Source: Flaviramulus sp. (lineage in GTDB: Bacteria > Bacteroidota > Bacteroidia > Flavobacteriales > Flavobacteriaceae). Taken from it: a DNA stretch of 64,000 bases. Each line of letters begins with the position of its first letter. Position 1 is the stretch's first letter. Where the stretch lies: the NCBI GenBank assembly GCA_030731745.1, contig JANQTJ010000014.1:41331-105330 (forward strand), read 5' to 3'. Made by a program: the position numbers and the translations under genes. Positions 1 through 64,000 of the stretch are shown piece after piece. Under the pieces are notes generated by a model. The model ran no database searches, had not been told where the DNA came from, and was given only the letters and a program-made list of their open reading frames with translations.

Positions 1-234
1 GGCAAATTAGCATTTACTGCAGACAGCGATGCTATCATCACTAAGGGTATTATAGCTATTTTAATACGAGTTTTTTCAAACCAAAACCCTAAAGATATTA
101 TTGAAGCAAATACTGATTTTATTGATAAAATTGGATTAAAAGAACATTTATCTCCAACTAGGGCTAATGGTTTAGTTAGTATGATAAAACAACTAAAAAT
201 GTATGCCGTTGCATATCAAACGCAATTAAATTAA
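1..234 (+). CDS. SufE-family Fe-S cluster assembly protein, C-terminal part (truncated by window start)
   Basis: Open frame 1 from base 1 to TAA at 232-234; peptide GKLAFTADSDAIITKGIIAILIRVFSNQNPKDI...LSPTRANGLVSMIKQLKMYA resembles SufE; adjacent to a DUF59 gene. Confidence 0.8.
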   Translation, partial: GKLAFTADSDAIITKGIIAILIRVFSNQNPKDIIEANTDFIDKIGLKEHLSPTRANGLVSMIKQLKMYAVAYQTQLN

Positions 235-300
235 GTTTATAAGTTAATACGTTTAATCAATAAGACAATTCAATAAATAAACGTTTAAACATTTAAAAAA

Positions 301-624
301 ATGAGTGAAACTTTAGATACCACAGAATTAGGCGAAAAAATAGTAAACGTTCTTAAAACCATTTACGATCCGGAAATTCCTGTAGATATTTACGAACTGG
401 GTTTAATTTACGATGTGTTTGTAAATGAAGATTACGATGTAAAAATTTTAATGACACTTACAACACCAAATTGCCCAGTAGCAGAAACATTACCGTTAGA
501 GGTTGAAGAAAAAGTAAAATCGCTTAATGCTGTAAAAAGTGCTGAAGTTGAAATTACTTTTGATCCGCCATGGACTCAAGAATTAATGAGTGAAGAAGCT
601 AAGTTAGAGCTTGGTATGTTGTAA
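301..624 (+). CDS. DUF59/MIP18-family SUF-associated Fe-S assembly protein
   Basis: 107 aa ORF, YDPEIPVDIYELGLIYDV...LTTPNCPVAETLP is the MIP18/PaaD-like signature. Confidence 0.88.
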   Translation: MSETLDTTELGEKIVNVLKTIYDPEIPVDIYELGLIYDVFVNEDYDVKILMTLTTPNCPVAETLPLEVEEKVKSLNAVKSAEVEITFDPPWTQELMSEEAKLELGML

Positions 625-625
625 A

Positions 626-1141
626 ATGCAAGATGATATTATAAATCGCGTAGCGAATAGCAAATTAATTACGTTTAACCTTGAAGATTATTACCCTTCA
701 GGCAAACGTGTATTATTTGATATTAAAGACTGGTTATTTGAGGGTTTTGTATTACGCGAAAAAGATTTTAGAAACCAAGTTGAAAGCTTTGATTGGAGTC
801 AATTTAAGGATGTTTATGTAGCATTAACCTGTAGTACAGATGCTATTATTCCAGGTTGGGCCTATATGCTTTTAAGTATTCAATTAGAATCTTTCTCAAA
901 AAAAACAATTATTGGCAATCTAGAATCTCTAGAAACATCTATATATCAAGAAATTATAGCCAATTTAGATGTAACTGAATTTCAAGATAAACCTATTATT
1001 ATAAAAGGTTGCTCAAAAAAACCTGTGCCAGAAAATGCTTATATTATGCTAGCAACAAAACTAAAACCAGTTGCCAAATCTATTATGTATGGCGAAGCTT
1101 GTTCTTCAGTACCTCTTTTCAAAAAGAAACAATTTATATAA
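626..1141 (+). CDS. DUF2480-family protein
   Basis: ORF track starts at a TTG at 611, but ATG at 626 (MQDDIINRV) avoids overlap with the upstream gene and is more likely. Confidence 0.65.
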   Translation: MQDDIINRVANSKLITFNLEDYYPSGKRVLFDIKDWLFEGFVLREKDFRNQVESFDWSQFKDVYVALTCSTDAIIPGWAYMLLSIQLESFSKKTIIGNLESLETSIYQEIIANLDVTEFQDKPIIIKGCSKKPVPENAYIMLATKLKPVAKSIMYGEACSSVPLFKKKQFI

Positions 1142-1212
1142 ATTTTAAGTGACTAAATTGCATAACAGGGTCTTAATCTTATATTTACAAAAAATTTAAC
1201 AACTAATAAAAA

Positions 1213-2139
1213 ATGAAAAAAATAGTATTATTATGTCTATTCTTTATCGGGATGGTTTCGATAAACGCACAAACGGAAGATGAATTAAAGGCTACACAAG
1301 CTGTTAAAAAAGATTCTATTAAAGCTATTCAAGGGCGAGTTGATGCCTTACAAGCTCAAATTGACGCCTTACCGGGTTGGAAAAAAGGTGCTTTTGGTAC
1401 TATTGGCGGAAGTTTATCAAACTTTAGCAATTGGTATTCTCAAGGCTCTCCAAATAACGTTTCAGGGAATATTGGTTTTACAGCAAATGCTTTTGCTAAT
1501 TTGAATAAAGAAAAATTCTTTTGGAGAAATGCTGGTAACGTAAACTTATCTTGGGTTAAGTTTGATGACAAAGACAATCCTACGGATAACTCTAAATTTA
1601 GAGAAGCTACTGATGTATTTAACATTTCTTCATTATATGGACAAAAATTAAGTGAAACATTTGCGATATCTGGTTTAGGAGAATATAGAACCACTATTTT
1701 AAACAATTTTAATAATCCTGGATATTTAGATTTAGGAGTTGGTGCTACTTGGACACCTATTAAAGATTTAGTTGTTGTAATACATCCATTAAACTACAAC
1801 TTTGTTTTTAGTAGACAAGATGCTATATTCGCATCGTCTTTAGGTGCTAAAATACTTGTAGATTATACAAGACAAATTAATGCTGTAAGCTTTAAAACAA
1901 ACTTATCAATGTTCCAGAGTTACGAAAGTAGCAACTTATCAAACTGGACGTGGAATAACTCATTTAGCTATACATTATGGAAAATGATTGGTGTTGGTTT
2001 TGATTTTGGTTTAAGGAATAATAGACAAGAAGCATTAGATTACTCCATTAATACTTTAGGAAATACTTCAGATACTTTTGATACTGTTAATAATGATTTA
2101 CAAACCTATTACACTATTGGTTTGAGTTATAAATTTTAA
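1213..2139 (+). CDS. DUF3078 domain-containing secreted/outer membrane protein
   Basis: Signal peptide MKKIVLLCLFFIGMVSINAQ; W-rich beta-strand-like sequence ending YTIGLSYKF. Confidence 0.7.
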   Translation: MKKIVLLCLFFIGMVSINAQTEDELKATQAVKKDSIKAIQGRVDALQAQIDALPGWKKGAFGTIGGSLSNFSNWYSQGSPNNVSGNIGFTANAFANLNKEKFFWRNAGNVNLSWVKFDDKDNPTDNSKFREATDVFNISSLYGQKLSETFAISGLGEYRTTILNNFNNPGYLDLGVGATWTPIKDLVVVIHPLNYNFVFSRQDAIFASSLGAKILVDYTRQINAVSFKTNLSMFQSYESSNLSNWTWNNSFSYTLWKMIGVGFDFGLRNNRQEALDYSINTLGNTSDTFDTVNNDLQTYYTIGLSYKF

Positions 2140-2157
2140 TCGAAATCTGATATTAAT

Positions 2158-2192
2158 AAAAAAAGCGCACCATTTTTAAGTGCGCTTTTTTT
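2158..2192. terminator. Intrinsic terminator
   Basis: AAAAAAGCGCAC-catttttaa-GTGCGCTTTTTTT hairpin with T tract after DUF3078 gene. Confidence 0.85.
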
Positions 2193-2245
2193 ATGTTCTA
2201 TCGATTGAAATCAATAGCAGAACCCAAATGGAAACGCCTAAAATA

Positions 2246-3463
2246 TTAATGTGTTTTTTCCTCTATATAATCTGGATATAAAAAATGATTATAAGGGAAA
2301 CGGGTTACATGAATTTCACGAACCTCATCGTAGACACGTTTTTTAAAGTCTTCTAAATTTTGCTTATTTAGCGCAGAAATGAACAAGGCGTTGTTACCTA
2401 CTTTACCCATCCAAGTACTCTTCCACTCTTCAAGCGTGTAATGCCTTTCTGTTTTTTCAGTTTCTAAATCATCTTCATCTAAAGGCTCAGGCTCGTAGGC
2501 ATCAATTTTATTAAAGACCATAATTATGGGTTTATCACTACTTTTTATTTCGCCTAAAACTTTGTTCACAGACTCGATATGTTCTTCAAAATTTGGATGT
2601 GATATATCAACAATATGCAAAAGCAAATCAGCTTCTCTTACCTCGTCTAAAGTACTTTTAAAACTATCTACTAGCTGGGTTGGTAACTTCCGTATAAAAC
2701 CAACGGTATCACTTAATAAAAATGGTAGGTTTTGAATTACTACTTTTCTTACCGTAGTATCTAATGTTGCAAAAAGTTTATTTTCAGCAAAAACATCACT
2801 TTTACTAATTACATTCATTAATGTGGATTTACCAACATTAGTATAACCAACTAAAGCCACACGAACCATGGCTCCACGGTTACCGCGTTGCACTGCCATT
2901 TGCTTGTCAATAGTTTTAATGCGTTCTTTTAAAAGGGCAATTTTATCTCTTACAATACGTCTATCGGTTTCAATCTCTGTTTCTCCAGGTCCGCGCATTC
3001 CAATGCCACCTTTTTGTCGTTCTAAGTGTGTCCACATCCCTCGTAATCTTGGTAGTAAATATTCGCATTGTGCTAATTCTACTTGAGTTCGTGCATAACT
3101 TGTTTGAGCGCGTTGTGCAAAAATATCAAGTATAAGGTTGGTTCTATCTAATACTTTACAATTAAGTATTTTACTAATATTACGTTCTTGAGCCGAAGAT
3201 AATTCATCATCAAAAATAGCTGTTCCTATATCATTTTCTTCTATAAACTGGCGAACATCCTCTATTTTTCCCGTTCCAATAAAGGTTTTAGGATTAGGCA
3301 TATCCATTTTTTGCACAAAACGCTTAACCGCATAACCTCCTGCTGTAAAGGTTAAAAACTCTAACTCATCTAAATATTCTTTAGATTTTTCTTCACCTTG
3401 TTCCTTTGTTATAACACCTATTAAAACCGCTTTCTCTAAAGCAATGTCTTTCTTTTCAATCAT
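2246..3463 (-). CDS. hflX: GTPase HflX
   Basis: 405 aa; GPGETEIETDRR, GYTNVGKSTLMN, DTVGFI, NKID motifs. Confidence 0.93.
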   Translation of the reverse strand: MIEKKDIALEKAVLIGVITKEQGEEKSKEYLDELEFLTFTAGGYAVKRFVQKMDMPNPKTFIGTGKIEDVRQFIEENDIGTAIFDDELSSAQERNISKILNCKVLDRTNLILDIFAQRAQTSYARTQVELAQCEYLLPRLRGMWTHLERQKGGIGMRGPGETEIETDRRIVRDKIALLKERIKTIDKQMAVQRGNRGAMVRVALVGYTNVGKSTLMNVISKSDVFAENKLFATLDTTVRKVVIQNLPFLLSDTVGFIRKLPTQLVDSFKSTLDEVREADLLLHIVDISHPNFEEHIESVNKVLGEIKSSDKPIIMVFNKIDAYEPEPLDEDDLETEKTERHYTLEEWKSTWMGKVGNNALFISALNKQNLEDFKKRVYDEVREIHVTRFPYNHFLYPDYIEEKTH

Positions 3464-3532
3464 ATAAATAAATATTATACAAAGTTACGTAATTGCGACC
3501 ATTTTAATTTTTATATTTTTAGACATTATATT

Positions 3533-4507
3533 ATGAATATGACTGATTTTTTAGACGATATTCCTGTGCGTAATGATATGCAAACTGTAGCATTTTATAA
3601 TCTGGAAAATTTATTTGATTTAGTTGATGATAAACATACTAACGATAATGATTTCTTACCAACATCCGTTAAAAAATGGACTCCCAAACGATACGAGAAT
3701 AAACTCAGAAAATTAGGTTTTGCCATTTCCAATATTGGTAAAAAAGAAACGGGAAAACATCCAGCCTTAGTTGGTTTAGCAGAGGTTGAAAACGCTAAAG
3801 TGATTGAGGATTTAATAAAATCAAAACATTTAGAATCTTGTCATTACAAGTACGTGCATTACAACTCTCCCGACGAACGTGGTATCGATGTTGCTTTAAT
3901 TTATGATACCCATGCTTTTGAAGTTTTATATTCTGAAACTTTTACTGTTCCATTATTTGATTATAAAGACTTGCCAGATTATACAAGAGATGTTTTATTA
4001 GTTTCTGGTCTACTTGATGGAGAACATGTATATGTTATCGTAAATCATTGGTCGTCTAGACGTGAAGGAGAAAAAGAAACCGAACCTAAACGATTAGCTT
4101 CATCAAATAAAGTGATTGAGTTAATAACTTCTATTAAAAAAGAAAATGAGCATGCTAAAATTATTATAATTGGAGATTTTAATGATGACCCACATAATTT
4201 AAGCATCAAGCAACTTGCTGATTGCTGTAACTTATTTAATCCGATGGAAGCTTTACGATCTTTTAATAGAGGATCAACATACCACAATCGCCAATGGAAT
4301 TTATTTGATCAGATTTTAATTTCAGAAAACTTTTTTAAGCCTTCAAAAGATTTATTTGAATACTTTACTGCGAATATTTTTGATGAAGATTTTTTAAAAC
4401 TCTTTAACGGAAAATTTAAAGGGTCGCCATTTAGAACCTATATAGGCAAAAAGTATCAGGGTGGATATAGCGACCATTTTCCTGTATATGCCATTTTTAA
4501 GAAGTAA
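3533..4507 (+). CDS. Endonuclease/exonuclease/phosphatase (EEP) family protein, no evident signal peptide
   Basis: VAFYNLENLFD, GDFNDDP and SDHFPVY EEP motifs; N-terminus MNMTDFLDDIPVRNDMQT lacks a hydrophobic leader. Confidence 0.85.
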   Translation: MNMTDFLDDIPVRNDMQTVAFYNLENLFDLVDDKHTNDNDFLPTSVKKWTPKRYENKLRKLGFAISNIGKKETGKHPALVGLAEVENAKVIEDLIKSKHLESCHYKYVHYNSPDERGIDVALIYDTHAFEVLYSETFTVPLFDYKDLPDYTRDVLLVSGLLDGEHVYVIVNHWSSRREGEKETEPKRLASSNKVIELITSIKKENEHAKIIIIGDFNDDPHNLSIKQLADCCNLFNPMEALRSFNRGSTYHNRQWNLFDQILISENFFKPSKDLFEYFTANIFDEDFLKLFNGKFKGSPFRTYIGKKYQGGYSDHFPVYAIFKK

Positions 4508-4888
4508 TTAACTAGCTTGAACAATTACAAGAGTTAAACCCAAAATAGCAATTAGTAAAAGCCATAATAAGTAAATATTATAAGTGCTGTTAGATTTTGT
4601 TTTATTCATTTTAGCTTGTATAATCATACGTCTTTTACCTGTATAATACATCCAGTTTTTGAAGTAACAAAAAATAGCCACTAAAGCAAATAACACCCAT
4701 CCTTTTGAAGACGAGATGGTATCCATATTCATTTGCTCAAAAAATTCTGAAAAGAAAACACCAAGAAGCAATATCATGGAAACCTGTAAAATAGTAATAT
4801 AAATTAATGCAACTCCATTCGCTTTTTGTTTCCATCTAGGTTTATAGTAGACAAAAATATTATGGAATAGTGTTTCGGATAGTGTCAT
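4508..4888 (-). CDS. Small membrane protein of unknown function
   Basis: 126 aa with three hydrophobic segments; no family recognised. Confidence 0.6.
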   Translation of the reverse strand: MTLSETLFHNIFVYYKPRWKQKANGVALIYITILQVSMILLLGVFFSEFFEQMNMDTISSSKGWVLFALVAIFCYFKNWMYYTGKRRMIIQAKMNKTKSNSTYNIYLLWLLLIAILGLTLVIVQAS

Positions 4889-4928
4889 TTTGAGTGTTTT
4901 TTACTGAATAATAAAATGAAGCAATTTT

Positions 4929-6365
4929 CTATGGTAGATAATCAACACTAATCTCATCTAATTCATAAATACCATCAAAAGTATCTATGCCACCACCTGT
5001 ATATTTAAAAGCAATATACATGGTCCCAGATGAACAATATAAATTGACATTACCAGAATTAAACCACTGCACAAATGAATCGGTATCTTTTACAACATAT
5101 GCAGCAGATAATACTCCCCAATTTGCCGATGTTATATTAGCTTCAATGCCGTCCCAATCTAAACTATACAAAACTTCCAGAAAACTACTATCAGCTAAAC
5201 TATTAGAGGTTTTGAATTGTAGTGTTAGGTTATTGTAAGCGTCTAAATCTATGGGAGGGGTTATTAACCAAGCGATATTACTTAAATCTCCAGAACTTGC
5301 AGGTTGAACTCTTGCAGAACGCCCTAAAGATGCATTTGAAGACGTAGAGGAATATCCTTCCCATCCCTCACTGCCAACTTCAATGTAGTTTGTCCAACCA
5401 CTAATTTCAATCAATCTATTATTAGATTGCGTCTCAAAATCTTCATAAAATAAATTTTGAGTCCCAATAGTTTCTGCTAAACCACAATCTAATTCTAATG
5501 GGTCGCAACGCTCTGTATTGGTGAAATCAACATCAACTGCGCTGTTAGGAATTAACACATTAAAATCATCACCAAAATCTCTACTAAAAACTCCAGTAAT
5601 AGAACCTTTACCTTGGGGAATAATAAGAGTTCTAAAATTGGAAAATGTACTAGTCTGCATGATAATTGACACTCCAGAATCACAATTTTCTAAGGTACGC
5701 AATCCATCAAATTGATCAATAGACTCACTTGCATATGTTGCGCCTAACTCAAACCTATTTAATTGCATGTTATCAAGTTTTATAAGGGTATTTCTATCAG
5801 CTTCTGTTAAGTTAATCAGAGTAGTACTTTTTGGAATAATACTTACTACCTCTTGCGTTCTAATAATAATATTACGGTATTCAAATTCTTGTATTTGTTC
5901 AAGACGTTGCCCTTCGCCTTTCGCAATAGTTAAAATGCCATTAGACTTCCCTATCGTTAATCCGCTTAACTTTATATATACTTTTCTTCCAAACTCAAAA
6001 GTTTCTGATAAACTAGAAACATTAATATCAATCCTAAAACCTAATCTAGGGTCATTATCAGGGTTACTAGCATCTGTTTTATTTTGAATAATAAGCTCTT
6101 CAAAGAAGTTGCCAGCGGCATCACTAGAAACAACATATCCTTCAAGATAAATCTCTTCATCGACATCAATTGTAGTAATTAAATTTCCATTATTAATAGC
6201 TTGATCAAAACGCTGTTTTATAGCTCTGAATGTGGTAATTTTATTAGCAGGAACCATTACGTTTTCAGCTTCTCCCGGAATTGGAATACCATAATCATAA
6301 TCATTAACACAAGATGCTATCATCAAAATACCCAAAAGAATTAAAAGTTTTTTTATATTTTTCAT
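4929..6365 (-). CDS. DUF5689-type surface lipoprotein with C-terminal choice-of-anchor-J-like domain
   Basis: Lipobox LGILMIASC; EEIYLEGYVVSSDAAGNFFEELIIQN OB-fold-like segment; WLITPPIDLDAYNNLTLQFKT choice-of-anchor-like segment. Confidence 0.75.
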   Translation of the reverse strand: MKNIKKLLILLGILMIASCVNDYDYGIPIPGEAENVMVPANKITTFRAIKQRFDQAINNGNLITTIDVDEEIYLEGYVVSSDAAGNFFEELIIQNKTDASNPDNDPRLGFRIDINVSSLSETFEFGRKVYIKLSGLTIGKSNGILTIAKGEGQRLEQIQEFEYRNIIIRTQEVVSIIPKSTTLINLTEADRNTLIKLDNMQLNRFELGATYASESIDQFDGLRTLENCDSGVSIIMQTSTFSNFRTLIIPQGKGSITGVFSRDFGDDFNVLIPNSAVDVDFTNTERCDPLELDCGLAETIGTQNLFYEDFETQSNNRLIEISGWTNYIEVGSEGWEGYSSTSSNASLGRSARVQPASSGDLSNIAWLITPPIDLDAYNNLTLQFKTSNSLADSSFLEVLYSLDWDGIEANITSANWGVLSAAYVVKDTDSFVQWFNSGNVNLYCSSGTMYIAFKYTGGGIDTFDGIYELDEISVDYLP

Positions 6366-6377
6366 GGCATAATACTT

Positions 6378-9188
6378 TTAAAATTTAACATAAAGGTTTA
6401 CGAAATAAGTTGCGCCTCTTCCATACCAATATTTAGATCCAAAAACAGGTGCATCTAAAGCTTTATCATCTCTTAATTGTTCATAATTAGCATTTCTACC
6501 TTGTTCAAAACCTCCCGTTTTATAGGCTTCATCTAAAAAGTTATTTATACTTGCAAAAAAACCAACATAGTATTGATTGATTTTCCATGATTTACCACCA
6601 ACCAGATTGACAGACATATAATCATCAAATCGTTCTTGTTTTAAAAGTTCTCTCGCCAAAGTTTCATCGTAATCACTAAAAGTAAAACCATCAATATCTT
6701 TAAAAAAATTATCTGTTCTAGTTAACGGACTAATATCAATATAAGTGTTTCTAAAAAAATTAGCTGTAGCTCCAAACCACCAAAAATCAGGGTCTCGGTA
6801 ATCAAATCCAAATGAAAAAGCTTGATGAGGACCTGCTGCCACTTTATAATTTTTCAATTTCGAAGTCCCCAAATAAACATTCTCAAACCTATCTGAAGAC
6901 AAATATAAATCTGGATTATTGGCATAAGTAAATTGGCCAATTGAAGTTACACCTCTTAATTTTATAGTTGATGTTACTTGTGCCTCTAAACCTAATTCTA
7001 CACCTAAATGTAATTTATCTATTCCTGTTAATATTTCCTGAATAAATTCGGTATCATCATTTCCTGATTGCTGTGAACTAGAACCTGCAATTACGTTTCC
7101 AATACCATCTGCAAAGAAAAATGAAATTTCGTTGGCATCATTTAAATGAGTATAATAGCCCGTGATTTTGGCATTTAAAACCGAGCTTCTATAAATATAA
7201 CTGGCATCAAATGCCATTATTTTTTCCTCTTTAATACGAGGTACAATATTGTAGTTAAATCTTGAATTTGAATAGCTGTTCCTTATAGATGGTGCTTTAG
7301 TTATATAACCTACATTAACGTCAAACAATTGAGATCCAGTAAATTTATAGGTTAAACCACCTTTAAAACCCAATCCTAAAAAGGATAGCTGGTCTCCCTT
7401 TCCGATGGAATTATTTTCAAAATTTTCATTTTGAAACAACCCCTCTCTTAGGTATTGCGTATTTATTAAACTTGTAGATACATAAAAATCAAACTTTTTA
7501 TATTTGAATAAAGCTTGAGCATAACCAGACATAACATTTGCCAAAAAATTATAATTATAACTATAAGCATCACCTACTTGCAAAACTCTATTAGGGTTTC
7601 TTAAATCGAATTGAATACCATCAAAAGCATCTACATTTAAAAACCCTGTGCCCCCTAATAAATCTAAAACTTGTGCATAGTTTTTAGATTTTAAATTTTT
7701 ATACCCTAAAGAAGCATTAAATAATATATTATCATTTATTTCACTTGTTAAAATAGTATTTACTGTAAATTGAGAATCATCTACCACATCCTCATAAAGC
7801 ATATAAGTTGCGTTTTTCCCTTGTGAAGCATTTGATAAATTGGCTTCATACAAACTATTCCAATTTAATTGCCCATTGCTTAAAAATGCCTGTTGTGCTC
7901 CATAGACAAACTCTAAATCGTCTGGAAAATTACGCTCATAATAACTAGGTAGTTTTTGATAATAAGTAGGGCTTGGATTTCGTCCCCCACCTTCAAAAGT
8001 TACTTGTCCATCTGTTGTAACTATTCTATTAGTTCCTGTAAATGCAATTCTACTATTTCCAGTTTCACCAAATTGATATCCTAAATTGGTGTTTAGTCTT
8101 GTTTTACTATTAATATTCCAAAAATGGTTTAATATAAAAATAGGTTCTTCTACTTCTTTGATGCGAGAGTTACGTTTTTCTCCGTTTTGAAAACCCCAAT
8201 ACTCATTATAATTAAAACCTTTTAAATCATAAACCTCTTGAGTGTTTGGTGATGATCTCCCTCGCCTATTGGGAGCATAAATACCTGTGAAATTAAAACT
8301 ATGTTTATTAATCTTCTTTTCAACTGAAACAAAAAGCGAATTCGATTCGTATAAAGTAGCATCTTGATATCCTTCATTTCCCCAGCGCCTTCCCAATGAT
8401 AATGTATAAGCCCAATTATTTTTTAATAAACCCGAAGCATAAGAAAACATAAGACGATTTGTATAACTTCTGTTTGATGAGGAATATGTTAATCGCCCTC
8501 CTTCGGATACTTCTGAAGCCCTAGTATTTATATTTGTAGTTCCTAAAACGCCTCCAAAACTATAATTAGACGGTGTTAAACCAACCGATAATTCTTGACT
8601 GCGCATAACATCATTCAATCCGCCCCAATTACTCCACTGTGGTCTCCCATTATAGAGTTTATTCATTTCTATTCCATTAATTAAAATAGATCCATTATCT
8701 GAATCTAAACCTCTCAATCTATAAAAAGAGGCACTAAATTCAAAGGCAGCAGTACGTTGAAACAAATCTAGAGATGATGACAGCAATCCTGAAATATTAT
8801 CAGAACCTAAAAAATCATTATCCAATTCGTCATCAGAAAGTGTAATGGTAAATAAATCTTGACTTTCTGCAAGGTCTCTTTCTAAAGTCATGTCAAAAAT
8901 TTTAACTGTAGCATTATTGTTTACAATAATAGGATAACGTTTTGTATTAAATCCTACTTTCGAAATCTTTAAAATCTGTTCTCCTAAAGGCACATTTAAA
9001 GAAAAAATAAATTCACCTAAGGCATTAGTTGTAGTTGTTTGATTAGTTTCTTCAATAGTAATTAAAACTCCAGATATTAACTCATAAGACACACCATCTC
9101 TCACACTACCTTTAATAATTGTTTCTTGTGAAAGGGATTTGAAAATTGATAAAATTGAAACTAAAAGTACTACGGATAATTTCTTCAT
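6378..9188 (-). CDS. TonB-dependent receptor with N-terminal carboxypeptidase-regulatory-like domain
   Basis: 936 aa; signal peptide, CarbopepD_reg-like repeat, plug (FYRLRGLDSDNGSILINGIEMNKL), terminal aromatic NLYVKF. Confidence 0.88.
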   Translation of the reverse strand: MKKLSVVLLVSILSIFKSLSQETIIKGSVRDGVSYELISGVLITIEETNQTTTTNALGEFIFSLNVPLGEQILKISKVGFNTKRYPIIVNNNATVKIFDMTLERDLAESQDLFTITLSDDELDNDFLGSDNISGLLSSSLDLFQRTAAFEFSASFYRLRGLDSDNGSILINGIEMNKLYNGRPQWSNWGGLNDVMRSQELSVGLTPSNYSFGGVLGTTNINTRASEVSEGGRLTYSSSNRSYTNRLMFSYASGLLKNNWAYTLSLGRRWGNEGYQDATLYESNSLFVSVEKKINKHSFNFTGIYAPNRRGRSSPNTQEVYDLKGFNYNEYWGFQNGEKRNSRIKEVEEPIFILNHFWNINSKTRLNTNLGYQFGETGNSRIAFTGTNRIVTTDGQVTFEGGGRNPSPTYYQKLPSYYERNFPDDLEFVYGAQQAFLSNGQLNWNSLYEANLSNASQGKNATYMLYEDVVDDSQFTVNTILTSEINDNILFNASLGYKNLKSKNYAQVLDLLGGTGFLNVDAFDGIQFDLRNPNRVLQVGDAYSYNYNFLANVMSGYAQALFKYKKFDFYVSTSLINTQYLREGLFQNENFENNSIGKGDQLSFLGLGFKGGLTYKFTGSQLFDVNVGYITKAPSIRNSYSNSRFNYNIVPRIKEEKIMAFDASYIYRSSVLNAKITGYYTHLNDANEISFFFADGIGNVIAGSSSQQSGNDDTEFIQEILTGIDKLHLGVELGLEAQVTSTIKLRGVTSIGQFTYANNPDLYLSSDRFENVYLGTSKLKNYKVAAGPHQAFSFGFDYRDPDFWWFGATANFFRNTYIDISPLTRTDNFFKDIDGFTFSDYDETLARELLKQERFDDYMSVNLVGGKSWKINQYYVGFFASINNFLDEAYKTGGFEQGRNANYEQLRDDKALDAPVFGSKYWYGRGATYFVNLYVKF

Positions 9189-9296
9189 TTCTTAATCTAG
9201 AATTTCAATCAAAATTTTAAATTTAATTCATTTATATTAAATATTTACTTTTGGCGTAAGTTTTGTATTGAAAATTGTAACCTTAGATAGTTATTA

Positions 9297-10340
9297 ATGA
9301 GACAGATTAGCTTTTTTATTTTATTATTCTTTTGTTTATTTCTTAACGGTCAGAATAAAAAAACATATAAAATTCATACCGTTGCATTTTATAATCTTGA
9401 AAACTTATTTGATACAATTAATGATCCAAATAAGTTTGATGAAGCTAGTCCAATTATGGAAATTAACACCAACAGAACTTTTATCTATAAAAAAAAGATT
9501 AAAAATATGGCGCGGGTTATTTCTGAAATTGGGTTAGACGTAACTAACAATTCTCCTGTAATCTTAGGTGTTTCAGAAGTAGAAAATAGAGCCGTACTTG
9601 AAGATTTAATAAACGATTCCATATTGATTAAAAAAGACTATGGCATAATTCATTACTCATCACCAGATATTCGTGGGATTGATGTGGGGTTACTTTATCA
9701 AAAACAATTATTCTCACCAATTTCGACAAGTAGTCATGAGTTAAAAATTTATGATGATAATACTCAAAAAAGAGTTTATACACGAGATCAATTATTAGTT
9801 AGCGGGAATCTAGACGGAGAACTTATTCATATTATTGTTAATCATTGGCCATCCAGAAGTGGTGGACAAGCAAAAAGTAATCCTAAACGTGTCGCTGCAG
9901 CAAAACTAACTAAACACCTTGTTGATTCCTTACAAGTTATAGATCCTTACGCAAAGGTTTTTATAACAGGTGATTTAAATGACGACCCTACTAATAAAAG
10001 TATTAAAGAAATATTAAAAACCAAAAAAGACAAAAGCAAGATGGGATTAAAAGGTATTTACAATCCTTATGAAAGTTTTTTTAAAAACGGAATTGGTACT
10101 ACAGCTTACAGAGACAACTGGAGCCTATTCGATCAAATCTTACTTACCAAACCTTTACTGGAAAGAGATTATTCATCATTTAGATTTTATAAAGCAGGGA
10201 TTTTTAATAAACAATATTTAACTACTAAAACAGGTACTTATAAAGGTTATCCTTACAGAAGCTGGTCTAATGGTGGTTTCAGCGATGGTTTTAGCGATCA
10301 CTTTCCTGTATATGTTTATGTGATTAAGGAAGTTAACTAA
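9297..10340 (+). CDS. Secreted endonuclease/exonuclease/phosphatase family protein
   Basis: Signal peptide MRQISFFILLFFCLFLNGQ; VAFYNLENLFD, GDLNDDP, SDHFPVYVY; paralogue of 3533-4507. Confidence 0.87.
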   Translation: MRQISFFILLFFCLFLNGQNKKTYKIHTVAFYNLENLFDTINDPNKFDEASPIMEINTNRTFIYKKKIKNMARVISEIGLDVTNNSPVILGVSEVENRAVLEDLINDSILIKKDYGIIHYSSPDIRGIDVGLLYQKQLFSPISTSSHELKIYDDNTQKRVYTRDQLLVSGNLDGELIHIIVNHWPSRSGGQAKSNPKRVAAAKLTKHLVDSLQVIDPYAKVFITGDLNDDPTNKSIKEILKTKKDKSKMGLKGIYNPYESFFKNGIGTTAYRDNWSLFDQILLTKPLLERDYSSFRFYKAGIFNKQYLTTKTGTYKGYPYRSWSNGGFSDGFSDHFPVYVYVIKEVN

Positions 10341-10777
10341 CCTAACCAAGTGCTCCAAGGAATTCTAGATAAAAACAAGACTAAGGCTATTGAATAAAAA
10401 ATAGCAATTGTTTTTAATTTAGGTTTCGATATGCGTTTCTTTTTATGTTTTGAATAGCCAATTGTTATTAAAGCCACTGCTACAATATTTATTAAAGGGT
10501 GCTCTACTAAATACAATCTATTTACAGAATCTTTCATAATATCTCCCATTCCTAATTCGCTAAAGATTTGTAATCTAGGAGATACAAAATACAAAGCCAA
10601 CCCTATAAGTAATTGAATATGTGAAACTATCAAGGTAAATAATGATTTTCTAAAATCGGAAGCTTCATATTCATTATCTCCTAAAGTTTTAACAATAGCA
10701 TTTACTGTAGCAATAATTAAAACTAAAAGGACTAAATATGCCCAATATGAATGTAGGGTTTTTACAGTTTCGTACAT
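10337..10777 (-). CDS. Four-TM integral membrane protein (cytochrome-b-like hypothetical)
   Basis: 146 aa, repeated hydrophobic helices, HSYWAYLVLLVLIIATVNAIVK. Confidence 0.6.
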   Translation of the reverse strand: MYETVKTLHSYWAYLVLLVLIIATVNAIVKTLGDNEYEASDFRKSLFTLIVSHIQLLIGLALYFVSPRLQIFSELGMGDIMKDSVNRLYLVEHPLINIVAVALITIGYSKHKKKRISKPKLKTIAIFYSIALVLFLSRIPWSTWLG

Positions 10778-10824
10778 GATGATTTGTATTAATTTTTATT
10801 TAGCAAATGTAATAATTAAAAGCA

Positions 10825-10857
10825 TAAAAAAACCGCTTCAAATTGAAGCGGTTTTAA
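10825..10857. terminator. Intrinsic terminator after the minus-strand TonB receptor
   Basis: AAAAAAACCGCTTCAA-att-(T)TGAAGCGGTTTT stem. Confidence 0.8.
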
Positions 10858-10878
10858 GTTTTTAATATTTTACTAAAA

Positions 10879-13800
10879 TTAGTTAAAAGTATATCTTAAA
10901 CCAACTTGAGCTTGCCATCTTGAACTTTGAATTCCACTATCATCAAATACAGTAGGACCTTCTTCAAGTACATTTTCTATAAGTCTAAATTCTGGTGTGT
11001 TACCAACACTAGCGCTTGTAGTTTCTAATATTGAGGTATTGCTAAAAGCAAATGCTTGTCTTCCCCAATCTTTATTGATTAAGTTAGTGAAGTTAAAAAT
11101 ATCAATAGATAATTGTAACGTATTTTTCTTTTTCATTGCTGGAAAAGAAATGTCTTGTAACAATTTAAAATCTAAAATATGACTCCATGGACCTCTTGAA
11201 CCATTTCTTTCAGCATATTGACCTCTTCTTGAGCTTAAATGCTTATCGTTACTAATATAGTTATCTAATATTGCCCACTCATCAGCCGTACCAGCAGCAG
11301 AACCAGATCTATCTTCTAATACAATTTCACCAGCTGTTGCAGGAACGTACATTAAAGCATTATCTCTACTATCATCATTTAATATAAAACGACCAGCTCT
11401 ATATACATAAGAGAAAGGTTGTCCTTGAGAACCATTATAGAATAATCCAATAGTTGTTTTGATATTGTCATTCCAATCAATCTCGTAAGACATGTTACTT
11501 GAAATTCTATGTCCTTGAGAGAAATCTGATCTAGTAACAGGTAAAACTGAATTCTTACCGTTTACAGTTTGTTGGTTTCTCCATTGAGAACTGTTTTGAG
11601 ATGAAGTACCATCAAATATAGCATTTGCTTCACCATAAGAATAAGATACTTGACCAGCAAAACCATTTTCAAAAGGTTTTCTTAATGTAAAGGCAGCATT
11701 CCAAGAATTTCCTCCTCCAGTATTAGTAGCTAAATAAATACCATTATATGTACGATCGATAAGGTCAGATCTGTTGTATACAGGTCTGTTATCAGCTCCT
11801 GCTAAAGTACCAACAGGGCCTTTTAAATTTAAGTTTTGGTAGTAAACATCTGTAATGTTATCATTCCAAATTACATCAGCACTAGCTATTAATCCCCAAA
11901 CAGGTAACTTTTGATCTAAAGCAAGGTTTACTTTAAAACGTTGTGGTAATTTAAAGTTTGGAGCAAATAAATCTACATTTCCAGAAGTTGCACCTGATCC
12001 AGGAGCTATGTGCACTGGTTGATTATTAATGTCTGAATTAAAGAAAATAGGGTCAGTAAAGTTTCGTTCATCACTTGAACCACTTGTTACACCATTACTA
12101 TTGTAAGTTGCTCCTGGCCAAACTAAAGGTAGTCTAGAAGTGAAAATACCTAAACCACCACGTATTTGTGTTGTTTTGTCACCATTAACATCCCAATTGA
12201 ATCCAATTCTAGGTGACACATGCATTATAGTGTTTACACCACGACCTACTTGTGCGCCTTCTAAATCTTTTCCAAAAGCTTCTAATAAAGGAATTGTTCT
12301 GTTATTGAAATCCTCATTTACAGGACCATCAGACCAGAAAGGCATATCAAAACGAATACCAGCAGTTAGCTTAAAATCATCAGACATTTGTACTTCGTCT
12401 TGAACATAAAAACCTAATTGAAATACTTCAAATTCTGAAGCTCCTGATGATTCATCCCCTACAGCAGTTCCACCTGCAAGAGAATAACCTTTGTCGTAAT
12501 CAGAAGTAGCTAAACCGGCTAAAAATTGCTCTAAACCAGAAAGACCTAAACTTGAACTATTTCTAAAACGGTAACTACCATAGTTATTTGGTATAAATAA
12601 GTTTTTCAACTTAGAATACTCATTGTGTGTACCTAAAGTAATTGTATGTCTACCCTTAAAAATTTCAAAGTTATTTGTAAATGTAAAAATATCTTGATCC
12701 AATAAGTTAGCTGTTGAGAATGGCTCAGAACCAAAATTGATACTACCAGCACCATCATCTAATCTAACAGTTGGGAAAGGAGATCCATCAGGATCTCTAT
12801 CATCTCTTACTGATTTGTATGCAATTGTCATACTGTTAGCATACTTATTACCATAAGAAGAATTCCATTGTAAGGTTGTAGCATTTGTTTTATTTACAAA
12901 AAGCTCTGATCCGTTAATAAAATTTATTGCTGCATTAGAAGAACTTCTAGCTTCCAAATTATCAACATCTTGTAACCTATGTGACAAAGTAATACTGTGA
13001 TTTTCGTTTATATTCCAATCTAATTTAGCAGTAACCATGTTATTTACTAAAGTAGAGGCATTATTATTATAAACTCCAGGATCATAACCATAATTAGAAA
13101 TTAAAAATTGTCTTAAAGATTCTATATCAGATGCAGATGAATCACCAATATAATTACTAATATTAAATGGCTGTGGCGTTTCATTATCTTGTTTTTCATA
13201 ATTAACAAACAAGAATAATTTATCCTTTACAATTGGAGCACCTACTCTTATTCCGTAAGTTAAAGCCGTAAAATCAGCTAATTTCTCTCTAGTGTCTCCA
13301 TCATTAGTTAAAGCCGTTGGTGTTTTCCCAACAAGATCTTGATTTCTAAAAAATGTGTAAATAGAACCTTCTACGTTGTTAGAACCAGAACGTGTAATAG
13401 CATTAATTGCACCACCTGTAAAACCAGAAATTTTAACATCAAAAGGTGCTAATTGAATTTGGATTTGCTCTAATGCATCAATAGAAAATGGATTTGCTCC
13501 AGTTTGTCCACCGTCTGTTCCTGAACCTGCAAGACCAAAAACATCATTACTAACAGCTCCATCAACAGTAAAGTTGTTAAATCTGTTATTTTGACCTCCT
13601 AGAGAAACAGAAAAACCATCATTACCTTCACTTAATTGTGCTTGAGGTGTTGCTCTTAAAAAGTCTGCTACAGATCTAGAAGCAGATGGAATAGTGGCTA
13701 AATCTCTCTTACTTACTGTAGTTTCAGCACCCGTTCTGTTAGAATCAAATACATTGTTACGTGTAGTAGTAATAACAACTTCTTCTAAGGCATTAGCCTC

Positions 13801-14133
13801 TTCAGCTAATTGTTTGTTAATAGATGTCGTTTGACCAAGTGTTAATTGAAGTCCTTGCTCAGAAAACTCTGAATAACCTACATAAGTAATTACTACAGAA
13901 TAAGGACCTCCTGGTCTCATGTTTGATATTCTGTAGAATCCGTCAAAATCTGTTGCAGCTCCATAAACAGTACCTGTTGGTAAATGTTTTGCAACTACAT
14001 TTGCTCCAGGAAGTGGCTCCCCGTTAATGTCAGTAATACGCCCATTAAGAGCAGAAGTTGTTGTTTGAGCAAATGACAAAGTCACTGCCAACATACTTAC
14101 AACCAGCATTAAAATTTGAGTAATTTTTCTCAT
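10879..14133 (-). CDS. Oar-like TonB-dependent receptor
   Basis: 1084 aa; CarbopepD_reg-like N-terminus (LNGRITDINGEPLPGANVVAKHLPTG), plug and large barrel ending VGLRYTFN. Confidence 0.88.
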   Translation of the reverse strand: MRKITQILMLVVSMLAVTLSFAQTTTSALNGRITDINGEPLPGANVVAKHLPTGTVYGAATDFDGFYRISNMRPGGPYSVVITYVGYSEFSEQGLQLTLGQTTSINKQLAEEANALEEVVITTTRNNVFDSNRTGAETTVSKRDLATIPSASRSVADFLRATPQAQLSEGNDGFSVSLGGQNNRFNNFTVDGAVSNDVFGLAGSGTDGGQTGANPFSIDALEQIQIQLAPFDVKISGFTGGAINAITRSGSNNVEGSIYTFFRNQDLVGKTPTALTNDGDTREKLADFTALTYGIRVGAPIVKDKLFLFVNYEKQDNETPQPFNISNYIGDSSASDIESLRQFLISNYGYDPGVYNNNASTLVNNMVTAKLDWNINENHSITLSHRLQDVDNLEARSSSNAAINFINGSELFVNKTNATTLQWNSSYGNKYANSMTIAYKSVRDDRDPDGSPFPTVRLDDGAGSINFGSEPFSTANLLDQDIFTFTNNFEIFKGRHTITLGTHNEYSKLKNLFIPNNYGSYRFRNSSSLGLSGLEQFLAGLATSDYDKGYSLAGGTAVGDESSGASEFEVFQLGFYVQDEVQMSDDFKLTAGIRFDMPFWSDGPVNEDFNNRTIPLLEAFGKDLEGAQVGRGVNTIMHVSPRIGFNWDVNGDKTTQIRGGLGIFTSRLPLVWPGATYNSNGVTSGSSDERNFTDPIFFNSDINNQPVHIAPGSGATSGNVDLFAPNFKLPQRFKVNLALDQKLPVWGLIASADVIWNDNITDVYYQNLNLKGPVGTLAGADNRPVYNRSDLIDRTYNGIYLATNTGGGNSWNAAFTLRKPFENGFAGQVSYSYGEANAIFDGTSSQNSSQWRNQQTVNGKNSVLPVTRSDFSQGHRISSNMSYEIDWNDNIKTTIGLFYNGSQGQPFSYVYRAGRFILNDDSRDNALMYVPATAGEIVLEDRSGSAAGTADEWAILDNYISNDKHLSSRRGQYAERNGSRGPWSHILDFKLLQDISFPAMKKKNTLQLSIDIFNFTNLINKDWGRQAFAFSNTSILETTSASVGNTPEFRLIENVLEEGPTVFDDSGIQSSRWQAQVGLRYTFN

Positions 14134-14171
14134 AATTTTTTAAATGATAATTTATTTAATTTTTTGAAATT

Positions 14172-14179
14172 AGTCGCTG
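14172..14179 (-). promoter_or_regulatory. Candidate Bacteroidota -7 element TAATTTTG upstream of the Oar-like receptor
   Basis: Minus-strand match to TAnnTTTG about 45 nt upstream of the ATG; position approximate to a few bases. Confidence 0.5.
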
Positions 14180-14244
14180 CAAAATTACACATAATAATCT
14201 ATTAAATATTATGCAAATGTTAATTAATTTAACACTAGTGAATA

Positions 14245-14284
14245 AAAAAAACGATTTAACATTTAAAATATCAAATCGTTTTAG
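14245..14284. terminator. Intrinsic terminator downstream of pgi
   Basis: AAAAAAACGATTT...AAATCGTTTTA inverted repeat. Confidence 0.75.
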
Positions 14285-14311
14285 GTTTATAGTTGATTAT
14301 TTAGCAACCAT

Positions 14312-15931
14312 TTATGAGTTTTCCTTGTAATAATTTAATAAATTATGAGTAGAAGAATCATGTTCATTATCAGAGCTACTGTTAATTTCTTGTAAAATTT
14401 TACTCGCTAGTTGTTTTCCTAATTCAACACCAAACTGGTCATAACTAAAAATATTCCAAATAATACCTTGAACAAATATTTTATGCTCATACAGTGCAAT
14501 TAACTTACCTAAACTTTCAGGTAAAAGCTTATTGATGAATAAAGTATTGGTTGGTTTATTACCTTCAAAAATTTTAAATGGTAATAAAGTATTACTTGTG
14601 CCTTCTGCTTTAACATCAGCTTTTGTTTTCCCATTTAATAAAGCTTCCGTTTGCGCTAAGAAATTAGAAATCAATTTATCTTGATGGTCTTGATTTCCGT
14701 GTAACGATTTTTTGAAACCAATAAAATCAGCAGGTATTAACTTAGTACCTTGATGAATCAATTGAAAAAAAGCATGTTGAGAATTTGTTCCTGGTTCTCC
14801 CCAGATAATGGTTCCTGTTTGATAATCTATCGGATTTCCATTTCTATCTACACTTTTTCCATTACTTTCCATTATACCTTGCTGTAAATAAGTAGCAAAT
14901 TGATTTAGGTATTGTGAATAAGGAATAACGGCTTCGCTTTCAGCTTTAAAAAAATTATTATACCAAACACTTATTAGAGCTAATACAACAGGAATATTAG
15001 TTGAAAAATCTTCATTTTTAAAATGCTCATCCATTTTGTGAGCCCCTTTTAAAAGATTATCAAAATTAATGTAACCTACGGCTAAACTAATTGTTAAACC
15101 TACGGCGCTCCAAAGAGAAAAACGCCCTCCAACCCAATCCCACATTGGGAAAATATTATTTTCGTCAATACCAAAAGCCTTTACATTTTTAATATTTGTA
15201 GAAACCGCTACAAAATGCTTAGCAATAGCATCTTCTGAAGTAAATTTCAAGAACCACGATTTAAGTGTATTAGCATTTGATAAAGTTTCCTGAGTTGTAA
15301 ATGTTTTGGAAACAATAACAAACAAGGTTGTTTCTGGATTAAGTTTTTTAATTACTTCATTTACATGGTCGCCATCAACATTACTCACAAAATGAGTAGT
15401 TAATTGATTTTTGTAGTATTGAAGAGAATCAACAACCATGGCAGGACCAAGATCTGAACCACCAATACCAATGTTTACAACATCTGTAAAAGTTTTTCCA
15501 GTGTAACCTTTTAAATGTCCATTTACAACATCATTGGTAAAGGCTTCTATTTTTGCTTTTACTTCATAAATTTCTGGCATGACATTTACACCTTCAACTT
15601 TAAAGACCGTAGTTTTTGGAGCTCTTAAAGCGGTGTGTAAAACAGCTCTTTCTTCTGTTTCATTAATTATTTCGCCGGAAAACTGACTTTCAATGGCGTC
15701 TTTTAACTTCACCTCATCTGTTAGTTCTAACAAATATTTAAATGTTTCTTCTGTAATTCTGTTTTTTGAAAAATCTACATAAAAATCGTCCCATCTTATA
15801 GTGAATTTATTTGCTCTGTTGCCATCTTTTGCAAATAAATCTTTCATGTGAACATTCTTTATTTCTTCAAAATGTTCGCTTAATTTTTTCCAAGAACTAG
15901 TTGTTGTTGGATTTACATTTGGTAATGACAT
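14312..15931 (-). CDS. pgi: Glucose-6-phosphate isomerase
   Basis: 539 aa; NIGIGGSDLGPAMV, VSKTFTTQET, WDWVGGRFSLWSAVG, WGEPGTNSQHAFFQLIHQG. Confidence 0.96.
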   Translation of the reverse strand: MSLPNVNPTTTSSWKKLSEHFEEIKNVHMKDLFAKDGNRANKFTIRWDDFYVDFSKNRITEETFKYLLELTDEVKLKDAIESQFSGEIINETEERAVLHTALRAPKTTVFKVEGVNVMPEIYEVKAKIEAFTNDVVNGHLKGYTGKTFTDVVNIGIGGSDLGPAMVVDSLQYYKNQLTTHFVSNVDGDHVNEVIKKLNPETTLFVIVSKTFTTQETLSNANTLKSWFLKFTSEDAIAKHFVAVSTNIKNVKAFGIDENNIFPMWDWVGGRFSLWSAVGLTISLAVGYINFDNLLKGAHKMDEHFKNEDFSTNIPVVLALISVWYNNFFKAESEAVIPYSQYLNQFATYLQQGIMESNGKSVDRNGNPIDYQTGTIIWGEPGTNSQHAFFQLIHQGTKLIPADFIGFKKSLHGNQDHQDKLISNFLAQTEALLNGKTKADVKAEGTSNTLLPFKIFEGNKPTNTLFINKLLPESLGKLIALYEHKIFVQGIIWNIFSYDQFGVELGKQLASKILQEINSSSDNEHDSSTHNLLNYYKENS

Positions 15932-15933
15932 AG

Positions 15934-17253
15934 TTATGAGTTTGCTTGGTTTATTGTGGTTTTTTTAGGGTCCTCTTTTTTATCAATTTGGGGTTTAAAA
16001 TTAATATTATCCAATTGATATTTTACAGGCTTTATAAATTCTAAATATTCTGTTTTTAGGGAATCTGAAATTGGTTTCGCTTCTGGTAATTTTTGCTTAA
16101 AGGGATCTACTTGTTTTCCATTAACCCAAAAACGATAACACACATGGGGTCCACCAGTATTACCAGTCATTCCAACCCAACCAATAATATCACCTTGTTT
16201 TACGTATTGGCCAACTTTAACATTACGCTTTTTCATGTGAAGGTATTGCGTTTCATAAGTAGCGTTATGTCTGATTTTAACATAATTACCGTTCCCTCCA
16301 GTATAACTAGATTTTGTCACCGTACCGTTAGCTGTTGCCTTAATAGGTGTGCCAATATCAGCAGCAAAATCAGTGCCTTTATGCGGGCGCACTTGATACC
16401 CATAAACAGCAATCCGTCTTTTTAGATTGTATCTAGAAGAAATTCTAGAAAAAGTTACAGGTGCTTTTAAAAAGGCGCGACGTAAATTTTTAGCTTCTTC
16501 GTTAAAATAATCTACATTCCCTTTTAATGAATCTGATCTAAATCTAAAAGCATAAAAAGGCTCATTATTGTGCTCAAAATAAGCAGCTTTTACATTATGA
16601 ACTCCAGCATAAATACTATCGTCTATATACTTATCATTATAAATAACCTTGAAACGATCTCCTTTTTGGAGACGGCGGAAATCAATAGTCCAAGCAAAAA
16701 TATCATCTGCCAATTTATTTGTTAAAACGGCACTAACACCCTGCTGATCTAAGGTTTCAGAAATACTACTATTAATAACCCCTGTTATTGTTTTTTCAAC
16801 ATATTTAATAGGTTTTCTACTAGTATATGCGTGAATAGAATCTTGAAAATTTATCACAACATATTCTTCTAAATTAGGCTGATAAATAAAACATTTCGCC
16901 GTTTCTAGTGAGTCTTTTGCGCATAAAAGTGTATAAGGTTTACCAACTTGTAAACCTCTAGCAATATTAAAAGTGTCTTTAGCTTTTTGCGCTATATGAA
17001 ATATTTTTGGATAACCTACATTGTTTCGTTCTAGAATAAAACCAAATGTATCTCCATTTTTAATGGTATCTCTTTTAACAATAAAATCATTGAGCTTAAA
17101 TCCAAATTCTGAAATCTCTTTTGGCTCTTCTACTAAAGCTAATTCTTGTTCTATTAAAGGTTTTTCTTCTTTTTTACAACTTAAAAACCCTAAAACTAAT
17201 GCTAGTATTATTAGATATTTATTCCCCAAGTTTCCTTTTCTTTTTCTGTCCAT
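15934..17253 (-). CDS. M23-family metallopeptidase lipoprotein
   Basis: Lipobox LGFLSC; RPHKGTDFAADIGTPIKATANGTV and YLHMKK M23 motifs. Confidence 0.88.
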   Translation of the reverse strand: MDRKRKGNLGNKYLIILALVLGFLSCKKEEKPLIEQELALVEEPKEISEFGFKLNDFIVKRDTIKNGDTFGFILERNNVGYPKIFHIAQKAKDTFNIARGLQVGKPYTLLCAKDSLETAKCFIYQPNLEEYVVINFQDSIHAYTSRKPIKYVEKTITGVINSSISETLDQQGVSAVLTNKLADDIFAWTIDFRRLQKGDRFKVIYNDKYIDDSIYAGVHNVKAAYFEHNNEPFYAFRFRSDSLKGNVDYFNEEAKNLRRAFLKAPVTFSRISSRYNLKRRIAVYGYQVRPHKGTDFAADIGTPIKATANGTVTKSSYTGGNGNYVKIRHNATYETQYLHMKKRNVKVGQYVKQGDIIGWVGMTGNTGGPHVCYRFWVNGKQVDPFKQKLPEAKPISDSLKTEYLEFIKPVKYQLDNINFKPQIDKKEDPKKTTINQANS

Positions 17254-18128
17254 AAATCTGGAAAAAATATTCTTTTTTGATATTTAGGATGCATGTATTT
17301 TACCCACTCACTTCCTCCGGTTGCTTCTGCAGCTTTACCATTGATATTTAGATAATGATTTGCAGTATTATAATGTGCCATAACCCATTTAATATTAACA
17401 GTATAATCATAATGACGCATGGCGTTTATTAAATTTTTATCTGTTTTAGCTTCTTCTGGTAAAGCCTTAAATTTAGACCACAAATTATTACCATAATAAA
17501 ACTTTGTAAATCTAATAAATTCGTCTTTATATCGATCCTCAAAAGCTTTTAATGTATAAGTTTTTTTACCAGTTTTATAATCTTTCCCTGCAGCTTGCCA
17601 ATAAAGATGCTCAAAAGCATGCTCGTAAGAGGAGGTTCTATCAATTGTATCTCTAAATCTTTTGTCAATTAAATTAATAAGCTCCGTTGAAGCAAACTCT
17701 ATTTTTCTGTATTGAGCACTTTGAAAACCACTTGCTGGTGTTAAAGTGTTTCTAAATTTATTGTACTGCTCTAAATCCATACCGTCTTTCATGATACTGA
17801 AAGATGATGTAAGTACATCAAAATACCTACTTATACGCATTATTTTATCAGTAAAAATTTCAGTAGAAATAGCGTCATTTTTAGCTAGTTGTTCTATTTC
17901 ACTAAGAATCATTTTAAACAATAACTCAGAAATTTGATGATACATAATAAACACCTTTTCGTCAGGAAAAACGGTGCGTTGTATTTGTAAATTTAATAAA
18001 GCATCGGTTTGAATATAATCCCAATAATTTATTGGTTTACTGTATAATAAACCTTCTAAATGAACATCAACATCTTGGTCGATGGCTTCATATTTCTCCT
18101 TAAGCTGGTTAGTTATTTTGGAGTTCAA
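17211..18128 (-). CDS. Tryptophan 2,3-dioxygenase family protein
   Basis: 305 aa; INYWDYIQTDALLNLQ, FIMYHQISELLFKMIL, TPASGFQSAQYRKIE. Confidence 0.85.
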   Translation of the reverse strand: MNSKITNQLKEKYEAIDQDVDVHLEGLLYSKPINYWDYIQTDALLNLQIQRTVFPDEKVFIMYHQISELLFKMILSEIEQLAKNDAISTEIFTDKIMRISRYFDVLTSSFSIMKDGMDLEQYNKFRNTLTPASGFQSAQYRKIEFASTELINLIDKRFRDTIDRTSSYEHAFEHLYWQAAGKDYKTGKKTYTLKAFEDRYKDEFIRFTKFYYGNNLWSKFKALPEEAKTDKNLINAMRHYDYTVNIKWVMAHYNTANHYLNINGKAAEATGGSEWVKYMHPKYQKRIFFPDLWTEKEKETWGINI

Positions 18129-18134
18129 AATTTT

Positions 18135-18917
18135 TTAATTTTTTACAACTATTTTAAAAGGATATTTTAATCCTTTGAAAGCCTCTAGATCTGCTCTTAA
18201 CGATCCCACAGCCAAATCTGCTTTTATGCGTAAAGGTACTTTATTTTTGTCTTTTGAAACCCATAGTGTTAAACTTTCTTCTTCTTTAAAAACACGTCCT
18301 GCCATTACATAGGGCCTAAATTTTAGAGATTCAATTTCGCCAAATTGAGTGTCTATAATCTCTTCTCCCAAATACATAAGCTTAAAACCATAATTTTCTT
18401 CATCAAAAAACATATTTGTACGAATCTCATCACCTATTTTCAAATTTTTAACATCGATATTATTTCGAAGATAATAATATGTTGAAACCATGTCTTGTAT
18501 ATTTGGTTTGATTTCAAAAACTTTTTGGACATTTTGCTTTTTATCATTTACAAAAGCTTTATTATTTTCATGATCAAAATTAATTTCTATATCTTTTGTA
18601 TGCCCCCCTTCATCTATATTCCTGATAAATTTATATGGTTTTATTGTTTTCCTATCAAAATAAGATTCGTATCTATCCTTAACCTTAAAAAACCATTTTA
18701 TCATGCCTGTTGTCCAGCCTTTCCCAACAACATGATAAACCTCTTTATCTTCTAATTTGGTATCTTTAACTGTAAGTGTTGCATTACCTGCTTTTAGCCA
18801 ATTACTATAACTCATTTTAAATTTAAACCATTCACCATCACCAAATGAAGATTCTTTCTGAGCATAAGCTATTTGGAGTGAAGCTATTACCAATATTATT
18901 AGTAGTATTTTTTTCAT
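18135..18917 (-). CDS. DUF3108 domain-containing secreted protein
   Basis: Signal peptide MKKILLIILVIASLQIAYAQ; KMSYSNWLKAGNATLTV and LTLWVSKDKNKVPLRIKADLAVGSLRADL. Confidence 0.75.
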   Translation of the reverse strand: MKKILLIILVIASLQIAYAQKESSFGDGEWFKFKMSYSNWLKAGNATLTVKDTKLEDKEVYHVVGKGWTTGMIKWFFKVKDRYESYFDRKTIKPYKFIRNIDEGGHTKDIEINFDHENNKAFVNDKKQNVQKVFEIKPNIQDMVSTYYYLRNNIDVKNLKIGDEIRTNMFFDEENYGFKLMYLGEEIIDTQFGEIESLKFRPYVMAGRVFKEEESLTLWVSKDKNKVPLRIKADLAVGSLRADLEAFKGLKYPFKIVVKN

Positions 18918-19047
18918 TTCTATTTGGGTGATTTTATTGTAACTCGATTTACAATACTTTATTGTTAAAGATTATAAATTACAATTACTATTCCAAAAAT
19001 ATAAAAATTCTTCAGACCACCTTTTATTATAAGAAACTTAACATAAA

Positions 19048-19090
19048 ATTAAAGCTCCATCAAAATAAATTTGACAGAGCTTTTTTTTGA
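19048..19090. terminator. Intrinsic terminator downstream of hppD
   Basis: AAAGCTCcaTCAAA...TTTGAcaGAGCTTTTTTTT long hairpin. Confidence 0.8.
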
Positions 19091-19101
19091 AAAAAAATTT
19101 T

Positions 19102-20262
19102 TTAAAGTGTCCCTCTATTTGCTTGTTCACGTTCAATAGATTCAAACAAGGCTTTAAAATTTCCTGCACCAAAGCCTCTAGCTCCCATTCTTTGTATAAT
19201 TTCAAAAAACAAAGTTGGTCTATCTTGTAGTGGTTTTGTAAAAATTTGTAATAAATAACCTTCCTCATCAGCATCAATCATAATACCTAAATTTTTTAAA
19301 GTTTCAATATCTTCTCTTAGTTCATGACTATATTCCTCTAATCTTCCAGGAACAGCTTTATAATAAGCTTCTGGTGGTGTTGATAAAAATTCTACACCAC
19401 GCACTTTTAATTGGCTTACTGCTTTAATAATATCATCGGTAGCTACAGCTATATGTTGAATACCTGCTCCTTCATAAAAATCGAGATACTCTTCAATTTG
19501 TGAACGTTTTTTACCTTTAGCTGGTTCGTTTATTGGGAATTTTATACGTCCGTTACCATTACTCATTACTTTACTCATAAGTGCAGAGTACTCTGTATGG
19601 ATTTGTTTATCATCAAAGGATAAGAAATTTTCAAAACCCATTACGTCTTCATACCATTTTACCCACGTATTCATTTGACCCCAACCTACATTTCCAACCA
19701 TGTGATCTATATATTTTAAGCCTATTGGGGCTGGATTATAATCACTTTTCCACTCGCGGAAACCTGGTAAAAAAGTGCCATTGTAATTTTTGCGTTCTAC
19801 AAACATGTGCACTGTTTCTCCGTAAGTATAAATTCCTGCTCTAACAACTTCTCCATGTTCATCTTTTTCTACAGCGGGCTCCATATAAGATTTGGCTCCT
19901 CTACTTGTAGTTTCTTCATATGCTTTTTTTGCATCTTCAACCCAAAGCGCTACCACTTTGACACCATCACCATGTTTTACAATATGATTGTTAATTGGTG
20001 ATTTACTATTGAGAGGAGTTGTTAAAACTAGTTTAATCTTATCTTGTTTTAACACATAACTAACTTGATCTTTTGAGCCAGTTTCTAAACCTTTGTAAGC
20101 GTATGATTGAAAACCGAATGCTGTTTTATAAAAATGTGCTGATTGTTTGGCATTACCCACATAGAATTCTAAATAATCTGTTCCTAAAAGTGGTAAGAAA
20201 TCTTGTGCGCCTTCAAATATTTTTTCTAAACCGTAGTTTACTGATTTTATGTCTTTACTCAT
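19102..20262 (-). CDS. hppD: 4-hydroxyphenylpyruvate dioxygenase
   Basis: Two VOC halves; IDHMVGNV, GIQHIAVATDDI, YLLQIFTKPLQDRPTLFFEIIQRMGARGFGAGNFKALFESIE. Confidence 0.95.
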   Translation of the reverse strand: MSKDIKSVNYGLEKIFEGAQDFLPLLGTDYLEFYVGNAKQSAHFYKTAFGFQSYAYKGLETGSKDQVSYVLKQDKIKLVLTTPLNSKSPINNHIVKHGDGVKVVALWVEDAKKAYEETTSRGAKSYMEPAVEKDEHGEVVRAGIYTYGETVHMFVERKNYNGTFLPGFREWKSDYNPAPIGLKYIDHMVGNVGWGQMNTWVKWYEDVMGFENFLSFDDKQIHTEYSALMSKVMSNGNGRIKFPINEPAKGKKRSQIEEYLDFYEGAGIQHIAVATDDIIKAVSQLKVRGVEFLSTPPEAYYKAVPGRLEEYSHELREDIETLKNLGIMIDADEEGYLLQIFTKPLQDRPTLFFEIIQRMGARGFGAGNFKALFESIEREQANRGTL

Positions 20263-20383
20263 TTTTTGAATATTTATTTATGAGTTAAATTGTTTATTCT
20301 TAATGCCAAAATTTAACTCTAAACCCTAGCCATGATTAACTCAGTTATTGTACTTTCTTTTGGTTTTGTTGAATGCTTCGCAT

Positions 20384-20432
20384 TTGAAGCGGCATCTTTT
20401 TTTTCAAAAATATAGCGTAATGCAGGAAATAG
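20384..20432 (+). repeat. Degenerate copy A of dispersed structured intergenic element
   Basis: TTGAAGCGGCATCTTTTTTTTCAAAAATATAGCGTAATGC matches the core of 57046-57128. Confidence 0.65.
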
Positions 20433-20444
20433 CAAAAAATTAAA

Positions 20445-21602
20445 TTACTCTAACCATGATTTATGATAGCTTTCATCGGCTATTTTCATGGCTTCTTCTG
20501 TTACCATTAAAGGCTTAAAAGTATCTACCATAACAGCGAGTTCTTCGGTTTTTGTTTTTCCAATACTTCGCTCTGTAGCCCCTGGGTGTGGACCATGCGG
20601 AATACCTGCTGGATGTAATGATATGTGACCTGCTTCTACATCGTTTCTACTCATAAAATCGCCATCTACGTAATACAAAACCTCATCAGAATCTATATTA
20701 CTGTGATTGTATGGCGCTGGAATAGACTGTGGGTGATAATCGTAAATACGTGGAACAAAACTGCACACAACAAAGGCATCAGTTTCAAAAGTTTGATGTA
20801 CTGGTGGCGGTTGATGGATGCGCCCAGTAATAGGCTCGAAATCGTGAATGGAGAAAGCATATGGATAATTATAACCATCGTATCCAACCACATCAAAAGG
20901 ATGAGAGGCATAAACCATCTCAATAATATCATCTTGCTTTTTAACTTTTATTAAAAAATCACCACTTTCGTTATTGGTCTCAAGCTCGAAAGGTCTGCGG
21001 ATATCTCGTTCGCAAAATGGCGAATGTTCTAATAATTGTCCAAACCAATTACGGTAGTTTTTAGGCGTATAAATAGGCCTGCGAGACTCCACAATAAACA
21101 GCCTATTGTTTTCTGTATCAAAATCAATTTTATAAATAATGCCTCTTGGCACTAATAAATAATCCCCGTATTTGAAATCTAGATTTCCTAAATGAGTTCT
21201 TAATTTACCTGAACCTTTATGGATAAATATAAGCTCATCTGCATCTGTGTTTTTATAAAAATAATCTTGAGTTGATTGCTTTGGCGCTGCAAGAATAATA
21301 GCGCAATCTTTATTTATCAAAATCGTTTTTCTGCTTTCTAAATAATCTATTTCTGGTTTTACTTGAAAACCTTTTAATCGATAAGATTTTATATTATTTA
21401 CTAAAGCTATTTTTGGGGCTACACTGTATTGTTTTTTTATTTCTTTTACTTGTGTTGGGCGTTGCTCGTGGTAACTATTTGTGGACATGCCATCAAACCC
21501 AATGGTTCCGAACAATTGCTCGTAATACAAACTGCCATCTGCTTTTCTAAATTGTGTGTGACGTTTGTGTGGAATTTCTCCTAATTTATGATAAAAAGGC
21601 AT
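20445..21602 (-). CDS. hmgA: Homogentisate 1,2-dioxygenase
   Basis: 385 aa; HKRHTQFRKADGSLYYEQLFGTIGFDG, HPAGIPHGPHPGATE; next to hppD. Confidence 0.93.
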   Translation of the reverse strand: MPFYHKLGEIPHKRHTQFRKADGSLYYEQLFGTIGFDGMSTNSYHEQRPTQVKEIKKQYSVAPKIALVNNIKSYRLKGFQVKPEIDYLESRKTILINKDCAIILAAPKQSTQDYFYKNTDADELIFIHKGSGKLRTHLGNLDFKYGDYLLVPRGIIYKIDFDTENNRLFIVESRRPIYTPKNYRNWFGQLLEHSPFCERDIRRPFELETNNESGDFLIKVKKQDDIIEMVYASHPFDVVGYDGYNYPYAFSIHDFEPITGRIHQPPPVHQTFETDAFVVCSFVPRIYDYHPQSIPAPYNHSNIDSDEVLYYVDGDFMSRNDVEAGHISLHPAGIPHGPHPGATERSIGKTKTEELAVMVDTFKPLMVTEEAMKIADESYHKSWLE

Positions 21603-21657
21603 TTTCTTTAAAATTAAAATGTGTTGTTAAAATATACTAAAGATAGTGAAATTAAAT

Positions 21658-21684
21658 AGATTTCTGCCTTAGCAGAAATGACAA
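21658..21684. repeat. Small palindromic repeat, copy 1
   Basis: AGATTTCTGCcttaGCAGAAATGACAA, perfect 7-bp arms; related to 32010-32040. Confidence 0.6.
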
Positions 21685-21912
21685 TAATGCCTAATTATTC
21701 AGGATTTCTCTTGATAAGAAAATGAAGATGCTGAAGTAAATCTGTCCAAAAAAGTTTCATAATGATACAAATATCGTAATTTTTTTAGAATTTTTGATTT
21801 TCCAGTAAAGCGTAAAATGAACAGTATTAGAAATTTATTTAGATTCTAGATTTCTGGGAAATAACATTTTTAAGAGAAACATCCACAGAAGTGTTTGATT
21901 TTTTTTTTAAAA

Positions 21913-24147
21913 TTAAAACCAAAAACCAATGTTAAAAAACCAAACACTTTGTTTTTCCTCAGGAGAGAAACTATATTTTGCTTGAATTGGACCTAAAAAA
22001 CTATCAATACCATACCCTAATGCATAACCTCGGTAATCTGGCAAGGTTAACCATTCTCCAGTTTCAAAAATATTATCATCTATATTTGCCCAATTGCCTT
22101 CGGCTGTAATGTGGTGCTTTTTATATACCTCGAAATCTGCAATAAATGATGCTTTTACAAAGCTATTACCTGTAAGTGAAATAAAATCGTAACCCACAAA
22201 CGGTATGAAATTATTTATAAAATTATTACCATAACCACCTAAAGCAAAATCTAAAGTTCTAGTAGAATTACTGCCCATTTTAAAACCACCACTTGTTTGT
22301 AAATTAAAAGCAAATTTATCAGAAACACTAAAAGCATAACCCATATCTGCTTTTGCTATGGAAAAGTCTTCAAATACTTCATTAAAATTAGAAGCGTATA
22401 AATACGTATGTAAATCTCCATTAAAATAAACACCTTTTTTGGGGAAATATTTATTGTCATAAGTATCTAATTTTAGATTACCAAAAACACTCAAATAGTC
22501 GGTGTTTTCAAAGAAAAAATCATCTGTAGAATTGTTTCCAAAAATAGTTTCAGATTTAACTTCTAAACGTTTGTGCTCGCCACCAATACTAAATGAAAAA
22601 TCTCTTCTAAACAACGTTTGAAGATAAAACTGATTGGTTTGGTCTCTTAGCTTTACATCAATTTTATTTATTCCAGTAGTTGCTATTTGATTATCATCTA
22701 ATAGTAACTGCGCATTTACATTTTTGTTAAATTGATTGTATCTAGAATTTATACCAATGCTCCAATAAAAACCTTTATCAATTAAATATTCAAAATTATA
22801 CCTCACATTATCCCCCAAAATAACATCAAGTAATGCAACATCGTTTTTAAAAAGTAGTTGTTTTTTAGTTAAGTTTACTAAAGCAGCACTCTTATATAAA
22901 TCGTCATAATGCAAACCAAATTTTATAAAAGTATTTACTTGTGTTTCTTTTAAATTGGCCAATAAATCATAACCTTCTTTATCTTTTGTTGATTTTAATT
23001 GATATTCAAAAGCATCAAAATTGTTGGTGGCTACTAAATTATTAATGCCTTTTTTAAAATCATCATAACTTATTTTTTCTTCGTTTTTAAGTTTTAGTTT
23101 TCCTAAAACGTAAGCTCTTGTGTATTTCTCATTACCTTTTACAGTTATAGTATTTATTATTAAACTATCAATTTGTTTAGGTTTAAGTAACAAAGGATTT
23201 GAATTGGTTTGTAAAACATTTAATGCACTTAGTTTTGATAATGCTTCATTTTTCCCAGCTTCAATTATTTTTGACCCTTCATTAAAAGAAACTACATTAA
23301 AATTATCAATATCTGGTTTTAAATAAATATCTGTTTTATTCACTTTAAACTTCATATCGTTAATGGTTCTGAAGTTGTTTATCTGAATTAAAACTTCAGG
23401 AGCTGATGTTAATTGATCCCGAGAGGCTAAACCGTGTTGCACATCTACGCCTATTATAATATCGATACCTTTTGCTCGTAATTCATCAACCGGATAATTA
23501 TTTACAACACCACCATCAATTAAAAGATTTCCATTAATATTTACTGGTTGAAATAACGATGGTAATGCAGAACTTGCCATGACAGCTTGCGTCAAGTTAC
23601 CGCTATCTAAAACAACTTGTTTTCCCGTTTCGATATTAGTTGCCAAACAAAAAAATGGAATAGGCAATTCACTAAAATTTTCAATTTTATTTACATGTAA
23701 AGTTAATTTTAACAATAAACTATAGGTATTGTAACCCTTTGAAAGTGCTGATGGCAACTTAACTTTAAAATTGTTAAAAGGTAATTTTACTAGATACTTT
23801 TCGGTATTGGCACGTTCGTCAAAAGCGGTTGAAGCTCTTGGCAAATTATCATTTATAATCGCATCAAAATCTACGGTTTTAAATATCGAATCGAGTTGCT
23901 TACCAGAATATCCTGAGGCATAAAGAGAGCCGATAACAGCTCCCATACTAGTTCCTGCAACATAATCAACTTTAATACCCAAACTATCAATTACTTTTAA
24001 AACACCAATATGAGCTAACCCTTTGGCGCCACCTCCACTTAACACCAAACCAACTTTTGGCTCAGGGGTTTTTACTAAATCATTTTGCGCTTTCGCGGAA
24101 AACAAAACTAGTATGCATAGGGTTAATATGATATTTTTAGTTTTCAA
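21913..24147 (-). CDS. Patatin-like phospholipase with C-terminal BamA/Omp85-like barrel
   Basis: VGLVLSGGGAKGLAHIGVL, GTSMGAVIGSLY, DGGVVNNYPVD; POTRA-like and beta-barrel C-terminal half ending WFFNIGFWF. Confidence 0.9.
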   Translation of the reverse strand: MKTKNIILTLCILVLFSAKAQNDLVKTPEPKVGLVLSGGGAKGLAHIGVLKVIDSLGIKVDYVAGTSMGAVIGSLYASGYSGKQLDSIFKTVDFDAIINDNLPRASTAFDERANTEKYLVKLPFNNFKVKLPSALSKGYNTYSLLLKLTLHVNKIENFSELPIPFFCLATNIETGKQVVLDSGNLTQAVMASSALPSLFQPVNINGNLLIDGGVVNNYPVDELRAKGIDIIIGVDVQHGLASRDQLTSAPEVLIQINNFRTINDMKFKVNKTDIYLKPDIDNFNVVSFNEGSKIIEAGKNEALSKLSALNVLQTNSNPLLLKPKQIDSLIINTITVKGNEKYTRAYVLGKLKLKNEEKISYDDFKKGINNLVATNNFDAFEYQLKSTKDKEGYDLLANLKETQVNTFIKFGLHYDDLYKSAALVNLTKKQLLFKNDVALLDVILGDNVRYNFEYLIDKGFYWSIGINSRYNQFNKNVNAQLLLDDNQIATTGINKIDVKLRDQTNQFYLQTLFRRDFSFSIGGEHKRLEVKSETIFGNNSTDDFFFENTDYLSVFGNLKLDTYDNKYFPKKGVYFNGDLHTYLYASNFNEVFEDFSIAKADMGYAFSVSDKFAFNLQTSGGFKMGSNSTRTLDFALGGYGNNFINNFIPFVGYDFISLTGNSFVKASFIADFEVYKKHHITAEGNWANIDDNIFETGEWLTLPDYRGYALGYGIDSFLGPIQAKYSFSPEEKQSVWFFNIGFWF

Positions 24148-24153
24148 AATGTA

Positions 24154-25950
24154 TTATTCTGCATTATGATAATAATTATAAACCTTTTCTGCTCTTGAAA
24201 CTCCAATAACTTCCTCCAACTCATCTAACTTGGCATTCGCAACGCGTTTAGCAGATTTAAAATGTTTTAATAACTCAACGATTGTTTTTTCTCCAACACC
24301 AGCAATCGTTTCAAGCTCTGTATTTAAAGCACTTTTACTGCGTTTATTTCGGTGGTGCTCAATACCAAAACGGTGTGCTTCGTTTCTTAATTGTTGTATA
24401 ATTTTTAAGGTTTCACTTTTCTTATCTAAATATAAGGGAATTGAATCGTTTGGATAGAATAATTCTTCTAAACGTTTTGCAATCCCAATGATGGCAATTT
24501 TTCCTCTTAGATTTAAAGCATCCAAACTTTTTAAAGCGGATGATAATTGTCCCTTTCCTCCATCTATGATGATTAAATGTGGCAAAGGTTGCTCCTCTTC
24601 AAGCATTCTTTTATATCGCCTGTTAACCACTTCTTCCATTGAGGCAAAATCATCAGGCCCAACAACAGTTTTGATGTTAAAGTGGCGATAATCTTTTTTA
24701 CTGGGTTTCCCGTTTTTAAAAACTACACAGGCTGCAACAGGATTGGTGCCTTGTATATTTGAGTTATCAAAACATTCAATGTGTCGTGGCTCTTCAGAAA
24801 GTCTTAAATCTACCTTCATTTGAGCCATAATTCTATTTACATGTCTATCTGGATCGACAATTTTCATTTGTTTAAAACGCTCCATTCTAAAATATTTAGC
24901 GTTACGAAGCGATAAATCCAGAATATGTTTTTTGTCGCCCAATTGCGGTACGGTTACCTTAATATCTTCCCCTAAATCGACTTGAAAAGGCACAAAAATT
25001 TCTTTGCTTTTTGAATGGAATCGCTGCCTAATTTCGGTAATGGCGAGCTCCAATAATTCCTTATCGGTTTCATCTAATTTCTTTTTTATTTCAAGCGTAT
25101 GAGAGCGTATAATGGAGCCGTACGAAAGTTGCAAAAAATTAATATACCCATAACTTTCATCACTTATAATAGTAAAAACATCAACATTACTAATTTTTGG
25201 ATTTACAATAGTAGACTTTGATTGATAATTTTCTAAAACCTCTACTTTTTCCTTTATTTTTTGGGCTTCTTCAAACTGCATATTATCAGCAAAATCTCGC
25301 ATTTGTTTTTTAAACTGCTGCAATGAATCTTTAAAATTTCCTTTCAAGATTTCCTTGATGGCTTTAATGTTTTCATTGTATTCCGCTTCGGTTTCAAGAC
25401 CTTCACAGGGGCCTTTGCAATTTCCCAAATGGTATTCCAAACACACTTTATATTTTCCAGCTTGTATTTTTTCCTCTGCCAAATCATAATTACAGGTTCT
25501 TAAATAATAGAGACCTTTTATTAAATCCAGAAGTGTGTAAACTGTTTTTACACTGGTGTAAGGACCAAAATATTCGCCACCGTTTTTAAAAACTCTTCGT
25601 GTTGAAAAAACTCTTGGAAAACGTTCGTTTTTAATACATATCCATGGATATGATTTATCGTCCTTCAATAATACATTATAGCGTGGTTTGTGTTTTTTAA
25701 TTAAGTTGTTTTCAAGTAAAAGCGCGTCAGTTTCGGTGTCAACAACAATGTGTTTTATATTTACAATTTTTTTTACAAGTACGCGGGTTTTACCGTTATC
25801 GTGGGTTTTAGTAAAATACGAACTAACTCGTTTTTTTAAATTTTTAGCTTTACCTACATAAATAATAGTACCATCTTTATCAAAATATTGATAAACTCCG
25901 GGTTGATTAGGCAAGGTTTGTAATTGTATATCTAAAGCAGGCGTGTCCAT
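24154..25950 (-). CDS. uvrC: Excinuclease ABC subunit C
   Basis: 598 aa; LPNQPGVYQYFDKDGTIIYVGKAKNLKKRVSSYF, ECFDNSNIQGTNPVAACVVF, LIIIDGGKGQLSSA. Confidence 0.96.
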   Translation of the reverse strand: MDTPALDIQLQTLPNQPGVYQYFDKDGTIIYVGKAKNLKKRVSSYFTKTHDNGKTRVLVKKIVNIKHIVVDTETDALLLENNLIKKHKPRYNVLLKDDKSYPWICIKNERFPRVFSTRRVFKNGGEYFGPYTSVKTVYTLLDLIKGLYYLRTCNYDLAEEKIQAGKYKVCLEYHLGNCKGPCEGLETEAEYNENIKAIKEILKGNFKDSLQQFKKQMRDFADNMQFEEAQKIKEKVEVLENYQSKSTIVNPKISNVDVFTIISDESYGYINFLQLSYGSIIRSHTLEIKKKLDETDKELLELAITEIRQRFHSKSKEIFVPFQVDLGEDIKVTVPQLGDKKHILDLSLRNAKYFRMERFKQMKIVDPDRHVNRIMAQMKVDLRLSEEPRHIECFDNSNIQGTNPVAACVVFKNGKPSKKDYRHFNIKTVVGPDDFASMEEVVNRRYKRMLEEEQPLPHLIIIDGGKGQLSSALKSLDALNLRGKIAIIGIAKRLEELFYPNDSIPLYLDKKSETLKIIQQLRNEAHRFGIEHHRNKRSKSALNTELETIAGVGEKTIVELLKHFKSAKRVANAKLDELEEVIGVSRAEKVYNYYHNAE

Positions 25951-25954
25951 TAAA

Positions 25955-25962
25955 TCAAAGGT
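25955..25962 (-). promoter_or_regulatory. Candidate -7 element TACCTTTG for uvrC
   Basis: Minus-strand TAnnTTTG a few nt upstream of the uvrC start. Confidence 0.4.
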
Positions 25963-26035
25963 ATATTAAATTATAGATAATGTAAAAATTAGCTTTCCTT
26001 TTTTACTATCTTGTATATTGAAATTTTAAAAAAAA

Positions 26036-26503
26036 ATGAAAAAAAATATAGTCTTATTAGCTATCATCCTAATTTCGATAAAAGCCATAGCTCAAGAAAA
26101 ATTAAATTTTTATTTGAGTTTTGATCATATAGCACTTTCTGTTAAAAACCTTGATAAATCGGCAGAATTCTACAAAAACACTTTAAATCTTAAGGAAATT
26201 ACGAATAAAACTAAGGCTGATGGTATTAAATGGTTTTCATTAGGTGATGGAAAAGAACTTCATTTAATCTCTACTATAAAAGGAAATATTAAACTTAATA
26301 AAGCGGTCCATTTTGCTGTTACCACATCAGATTTTGATATTTTTATAAAAAAACTGACATTAATGAATGTCAATTATTCAAGTTGGACTGATGAAAATCA
26401 AAAAATAACTATTAGAGCTGATGGCGTAAAACAAGTTTATATACAAGACCCAAATGGCTATTGGTTTGAAGTGAATAGTGTTAAAGATAAATCGATTAAT
26501 TAA
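26036..26503 (+). CDS. VOC (glyoxalase/bleomycin resistance-like) family protein with signal peptide
   Basis: Leader MKKNIVLLAIILISIKAIAQ; FDHIALSVKNLDKSAEFYKNTLNL; VYIQDPNGYWFEV. Confidence 0.82.
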   Translation: MKKNIVLLAIILISIKAIAQEKLNFYLSFDHIALSVKNLDKSAEFYKNTLNLKEITNKTKADGIKWFSLGDGKELHLISTIKGNIKLNKAVHFAVTTSDFDIFIKKLTLMNVNYSSWTDENQKITIRADGVKQVYIQDPNGYWFEVNSVKDKSIN

Positions 26504-26555
26504 TAATTTTTCAATTAACAAATTTCCTAACTTGCACCTATTTTTAATCGAATAA

Positions 26556-27002
26556 ATGAGCAAAAAAATTATTGGAAGGGTTGATAAAATTGACTTCCCA
26601 AAATTAGGTTTATTCAATATCAATGTTAAAGTTGATACAGGCGCATATACCTCAGCAATTCACTGCTCTGAAATTATTCTAGAGGGTACAAATTTGCGCT
26701 GTATTTTTAATAGTGATTATCACCAAAACTTTGGAAAAACAGAAATAATTTTCAATCAATACACAAAAACAAATGTAAAAAGCAGCAACGGATTTAAAGA
26801 AAATCGATTCAAAGTAAAATCAGAAGTTGTATTTTTTGGAAAAACATACAAGATTAACTTAACTTTAAGCACTAGAGACGATATGAAATTTCCTGTATTG
26901 ATAGGTAGGCAATTTTTAAAACAAAAATTTATAGTTGATGTAGATTTAGAAAACGTTTCTTTTTTATACAAAACACATAATGAATATAGTAATACTCTCT
27001 AG
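26556..27002 (+). CDS. Retropepsin-like (RimB/ATP-dependent zinc protease family) protein
   Basis: [12 protein letters not shown] Asp-Thr-Gly motif; PVLIGRQFL; overlaps the rimK start. Confidence 0.8.
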
Positions 27003-27855
27003 AAACGCACAATTATACTCAACAGAACGCCTTGTAGAAGAAGGCGTAAAAAGGGGGCATAAAGTTGAAGTGATTGATCCCTTAAAATGTGATATCATCA
27101 TTGAAAAGGAAAAACCAACTATTTATTTTAATGATCGTTATTTAGATTATGTAGATGCTATCATTCCAAGAATTGGCACTTCGGTTACTTTTTTTGGATG
27201 CGCCGTTGTAAGACAATTTGAAATGATGGGTGTTTTTACAACCGTAACTTCCGATGCTATAATTCGATCTCGAGATAAATTAAGAAGTTTTCAAAGACTA
27301 TCAAAAGCTGGAATTGGCATGCCAAAAACAGTTTTTACAAACTATTCTCGCGATATCGAAAAAGTCTTATCACACGTTGGAGGCACTCCAGTTATTATTA
27401 AACTTTTAGAGGGAACTCAAGGTTTAGGTGTGGTTTTAGCCGAAACTAAAAATGCTGCTGAATCTGTTTTAGAAGCTTTTAATGGTTTACAAGCAAGAGC
27501 TTTGGTACAAGAATATATAGCCGAAGCTAAAGGTGCCGATTTACGTGCTTTAGTTGTAGATGGGCAAGTTGTAGGTGCTATGAAACGCCAAGGGAAAGAA
27601 GGTGAATTCAGGTCTAATTTACACCGAGGAGGATCGGCAAATATTATAAAATTAAATCACGATGAGCTATCTGTAGCCATGAATGCAGCGAGAGCCTTAA
27701 AACTTCCTGTTTGTGGTGTAGATATGCTACAATCTGCTAGGGGTCCTCTACTTTTGGAAGTAAACTCGACCCCAGGATTAGAAGGCATTGAAGGCGCTAC
27801 CGGACGTAATATTGCCAAAAGCATCATAACTTATATAGAACGAAACAGAAAATAA
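26980..27855 (+). CDS. rimK: RimK-family ATP-grasp alpha-L-glutamate ligase
   Basis: 291 aa; [41 protein letters not shown]-type [22 protein letters not shown]. Confidence 0.92.
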
Positions 27856-28836
27856 ATGCCTGAAACAAAAAGCGATATATTATATATTTTAGGTGAACAA
27901 ATAAAACCAGGAGAAAGCAAAGAAGTTAATTTTGATGTAGCCAATTTACACACCTCCTCATCTGTAAATGTTCCTGTAATTATTGAGCGTGCAAAAAAAT
28001 CCGGACCAACCGTTTTATTTACTGCCGGCATCCACGGGGATGAAGTTAATGGGGTTGAAATTGTTAGGCAAATTATAGCTAAAGGCATTAATAAACCTAA
28101 AATAGGTACTATTATTTGTATGCCTGTTATTAATATTTTTGGTTTTATAAACTTAAAAAGAGAATTTCCTGATGGTAGAGATTTAAACAGGGTGTTTCCT
28201 GGTAGTCCAACAGGTTCGCTAGCAGGAAGAGTTGCTTATAAATTAGTAGATGAAGTGATCCCGCATGTAGATTATATCATCGATTTTCATACTGGTGGTT
28301 CTGGACGGTTTAATGCACCACAATTGCGCTATTCCAAAGATAATAAAGAGCTTGATATATTAGCAAAAGCTTTTGGAGCACCATTTGTACTATACTCTAA
28401 AAATCTCTCTAAATCCTTTAGAACAACTTGTTATAAGTTAGGAAAATCATTATTGCTTTTTGAGGGTGGAAAATCGTTTCATATTGATGATGTGGTTACA
28501 AACTCTGGGGTAAATGGATCTAAACGTGTTCTCAAACATTTAGGTATGCTTCATGCCAATTTCAAATCCTCTAAACCTAAAAACGAATGTGTTTTTATAA
28601 ACGAAAGTAAATGGCAAAGAGCCAGTTTTTCTGGTATGTTTAGAGCCTCAATCCCTATTGGTTCTTTGGTGAAAAAAGGAGATGTTTTAGGCAATATAAC
28701 AGACCCCTATGGGAAACTTAACTTTTTTGTAAAAGCCGCCAACTCTGGTTATATCATCAATGTTAACGAATCGCCTATTGTTTATCAAGGTGATGCTTTA
28801 TTTCATATTTCTACCAAATTGAAAAGACAACATTAA
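27856..28836 (+). CDS. Succinylglutamate desuccinylase/aspartoacylase family protein
   Basis: TAGIHGDEVNGVEIVRQI, FPDGRDLNRVFPGSPTGS, DFHTGGSGRFNAPQLR zinc-carboxypeptidase-like motifs. Confidence 0.88.
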   Translation: MPETKSDILYILGEQIKPGESKEVNFDVANLHTSSSVNVPVIIERAKKSGPTVLFTAGIHGDEVNGVEIVRQIIAKGINKPKIGTIICMPVINIFGFINLKREFPDGRDLNRVFPGSPTGSLAGRVAYKLVDEVIPHVDYIIDFHTGGSGRFNAPQLRYSKDNKELDILAKAFGAPFVLYSKNLSKSFRTTCYKLGKSLLLFEGGKSFHIDDVVTNSGVNGSKRVLKHLGMLHANFKSSKPKNECVFINESKWQRASFSGMFRASIPIGSLVKKGDVLGNITDPYGKLNFFVKAANSGYIINVNESPIVYQGDALFHISTKLKRQH

Positions 28837-29400
28837 ATGACTAAACTTGAATTACGAAAAAAATATAAAACGCTTCGTAATATTCTATCTAAAAATGATG
28901 TTGATGCGTTAAGTTTAACCATTGCCAATCAGCTTTTAAAATTACCCGTATGGGATTATTTATTTTACCATATTTTTCTTTCTATTGAAGAAAAAAAAGA
29001 GGTGAATACGGATTTTATTTTGAATATTTTATCAGGTAAAGACAAGCATATATTGATAAGTAAAAGTGATTTTGAAACTGGAAATATGATACATTTTTTA
29101 TTAACTGATAATATAATTATTAAAAAGAACAGTTATAATATTCCAGAACCTGTTGATGGTATCGAAATTTCTAATGATAAAATTGATGTTGTTTTTATGC
29201 CGCTTCTAGCATTTGATAAAACAGGAAACCGTGTTGGTTATGGTAAAGGTTTTTACGATCGTTTTTTAGTAAATTGTAAACCTGAAACCATAAAAATTGG
29301 ATTATCGTTTTTTGAAGCCGAAAACGAAATTACCGATATTTTTGAGAATGATATAAAATTGGATTATTGCGTAACTCCCGATAAGGTGTATCAGTTTTAA
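28837..29400 (+). CDS. 5-formyltetrahydrofolate cyclo-ligase
   Basis: MPLLAFDKTGNRVGYGKGFYDRFL motif. Confidence 0.92.
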   Translation: MTKLELRKKYKTLRNILSKNDVDALSLTIANQLLKLPVWDYLFYHIFLSIEEKKEVNTDFILNILSGKDKHILISKSDFETGNMIHFLLTDNIIIKKNSYNIPEPVDGIEISNDKIDVVFMPLLAFDKTGNRVGYGKGFYDRFLVNCKPETIKIGLSFFEAENEITDIFENDIKLDYCVTPDKVYQF

Positions 29401-31283
29401 TCCAAACAATCCTCACAATAAGTTTCTCTTAAATACGCATCTTCTAAAAGTTGAAACGTAACACCTCCTTTTTCAATAGCATTAAACAATTTACAATAAC
29501 GGGCCTTATTCATATTAATGGCGTTTAACATGATGGTTCTATAATCAGAATTACCGGTTAATTTTTTATCAATCATAGTTAAATTCAAATAATAGAACAA
29601 TAAATTTTCATCAATATCAATGCTTTTAGCTTTATCTTCAAGAAGTTCCACTGAGAAACCTGTGTTGGCATAGTAACTAAAAAACTGTGCTAAACTCAAA
29701 TAATCATAATCTGATAAAGGAAACTTTTTGTAATTATTATGAATGAATAAAACCGCTTTATCTTTGTTTGAATAGTCTCGAATACGCATTAAATTTTCAG
29801 ATTTAATGATGTTAAAATTAACTAACATTCTGGTAATAAGCGTATTGTGTATTTTATAATTTTTTAAAGTATTAATCTCATTTTTAAGTTTAGTTTCATC
29901 AATATCTAAAGCCTTAAATCGCCAAAGTTTTATTTTAATAGCGGCTATATTGTATTTAACTTCTCCATCTTTAGGCACTAATTTTTCAAGCTCAAGTAGT
30001 TCGTTGTAAACAATTAAAGCTTGCCTAATATCCATCATAAACCTGTAAGCAGAATTCTTATTAAATATTTTAGCAAATTTTGCTTGTTTAGGGATTTCCA
30101 TTTTTCTTAAAAAATCTGGTTCAACTTCCTTGTTTTTAAGTTTTTCAAAAATAGAGTTTTGAATTTCTATGGCTTCATCTAATGTTTCTGAACTTATAGC
30201 TGTGTTAAATTTAGCTAGCAATTCGTTGGCAGACATCGTTTTATACTTATCTTTCTTTTCCAGCTCTAAAACTAAAACCGCTTTTCTATGGTTTCCTAAA
30301 ATAGGCTCTAACTCTTTTGAGAGTGCACCTACTAGCTTTTCTTTAATACTACTTTTAGGCAATTTAGATAAACTTTCGTGTGGAGTTCCTGTAATATCAT
30401 TTAAAAATTCCACCCAGTTTTCAGATGAAGAAATTTCAGTTTTAATGGTTGGCTTTTGAAATGTTTGTAATGCTAAAACAATGCTTTTGGCACGTTGTTC
30501 TTGAAGATTCAAATTACGCTCTAAACTTCCTTCTACGGATGAGTAAGCTTTAATGTTTATTGATTTAATATTAAAATCTGTTAATCTCAAAGAGTCATAA
30601 ATTGGTTTTATATCTTCTAGTGAGTATACTGCTTTATTTTTTTCAAAAGGAATTTGAAATTTCAACGTTTTATTTTTTAAAACATACCCTTCATCACCTA
30701 AAGATTTTATTTGCTTCGTATCATAAACAAGAGAATCTAAAAACATCCCCATATCCAACAAATCCCAAGGGTAAGATTCAAGATTGTAAATTGAATAATA
30801 ATTGCATAAGTTTTTATTACTTAAAAATAAAATATTATATTCCATGTCATCATTTAAAAAAGCTTCGGGAATCCTAGCAACATGCGCTCTAAAAAGATTT
30901 CCTCCTTGGGGTTTTATAATACTTTTTAATTTCTGAGCGTACACAGGTTTTTGCAAAAGCCCTTTAATTTGAGTACTTGCAATAGTTTCGTATTCACAAG
31001 AATAGCGGTCTTTAATAACAATATCTACGGCAATACCATCTCCGGGATTTTTAAATAATAAATCGAACCATTTTTTATCGTTAACTTCAAAATAAAGGTT
31101 ATCTCGTTCTCTTTTAATTGAAAATTGCACCTCTTTTGATTTTTGACTAAATATTTGGAAACATTCCTGACATATTTGATCTCTATCATTCCCAGGGAAC
31201 ATGATATCAAAGGTGTTTTGAGACCATATAGTATTTGAAATTACTATATATATTACAATTAAGAATATCTTTTTATTTTTCAT
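29397..31283 (-). CDS. Secreted protein with internal OmpA-like segment and two terminal CxxC motifs
   Basis: Signal peptide; IKAYSSVEGSLERNLNLQEQRAKSIVLAL resembles OmpA-like peptidoglycan-binding repeats; CQEC near N-terminus and CEDC at C-terminus. Confidence 0.6.
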   Translation of the reverse strand: MKNKKIFLIVIYIVISNTIWSQNTFDIMFPGNDRDQICQECFQIFSQKSKEVQFSIKRERDNLYFEVNDKKWFDLLFKNPGDGIAVDIVIKDRYSCEYETIASTQIKGLLQKPVYAQKLKSIIKPQGGNLFRAHVARIPEAFLNDDMEYNILFLSNKNLCNYYSIYNLESYPWDLLDMGMFLDSLVYDTKQIKSLGDEGYVLKNKTLKFQIPFEKNKAVYSLEDIKPIYDSLRLTDFNIKSINIKAYSSVEGSLERNLNLQEQRAKSIVLALQTFQKPTIKTEISSSENWVEFLNDITGTPHESLSKLPKSSIKEKLVGALSKELEPILGNHRKAVLVLELEKKDKYKTMSANELLAKFNTAISSETLDEAIEIQNSIFEKLKNKEVEPDFLRKMEIPKQAKFAKIFNKNSAYRFMMDIRQALIVYNELLELEKLVPKDGEVKYNIAAIKIKLWRFKALDIDETKLKNEINTLKNYKIHNTLITRMLVNFNIIKSENLMRIRDYSNKDKAVLFIHNNYKKFPLSDYDYLSLAQFFSYYANTGFSVELLEDKAKSIDIDENLLFYYLNLTMIDKKLTGNSDYRTIMLNAINMNKARYCKLFNAIEKGGVTFQLLEDAYLRETYCEDCLD

Positions 31284-31367
31284 AAAAGGACGTTTTATGT
31301 TTTTAATTGTTAAAAAAACAAATATAGAAAATACTATTAAAGTAGAAAATACTTACAGTTAATGCCT

Positions 31368-31988
31368 TTAGTGCTTTGTAAACGCCTTCTTATTAAAAAC
31401 AATTAGCATCAAAAACCCGGTACTTATAGCCATATCGGCAATATTAAAAACAGGTTCGAAGAAATTAAAACGTTTACCACCAAAAAAAGGTAGCCATTCT
31501 GGTAAATCCATTTGAAATAAAGGAAAGTAAAGCATATCAACTACCCGACCGTGTAAAAGTGCATCGTATCCACCATTTTGAGGTGAAAAAGTGGCTACTT
31601 GGTTAGCGCTATCGCTAAATAAAACACCGTAAAAAACAGAATCGATAATATTACCTAATGCACCTGCAAATATCAATGCTATAGCTGTAATTAATATTTT
31701 AGAACTGTGTTTTTTTGTAGCATCGTATAACCAATAACCTATACCAAAAATAGCAAAAACTCTGAAAACGGTTAATGTTACTTTTGCTGTTCTATCAGAT
31801 ATAAAAGACACAATATCACTCAATTTAGTTCCCCAAGCCATACCATCATTTTCAATAAAATATATTTTAAACCATTTAAAAACTTCAATATTTTCGTAAA
31901 GTGCGTAGTGTGTTTTAATATATATTTTACTAATCTGATCGATGAGTAAAACGAAAACTATAAGGATTATGGATTTTTTTAATGACAT
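31368..31988 (-). CDS. lspA: Lipoprotein signal peptidase (signal peptidase II)
   Basis: DQISKIYIK, ENDGMAWG, GALGNIIDSV, GRVVDMLYFP, FNIADMAISTG. Confidence 0.93.
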   Translation of the reverse strand: MSLKKSIILIVFVLLIDQISKIYIKTHYALYENIEVFKWFKIYFIENDGMAWGTKLSDIVSFISDRTAKVTLTVFRVFAIFGIGYWLYDATKKHSSKILITAIALIFAGALGNIIDSVFYGVLFSDSANQVATFSPQNGGYDALLHGRVVDMLYFPLFQMDLPEWLPFFGGKRFNFFEPVFNIADMAISTGFLMLIVFNKKAFTKH

Positions 31989-32009
31989 TTTAAAAACTTC
32001 TTATATACT

Positions 32010-32040
32010 AGATTCCTACTACATTTGCAGGAATGACAAA
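32010..32040. repeat. Small palindromic repeat, copy 2
   Basis: AGATTCCTactacatttgcAGGAATGACAAA, similar to 21658-21684 with a T-A to C-G paired change. Confidence 0.5.
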
Positions 32041-32044
32041 TAAA

Positions 32045-32069
32045 AAACGTCTCAAATTATGAGACGTTT
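32045..32069. terminator. Intrinsic terminator after the DksA-like gene
   Basis: AAACGTCTCA-aatta-TGAGACGTTT. Confidence 0.75.
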
Positions 32070-32089
32070 CAAGTTATATGTATATAAAT

Positions 32090-32470
32090 TTACTGCATGT
32101 TTTTAGCCTCAATGCTTAAGGTAGCGTGTGGCACTAATTTTAAACGTTCTTTGTTTATGAGTTTACCTGTAACTCTACAAACACCATAAGTTTTATTTTC
32201 AATTCTGATTAAAGCGTTTTTTAAATCGCGTATAAATTTTTCTTGACGAATGGCTAAAGCCGAATTAGACTCTTTACTCATCACCTCGCTACCTTCATCA
32301 AATGCTTTAAATGTTGGAGACGTATCATCCGTACCATTATTATGATCATTCATATAGGCGCTTTTAATAAGCTCTAAATCGTGTTGTGCTTTTACTATTT
32401 TCTCTTTTATTAGGTCTTTAAATTCTAATAAATCTTTGTCTGAGTATCTTGCTGTATTTTCAATAGCCAT
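32090..32470 (-). CDS. TraR/DksA-family protein with degenerate zinc finger
   Basis: VCRVTGKLINKERLKLVPHATLSIEAK; only one cysteine of the expected C4 site visible. Confidence 0.85.
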   Translation of the reverse strand: MAIENTARYSDKDLLEFKDLIKEKIVKAQHDLELIKSAYMNDHNNGTDDTSPTFKAFDEGSEVMSKESNSALAIRQEKFIRDLKNALIRIENKTYGVCRVTGKLINKERLKLVPHATLSIEAKNMQ

Positions 32471-32474
32471 AATT

Positions 32475-35400
32475 TCAATGTTTTTTAATAAACAATTTGG
32501 TATTTACATCATCAAAAGCAATTTCTATACCATTGTTTAATGTGTCTATAATTTCAAGCTCGTTTGTTAATGTTTCTGATTTTATATAGGCGATGTTTGC
32601 TTCAACCGCACCTATAATGTGTTCATCTTTTTGAAGGGTTACATCAATTCTGTCTGTAACTTCAAAACCTGAATCTTTACGTAAATTTTGAATGCGATTA
32701 ATTAACTCTCTCGCAATGCCTTCTTTTAGTAAATCATCATTAATTGTTACATCTAAAGCTACTGTTAAAGCACCATCATTTGCAACCAACCATCCTTCAA
32801 TATCTTGGGACGTAATTTCAACATCTCCGCGTTCTAAAGTAATATTTTTTCCATTAATAACAACCTCTAAACTACCATTTAGCTCAATTTTGTTAATATC
32901 TTGTGTAGTAAAGTTAATTACTTCATTTGCAATAGCTTTCATATCCTTCCCAAAGCGTGGTCCAAGGGTTTTGAAATTAGGTTTTATTTGTTTTACCAAA
33001 ATATCTGAAGCATCATCTAAAAGTTCAATTTCTTTTACATTGACTTCATGCTTAATTAAATCAGAAACTGCTAAAATTTCTTCTTTTTGTTGTTGGCTAT
33101 CAACTGGTATCATTATTTTTTGAAGTGGCTGACGTACTTTAATTTTCTCTTTTGCTCTTAATGATAGTACCAATGAAGCTATTGTTTGGGCAATTTCCAT
33201 TTTACGCTCTAAACTTTTATTAACATAAGCTTCGTTATAAAGAGGGAAATCTGATAAATGAACACTTTCAAAAGCTTCTTTTTTAGTTACCGAATTTAAA
33301 TCTAAATACAACCGATCCATAAAAAATGGCGCAATTGGAGCTCCTAATTTAGCAATAGTCTCCATGCAAGTATAAAGTGTTTGGTAAGCCGAAATTTTAT
33401 CTTTTTGATAATCCCCTTTCCAGAAACGTCTTCTACTTAAACGTACAAACCAGTTACTTAAATAATCTTGTGTGAAATCTGAAATAGCACGTGCTGCTTT
33501 TGTTGGCTCATAATCTGCATAAAACGCATCTACTTTTTGGATTAATGTATGTAATTCTGAAAGAATCCAGCGGTCTAACTCTGGTCGTTCTGCTAAAGGC
33601 AAATCTGCTTCAGCATAACTAAATTTATCTAAATTAGTATATAAACTAAAAAACGAATAGGTATTGTATAAAGTGCCGAAAAATTTACGTTTTACCTCCT
33701 CAACGCCCTCAATATCAAACTTTAAATTATCCCAAGGGTTGGCGTTAGAAATCATGTACCAACGCGTCGCATCAGCACCATAATTCCCTAAAGTTTCAAA
33801 AGGATCTACGGCATTCCCTAAACGTTTAGACATTTTCTGTCCGTTTTTATCTAAAACCAATCCGTTTGATACGACGTTTTTATAAGCTACAGAATCAAAA
33901 ACCATAGTTCCAATAGCATGAAGCGTGTAAAACCAACCACGGGTTTGATCGACACCTTCTGCAATAAAATCAGCTGGATACGATTTTTTGTCATCTATTA
34001 ACTCTTTGTTTTCAAACGGATAATGCCACTGTGCATAAGGCATAGAACCCGAATCGAACCAAACATCTATTAAATCGCTTTCGCGGAACATTTTTTGCCC
34101 TGAAGGAGATACTAATACAATAGCATCAACGATGTTTTTATGTAAATCGATTTTAGCGTAGTTTTCTTCGGAATTGTTTCCAACTTCAAAATTTTCAAAA
34201 ATATCTTTAGCTAAAACACCAGCTGAAACGGCTTTTACCATTTCATTTTTTAACTCTTCTACAGAGCCAATACAAATTTCTTCCTTACCATCTTCAGTTC
34301 TCCAAATGGGCAATGGAATTCCCCAATAACGCGAACGCGATAAATTCCAATCATTAGCATTTGATAGCCAGTTTCCAAAACGACCCGTTCCTGTTGCTTT
34401 GGGCTTCCAGTTAATGGTTTCGTTTAATTCAAACATTCGGTCTTTAATATCGGTTACTTTAATAAACCAAGAATCTAAAGGATAGTAAAGAATTGGTTTA
34501 TCGGTTCTCCAACAATTAGGGTAACTGTGTTTATATTTTTCAACCTTAAAGGCTTTATTTTCTTCTTTCAATTTAATAGCAAGTTCAACATCTACCGAAC
34601 GTTCTGGTGCTTCACCATCATTGTAATATTCGTTCTTTACATATTTATCTGCAAACTCACCAAGCTCTGGCCTAAATTTACCCTGTAAATCTACTAATGG
34701 CACTAAATTGCCATTCTCGTCTTTAACAAGCATAGGAGGCACTTCTGGGGTTGCTTGTTTTGCTACTAAGGCGTCATCGGCTCCAAAAGTTGGCGCCGTG
34801 TGCACGATTCCTGTACCATCCTCGGTAGTTACGAAATCTCCAGAAATAACTCTAAAAGCATTTTCAGGGTTATCATTTGGTAAGGCATATTGTAATAATT
34901 GTTCGTACTTTATGCCCACTAAATCTTTACCAATAAATTCTTTTACTACGAAAAAAGGAATCTTCTTATCATCAGATTTGTAAGATAGTAATTCTGATTT
35001 TTCTTCAACATTATAAAACTTCCCAGAGAATTGATAGTTAACTAACTTTTTAGCTAAAATCACATTCATGGGTTGGAACGTATATTGGTTGTAAGTTTCA
35101 ACTAAGACATACTCAATTTTAGGACCAACGGTTAATGCAGTATTACTTGGTAATGTCCAAGGAGTGGTTGTCCATGCTAAAAAATAGATATCGCCTTCAT
35201 TTTGTAAAAAATCAGGAAGTGATTCTGGTATTGCTTTAAATTGAGCAACTACCGTAGTGTCTGTAACATCTTGGTAAGTACCTGGTTGGTTTAACTCGTG
35301 TGAGCTTAAGCCTGTACCAGCTTTTGGAGAATATGGTTGAATGGTGTAGCCTTTGTACAACAAATTCTTGTTATAAATTTGTTTAAGCAACCACCAAACG

Positions 35401-35906
35401 CTTTCCATGTATTTTGGTTCGTAGGTAATATATGGGTCGTCCATATCTACCCAATACCCCATTTTTTGGGTTAAATCGTTCCAAACATCTGTGTAACGCA
35501 TAACTGCTTTTCTGCAAGCGGCATTATAATCTTCAACCGAAATAGTTTTACCGATATCTTCTTTGGTTATCCCAAGTTCTTTTTCAACACCCAACTCAAT
35601 AGGCAATCCATGGGTATCCCAACCTGCTTTTCGCTTTACTTGGTAACCTTTCATGGTTTTGTAACGTGGGAAAATATCTTTAATGGCACGCGCTAAAACG
35701 TGGTGAACACCAGGTAATCCGTTTGCAGAGGGAGGTCCTTCAAAAAACACAAATGGTTTACTGCCTTCACGTGATGTCACACTTTTATCAAAAATGTTGT
35801 TTTCTTGCCAATAGTTTAGAATTTCTTCTGCTACATTTGGTAAGTCAAGTCCTTTATATTCAGGAAATTTAGCGCTCATTATAACATATTTCTTTTCGAG
35901 GTGCAA
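32475..35906 (-). CDS. ileS: Isoleucyl-tRNA synthetase
   Basis: 1143 aa; GPPSANGLPGVHHVLARAIKD (HIGH-like), KMSKRLGN. Confidence 0.97.
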   Translation of the reverse strand: MHLEKKYVIMSAKFPEYKGLDLPNVAEEILNYWQENNIFDKSVTSREGSKPFVFFEGPPSANGLPGVHHVLARAIKDIFPRYKTMKGYQVKRKAGWDTHGLPIELGVEKELGITKEDIGKTISVEDYNAACRKAVMRYTDVWNDLTQKMGYWVDMDDPYITYEPKYMESVWWLLKQIYNKNLLYKGYTIQPYSPKAGTGLSSHELNQPGTYQDVTDTTVVAQFKAIPESLPDFLQNEGDIYFLAWTTTPWTLPSNTALTVGPKIEYVLVETYNQYTFQPMNVILAKKLVNYQFSGKFYNVEEKSELLSYKSDDKKIPFFVVKEFIGKDLVGIKYEQLLQYALPNDNPENAFRVISGDFVTTEDGTGIVHTAPTFGADDALVAKQATPEVPPMLVKDENGNLVPLVDLQGKFRPELGEFADKYVKNEYYNDGEAPERSVDVELAIKLKEENKAFKVEKYKHSYPNCWRTDKPILYYPLDSWFIKVTDIKDRMFELNETINWKPKATGTGRFGNWLSNANDWNLSRSRYWGIPLPIWRTEDGKEEICIGSVEELKNEMVKAVSAGVLAKDIFENFEVGNNSEENYAKIDLHKNIVDAIVLVSPSGQKMFRESDLIDVWFDSGSMPYAQWHYPFENKELIDDKKSYPADFIAEGVDQTRGWFYTLHAIGTMVFDSVAYKNVVSNGLVLDKNGQKMSKRLGNAVDPFETLGNYGADATRWYMISNANPWDNLKFDIEGVEEVKRKFFGTLYNTYSFFSLYTNLDKFSYAEADLPLAERPELDRWILSELHTLIQKVDAFYADYEPTKAARAISDFTQDYLSNWFVRLSRRRFWKGDYQKDKISAYQTLYTCMETIAKLGAPIAPFFMDRLYLDLNSVTKKEAFESVHLSDFPLYNEAYVNKSLERKMEIAQTIASLVLSLRAKEKIKVRQPLQKIMIPVDSQQQKEEILAVSDLIKHEVNVKEIELLDDASDILVKQIKPNFKTLGPRFGKDMKAIANEVINFTTQDINKIELNGSLEVVINGKNITLERGDVEITSQDIEGWLVANDGALTVALDVTINDDLLKEGIARELINRIQNLRKDSGFEVTDRIDVTLQKDEHIIGAVEANIAYIKSETLTNELEIIDTLNNGIEIAFDDVNTKLFIKKH

Positions 35907-35944
35907 AACTAAGAATTTATCCCGAAATGATTAATTTTTAAATC

Positions 35945-35978
35945 AAAAAAAGCCAAAACATTAGTTTTGGCTTTTTAC
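35945..35978. terminator. Intrinsic terminator downstream of the surface protein gene
   Basis: AAAAAAAGCCAAAAC-atta-GTTTTGGCTTTTT. Confidence 0.85.
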
Positions 35979-36002
35979 TTGTAATTTTTGAATTATTAAA
36001 TA

Positions 36003-39000
36003 TTAATTGATTACGATTTTTTTTGTTAACACCTCATTAGCTTCTGTTCTTAAACAAACAACATATGTTCCGGTTGAAAGGTTATCGAATCGAATCCCAT
36101 TTTCTAAAGTATTGATTGATACATTCTGTAACTCCATCACTTTTTGTCCGCGCATATTTATCAAGGCAAAGTTTTTAACTTCAGCATGTAACTTTTTAGC
36201 ATAAAACGTATTTGTTGCCATTTTATAATACATGAAGTTCTCATCTGCCAAGGTTTCTTCGGTGCTTAACACTTGGGATTGGTTTTTAAATACAATCTCA
36301 AAGCGTTCGTTAAACTTACCTTGTTCTGATGAGAAAGCATAAGCTTCATCATTTGTTAAATCAAAATAAATTTCTGTTAAGTTATCTCTTAAATAAATCG
36401 CTTGATTTTCATCAATGTTATCTATTTCTGTGATTTTTATTTCAAAAGAATTGCTTCCTGATGATTTAAAATTTAAAGGTACAACTTTATCGTCTGTAAT
36501 AGCACTATATGCCTGTATATTAAAGTTATCACCTTCTAAGTTTAGATTTAAATCGTTGTTGTTTGATTCCGTACATTTTGCATCGTACCCATAATCAAAA
36601 CCATCGGTTGTTTCTTCACTAAATCCTAACAATAATTCGCGTCTGGTTTGTGGTCCTGATATCGAATTAAATTCTAATCGGATTTTTTGCATCTCTGGTG
36701 GTGTTTCTCCAGCCTTTGTTGTACTTCCTTGTGAGGATTTACTTGATGTCCATTTAGAGAATACAGATCCATTATTGTAACCATCATAATCAACTTCTTT
36801 TATAAATACGCGCTGATTGTTGTTAAACTCTACTTGACCATCGGCTATAATTTCTGTCATAAATCCTTGACCTATTGGCAAGTATCTTGATGGGGTTATG
36901 GTACCATCTTGCGACCCATTATTTCCTCCATAAAAACCTACAAATTGATAAGCTCTACACGACCCTAATTTATTTACTTGAGCATAACCACCATTATACT
37001 CATTTAAATTATGTGAGTTTCCACTCCATTGTTGCCATAATTGTAAGCTTCCATCTATAACACCTGCATTATCATCTATAAATTTATGAATGTCTAACGC
37101 TGAAGCATATGGGTTTCCTAAAAGGTATATTGTTTTAGATGCATTTTGTATAGATCCTGGTCCTCCTTTATCGGTTACATTTACTAATATAGTTCCATTA
37201 TTTGGCTTTCCTTCAAAAATGTATTGTTGTTCTGTTCCTGCTACTCCCGTTCCTTTTTGGGTATAACCGACTCCTGGCTGGAGAGCTGTATTAGTACTTA
37301 CTCGTGACCAATCCCAATACGTTACCCCATTTTTAAAGGTATATATCCAATAGTTACTGATACTACCATTTCCTGTATAACCATTTGTGAATAAACAACC
37401 CATACCTGTTTCATCTTTTAACATGTTTAGCGAAAAGTCTGAATTGTTGGCGTTATTTGTAGCTGCATTATTGTCTGATAAACTTGTTACTCCTTGAAAG
37501 CCTATAGGAGATGACCAATAATTATATCTATAAGCATTTGAAGTTCCTTCTTGGCGTCTTAATAGTTTACCTTCTGCCGAGGTTACTAAATCACTATTTA
37601 CGGTTTGTATTAATTGTGAATCTGATAATAAATCTAAAGTTCCATTTAATTCTAAATACCAACTGTTCTCAACTAAATGATCGCCCTCTACGGTTAACTT
37701 TTTCCCTAAATCTATAATTAATCCTAACGTTTTAAAATCATGACTCACTGTAACATCATTCGAAATCTTTACTATTCCATAATCATTATAAGCAGCAGCG
37801 TTTTCTATATCCCAAACATCGCCATGTAACCAAGTTGACTCACTTGTCCATAACCCAGAATTAATCGCTTCATATGGCATCGGTGCCGTTTGATCTTGGA
37901 CGGTTGTAATCCAATTTATATACATGAAATTATCATAATTTGAATAATCTATTGTTCTTCCCATTTTAATATCCGTCATTGGATAATAGGCAATTAAATT
38001 AGCCCAAGGAATTGTATTTCCTGTAGCAATATCCTTAATGTCTTTTTGAACGATACTTCCTTTTACATTACCTGAATTTTCTTCAATTTCTTGATAAACC
38101 ATTTGCTGTATTTGATCATCAGTTAATAAGATATCAAAAACTCTTACTTCATCAATATCACCTTTAAAATATTGATTGTCTAATAATTGATTTGAATATC
38201 GTCCAACTTCAAAAACTTCACTAGCATCTGAACTAGCTGTTAAAGATACCCCCGAAACACTCTTACTATCTTGTACTATACCATCTACATATATCTTGAT
38301 TTTACCTGTACTAGCAGAAAAACTTCCTGTTATATGGTGCCACTCATCATAATCAATTTCCGATTTACCGTTACCACCAACTTTTTGCTGAGAACTTCCA
38401 TTTGTTGAAACACTAAACGCTGGGTGATGTCCGTTTTCTAACCATAATTTTAGAGCCATATCTTCTGAAGCTATTACCATATTAGTAGTGTTTCCTGAAT
38501 CAGATTTTACCCATGCCATAATTGTAACATCGCTCATCCCAGCCATAAAAGAATCTCTGGATAAATAATCATCAACACCATCAAAATCAATACTTGCTAT
38601 ACTTGGTGGATTGATATCAAATAAATCTCGGTAGTCTAAATCGCCACCTATAGTTGCATCAAAATCTACATCTCCAAAAGAAGCTGTTAGATCTGGAACA
38701 TCTCCTGTTGAAACCTCATCATTAACATCTAAATGTGCTGTGACAAAATCAAAAACATCATCTAATCCATCTCCATCTGCGTCTATTCCACTTAAAACAC
38801 TAGCTTGTCCATTTTCTTCTATATCTGGTACGCCGTCATTATCTGTATCACTATCTAAATAATCTTTAAGTTTGTCACCATCAGTATCTTCTAAATTAAT
38901 TAAATCTGTACCACCCATGACAGACTCATAAACATCATCCAATCCATTATTGTTAACATCAGTTATATTACTACTTATATTACTTGGTGGAATATAACCT

Positions 39001-39908
39001 ATGGTTGGTTGTGCTTCTACATTGTCTGGAAGCCCATCATTATCGGAATCAATATCTACCGTATCTAAATAAGCATCATTATCAATATTACATTTAGAAC
39101 TTACACCAAAATTAGTTAATCTGGTACTGGTATTAACTGTTCCAGTAGCACCATAAATTAAATCTACATGAGAAAATATATCAAACTCCATATATAGATA
39201 AAAATCTGGATCATCTCCTTGTGTTCCTCCATCATCTGGCTCATCTTCCCAATCAGTAGATCCTCCTGCAATTGTAGGGTCTAATCTATAAGTTGTATAA
39301 CCAGCTGGCCCTCCTCCATTAACAAAACCTGCTTGCTCTAAATTAGTGGTTGAACTTAAATAACCAGTTACAGAAGATGTTACAGTTGAAGGGTTAAAAC
39401 CTGCTATCTCGGTAAAATCATCACCATCTCTTGTATCAATATCTCTTAACTCTAAAATCATCCCATATAAAATTGCTGGCTCTCCTAATGGATTTGCAAT
39501 ACTAGCGCTTCCTGCCTCTACCAAATCAAAGGAGTAGGTAATGTACTCATCCACGCTGGAATTAAATCGATTTACTCTTAGCTCATTATTACAATCAACT
39601 CTAAAAGATCCATTTATGGTTAAAACGGTTAATATCAAATCATAATATTGATTTTGATACAAAAGAGCGTTTGAATAAATTACTTTTTCTCCTTCTTGAA
39701 CATCTGAAATATTTGCAGCAGTTAATGAGCTAGCATTATCAAATTGAATAGTAGCTGAACACTCATAGGTATCTGGAATACCATCATTATCATCATCTAA
39801 ATCAATCGAATCTATAACTCCATCGCCATCACTGTCTTGAGAATAGATATTATTAGTAGTCAAAAATATAACTACAAATAAAAACTTTAAAAGTAGAAAT
39901 TTCTTCAT
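36003..39908 (-). CDS. Large T9SS-sorted surface protein with thrombospondin type 3-like Ca-binding repeats and LamG domain
   Basis: 1301 aa; DSDGDGVIDSIDLDDDNDGIPDTYE; IDFDGVDDYLSRDSF...MAWVKSDSG LamG; C-terminal MRGQKVMELQN...GTYVVCLRTEANEVLTKKIVIN type A sorting domain. Confidence 0.88.
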   Translation of the reverse strand: MKKFLLLKFLFVVIFLTTNNIYSQDSDGDGVIDSIDLDDDNDGIPDTYECSATIQFDNASSLTAANISDVQEGEKVIYSNALLYQNQYYDLILTVLTINGSFRVDCNNELRVNRFNSSVDEYITYSFDLVEAGSASIANPLGEPAILYGMILELRDIDTRDGDDFTEIAGFNPSTVTSSVTGYLSSTTNLEQAGFVNGGGPAGYTTYRLDPTIAGGSTDWEDEPDDGGTQGDDPDFYLYMEFDIFSHVDLIYGATGTVNTSTRLTNFGVSSKCNIDNDAYLDTVDIDSDNDGLPDNVEAQPTIGYIPPSNISSNITDVNNNGLDDVYESVMGGTDLINLEDTDGDKLKDYLDSDTDNDGVPDIEENGQASVLSGIDADGDGLDDVFDFVTAHLDVNDEVSTGDVPDLTASFGDVDFDATIGGDLDYRDLFDINPPSIASIDFDGVDDYLSRDSFMAGMSDVTIMAWVKSDSGNTTNMVIASEDMALKLWLENGHHPAFSVSTNGSSQQKVGGNGKSEIDYDEWHHITGSFSASTGKIKIYVDGIVQDSKSVSGVSLTASSDASEVFEVGRYSNQLLDNQYFKGDIDEVRVFDILLTDDQIQQMVYQEIEENSGNVKGSIVQKDIKDIATGNTIPWANLIAYYPMTDIKMGRTIDYSNYDNFMYINWITTVQDQTAPMPYEAINSGLWTSESTWLHGDVWDIENAAAYNDYGIVKISNDVTVSHDFKTLGLIIDLGKKLTVEGDHLVENSWYLELNGTLDLLSDSQLIQTVNSDLVTSAEGKLLRRQEGTSNAYRYNYWSSPIGFQGVTSLSDNNAATNNANNSDFSLNMLKDETGMGCLFTNGYTGNGSISNYWIYTFKNGVTYWDWSRVSTNTALQPGVGYTQKGTGVAGTEQQYIFEGKPNNGTILVNVTDKGGPGSIQNASKTIYLLGNPYASALDIHKFIDDNAGVIDGSLQLWQQWSGNSHNLNEYNGGYAQVNKLGSCRAYQFVGFYGGNNGSQDGTITPSRYLPIGQGFMTEIIADGQVEFNNNQRVFIKEVDYDGYNNGSVFSKWTSSKSSQGSTTKAGETPPEMQKIRLEFNSISGPQTRRELLLGFSEETTDGFDYGYDAKCTESNNNDLNLNLEGDNFNIQAYSAITDDKVVPLNFKSSGSNSFEIKITEIDNIDENQAIYLRDNLTEIYFDLTNDEAYAFSSEQGKFNERFEIVFKNQSQVLSTEETLADENFMYYKMATNTFYAKKLHAEVKNFALINMRGQKVMELQNVSINTLENGIRFDNLSTGTYVVCLRTEANEVLTKKIVIN

Positions 39909-40094
39909 AGGTTAATGTTTAATAGTTTGGGACTATTTTATTATTATGAGTATTCTAAATAAATTTCAGTAAAATGGATTTAAAAATCTTAGAGGGAAGA
40001 TGTATTAATTATCAAAAATCAATAAACAGTTCTAAATTAATTACTTACAATATTACACATTATTACTTTTTAATTAATTAAAGCTTATCATTAT

Positions 40095-40235
40095 TCGACG
40101 AAACATTTAAAAAACCCAATTAAATATATAACAAAAACGTTAAATACATAAAAACGGGATGTGTGACATATATTTTTAAATTATGTAGCAATATTAATTA
40201 AAAAAATCGACGAAATAAAATAAATTAACGTTAAA
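40095..40235. promoter_or_regulatory. Duplicated direct-repeat module upstream of the T9SS surface protein
   Basis: TCGACGAAA at 40095 and 40207; AACGTTAAA at 40136 and 40227. Confidence 0.35.
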
Positions 40236-40299
40236 GTGCTATTTTATTTCAACGAACAGTGATTTTAAGATTAATTATCAACAATAAATAAATCAAAAT

Positions 40300-41658
40300 T
40301 TAGGTTAAAAGTGCTACTAAATCTTCAATTTTAGAAATTAAATGGATGTTTATTGTTGTAGTTTTTAGTGAAATTTTATTGTATTTGGAAACAAAAATTG
40401 TTGAAAAACCTAATTTTTCTGCCTCTAAAATACGTTGTTCAACACGTTGTACGGGTCTTATTTCTCCAGATAATCCAACCTCAGCTGCAAAGCAGAAATC
40501 TTTTTGTAAAGCTATATCTTCGTTTGAAGATAAAATAGCAGCAACTACAGCCAAATCAATTGCAGGGTCGTCAACCGTAATACCACCAGTTATATTTAAA
40601 AATACATCTTTAGCTCCTAATCTAAATCCTGCTCGTTTTTCTAAAACGGCTAACAACATATTTAACCTTTTTGCATTAAATCCTGTAGCACTTCGTTGAG
40701 GGGTGCCATAAACTGCTGTACTTACTAAAGCTTGCACCTCAATCATTAAAGGTCGCATACCCTCTAAAGTTGCAGCAATAGCATTACCTGATAACTCTTC
40801 GTCTTTTTTAGAAATTAGAATCTCAGAGGGGTTGGAAACTTCTCGTAAACCAGAACCTTGCATTTCATAAATACCCAACTCGTTTGTAGAACCAAATCTA
40901 TTTTTATGAGCTCTTAAAATTCTAAAAACATGATTACGATCACCTTCAAATTGTAAAACGGTATCAACCATATGTTCTAATATTTTAGGCCCTGCTATAT
41001 TACCATCTTTTGTAATATGCCCAATTAACAAAACAGGTGTAGCCGTTTCTTTAGCAAATTTAATTAACTCAGCGGTACATTCTTTTATTTGAGAAATACT
41101 TCCTGAAGACGATTCAATATAATCACTATGAAGCGTTTGAATAGAATCTATAATTACAATATCAGGTTCTAAAGCTTCAATTTGTTTAAAAATATTTTGA
41201 GTTTTAGTCTCTGTTAAAATATAGCAATTATTATTATTTGGGTTGATGCGTTCTGCTCGCATTTTTATTTGTTTCTGACTCTCTTCTCCAGAAACATATA
41301 AGGTTTTGTAAGGTAATTTTAGAGATATTTGAAGCAATAAGGTACTTTTTCCTATACCTGGCTCGCCCCCTAAAAGCGTTAAAGACCCAGGAACAATTCC
41401 ACCACCTAAAACGCGATTAAATTCTCCATCAAAAGTATTTAAACGTGCTTCTTTAGTCGTATCAATTTCGTTGATTCTTAAGGGAATTGAAGCTTTTTTT
41501 ATTGAAGAAGTTGGGGTTTTCCAATCACTTTTTTCAGGTTTTTGAATCAACTCTTCAATAATAGTATTCCATTCCTTACAGGCGTTACATTGCCCTTGCC
41601 ATTTAGCATATTGCGTACCGCAGTTCTGACAAAAAAAAGTAGTTTTTAACTTAGCCAT
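40300..41658 (-). CDS. radA: DNA repair protein RadA
   Basis: CQNCGTQYAKWQGQCNACKEWNT zinc finger, GGEPGIGKSTLLLQ, RFGSTNELGIYEM. Confidence 0.96.
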   Translation of the reverse strand: MAKLKTTFFCQNCGTQYAKWQGQCNACKEWNTIIEELIQKPEKSDWKTPTSSIKKASIPLRINEIDTTKEARLNTFDGEFNRVLGGGIVPGSLTLLGGEPGIGKSTLLLQISLKLPYKTLYVSGEESQKQIKMRAERINPNNNNCYILTETKTQNIFKQIEALEPDIVIIDSIQTLHSDYIESSSGSISQIKECTAELIKFAKETATPVLLIGHITKDGNIAGPKILEHMVDTVLQFEGDRNHVFRILRAHKNRFGSTNELGIYEMQGSGLREVSNPSEILISKKDEELSGNAIAATLEGMRPLMIEVQALVSTAVYGTPQRSATGFNAKRLNMLLAVLEKRAGFRLGAKDVFLNITGGITVDDPAIDLAVVAAILSSNEDIALQKDFCFAAEVGLSGEIRPVQRVEQRILEAEKLGFSTIFVSKYNKISLKTTTINIHLISKIEDLVALLT

Positions 41659-42809
41659 TAAAACCCAAAATCTGCTTTAATTAAATCAGCTCTTTCCAAA
41701 ACTAAATCTTTTGTTATGCCAGCTATTTCATCTAGTGTGTAAGCAGATTGATATGTTCTCATAGCTTTTTTTGGCTCGCCTGTTTCTTCATAAAAACGTG
41801 CGATGTAATATAGACCAAGTAATGTTTCTGGGTATTCTTTCCTGGCTATTTTACCTAATTCTTCGTAGTATTTGAAAGTTTCGTTTTTTTCTATAGCTGC
41901 TGAAATTGCTTTAAAATCATTAATCAGTATTTGCTTTTCGATTCCAAACAAATTATTTATAGTTTGATATTTTTCTTGAAGATAAACTACTGGCGATGTT
42001 TCTAATTTTAAAATAACCTCTTTATACTCTTTCTTTGAAATTGGTTGAAAAACTTTAAACATCCCTTCTATAGCTTTTGGTATGGCATGTGTAGGTAGGG
42101 AGTAATGCGATGGTCCTTCAAAACTATTAAAGGCATATTGTACATTTTTATTTTCTATGGCTGAAATATCTTTGTGTAAAGCAGTAGTCATATCTAATAT
42201 TGATTTGTCATCATTAATGGTGTTAGCCAAATAATAAAATATTTTTGATTCTGTTTTTGTTAGAATTTCTGGAATGTAGTCTATCATATTTGGAGCTAAT
42301 TCTGGACTCAGGGAAATATATCCTTGAAAAAAAGGGTTAGGTTTTAATAAATAATAATTAATAAAATTTGCGGTTTCACCGTGCCCTATTGCAACTCTAA
42401 AATTACCTATTCTGTAATTATTTTCCAGATAAGAAATGACTTCCATACCTATAAACTCAAAAAAAGATGCGCCAGTTTCGATAGGTAGCGAGTTTTGTTC
42501 AGAGTATAAACAATCGTCGTATCTTTTATCTATTTGATTAATCCCTACTACAATGGCCTCTGGCATATCTTCCCAATAAGAAAAATAATCTACGTTTCCG
42601 GCTACAGCTTCAAACATATAATCCCCGTCAAGCACAACAAACAATGGGTAACTTTTATCATTATCAGAATTGTACCCTCTAGGAAGTTGAATTTTTAATT
42701 GACGATCTTCTCCTAATTTTGAAGATTGAATAGATTCGTATTTAACTTGTGCTTCAAAACTATGAAAACCGAAACACATGAACAAAAAGAAAACAACTGT
42801 ATTTTTCAT
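41658..42809 (-). CDS. Secreted alpha/beta hydrolase (IroE/Fes-like esterase) with C-terminal TPR-like part
   Basis: ORF extends to 43001, but ATG at 42807-42809 (MKNTVVFFLFMCFGFHSFEAQ) gives a signal peptide; LFVVLDGDYMFEAVAG, VGINQIDKRYDD, AIGHGETANF. Confidence 0.75.
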   Translation of the reverse strand: MKNTVVFFLFMCFGFHSFEAQVKYESIQSSKLGEDRQLKIQLPRGYNSDNDKSYPLFVVLDGDYMFEAVAGNVDYFSYWEDMPEAIVVGINQIDKRYDDCLYSEQNSLPIETGASFFEFIGMEVISYLENNYRIGNFRVAIGHGETANFINYYLLKPNPFFQGYISLSPELAPNMIDYIPEILTKTESKIFYYLANTINDDKSILDMTTALHKDISAIENKNVQYAFNSFEGPSHYSLPTHAIPKAIEGMFKVFQPISKKEYKEVILKLETSPVVYLQEKYQTINNLFGIEKQILINDFKAISAAIEKNETFKYYEELGKIARKEYPETLLGLYYIARFYEETGEPKKAMRTYQSAYTLDEIAGITKDLVLERADLIKADFGF

Positions 42810-42904
42810 TTTTAATATGATTTGAGATTTAATATGGCAAGGTAATAAATTAACAGAGAGATTGAAAGCAAAGTTTTGGTAAGCTTGGTAGAAATATATA
42901 AAAT

Positions 42905-43864
42905 CTAAAGAGATTTTTTTCGATTGAAAATAGGCAAATATATTAAAGATAAACCTCCAAAAATTATAATTAAAAGTGTTTGGGAAGTCCACATAATCCA
43001 ACCTAATGCTCGACTTGGATCTTCGGGAAGATTAAATAATAAAAATGCCAAAACTATAGCTTCAGGATACGAACCAATGCCGCCATTTGTAGCTGCAATA
43101 CTAAAGCTACCTGCTATAAAAGCTATTAATACAGCTGCAAAAGGAATATTAGATGTTTGTTCAAGTGAAAAAGTAGTTACATAAAACATAAGCACATACA
43201 TGAGCCAGATAAACAGGGTGTGAAAAATAAAAGCCCATTTCTTTTTCATTTTAAAAATACTTAAAGCACCTTCAATTAAACCGTTTACAAAAGTTTTAAT
43301 TTTCAAGGCAACTTTAGAGTTACTTCTTTTTATATATCTTAAAAAAATGAGTACTAATAGTAATAATGTAATGAATCCTAAAATAATTTTAAGTGGGTCG
43401 AATTTGTCTATTAAAAATGCATAAATAAATTCAAACTCCAGAAAAAGCGTAATCATTATAATTCCTAACATAACAATAACGTCTGCAATACGCTCAGCAA
43501 CTATGGTCCCTATACCTTTTTCAAAAGGAACAGCTTCATAATTTGTTAAAATAGAAGCTCTTGCTACTTCTCCTGCTCTTGGAATGGTATAATTAATTAA
43601 ATACGTAGCAAAAACTGCCATGATACTATTACCAAATTTAATATGATATCCCATTGGCTCAAGCTGAAAACGCCAGCGGTATGCACGAGATAAGTGACTT
43701 AAAAGCCCAAAAAACATCCCTAAAACAACCCAAAAATAATCTGCTTTTTTAAAATATAGAAGTAACTCTGTTAAAGATATTTGGTATAAAGAATACCAAA
43801 CCAAAAGAACTCCTAATAGTAATGGGAGTATAATTTTTAATAAACTTCTCGTTTTTTGATTCAA
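42905..43864 (-). CDS. Lysylphosphatidylglycerol synthase TM region / UPF0104-like membrane protein
   Basis: 319 aa, multi-TM; NYTIPRAGEVARASIL; NGGIGSYPEAIV. Confidence 0.85.
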   Translation of the reverse strand: MNQKTRSLLKIILPLLLGVLLVWYSLYQISLTELLLYFKKADYFWVVLGMFFGLLSHLSRAYRWRFQLEPMGYHIKFGNSIMAVFATYLINYTIPRAGEVARASILTNYEAVPFEKGIGTIVAERIADVIVMLGIIMITLFLEFEFIYAFLIDKFDPLKIILGFITLLLLVLIFLRYIKRSNSKVALKIKTFVNGLIEGALSIFKMKKKWAFIFHTLFIWLMYVLMFYVTTFSLEQTSNIPFAAVLIAFIAGSFSIAATNGGIGSYPEAIVLAFLLFNLPEDPSRALGWIMWTSQTLLIIIFGGLSLIYLPIFNRKKSL

Positions 43865-43867
43865 AAT

Positions 43868-44218
43868 CTACTTTAACAAGTTTGTTGTCTCGTCTGGAAA
43901 TACCAATGATGGTTTAAAAACTTTTGCCTCTTTAATATCCATAAAAGCATAAGTTATTAAAATTAAAGTATCGCCAACTGATACTTTTCTGGCAGCGGCT
44001 CCATTTAGTGTGATTTCACCAGTTTTTCTAGGTCCTGGGATGCAGTAGGTTTCTAAACGTTCACCATTATCATTATTAACAATTTGAACCTTTTCTCCCT
44101 GTATAATATTAGCAGCATCCATTAAATCTTCATCAATGGTAATACTTCCTATATAGTTAAGTTCTGCACCCGTGCATTTAACTCTATGAATTTTAGATTT
44201 TACTACTTGAATTTGCAT
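43868..44218 (-). CDS. panD: Aspartate 1-decarboxylase
   Basis: [44 protein letters not shown]. Confidence 0.95.
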
Positions 44219-44231
44219 GTGGCAAAGATAA

Positions 44232-45083
44232 TTAATTTAAAGCGATATTATCAATGAGTCTGATATCATCTGCATATACGGCAATAAACGCTCTATATAC
44301 TTTTATGTTTGATTTTTGTTTAATTGGCTTTAAGGTTTCAGCATCAGCAATTAAAAAATATTCTAGTTTTAATAAATCATGCTTTTTAAACTGATTTTCA
44401 ACCCATTCCTGAACTTTATTAGCACTTTTTGTGCCAAAATGTTCTTTGGCAGTTTTTAAGATTTCATATATAAAAGGTGCTGCTGCTTTATAATTTGGTT
44501 TTAGGCGTGTATTTCGAGAACTCATAGCTAAACCATTGCTCTCTCTATGAATTTTACAACCAAGTATTGTAACTGGTATATGATATTTTTCAACTAATTT
44601 TTTTATAATGGCTAGTTGCTGAAAATCTTTTTCACCAAAATAAGCGTTATCTGGTTTTATAATTTCTAAAAAACGCTTCACAATAGTACCAACGCCATCA
44701 AAATGGCCGTTTCGAAATTTACCTTCCATTTCAAATTCCAGTCCATCAAAGTCAAATTTTTGAGAAACTGTATGGCCTTCATACATATCCTGTACAGAAG
44801 GCGCATAAACTAAAATGTTTGTTTTACTAACTGTTTTTAGAAGTGTTATATCACTATCTAAAGTTCTTGGATATTTTGCTAAATCTTCTTGATTATCAAA
44901 CTGTGTGGGATTAACAAAAATAGTAACAACAACTTTGTTATTATTTTCTAAAGCTTTTTTTACTAATTGCAAATGCCCTTCATGCAATGCTCCCATAGTT
45001 GGAACCAAGCCCAATGATAGCTTTTTTGCTTTTAAAGCATTTATTTTTGTTACAATTTGTTGTTTTTCTGTGTAAACTTCCAC
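44232..45083 (-). CDS. panC: Pantothenate synthetase
   Basis: [47 protein letters not shown]. Confidence 0.97.
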
Positions 45084-45280
45084 TATTTAATAAAAAATTA
45101 ATGGGTGCAAACTTAAGATTTTACAATCAATTAGCATAAATTTTTGTATTTTTGCATGTTTTTTATTTTGAATTTTAAATGTTTAGCTCTTTAAATATGA
45201 GCTTTATGAAATTTAAAATTTTTAAAAATTAATAATCGCTGATGTTTCAAACATCATTATAAGTCAACAAAAACAAACAT

Positions 45281-46090
45281 ATGAAAGATAAGAGGATATT
45301 ATATGTATCATCTGAAGTAGTGCCTTATTTACCTGAAACTGAAATTTCTTCTATGTCCTTTGAAGCACCTAGGCTCGTAAATCAACAAGGTGGCCAAATA
45401 CGGATTTTTATGCCTCGTTACGGTAATATAAACGAAAGAAGACATCAATTACATGAAGTTATAAGATTATCTGGTATAAACTTAGTTATTAACGATTTGG
45501 ATATGCCACTTATCATTAAGGTTGCATCTATTCCTAAAGAACGTATACAGGTTTATTTTATTGACAATGATGAATATTTTAAAAGAAAAGCTACCCTTAC
45601 AGACGAAGAAGGTAATTTGTTTTCGGATAACGACGAAAGAGCAATTTTCTTTGCAAAAGGTGTGATTGAAACTGTAAAAAAATTAAATTGGTCTCCAGAC
45701 ATCATTCATGTTCATGGTTGGCTAGCATCATTGTTACCAATCTATTTAAAAGAATATTATAAAGATGAGCCTTTATTTAACGAAAGCAAAATAGTTACTT
45801 CAATATATAACAAAAGTTTTAACAATACCTTAAATAAAGATATGGTTAATAAGATTAAATTTGACAATATTAACGAAGATGTTATAAAAGTATTGGAAGA
45901 ACCTTCATACAACAACTTAATGAAAGTTGCAATTGATTATTCTGATGCGTTAATTGTTGGGTCTGAAAATATACCTGAGGAATTGGAAACATACTTAAAA
46001 GCATCTAACAAACCTATTTTAGAATATAAAAGTAAAGATGAATTTGGTGAAGCTTACACAACATTTTTTAATAATACCGTTTTAAGCTAA
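45281..46090 (+). CDS. Glycogen/starch synthase-like (GT5 N-terminal domain only) protein
   Basis: ILYVSSEVVPYLPETEISSMSFEAPRLVNQQGGQIRIFMPRYGNI; DIIHVHGWLASLLPIYLK; only 269 aa. Confidence 0.8.
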   Translation: MKDKRILYVSSEVVPYLPETEISSMSFEAPRLVNQQGGQIRIFMPRYGNINERRHQLHEVIRLSGINLVINDLDMPLIIKVASIPKERIQVYFIDNDEYFKRKATLTDEEGNLFSDNDERAIFFAKGVIETVKKLNWSPDIIHVHGWLASLLPIYLKEYYKDEPLFNESKIVTSIYNKSFNNTLNKDMVNKIKFDNINEDVIKVLEEPSYNNLMKVAIDYSDALIVGSENIPEELETYLKASNKPILEYKSKDEFGEAYTTFFNNTVLS

Positions 46091-46114
46091 AACCAAACAT
46101 TCATTAAATTACCT

Positions 46115-47767
46115 ATGAAAAACAAAATTATAGCCCTTAAATTCCCTGCCTTTTTTTTATTATTTGTTATAACTTTTATTGCTTGTGACAGAGATTTTAA
46201 TGTGATTGAAAGTGATGTTCTTGGAAAAGGAAATACAAATTTCACTACTAATGATACTATTATATCTGTTTTAGCTTACAATAAAAAACTAGATTCACTT
46301 CAAATAAATAATTTAGCATCAAATTTGTTTGGTATTTTTAATGACCCTGCATATGGAAAAACTACTGCTAGTATTGTAACACAAATTACTCCCGTATTTT
46401 ATAATCCTGATTTTGGTATCGATCCCGTAATAGATTCTGTGGTTGTCAACATTCCATACTTTAGTACTGTAATTGGAGTTGACGATGAAGGAAATACAAC
46501 ATATTCATTGGATTCAATTTATGGTAATCAAACATCTGAAATAAAACTAACTATATATCAAAATAATTATTTTTTAAGAGATTTTGATCCAACTTCCGAG
46601 TTAAATAGTACTCAAAATTTTTATTCAAATGCAAACTCTACTTCTAATTCTGTATTTACAGGAAATAGTATCGTAAATTTTGACGATCATATAGTAACTA
46701 CAATTCATGAGGACACCGCATTTCTTCCAAGTGCAGAAGCTATTGAATTATGGACTATTTCTGACGGAGACACAACAAAAACTAGGTCTGCTCCTGCTTA
46801 TCGTGTTGTTTTAAATGACCCGGAAGACATCTTGTATTGGAAAAACACTATATTAGAAAGAGAAGGAACATCAGACCTTAGTAATTCTAATAATTTTTAT
46901 AATTATTTTAGAGGTTTATACATTAAAGCAGAATCGGTTAGTAGTGATGGAAACATGATTTTACTAAATCTAAATTCATCAAGTGCCAACATTAGTATTT
47001 ATTACACAAAAGGAATAGCTGAAGAGAGAACCCAATCTAATTATAATTTTACTTTTAATGGTAAAAATCTTAATACATTTATTAACGATTACAATTTAAT
47101 AAACCTGCAAAACGGAGATAAAACATTTGGAGACGAAAAACTTTATTTAAAAGGGACATCGGGATCAATGGGTGTTATTGATTTATTTGAAAATGAACAG
47201 GGATTAGAAAATTTTATAAGTCGTTATAGAGTATCTGATGGTAATGGTGGATATGAAAAAGATACCAGTACAGGTTTATACATTTTAAAAAGGCTTATAA
47301 ATGAAGCACATTTAGAAATTTATGAAGATGAAACTATAAATACAGGGTCATTTGGTAGTGATTTTCATAGATTCGACCGTATTTATGCATATGATATTAA
47401 AAATAATTCTCCAACTGTTGATTACCAATTAGACCCAACAGAAAATAACAGCGCTTTTAGCTCAAAAATAATCAGTTTAGGCCAAAGAGATACAATTTCA
47501 GGCAAATATAAAATACGCCTCACAGAGCATTTAAATAGTATATTACTTCGAGATTCTACAAACACTAAAATAGGTTTAGTTTTATCAAATAATGTAAACT
47601 ATAATGTAACTAATGAGATTTTAAATAGTAATGATGATGTTACAGAATTTCCTCCAGCGGCAATAATAAGTCCAAGAGGTACAATTATACATGGCAGTAA
47701 TTCAAATGTTCCAGAGAATAAAAAATTAAAACTCAAAATATTTTTTACAGAGCCAAATCAAAATTAA
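46115..47767 (+). CDS. DUF4270 domain-containing lipoprotein
   Basis: Lipobox VITFIAC; DRDFNVIESDVLGKGN; PVIDSVVVNIPYFS. Confidence 0.82.
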   Translation: MKNKIIALKFPAFFLLFVITFIACDRDFNVIESDVLGKGNTNFTTNDTIISVLAYNKKLDSLQINNLASNLFGIFNDPAYGKTTASIVTQITPVFYNPDFGIDPVIDSVVVNIPYFSTVIGVDDEGNTTYSLDSIYGNQTSEIKLTIYQNNYFLRDFDPTSELNSTQNFYSNANSTSNSVFTGNSIVNFDDHIVTTIHEDTAFLPSAEAIELWTISDGDTTKTRSAPAYRVVLNDPEDILYWKNTILEREGTSDLSNSNNFYNYFRGLYIKAESVSSDGNMILLNLNSSSANISIYYTKGIAEERTQSNYNFTFNGKNLNTFINDYNLINLQNGDKTFGDEKLYLKGTSGSMGVIDLFENEQGLENFISRYRVSDGNGGYEKDTSTGLYILKRLINEAHLEIYEDETINTGSFGSDFHRFDRIYAYDIKNNSPTVDYQLDPTENNSAFSSKIISLGQRDTISGKYKIRLTEHLNSILLRDSTNTKIGLVLSNNVNYNVTNEILNSNDDVTEFPPAAIISPRGTIIHGSNSNVPENKKLKLKIFFTEPNQN

Positions 47768-47887
47768 AAATATTTTAACCGTTAATACTATTGTTTTTTG
47801 ACCCAAATGAAAACAAATAAGTTTAAACTTATTTGTTTTTGAAATATTTACTTTGAAATTGAACACTAAACAAAATCTATATTAATT

Positions 47888-49741
47888 ATGTGTGGAATTG
47901 TAGGATATATAGGACCTCGAGAGGCTTATCCAATTATAATTGAAGGTTTAAAAAGACTTGAATATAGAGGTTATGATAGTGCTGGTATTGCGATTTTTGA
48001 TGGAACTAATCTTAAGGTATGTAAAACTAAGGGAAAAGTTTTAGATTTAGAAAGCAAAGTAAATAGAGAAATAACCAAACAAGGAAATGTTGGTATTGGG
48101 CATACTAGATGGGCTACCCATGGTGTGCCTAATGATATAAATTCACATCCACATCTATCAAATTCAGGCGATTTAGTTATCATACATAATGGTATTATTG
48201 AAAATTATGAATCCCTAAAACAGGAATTGATATCTAGAGGTTATACTTTTAAGTCTGATACAGATACAGAAGTTTTAATTAATTTAATAGAAGACGTAAA
48301 AAAACAAGAAGATGTTAAACTAGGTAAAGCAGTACAAATTGCTCTAAACCAAGTTATTGGAGCTTACGCTATCGCGGTTTTTGATAAGACTAATCCTGGA
48401 GAAATTGTTGTAGCTCGTTTAGGAAGCCCTTTAGCAATAGGCATCGGAGTAAATGATGATGAATTTTTTATTGCTAGTGACGCTTCACCTTTTTTAGAAT
48501 ATACAAAAAAAGCTGTTTATTTAGAAGATGAAGAAATGGCTATCATCAGATTCAAAAAAGGTGTTAAAATAAGAAAAATTAAAGACGACTCTTTAGTTGA
48601 TACATATGTACAAGAGCTTCAACTTAATCTTGAGCAAATAGAAAAAGGCGGTTTTGATCATTTCATGTTAAAAGAAATTTATGAACAACCCAAAGCTATA
48701 AGAGACACTTATAGAGGTAGATTATTAAGAGAAGAAGCTATCATCAAAATGTCTGGGGTTGAGGATAACATGAAAAAATTCCTTAATGCTAATCGTATAA
48801 TCATTGTAGCTTGTGGAACTTCATGGCATGCAGGTTTAGTTGCTGAGTACATATTTGAAGATTTAGTAAGAATTCCTGTAGAAGTAGAATATGCTTCAGA
48901 ATTTAGATATAGAAATCCTATTATAAACGAAGGTGATGTTGTTATTGCCATTTCACAATCCGGTGAAACAGCAGATACACTTGCCGCTATCAAATTGGCA
49001 AAATCTAAAGGCGCTTTTGTTTTTGGAGTATGCAACGTTGTAGGTTCATCAATAGCAAGAGAAACTCATGCAGGAGCTTACACACATGCTGGCCCAGAAA
49101 TAGGTGTTGCATCAACTAAAGCATTTACTACTCAAATTACTGTTTTAACACTTATAGCCTTAAGACTTGCTCGTGCAAAGGGCACCATAAGTAGTTCTGA
49201 TTTTCGTCAACATTTACTTGAGTTAGAATTAATTCCTAAAAAAGTTGAAAAAGCTTTAAAATCTGATGAACACATAAAAATGATTGCAAATATTTATAAA
49301 AATTCTCGCAATTGTTTATATCTAGGAAGAGGGTATAATTTCCCAGTTGCCTTAGAAGGTGCTTTAAAGCTAAAAGAAATTTCATATATTCATGCAGAAG
49401 GTTATCCTGCTGCAGAAATGAAGCATGGCCCAATTGCATTAATTGATGAAAATATGCCTATTGTAGTCATAGCAACAAAAAAAGGACATTATGAAAAGGT
49501 TGTTAGTAATATTCAAGAAATAAAATCTAGAAAAGGGAAAATAATAGGTATTGTTACTGAAGGCGATACTCAGGTTAAAAATCTAGCAGATCATGTGATA
49601 GAAGTACCTGAAACTTTAGAATCATTATCTCCTTTATTAACCACTATACCTCTTCAGCTACTTTCTTATCATATAGCTGTGATGCTTAATAAAAATGTTG
49701 ATCAACCTCGAAATTTAGCCAAATCTGTAACGGTTGAATAA
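47888..49741 (+). CDS. glmS: Glutamine-fructose-6-phosphate transaminase (isomerizing)
   Basis: MCGIVGYIGPREAYPIIIEGLKRLEYRGYDSAGIA; 617 aa ending PRNLAKSVTVE. Confidence 0.98.
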   Translation: MCGIVGYIGPREAYPIIIEGLKRLEYRGYDSAGIAIFDGTNLKVCKTKGKVLDLESKVNREITKQGNVGIGHTRWATHGVPNDINSHPHLSNSGDLVIIHNGIIENYESLKQELISRGYTFKSDTDTEVLINLIEDVKKQEDVKLGKAVQIALNQVIGAYAIAVFDKTNPGEIVVARLGSPLAIGIGVNDDEFFIASDASPFLEYTKKAVYLEDEEMAIIRFKKGVKIRKIKDDSLVDTYVQELQLNLEQIEKGGFDHFMLKEIYEQPKAIRDTYRGRLLREEAIIKMSGVEDNMKKFLNANRIIIVACGTSWHAGLVAEYIFEDLVRIPVEVEYASEFRYRNPIINEGDVVIAISQSGETADTLAAIKLAKSKGAFVFGVCNVVGSSIARETHAGAYTHAGPEIGVASTKAFTTQITVLTLIALRLARAKGTISSSDFRQHLLELELIPKKVEKALKSDEHIKMIANIYKNSRNCLYLGRGYNFPVALEGALKLKEISYIHAEGYPAAEMKHGPIALIDENMPIVVIATKKGHYEKVVSNIQEIKSRKGKIIGIVTEGDTQVKNLADHVIEVPETLESLSPLLTTIPLQLLSYHIAVMLNKNVDQPRNLAKSVTVE

Positions 49742-49963
49742 GAAATTAAAAAACCTTTAGTCTAAACTAAATCGAAATCCATCTATACTTAAAAGTTGTT
49801 TAACTAAACTTAAGTGATAAAATTGGAATAAACCATAAATTTCAGCTTTTCAAATTTAAAATCAAATTAAACTCTTTAAACAAGTTATTTTCATATTCTT
49901 GTTTTTTAAGCTTATTTTTGTTAAACTTATATTTTTTTTAAGGGTTTTTTGTGAAAAAAGAAC

Positions 49964-49975
49964 TATGCGTGCATA
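49964..49975. promoter_or_regulatory. Candidate operator: inverted repeat TATGC-GT-GCATA
   Basis: 12-bp inverted repeat about 75 bp upstream of the TonB receptor/SGNH operon. Confidence 0.35.
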
Positions 49976-50050
49976 ATTTTTTTTATTTTTACTCCTAAGT
50001 AAGATATTATATACATATATTGCTGAACTTAATTAAACTAAATTAGATAG

Positions 50051-52873
50051 ATGAAAACAATTCTCCCATTTTTCCTATTGCTTTTTTGTGGATTAACTTT
50101 TTCACAAACAACAATTTCTGGTTCTGTTGTTGATGATACCAATCAACCTATTCCAGGAGCAAATATCATTGTTGTTGGTACCTCAACGGGTACAGTAACT
50201 GACTTTGATGGTAAATTTACACTTACTTACAATCAGAATCCACCATTTTCTGTTCAAGCAAGTAGTGTAGGTTTTGAAACTGTTACGATTGAAGTAACTG
50301 AAAACAATCAAAAAATTAATTTTATTTTAAAAGAAGGAACCTCTCTAGATGAAGTTGTAATTTCTGCGTCTAGAACTCCTGAACGAATCTTTGAATCACC
50401 GGTAACTGTTGAGCGTTTTGGCCTTAAAGAAATTAAAAACACAGCTTCAGCTGATTTTTATGATGGTTTAGAGAACTTAAAAGGTGTTGATGTAAATACC
50501 AATAGTTTAACTTTTAAGTCCATCAATACAAGAGGTTTTGCAACTTTTGCTAATAATCGATTTATGCAATTGGTTGATGGTATGGATAATTCTACACCTG
50601 CACTTAACTTTCCAATCGGAAACTTAGTAGGTATGACTGAAACGGATGTTTTAAGTGTTGAGCTCCTACCCGGTGCCTCTTCTGCTTTATACGGAGCTAA
50701 TGCCTTTAATGGTATTTTGTTTATGCGAAGTAAAAATCCTTTTGATCATGCAGGTATAAGTGTTTCTCTTAAAGGAGGCGTTACTTCTCAAGAAGCAGCT
50801 GGAACAAATGAATATAAAGATTTAAGCTTTCGTGCGGCCTATAAATTTAGTGATAAGTTTGCTGCTAAAATCAATTTTGGTTATTTAAAAGGAACAGATT
50901 GGGCTGCTAATAGTGAGGTTGATAAAACAAATATTGGAGGTACTCGTGCAAACATTGATTATGATGGGGTTAACGTTTATGGTGATGAAGTTTCAACAAA
51001 CCTTAAAGCTGTTAAAGAAAGTCCTACATTTTTAGCTGGACTAGCAGCAGCAGGAGGAAGTCCAGCAGCAGCAAGTTTAGTCCCTGACGTTGTAGTATCC
51101 AGAACAGGATATAATGAAAGTGATTTAACTAATTACAATGCCGAAAGTATTAAATCAGATTGGGGGTTATATTATAGACCATGGGAAGATGATTTTGAGG
51201 TGTCTTACGTTGGAAAAGTAGGTACAGGTTCTACAATATATCAAGGGACAAATCGATATAATATTGCTAACTTTTTTCAAGAACAACATAAATTAGAAAT
51301 TCGTAATGATAATTTCTTTATAAGAGGATATGTTGTAGCTGATAAAGCTGGAGATTCTTATGACATGGTATTTACAGGAGTAAATATTAACCGAGCTTGG
51401 AAAGATGACAACACTTGGTTTGGTGAATATACTGGCGCATATATTTCTGCAACACTTGCAGGAGCAACAGATACACAGGCGCATGCCGCGGGTAGAGCAA
51501 CGGCAGATACAGGGCGTTTTTTACCAGGCTCTCCCGGATTTCAATCTGCGTTTGATGCTAGTATAAATAATCCTGATTTAACAACAGGCTCTAAATTTCA
51601 AGATGCATCTAAATACTACCATTCAGATGCCAATTACAATTTTAGTCATTTAATTGATTTTGCTGATATTCAAGTTGGTGGATCTTACAGAAGATATAGT
51701 TTAAATTCTTCAGGTACTATTTACACTGATTTAGATGGTCCAATAGATTACTCAGAATTTGGTGTTTATACTCAAATTCAAAAAAGTTTAGAATTAAACG
51801 AATCTTTAGAATTAAAACTTACAGGATCTATGCGTTACGATAAATCAGAGTTCTTCGACGGATTTATATCTCCAAGAATATCTGCTGGTTTAACTGTTAA
51901 TAAAAATCATAACATCAGAACTTCTGTACAAACTGGTTTTAGAAACCCAACTACTCAGGATTTATTTATTGGATTAGACGCCGGTAGAGCCGTTTTAGTT
52001 GGAGCTGCACCAGAAAATTTGGATAGATGGACTAGAACTTATACGCTAGGTGATTCTAGATCAGCGTTTGATTTAAGTCAGGCTTCACAATCATTAGGAA
52101 TCCCTACAACAATAACTCGAACAGGAGCCGACGCATACAATAATTCTTATACAGCGAGTTCAGCACTAGCTCTAGCTGCTTCTGGAGATCCTTCGGTTTT
52201 AGAAATTGCAAATCCAGGCCTTGTAAAGCCAGAACAAGTAACTTCTGCAGAAGTTGGATATAGAGGTAAATTTAATAATCTTATTATTGATTTTAGTGCA
52301 TATTATAATAGTTACAAAGATTTTATTTCTCAAGAAGTTGTAGTTTCTCCTCTATACGGAACTGTTGGAGATGGTTCGCTATCCATTTTAGCATTAGCAA
52401 ACGGAGATAGTCAAGCATACAGTACCTATACAAACTCTGAAGCAAATGTAAATTCTTATGGTGCATCCATTGGTGTTTCTACTAAAGTTTTTGGTGACTT
52501 TGATTTAAGCGGTAGTTATACCTATGCTAAGTTAGATTTTGACAGAAAACAATATCCAGATTTTACAACGAACTTTAATACCCCTGAACATAAGTTCAAA
52601 GCATCTTTTGGAAATACTGAATTATTTAAAAATTTTGGCTTTAATATTGCTTACAGATATAGTGATGATTATTTCTGGGAAGCTACCTTTGGGAATGGTA
52701 TTGTTCCAGAATTTCATGTGGTAGATGCTCAAATCAATTTACAGGTTCCAAGTTTTAAATCTACTTTTAAAGCAGGAGCTACTAACTTGTTAGGCGATGA
52801 ATATTTTACAGCATTTGGTACAGGAAATATTGGATCGATGTACTATTTATCATGGACAATTAACAACTTATAA
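50051..52873 (+). CDS. TonB-dependent receptor with carboxypeptidase-regulatory-like domain
   Basis: 940 aa; ISGSVVDDTNQPIPGANIIVVGTSTGTVTDFDGKF; plug FKSINTRGFATFANNRFMQLVDGMDN. Confidence 0.9.
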   Translation: MKTILPFFLLLFCGLTFSQTTISGSVVDDTNQPIPGANIIVVGTSTGTVTDFDGKFTLTYNQNPPFSVQASSVGFETVTIEVTENNQKINFILKEGTSLDEVVISASRTPERIFESPVTVERFGLKEIKNTASADFYDGLENLKGVDVNTNSLTFKSINTRGFATFANNRFMQLVDGMDNSTPALNFPIGNLVGMTETDVLSVELLPGASSALYGANAFNGILFMRSKNPFDHAGISVSLKGGVTSQEAAGTNEYKDLSFRAAYKFSDKFAAKINFGYLKGTDWAANSEVDKTNIGGTRANIDYDGVNVYGDEVSTNLKAVKESPTFLAGLAAAGGSPAAASLVPDVVVSRTGYNESDLTNYNAESIKSDWGLYYRPWEDDFEVSYVGKVGTGSTIYQGTNRYNIANFFQEQHKLEIRNDNFFIRGYVVADKAGDSYDMVFTGVNINRAWKDDNTWFGEYTGAYISATLAGATDTQAHAAGRATADTGRFLPGSPGFQSAFDASINNPDLTTGSKFQDASKYYHSDANYNFSHLIDFADIQVGGSYRRYSLNSSGTIYTDLDGPIDYSEFGVYTQIQKSLELNESLELKLTGSMRYDKSEFFDGFISPRISAGLTVNKNHNIRTSVQTGFRNPTTQDLFIGLDAGRAVLVGAAPENLDRWTRTYTLGDSRSAFDLSQASQSLGIPTTITRTGADAYNNSYTASSALALAASGDPSVLEIANPGLVKPEQVTSAEVGYRGKFNNLIIDFSAYYNSYKDFISQEVVVSPLYGTVGDGSLSILALANGDSQAYSTYTNSEANVNSYGASIGVSTKVFGDFDLSGSYTYAKLDFDRKQYPDFTTNFNTPEHKFKASFGNTELFKNFGFNIAYRYSDDYFWEATFGNGIVPEFHVVDAQINLQVPSFKSTFKAGATNLLGDEYFTAFGTGNIGSMYYLSWTINNL

Positions 52874-52878
52874 TAATT

Positions 52879-54480
52879 ATGAAAAAGAATTTAAATAGTA
52901 CAAAATATTTATGGCTGTTAGTTATACTTTTAAGTTTTACAGCTTGTAACGAAATTGAAGACGTTTTAGCAGATAATAATATATTTCCTGCCGAAGAATT
53001 ACCAGAATTAACTTCTGGAACAGCTAACTTTTCTAACTATGTTGCCATTGGCGCTTCGTTTACAGCAGGATATACTGATGGGGCTGTTTTTATAGCTGCA
53101 CAAGAGAATTCTTTCCCAAATATTTTATCCAAAGAATTTGCTAAAATTGGAGGGGGGAACTTCGCACAGCCATTAATGAATGACAATACTGGAGGCTTGT
53201 TAATTGGAACAACTCCAGTAGCTGCGTATAGATTAATTTTTAATGGTTCAGGACCACAACGCTTAAATGATTTCTTAACTGGAGTTGGTGCTCCAACACC
53301 ACCTATTACAACAGATGCATCTGTTAATTTAGGTAGTAGCTTCAATAATGTTGGAGTCCCTGTTGCAAAAAGTTTTCATGTTACCTTTCCAGGTTATGGT
53401 AGTTTTAACCCTTATTTTGGAAGAATGGCTTCATCTGCTTCGGCTACTATGCTTGGAGATGCATTGAGTCAAAATCCAACATTTTTTACACTTTCTGAAT
53501 TAGGAGGTAATGATGTTTTAGGATTTGCAACTTCAGGAGGTTCAGGTGTTGACCAAACTGGAAATTTCAATCCTGCAACTTATGGTAATAATGATATTAC
53601 AGACCCAAATGTTTTTGCTAGTGTCTTTAGCGACGTTGTTACTGCTTTAACTAGCACAGGTGCCAAAGGCGTAGTAACTAATGTGCCTTACATAACTGAT
53701 TTACCTTATTTTACAACCATCCCTAATAACGCTTTAGTTTTAGATGCTACAACAGCAGGGCAATTAACAGGGTTTTTTCAAGCAGTAAGTGGTATCTTTT
53801 TACAAGGCGCTCTTTTACAAGGTGTTCCTTTAGCACAAGCACAGGCTTTAGCCGCTCAATATGCAATTACATTTAACGCTGGTCCCAATAGATTTTTAAT
53901 AGACGTTCCGGTAACACAATCTAATCCATTAGGATTTAGACAAATGACTGAAAATGAATTGCTTCTCCTTCCAATAGATAGAGCTGCATTAGCACAAGGT
54001 TATGGTACGGTTTCTCTTTCTAATGAAGTTTTACAAGTATTGGGAATTCTTCAAGCTGGAGGCACGCCAACACCTCAACAGGCAGGATTGGTTTTAGCAG
54101 CTGTTAATGGTATTGATGATAAAGATGCTTTGGATACTGATGAGCTAGCAAGTATAAAAAATGCTACCGATGCTTATAATCAAACAATAGCTGCCATTGC
54201 TAACTCAAACGAGAATATAGCTTTAGTGGATTTAAACGTTATTTTAACTGAATTAGCTTCAACAGGAATTAGTTTTGATAACTATACGTTTAATGCCAAT
54301 TTAGTTACAGGTGGTGCCGTTAGTTTAGATGGTATACATTTAACTGCTAGAGGTTATGCTTTTATGGCTAACAAATTTTTAGAAGCTATTGATAATCAAT
54401 TTGGTTCTAACTTTGTTGCCTCAGGGAATGTTGCTAATGTGGGAGATTACCCAACAAATTATTCGCCATCTTTACAATAG
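52879..54480 (+). CDS. SGNH/GDSL-like hydrolase lipoprotein
   Basis: Lipobox LLSFTAC; VAIGASFTAGYTDG block I, ELGGNDVLGF block III, LDGIHLTARGY block V. Confidence 0.8.
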   Translation: MKKNLNSTKYLWLLVILLSFTACNEIEDVLADNNIFPAEELPELTSGTANFSNYVAIGASFTAGYTDGAVFIAAQENSFPNILSKEFAKIGGGNFAQPLMNDNTGGLLIGTTPVAAYRLIFNGSGPQRLNDFLTGVGAPTPPITTDASVNLGSSFNNVGVPVAKSFHVTFPGYGSFNPYFGRMASSASATMLGDALSQNPTFFTLSELGGNDVLGFATSGGSGVDQTGNFNPATYGNNDITDPNVFASVFSDVVTALTSTGAKGVVTNVPYITDLPYFTTIPNNALVLDATTAGQLTGFFQAVSGIFLQGALLQGVPLAQAQALAAQYAITFNAGPNRFLIDVPVTQSNPLGFRQMTENELLLLPIDRAALAQGYGTVSLSNEVLQVLGILQAGGTPTPQQAGLVLAAVNGIDDKDALDTDELASIKNATDAYNQTIAAIANSNENIALVDLNVILTELASTGISFDNYTFNANLVTGGAVSLDGIHLTARGYAFMANKFLEAIDNQFGSNFVASGNVANVGDYPTNYSPSLQ

Positions 54481-54500
54481 TAACTACTGTAAAGATAAAT

Positions 54501-54535
54501 AAAAAAGCACCTTGAATATCAAGGTGCTTTTTTAT
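54501..54535. terminator. Intrinsic terminator between SGNH hydrolase and atpD
   Basis: AAAAAAGCACCTTGA-ata-TCAAGGTGCTTTTTTA. Confidence 0.9.
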
Positions 54536-54580
54536 TGGAAAAAACCTAAAAAAACAACTTTATTTTTAAATTAAAAAAAT

Positions 54581-54588
54581 TATCTTTG
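54581..54588 (+). promoter_or_regulatory. Candidate -7 element TATCTTTG for atpD
   Basis: Exact TAnnTTTG match 60 nt upstream of the atpD ATG, after a terminator. Confidence 0.55.
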
Positions 54589-54645
54589 CACGCGAAAACA
54601 TAAACTGTTCTCATTCAATTAAAACGCATAATATTAAACATATAA

Positions 54646-56157
<1,512 letters not shown>

Positions 56158-56175
56158 AACTTAGTCCACAGTAAT

Positions 56176-56228
56176 CAGTCTGCATTATGCAGTGACTGAA
56201 GACTGAAGACTGCAAACTAAAGACTTAA
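56176..56228. repeat. Hairpin plus heptamer tandem repeat in the atpD-atpC gap
   Basis: CAGTCTGCA-tta-TGCAgtGACTG then GACTGAA GACTGAA GACTGCA AACTAAA GACTTAA. Confidence 0.7.
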
Positions 56229-56231
56229 AAA

Positions 56232-56510
56232 ATGTATTTAGAAATTGTATCACCAGAAGCAACTTTATTTAACGGAGAAGTAACTAGCGTTGCTGTACCT
56301 GGCGTTAATGGGGAGTTTGAAATGTTAAATAATCACGCACCAATCGTATCTATTTTAAAAGAAGGGTTTGTTAAAATTTCAGGAAGTATAGAGTTAGAAG
56401 ATGCTGTTAAAAATAAATTTACTAAAAACGATAAAGGTGTTACTTTATTAAAAATAAATTCTGGTACTTTAGAATTGAAAAATAATAAATTGATAGTTTT
56501 AGCAGACTAA
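56232..56510 (+). CDS. atpC: F1F0 ATP synthase subunit epsilon
   Basis: MYLEIVSPEATLFNGEVTSVAVPGVNGEFEMLNNHAPIVS. Confidence 0.95.
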   Translation: MYLEIVSPEATLFNGEVTSVAVPGVNGEFEMLNNHAPIVSILKEGFVKISGSIELEDAVKNKFTKNDKGVTLLKINSGTLELKNNKLIVLAD

Positions 56511-56530
56511 TAATAAATAAAATTTAAATA

Positions 56531-56564
56531 AAAAAAAGCGAAGTTGAATCTTCGCTTTTTTTTT
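56531..56564. terminator. Intrinsic terminator shared by convergent atpC and umuD
   Basis: AAAAAAAGCGAAG-ttgaat-CTTCGCTTTTTTTT. Confidence 0.88.
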
Positions 56565-56575
56565 ATGAATTATTT

Positions 56576-57019
56576 TTAATAAACTTTTTTAATGACATTA
56601 GTAACGATACCCCATATAATAAAATCGTTTTCTTGTGTGATTTTTATACTCGGGTAATCGGGATTTTCAGGTTGCAGCCAAAGCCCTTCTTTATCTATTT
56701 TTAACCGCTTAACGGTAAACTCACCATCTAAAAAACATACCGCAATTTTATTATTAGCAGGCTCTAAACTTTTATCTATTACTAGTAAATCATTATCGTT
56801 AAGCCCTGCTCCTACCATAGATTGCCCACTAACACGTGCAAAAAAAGTAGCTTCTTTATTTTTAACAAGCTCGTTGTCTAGAGACAAACGTTCTTCTGTA
56901 AAATCTTCTGCAGGTGAAGGAAAACCAGCGGAAATTCCGGTATTAAAAAAATTAGCTCCTGAGTTTTTTGTGATTTTTGGAGTAAAAAAGATTAGATTTT
57001 CAGATTTGTGAAGTATCAT
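56576..57019 (-). CDS. umuD: UmuD-like S24 family protease
   Basis: GFPSPAEDFTEERLSLDNELV; ARVSGQSMVGAGLNDNDLLVID; DGEFTVKRL. Confidence 0.9.
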   Translation of the reverse strand: MILHKSENLIFFTPKITKNSGANFFNTGISAGFPSPAEDFTEERLSLDNELVKNKEATFFARVSGQSMVGAGLNDNDLLVIDKSLEPANNKIAVCFLDGEFTVKRLKIDKEGLWLQPENPDYPSIKITQENDFIIWGIVTNVIKKVY

Positions 57020-57045
57020 TTTTTTATCGTGGTTTTATTTTTTTT

Positions 57046-57128
57046 ACGTTAGGGATTGAAGCGGCATCCTTTTTTGAGGTACGAAAAAAAGATATAGCGT
57101 AAAGCCCGACCCTTTTGGGTAACGCCTA
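57046..57128 (+). repeat. Copy B of dispersed structured intergenic element (possibly Flavo-1-like RNA)
   Basis: ACGTTAGGGATTGAAGCGGCATCCTTTTTTGAGGTACGAAAAAAAGATATAGCGTAAAGCCCGACCCTTTTGGGTAACGCC; outer CGTTA/TAACG and inner CTTTTTT/AAAAAAG pairings. Confidence 0.75.
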
Positions 57129-57130
57129 AA

Positions 57131-58390
57131 TTAACATTTTACTTTTATTATATTATTAATATTGGTTGTATATCTTGGAGATAATCGCTCCTGACGCATT
57201 TTCCAAGTACGTTTTAAATCTTGATTCCCTAATCTTATTTTATGATTTTTGTATTTTTTATTTAAGCCATCAATAGCAAACATGAGCGATTTATGTTTTG
57301 GGTTTTCATGCTCAAAAATATCCAACTGATAATTATCATTAGGAACTAATCCGGCAACTATAACACCCGCGCGCTTATATTTTACACCACTTTTAAAAAT
57401 AGTTTTAACTGCTTTTACAGCTTCATTACTTATAATTAATGATGAATCTGTTGGATAAGGTAAACTTACTTGTACGCTCGCTCTATGCTGCTCTAAATCT
57501 TTTTTATGTCTATCACTTCTCAACATAACAATGATGACGTGACAACTAGAACCTTGTTTACGTAGCTTCTCTGAACAATGGGTTGCAAACGTAGAGATAC
57601 GTTCTTTAATATTATCAATATCTGAATAGGTATATTCGAAACTTCGAGTGGTAGCGATAACTTTTTTGTTTTTGGGTTCATCTAATCGTATTTTAGAATC
57701 ACCTTCTAAATCCTTTTTAAGTTTCCATTCGGTTATTGAAAAATTTTTACGAACCCAATCGTCTGGTAGCTGTATAAAATCTAATGCTGTTTTGCAGCCT
57801 TTAACATGAAGCCTTTTTGCTAAACGACCGCCAATACCCCAAACATCTTCAATTTTAGTCCATTTTAAAGCTTTAATTCTTTTTTCATCAGAATCTATTA
57901 CATAAACACCGTTGGTCTCTTTAGGAAATTTTCTAGCAATTTTATTGGCTACTTTACTTAAAGCTTTTGTTGGCGCTATACCCACGCACGTAGGAATACC
58001 TGTCCATTTTAAAACGCGTTTTCGTATTTGAATGCCGTAATCATTAAAATTATAATTATCAAATCCTTTAAACTCCAAAAAAGCTTCATCAATACTATAA
58101 ACCTCAAGATTGGGTGTAAAATGTTCTAAAATTTTCATTACCCTACTACTCATATCTCCGTACAAAGGATAATTAGACGAAAACACTTGGATGTTATTTG
58201 CTTTACAAAAAGCTTCCCATTTAAAAATAGGAGCTCCCATAGGCAAACCAAGAACTTTAGCTTCATCACTTCGTGAGATAACACAGCCATCATTATTGCT
58301 TAAAATAGCGATGGGTTTATGACGTAAGTTAGGGTTAAAAACACGTTCACAAGACGCATAAAAATTATTACAATCTACTAGGGCATACAT
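57131..58390 (-). CDS. umuC: UmuC-like Y-family DNA polymerase
   Basis: MYALVDCNNFYASCERVFNPNLRHKPIAILSNNDGCVISRS; VYSIDEAFLEF. Confidence 0.95.
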   Translation of the reverse strand: MYALVDCNNFYASCERVFNPNLRHKPIAILSNNDGCVISRSDEAKVLGLPMGAPIFKWEAFCKANNIQVFSSNYPLYGDMSSRVMKILEHFTPNLEVYSIDEAFLEFKGFDNYNFNDYGIQIRKRVLKWTGIPTCVGIAPTKALSKVANKIARKFPKETNGVYVIDSDEKRIKALKWTKIEDVWGIGGRLAKRLHVKGCKTALDFIQLPDDWVRKNFSITEWKLKKDLEGDSKIRLDEPKNKKVIATTRSFEYTYSDIDNIKERISTFATHCSEKLRKQGSSCHVIIVMLRSDRHKKDLEQHRASVQVSLPYPTDSSLIISNEAVKAVKTIFKSGVKYKRAGVIVAGLVPNDNYQLDIFEHENPKHKSLMFAIDGLNKKYKNHKIRLGNQDLKRTWKMRQERLSPRYTTNINNIIKVKC

Positions 58391-58468
58391 GCTAGTAAAG
58401 ATATAAAGTACGCCTTTAAAAATTTAGCATTGTTAATAAAATTCTATGTTAAAAAATAAATTTAAAAT

Positions 58469-58918
58469 TTAAAAAAGCTTTCCGTTTTCTATAATGGAAT
58501 TACCAACACGCTTATAAGTTACACGTTTTCCGTTAGCACAAAAATCGTATATGCCTTTAGATTTTTGCTCGGATACGGATAGTAACAACACATCATCAAC
58601 ACTGCATTTATAATCTTTAGCTACCTTTAATTTAACATGACTCATGGTGGCACGACCTTTTTTAAGTTGATTTTGTATTTTGTTATCTAACTCGGGTTCT
58701 TTAAAATCCGCAGGAAGCTCACAACTTTTGTTTTTACTAGATTTTGCAACCTCTTTTACTATGTTATTCCCTTTTGGTGTTTCGGCATCTATATACTCCC
58801 AAGTAAAATCGGCTTTTAGCAAAACGCGTCGGCCATCATCTGTTTTTACAATGTGGTTGTTTTGTGAGAAAGCAAAACTTGAAACAATAAATAAAATAAT
58901 AAAGTAAGCGTTTTTCAT
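58469..58918 (-). CDS. DUF3157-family secreted protein
   Basis: Signal peptide; VKTDDGRRVLLKADFTWEYID. Confidence 0.65.
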   Translation of the reverse strand: MKNAYFIILFIVSSFAFSQNNHIVKTDDGRRVLLKADFTWEYIDAETPKGNNIVKEVAKSSKNKSCELPADFKEPELDNKIQNQLKKGRATMSHVKLKVAKDYKCSVDDVLLLSVSEQKSKGIYDFCANGKRVTYKRVGNSIIENGKLF

Positions 58919-58955
58919 GAAGAATTTGTTTTATAGTATTCCAAAAATACAAAAA

Positions 58956-59162
58956 CTAATCTTCAACATACTCTAAAATATCAGCTGGCTGGCAATCTAA
59001 TGCTTTGCAAATAGCTTCTAAAGTAGAAAACCGTACTGCCTTAGCTTTACCTGATTTTAAAATAGATAAGTTTGCAGGGGTTATATCAATAATTTCAGCC
59101 AATTCGTTGCTCTTCATGTTACGTTTGGCTAACATTACATCTAAGTTTACTATTATTGGCAT
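58956..59162 (-). CDS. YozG-like Xre-family helix-turn-helix regulator
   Basis: MPIIVNLDVMLAKRNMKSNELAEIIDITPANLSILKSGKAKAVRFSTLEAICKALDCQPADILEYVED. Confidence 0.9.
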   Translation of the reverse strand: MPIIVNLDVMLAKRNMKSNELAEIIDITPANLSILKSGKAKAVRFSTLEAICKALDCQPADILEYVED

Positions 59163-59165
59163 GAT

Positions 59166-59690
59166 TTATATGGTTAATTCGTTTTCTTCTTCAGCCTCTT
59201 TTCCTCGCTTAAATATTTCAGCCAATAAATAAAACCCTAACCCACAAGGGATAAGTATAGAGATTTCTGTTTTCAATAAATTAAAAACATTAAAAGTAGA
59301 GGTTCCAACGGTAGCTAATAAAAAGCGTAATACTGATACGTTAATGGTATAACAAATAAAAATATCTCCTATTTTTTTAAAATATTTAATATTATTTTCA
59401 CTGAAAAAATTCCCGTTTTCTACTTCTTTCAGAATACACAAAAAATAAGTAAAACCATAAATAAGGTAGCCTCTCCAAAAAAAGAGTCCAGCACTTATAG
59501 CATAATAACTCCATTGAATAACGTTTTGCGACGTGAACCAACTATCACTCTTATTGGCTATTTTGGCCCAATTTTGAAACGCTTTAAATTGATTAAAATC
59601 AAACTCGCGCATATCATTAAGCAAAATAGATACGGATGCTAATAAAACCACATACGTAATAATAGAGAGTATTTGAGTATTATCCTTCAT
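59166..59690 (-). CDS. DUF2975 domain-containing membrane protein
   Basis: Four TM-like segments; ends YLLAEIFKRGKEAEEENELTI; adjacent YozG-like HTH. Confidence 0.82.
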   Translation of the reverse strand: MKDNTQILSIITYVVLLASVSILLNDMREFDFNQFKAFQNWAKIANKSDSWFTSQNVIQWSYYAISAGLFFWRGYLIYGFTYFLCILKEVENGNFFSENNIKYFKKIGDIFICYTINVSVLRFLLATVGTSTFNVFNLLKTEISILIPCGLGFYLLAEIFKRGKEAEEENELTI

Positions 59691-59692
59691 AA

Positions 59693-60193
59693 TTATACAG
59701 TTAAATCGTTTTCCTCCTTTGCGTGTTTCGCTACTTTAAATGCTTCACCAAGTACCAAAAAAAATAAACCTAAACATACTAGCATTAAATAAGGACTTAT
59801 ACCGAGATTGAATTTTAATTCATTTTTAATAACTAATCTTGCTATGAAAAACAAAACAGATCCACCAATTCCTATTACGGAAAGCAAATAACCAATTTTA
59901 TGGAAATTGGTTATCACATCTACGTGAAATGGTTTTGCTTGCTGAAAATATCTTAAAGTTTTTCTAAACAAATACAAACAATAAATCCCAACAAAACAAA
60001 TAACTATTAATAACAATCCAAATATTTGTATGGTAACGGGAGCTTTATTTTTATCCGTATCAAAAACCATATCTAATGATTCGGGATTTATGAACATAAA
60101 AAAACTAAAAAAAAGTAATAATGCTATCAAAGGAATGCAGGTGAAAATCCAAATAAAATCAAGTAAACTTTTTAGGATAATTAACTTTCTCAT
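59693..60193 (-). CDS. DUF2975 domain-containing membrane protein (tandem paralogue)
   Basis: ORF track starts at 60220; ATG at 60191-60193 (MRKLIILKSLLDFIWIF) preferred because the longer start lies on the predicted -7 element. Ends FLVLGEAFKVAKHAKEENDLTV. Confidence 0.8.
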   Translation of the reverse strand: MRKLIILKSLLDFIWIFTCIPLIALLLFFSFFMFINPESLDMVFDTDKNKAPVTIQIFGLLLIVICFVGIYCLYLFRKTLRYFQQAKPFHVDVITNFHKIGYLLSVIGIGGSVLFFIARLVIKNELKFNLGISPYLMLVCLGLFFLVLGEAFKVAKHAKEENDLTV

Positions 60194-60200
60194 TTTAAAA

Positions 60201-60249
60201 TTATTGTTTAACGATAACAAATGTATAAAAAATTATTGATAAACAATAA
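60201..60249 (-). promoter_or_regulatory. Promoter with two flanking inverted-repeat operators (TTATYG-N5-CRATAA)
   Basis: TTATTG-TTTAA-CGATAA at 60201-60217 and TTATTG-ATAAA-CAATAA at 60233-60249; minus-strand -7 TACATTTG at 60218-60225 and -33 TTG at 60244-60246 with 18-nt spacer. Confidence 0.6.
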
Positions 60250-60292
60250 TTAATAACAAAATTCATATTTAAAAAATTATAAAAGTTCTTGT

Positions 60293-60300
60293 TACCTTTG
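60293..60300 (+). promoter_or_regulatory. Candidate -7 element TACCTTTG immediately upstream of the DUF2007 gene
   Basis: Exact TAnnTTTG ending 5 nt before ATG at 60306. Confidence 0.45.
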
Positions 60301-60305
60301 TATTT

Positions 60306-60725
60306 ATGAGTGATACTTTTAAAACCATTGCTAGATTTCAATATTCTACCGAAGCTCAAATTATAAAAGGCCGACTGGAAGCAGAAGGTATTGAAGTTTT
60401 TCTTTCGGATAACTTAACTATTGATACAGACCCACTCGTTAGTCATGCTATTGGAGGCGTGAAAATAAAAGTGCTATCCAAGGACGCCTTAAAAGCACAA
60501 CATATTTTAGAGTCGATACAAAAATTCTCATTGGATGATAATGGCAACGCCATACATTGCCCAAACTGTAAGGGTGATGAGATTCATTTATTTTCTACAA
60601 TTAAAGATTTTAAATCGTTTTTTGCATTTCTATTAGGGTTTATATCTGGCACACTACCTTTTTATTTTAAAGACAAGTATAAATGTAATAGTTGCGATAC
60701 CGAATTTAATTTAACCACCAACTAA
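60306..60725 (+). CDS. DUF2007 domain-containing protein
   Basis: TIARFQYSTEAQIIKGRLEAEGIEVFLSDNLT; C-terminal CPNCKGDE...CNSCDTEF zinc-ribbon-like. Confidence 0.85.
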   Translation: MSDTFKTIARFQYSTEAQIIKGRLEAEGIEVFLSDNLTIDTDPLVSHAIGGVKIKVLSKDALKAQHILESIQKFSLDDNGNAIHCPNCKGDEIHLFSTIKDFKSFFAFLLGFISGTLPFYFKDKYKCNSCDTEFNLTTN

Positions 60726-60769
60726 AAGCAATAAAGCGGTTTTAAACTCAAGTTTTGTTTAACTTTTTA

Positions 60770-60777
60770 TACCTTTG
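60770..60777 (+). promoter_or_regulatory. Candidate -7 element TACCTTTG for the BtuB-like receptor
   Basis: Exact TAnnTTTG 22 nt upstream of ATG at 60799. Confidence 0.5.
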
Positions 60778-60798
60778 TTCGCTTAAAAATACACCAAA

Positions 60799-62619
60799 AT
60801 GCCAAAATTAAAACTAGTTTTAATCATAATATACCTTGTAAATGCTTTTGTTTTTTCTCAAGAGCAACAACCAAAACAAGCTTTAGATACCATTGTAATA
60901 GCTTCAACAAGAATCGATTTACCTTTTAAAGAAAACTCTAGAACCATTGATATCATTACTTCAGAAGATATTAAAAATAGTGCTACCAATAATTTAGCAG
61001 ATTTATTACAACAAGTCGCTGGCGTAGATATAAGACGCCGTGGTACTGCCGGTAGTCAAGCAGATTTATATATTAGAGGTGGTAGTTTTGATCAAACACT
61101 TTTACTTATAGATGGTATAAAAATGGACGATGCACAAACTGGGCATCATACCATGAATGCCTCTTTACCTATAGAAGTTATTGAGCGTATTGAAATTATT
61201 AAAGGTCCTGCTGCTCGTGTTTTTGGACAAAATGCCTTTACAGGTGCTATTAATATTGTAACTAAAAAAGAGTTAAAAAACTCGGTTTCTGCAAATGTAG
61301 AAACTGGCTCTTTTGGGCAGTTAAATGGTTCTTTAACAGTTGGTACCGATTTAGAAAACTCATCTCATATTATCCATATTGGAAAATTAACATCTGCTGG
61401 TTACAGAAATAATACAGATTATGAGAATTCTAACTACTTCATTAAAAGTGTTTTTAATAAAAATGTGCAGCCTATTGAGATGATTGCTACTTTTTTAGAT
61501 AGAAATTTTGGAGCAGAAAACTTTTATACCACCAACCCCACTTTTAATGAATATGAAGAAACGCAAAATAGTTTAATTGCCTTTACTTCAGAATTTAAAA
61601 ATGAAAGATTAAAAATAAGACCTCGCCTATATTGGAAACGAAATCAGGATATGTTTTTATTACGCCGCAACGATCCTGGTTTTTATAGAAACTTACATAT
61701 TACAGATAAAATGGGTGCCGAAGTTAATGCTTCTTACTCATCTGCCATTGGGGTAACTGGTTTTGGAGTAGATGTTTCTAAAATTTATATCCGTAGCAAT
61801 AATTTAGGTAATAGAAACCGTTTTATGACCAATATGTTTTTAGAACACCGTTTTAAATTATTAAACGATAAACTTGATGTAACTCCTGGTGTTGCTGTTA
61901 CTTATTTTTCTGATTTTAAATTTCATGTATTTCCAGGTATAGATGTTGGTTACAAATTAACTAACAATTTTAAACTTTATGGTAACGCAGGTTATACTTA
62001 CAGAATACCAACCTATACAGATTTATTTTACAGAGATCCTGCTACAGAAGGTAACCCAGATTTAAAACCTGAAGAAGCACTTTCTGGTGAGTTAGGCGCA
62101 AAATATAACACACCAAAATTTACTGGGTCGTTTGCATTTTTTTACAGAGATGCTAGTAAATTAATTGATTATGTAAAGGATATTGAAACCGATCCTTTTA
62201 TGGCTACAAACCTAAGAGATTTATATACAAAAGGGTTTGAAGTGAATACGAGTTATAATTTTAAAATGAATAATTTAAATCAAAACCTATCCGTTGGATA
62301 TGTGTTTATTGAAGATGAAGTAGCCGATTTAAACCTAAACTTTTCTAGATATAGCATCAACTCATTAAAGCATCATTTTACCTCGCGTTTAAGCACACAA
62401 CTCATAAAACATTTAAATTTTAATGTGATATACAAACATGCTGAACGTACAGAAGGTTTAAGCTATAATGTTTGGGATGCTTCCATTGTTTTAACTTCAA
62501 AACAATTTGAGTTTACAGCCATAGCAAGTAATATTTTTGATGCCGATTATATAGAGAGTGGAATCATACCTATGCCGCCAAGCAATGTGTTGTTTGGTTT
62601 GCGTTATAAGTTTAATTAA
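60799..62619 (+). CDS. BtuB/CirA-like TonB-dependent receptor
   Basis: 606 aa; GVDIRRRGTAGSQADLYIRGGSFDQTLLLIDGIKMDDAQTGHH; IIPMPPSNVLFGLRYKFN. Confidence 0.9.
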   Translation: MPKLKLVLIIIYLVNAFVFSQEQQPKQALDTIVIASTRIDLPFKENSRTIDIITSEDIKNSATNNLADLLQQVAGVDIRRRGTAGSQADLYIRGGSFDQTLLLIDGIKMDDAQTGHHTMNASLPIEVIERIEIIKGPAARVFGQNAFTGAINIVTKKELKNSVSANVETGSFGQLNGSLTVGTDLENSSHIIHIGKLTSAGYRNNTDYENSNYFIKSVFNKNVQPIEMIATFLDRNFGAENFYTTNPTFNEYEETQNSLIAFTSEFKNERLKIRPRLYWKRNQDMFLLRRNDPGFYRNLHITDKMGAEVNASYSSAIGVTGFGVDVSKIYIRSNNLGNRNRFMTNMFLEHRFKLLNDKLDVTPGVAVTYFSDFKFHVFPGIDVGYKLTNNFKLYGNAGYTYRIPTYTDLFYRDPATEGNPDLKPEEALSGELGAKYNTPKFTGSFAFFYRDASKLIDYVKDIETDPFMATNLRDLYTKGFEVNTSYNFKMNNLNQNLSVGYVFIEDEVADLNLNFSRYSINSLKHHFTSRLSTQLIKHLNFNVIYKHAERTEGLSYNVWDASIVLTSKQFEFTAIASNIFDADYIESGIIPMPPSNVLFGLRYKFN

Positions 62620-62633
62620 TAAACTTTGCTTTT

Positions 62634-62714
62634 GTGTTAGGGATAGCAGCGTAAAGCCATAGCGAGGAACGAGCGCGGACTTGGAGCGAATAGCCCGACC
62701 CTATAGGAAACGCC
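62634..62714 (+). repeat. Copy C of dispersed structured intergenic element, with alternative internal arm
   Basis: GTGTTAGGGATAGCAGCGTAAAGCC...GCGAATAGCCCGACCCTATAGGAAACGCCC. Confidence 0.7.
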
Positions 62715-62774
62715 CAAAATACTATTTTAAATATGGTAACGTTTCCTTAACTTTATATTTCTAAATCTGAAACT

Positions 62775-63644
62775 TTGTCGTTAAACTTACAAGACATTCC
62801 GCGAGTAAAAACTATTACTAAGGAGGACTTTTTAAAACACTATTTTAAACCCCAAAAACCAGTGGTTATAGAACGTTTTATTGAGGATTGGCCAGCTTAT
62901 AAAAAGTGGAATTTAGACTACATGAAATCTGTTGGTGGCAATATTACAATCCCACTTTATGATAATAGACCCGTTGATTATAAGGATGGTTTTAACCAAG
63001 CGCATGCAAAAATGAAATTGGCAGATTATATAGATTTGCTAAAACGCGAGCCTACCAAATACCGCATTTTTTTATGGAATGCCATTAAAGAAATTCCGCA
63101 GTTACAAAAAGATTTTACGTTTCCAGATTTTGGGTTACGCCTAATGAAAGGCATTCCTATGCTCTTTTTTGGCGGACGCGATTCGTACACCTTTATGCAT
63201 TACGATATTGATTTGGCTAACATTTTCCATTTTCATTTTGAAGGCGAAAAGCAAATTATTTTATTCGACCAAAATCAAAATAAGTACTTATACAAAGTGC
63301 CGCACGCTTTAATTACCCGTGAAGATATTGATTTTAATAACCCCGATTTTGAAAAATGGCCAGCTTTAAAAAAAGCAACTGGCTGGACTTGTAAGCTTAA
63401 CCATGGCGAAGTATTGTATATGCCCGAAGGTTATTGGCATTACATGCGTTATATAACTCCGGGTTTTTCTATGAGTTTACGTGCTATTGCTAGAAACCCT
63501 AAAAACTTAAGTAAAGCTGTTTACAATGTATTTATTATGCGCAATATAGATAATGTAATGCGCCGTTTAAAAGGCCAAAAATGGATAGATTGGAAGAATA
63601 AACAAGCCATAATTAAAACACACCAAAATGGCATTAGGGGATAA
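62775..63644 (+). CDS. Cupin-like/JmjC-type 2-oxoglutarate-dependent oxygenase-like protein (TTG start)
   Basis: 289 aa; FMHYDIDLANIFHFHFEGEKQIILFDQ and YMPEGYWHYMRY give a plausible HxD...H site. Confidence 0.78.
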   Translation: MSLNLQDIPRVKTITKEDFLKHYFKPQKPVVIERFIEDWPAYKKWNLDYMKSVGGNITIPLYDNRPVDYKDGFNQAHAKMKLADYIDLLKREPTKYRIFLWNAIKEIPQLQKDFTFPDFGLRLMKGIPMLFFGGRDSYTFMHYDIDLANIFHFHFEGEKQIILFDQNQNKYLYKVPHALITREDIDFNNPDFEKWPALKKATGWTCKLNHGEVLYMPEGYWHYMRYITPGFSMSLRAIARNPKNLSKAVYNVFIMRNIDNVMRRLKGQKWIDWKNKQAIIKTHQNGIRG

Positions 63645-63999
63645 GCTCTTTGGCTTTATCATACACTAAATGCGTTTCCCAGCCTTTATACAACAGATAG
63701 TCGACTAATTTCTTCCGTTTCTTAAAAATATTGGGTTCTCGAATAGAATTTGCTTTTTTTTCAGCTAATATGTTAAAAACCTCGATATAATCCTCATTTG
63801 CTATTTCTGTAAGTGCTTGATTTATATTAACTTTGCTAATGTCTTTTTTCTTAAGTTCGTAAGAAATTCGGCGGAGTCCCCAACTCTTAATTCTAAACTT
63901 ACCTCGAACAAATGTTTTGGCAAAACGTTCTTCATTAAGAAAGTTATGTTTAAGCAAGTGTACTATAATTATATCGATAGCTTCGGGTATCATGTGCAT
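63634..63999 (-). CDS. recX: RecX regulatory protein, probably truncated by window end
   Basis: FLNEERFAKTFVRGKFRIKSWGLRRISYELKKKDIS. Confidence 0.85.
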   Translation of the reverse strand: MHMIPEAIDIIIVHLLKHNFLNEERFAKTFVRGKFRIKSWGLRRISYELKKKDISKVNINQALTEIANEDYIEVFNILAEKKANSIREPNIFKKRKKLVDYLLYKGWETHLVYDKAKELIP

Positions 64000-64000
64000 A

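Follow-up and report, generated by a model that had tools for sequence, protein, structure and literature searches.

How DNA passes the outer membrane of Bacteroidota is a question to which a locus in a 64,000-nucleotide stretch of a Flaviramulus sp. contig (JANQTJ010000014.1; hereafter the window) speaks directly, since it carries relatives of a gene pair that emerged from a transformation screen in Riemerella anatipestifer and that is unrelated to known machinery. A sequence-only reading of the window had seen there a candidate system for acquiring extracellular nucleic acid or phosphate, built of a TonB-dependent receptor, a lipoprotein and two EEP-family proteins. All four open reading frames, with their coordinates, strands and gaps of 12 and 108 nt, are exactly as that reading gave them. 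The features are as follows.

3533..4507, + strand: non-exported EEP paralog, 324 aa; adjoins hflX; neighbour, probably outside the trio
4508..4888, - strand: small membrane-type protein, 126 aa; occasional neighbour between the lipoprotein and the 3533 EEP; not claimed as part
4929..6365, - strand: lipoprotein with DUF5689 and choice-of-anchor-J domains, 478 aa; putative DNA-capturing subunit; counterpart of RA0C_RS04920
6378..9188, - strand: TonB-dependent receptor, 936 aa; putative outer-membrane DNA channel; ortholog of R. anatipestifer RA0C_RS04915
9189..9296, no strand: intergenic region of 108 nt separating the divergent genes for the receptor and the exported EEP; probably holds the promoters of both
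9297..10340, + strand: exported protein of the EEP nuclease family, 347 aa; partner divergent from the receptor; candidate for a periplasmic nuclease in DNA uptake

The domains that had been assigned to these proteins were recovered. In a Pfam/NCBIfam scan the lipoprotein, separated from the receptor by 12 nt (6366-6377), matched PF18942 (DUF5689; E 9e-55) and, at its C terminus, choice_anch_J (2.2e-14). Both EEP proteins, which share 38% identity, belong to PF19580 (Exo_endo_phos_3), the 3533 protein at 1.5e-103 and the 9297 protein at 5.3e-110 (368 bits). The sole Pfam match of the receptor is an N-terminal CarboxypepD_reg domain, its plug domain having no Pfam match; its TonB-type fold was recognised by Foldseek on a structure model (mean pLDDT 63, the plug region being of low confidence), the best matches being the TonB-dependent transporters YncD/PqqU (E 4e-22). 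The structure prediction proposed for the DUF5689 protein gave a model (pLDDT 75) whose N-terminal domain is mostly beta and which ends in a jelly roll resembling the MAM and gingipain adhesin domains; this jelly roll dominated the Foldseek search with the whole protein, which therefore says little about the fold of DUF5689. PDB sequence searches with single window proteins returned nothing, and profile searches gave weak or partial matches only. In most relatives C-V-[QK]-D-D-[DE]-[FYW] comes after the lipobox, near the Bacteroidetes lipoprotein export signal consensus (PMC5080379), in which a basic or polar residue and then an acidic pair come after the lipobox Cys; the window copy, C-V-N-D-Y-D-Y, is weaker.

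Receptor, DUF5689 lipoprotein and exported EEP (the trio) are conserved together to a degree that is far beyond chance. DUF5689 is present in 142 of the 151 Flavobacteriaceae genera; among the matches listed, 135/138 genera have the receptor no farther than 5 kb from it and 120/126 have the best-scoring EEP no farther than 8 kb from it, and EEP and receptor are at most 6 kb apart in 123/127. Gene order, for which a synteny survey had been suggested, was strongly preserved: DUF5689, receptor and divergent EEP follow one another with few exceptions in 40 genera, most other neighbours varying, and the same order recurs in 13/13 Weeksellaceae-type genomes (family f4; several of them come up again under the names of Chryseobacterium and its relatives), in 78 of the 80 named loci and in 6/8 strong-hit genomes from other orders. 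The divergent gap between receptor and EEP is likewise kept across genomes, mostly at about 50-285 bp. The gene dprA is adjacent to or near the trio in several loci, and comF lies within 10 kb in 18/78. The receptor is split across two open reading frames in L053 and L054 (genomes G016 and G086), possibly by frameshifts or as pseudogenes.

Neither of the two small membrane-type proteins flanking the trio matched anything in Pfam or NCBIfam. The 126-aa protein (4508-4888) was found in 9/41 loci. A 146-aa membrane protein (10337-10777) overlaps the end of the exported EEP and occurs near it in 32/41 Flavobacteriaceae loci; in Weeksellaceae-type loci, where seen, it lies several kb off the trio, and we keep it as a neighbour. 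Elsewhere in the window a further receptor is followed after 5 nt by a lipoprotein resembling an SGNH-type hydrolase (50051-54480), and a RadA-like gene (40300-41658) lies about 30 kb from the trio; another RadA-like gene is near the trio in L059.

The function of the pair has been addressed genetically in R. anatipestifer. A transposon screen for natural transformation recovered RA0C_RS04915 and RA0C_RS04920, a predicted operon encoding a CarboxypepD_reg outer-membrane protein and a protein with DUF5689, DUF5017 and choice-of-anchor J, and markerless deletion of either gene brought transformation below detection, against 5.4e-5 for the wild type (PMC8459023). The authors proposed that DNA is bound by RS04920 and passed by RS04915, and named no enzyme that would make it single-stranded. 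In Riemerella the genes for ComEC, ComF, DprA and RecA have also been shown to be essential. In the named genome collection, which supplied both Riemerella loci (R. anatipestifer, L165; R. columbina, L168), L165 reads ComEC (586 aa), 145 aa, 542 aa and EEP (397 aa), followed divergently by receptor (935 aa) and DUF5689 lipoprotein (469 aa). The window and L165 proteins are 34% identical over the full length of the receptor, 24% identical in a full-length match of the lipoprotein (8e-26) and 41% identical for the EEP. In a receptor tree 54 trio receptors, including those of Riemerella and the window, formed one clade apart from other receptors, with an SH-aLRT of 99 obtained by a quick method without bootstrap. 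The window pair thus most likely belongs to the Riemerella-type transformation system, and as a pair it was already known. What appears undescribed in the open-licence papers searched, among which DUF5689 is named in PMC8459023 only, is the conserved trio, the EEP in Riemerella and the range across orders. Open reading frames that we named Cas9-type, Cas1-like and Cas2-like from their sequence adjoin the R. anatipestifer transformation locus (L165 15664-21106).

The order of L165 fits the spacing of the tags RS04895...RS04920, so that the EEP would be RS04910; this mapping is indirect, because L165 is another strain than that of the paper. RS04910 was named there as the gene upstream of the pair, served only as a qPCR control and was never deleted (PMC8459023). 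Its not being among the genes of the screen is weak evidence either way, because the chance that 3000 random insertions miss a gene of this size is about 19% and only transformation-defective mutants were listed. In a companion paper an R. anatipestifer tonB_A mutant showed lower transformation without an iron-uptake defect (PMC8383284). We infer a connection to this receptor; the reading is our own, because the authors of that study suspected nutrient transport.

We then compared the distribution of DUF5689 with that of ComEC, counting ComEC as intact at a length of at least 590 aa and without internal stop, a cut-off that was set after the table had been inspected. Intact ComEC is present in 137/141 genera with DUF5689 and in 1/9 without (p = 8e-10); within genomes below 2.5 Mb the figures are 6/8 and 0/7 (p = 0.007), and by ComEC presence alone 140/141 and 5/9 (p = 3e-5), all three p values being genome counts that ignore kinship. 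The EEP family is missing in six of the nine genera without DUF5689 and in none of the 141 with it. Since the losses are mostly in small genomes, general genome reduction contributes to them. DUF5689, receptor, exported EEP and ComEC have all disappeared from G024 (3.6 Mb, rated 100% complete), which has kept the non-exported EEP beside hflX. Two complete genomes depart from the pattern: G116 (L046) holds an intact trio with no ComEC or DprA match, and in G026 (L066) receptor and lipoprotein are gone although ComEC and DprA are present and the exported EEP is still found, near the 146-aa protein. Of further transformation genes, the window's own genome contains DprA, a ComF-type zinc-ribbon match and NamZ/DUF1343; ComEC was not found in this assembly, which is 75% complete.

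These data bear on the two EEP proteins differently. In all 126 trio EEPs E94, H183, D226, N228, D279, D334 and H335 are identical and the N terminus is signal-peptide-like, a feature that the non-exported paralogs lack; exported and non-exported EEPs form largely separate groups in the tree. The trio EEPs thus have what an active EEP enzyme should need in its catalytic residues, and are predicted nucleases. No T9SS sorting tail was matched on the exported EEP in domain scans, so that the protein is likely periplasmic, and it may be the DNA-cutting enzyme of the system to which the pair belongs. By contrast the 3533 EEP, without a signal peptide and cast earlier as the cytosolic enzyme that finishes processing, tracks hflX rather than the trio: it lies beside the trio in only about 8/41 loci, each time at hflX, and it persists in G024, where the trio is absent. 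We rejected it as a component, and it probably belongs with hflX. The divergent pair of hflX and non-exported EEP (2246-4507) is itself kept in several genomes, including the trio-less G024 and L214.

We consider it likely that the trio serves natural transformation as a module for the uptake of DNA across the outer membrane. In such a scheme the surface-displayed lipoprotein would capture extracellular double-stranded DNA and the TonB-energised receptor would pass it through the outer membrane, the pair being experimentally essential for transformation in Riemerella. Within the periplasm the exported EEP, judging by its sequence, might nick or trim the DNA or remove one strand, and single strands would then be brought in and recombined by ComEC, ComF, DprA and RecA. 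The earlier guess at nucleic acid as the substrate of a lipoprotein and TonB-type receptor, with an exported EEP as partner, fits this scheme. Less in keeping with it are the two exceptional genomes, G116 and G026, the absence of a ComEC match from the window's own assembly, the low identity of the lipoproteins (24%) and the fact that Flavobacterium johnsoniae, which has homologs, was not transformable under the conditions tried (PMC8459023). In L113, a distant relative, the DUF5689 stretch and an OB-fold nucleic-acid-binding match overlap, and in distant relatives DUF5689 occurs in one protein with LTD (L113) or PLD-type nuclease (L117) domains. More distant families include loci (L115, L117) in which a receptor has an LTD protein on one side and, on the other, a larger protein with PLD-type nuclease domains; in the L115-L117 group both flanking proteins carry T9SS tails where scanned, and DUF5689 is above cut-off in L117. 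It is possible that L115, L116 and L117 represent a parallel nucleic-acid system with another nuclease. As members of the same system they were rejected, and they were left out of the counts because their receptors fall outside the receptor clade.

The nutritional purpose originally proposed for the locus is not supported by these results, the orthologous pair being essential for natural transformation in Riemerella (PMC8459023) and DUF5689 tracking intact ComEC; nor did we see neighbour genes supporting a role in phosphate acquisition. A more general form of this idea, that the trio imports phosphate, nucleosides or carbon from DNA and that transformation is a by-product where ComEC is present, draws on the near-universal occurrence of the trio, which includes species not known as competent, on G116, where the trio stays intact though ComEC and DprA are missing, and on the intact catalytic residues of the EEP. 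We nevertheless judge nutrition unlikely to be the primary role, given the association of DUF5689 with intact ComEC, the lack of any further gene as strictly conserved alongside the trio and the finding that transformation in Riemerella fell, and did not rise, when phosphate was removed (PMC8383284). Less probable still is that lipoprotein and receptor maintain the envelope, for example in LPS display, and that transformation is lost indirectly. This idea derives from R. anatipestifer M949_1556, which the literature cites in connection with the synthesis of LPS, with antigenicity and with virulence, since the L165 lipoprotein joins the family named after that protein (590.8 bits against a cut-off of 475). 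However, deletion of either Riemerella gene takes transformation below detection, the pair co-occurs with ComEC, and an LPS function gives no reason to expect a nuclease partner.

A further alternative concerns the EEP step only. In other bacteria, extracellular DNases of the EEP type can reduce transformation, and the exported EEP could accordingly degrade DNA for scavenging or protection and so limit uptake, working as an antagonist and not in processing, as might be read from G026, which keeps the EEP without the receptor pair. This is a minority possibility that we take seriously, although the proximity of EEP and receptor (no more than 6 kb in 123/127 genera, among the matches listed) and the loss or decay of the exported EEP in most genomes that lost the pair speak against it. 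Returning to the uptake module, a wider reading, which we hold tentatively, sees in the trio a TonB-driven importer of DNA that spans the Bacteroidia and takes the place which type IV pili and secretins have elsewhere, its EEP being the missing nuclease that converts or trims incoming duplex DNA for ComEC. The third gene, kept across orders and beside the Riemerella pair, is in any case a specific candidate for the nuclease step. The trio may also help to predict which flavobacteria are transformable, which bears on gene spread and on genetic tools in the group.

Among known systems the closest is the Riemerella pair, with which the window shares the receptor clade, a DUF5689 and choice-of-anchor-J lipoprotein directly downstream, the two-gene order and a divergent EEP; unlike in the window, where comEC is not nearby, the Riemerella EEP is close to comEC, and only the pair was described there. 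The window lipoprotein matches the NCBIfam profile of M949_1556 lipoproteins (NF052645) over its full length, but at 163.6 bits it is below the cut-off, which the L165 protein and single-DUF5689 Weeksellaceae-type versions pass. With the extracellular DNases ExeM/NucH the locus has in common an EEP catalytic domain and, in the wider DUF5689 setting, OB-fold and LTD domains, whereas the window has the OB-like domain and the EEP on different proteins; against NF033681 (ExeM/NucH) the 3533 EEP scored 36.1 bits, the cut-off being 300, and the 9297 EEP had no match. The SusC/SusD (RagA/RagB) importers of glycans and peptides similarly place a TonB-dependent receptor and a surface lipoprotein side by side, but SusD has a helical fold, in contrast to the mostly beta and jelly-roll model of the window lipoprotein; with no SusC or SusD match in Pfam or NCBIfam, membership of that family was rejected and the SusCD-like logic first suggested stands as an analogy only. 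In other Gram-negatives the type IV pilus and secretin are the route of DNA uptake. The trio would share with them the task of delivering DNA to a ComEC-dependent inner-membrane step, and would differ in employing a TonB-dependent receptor.
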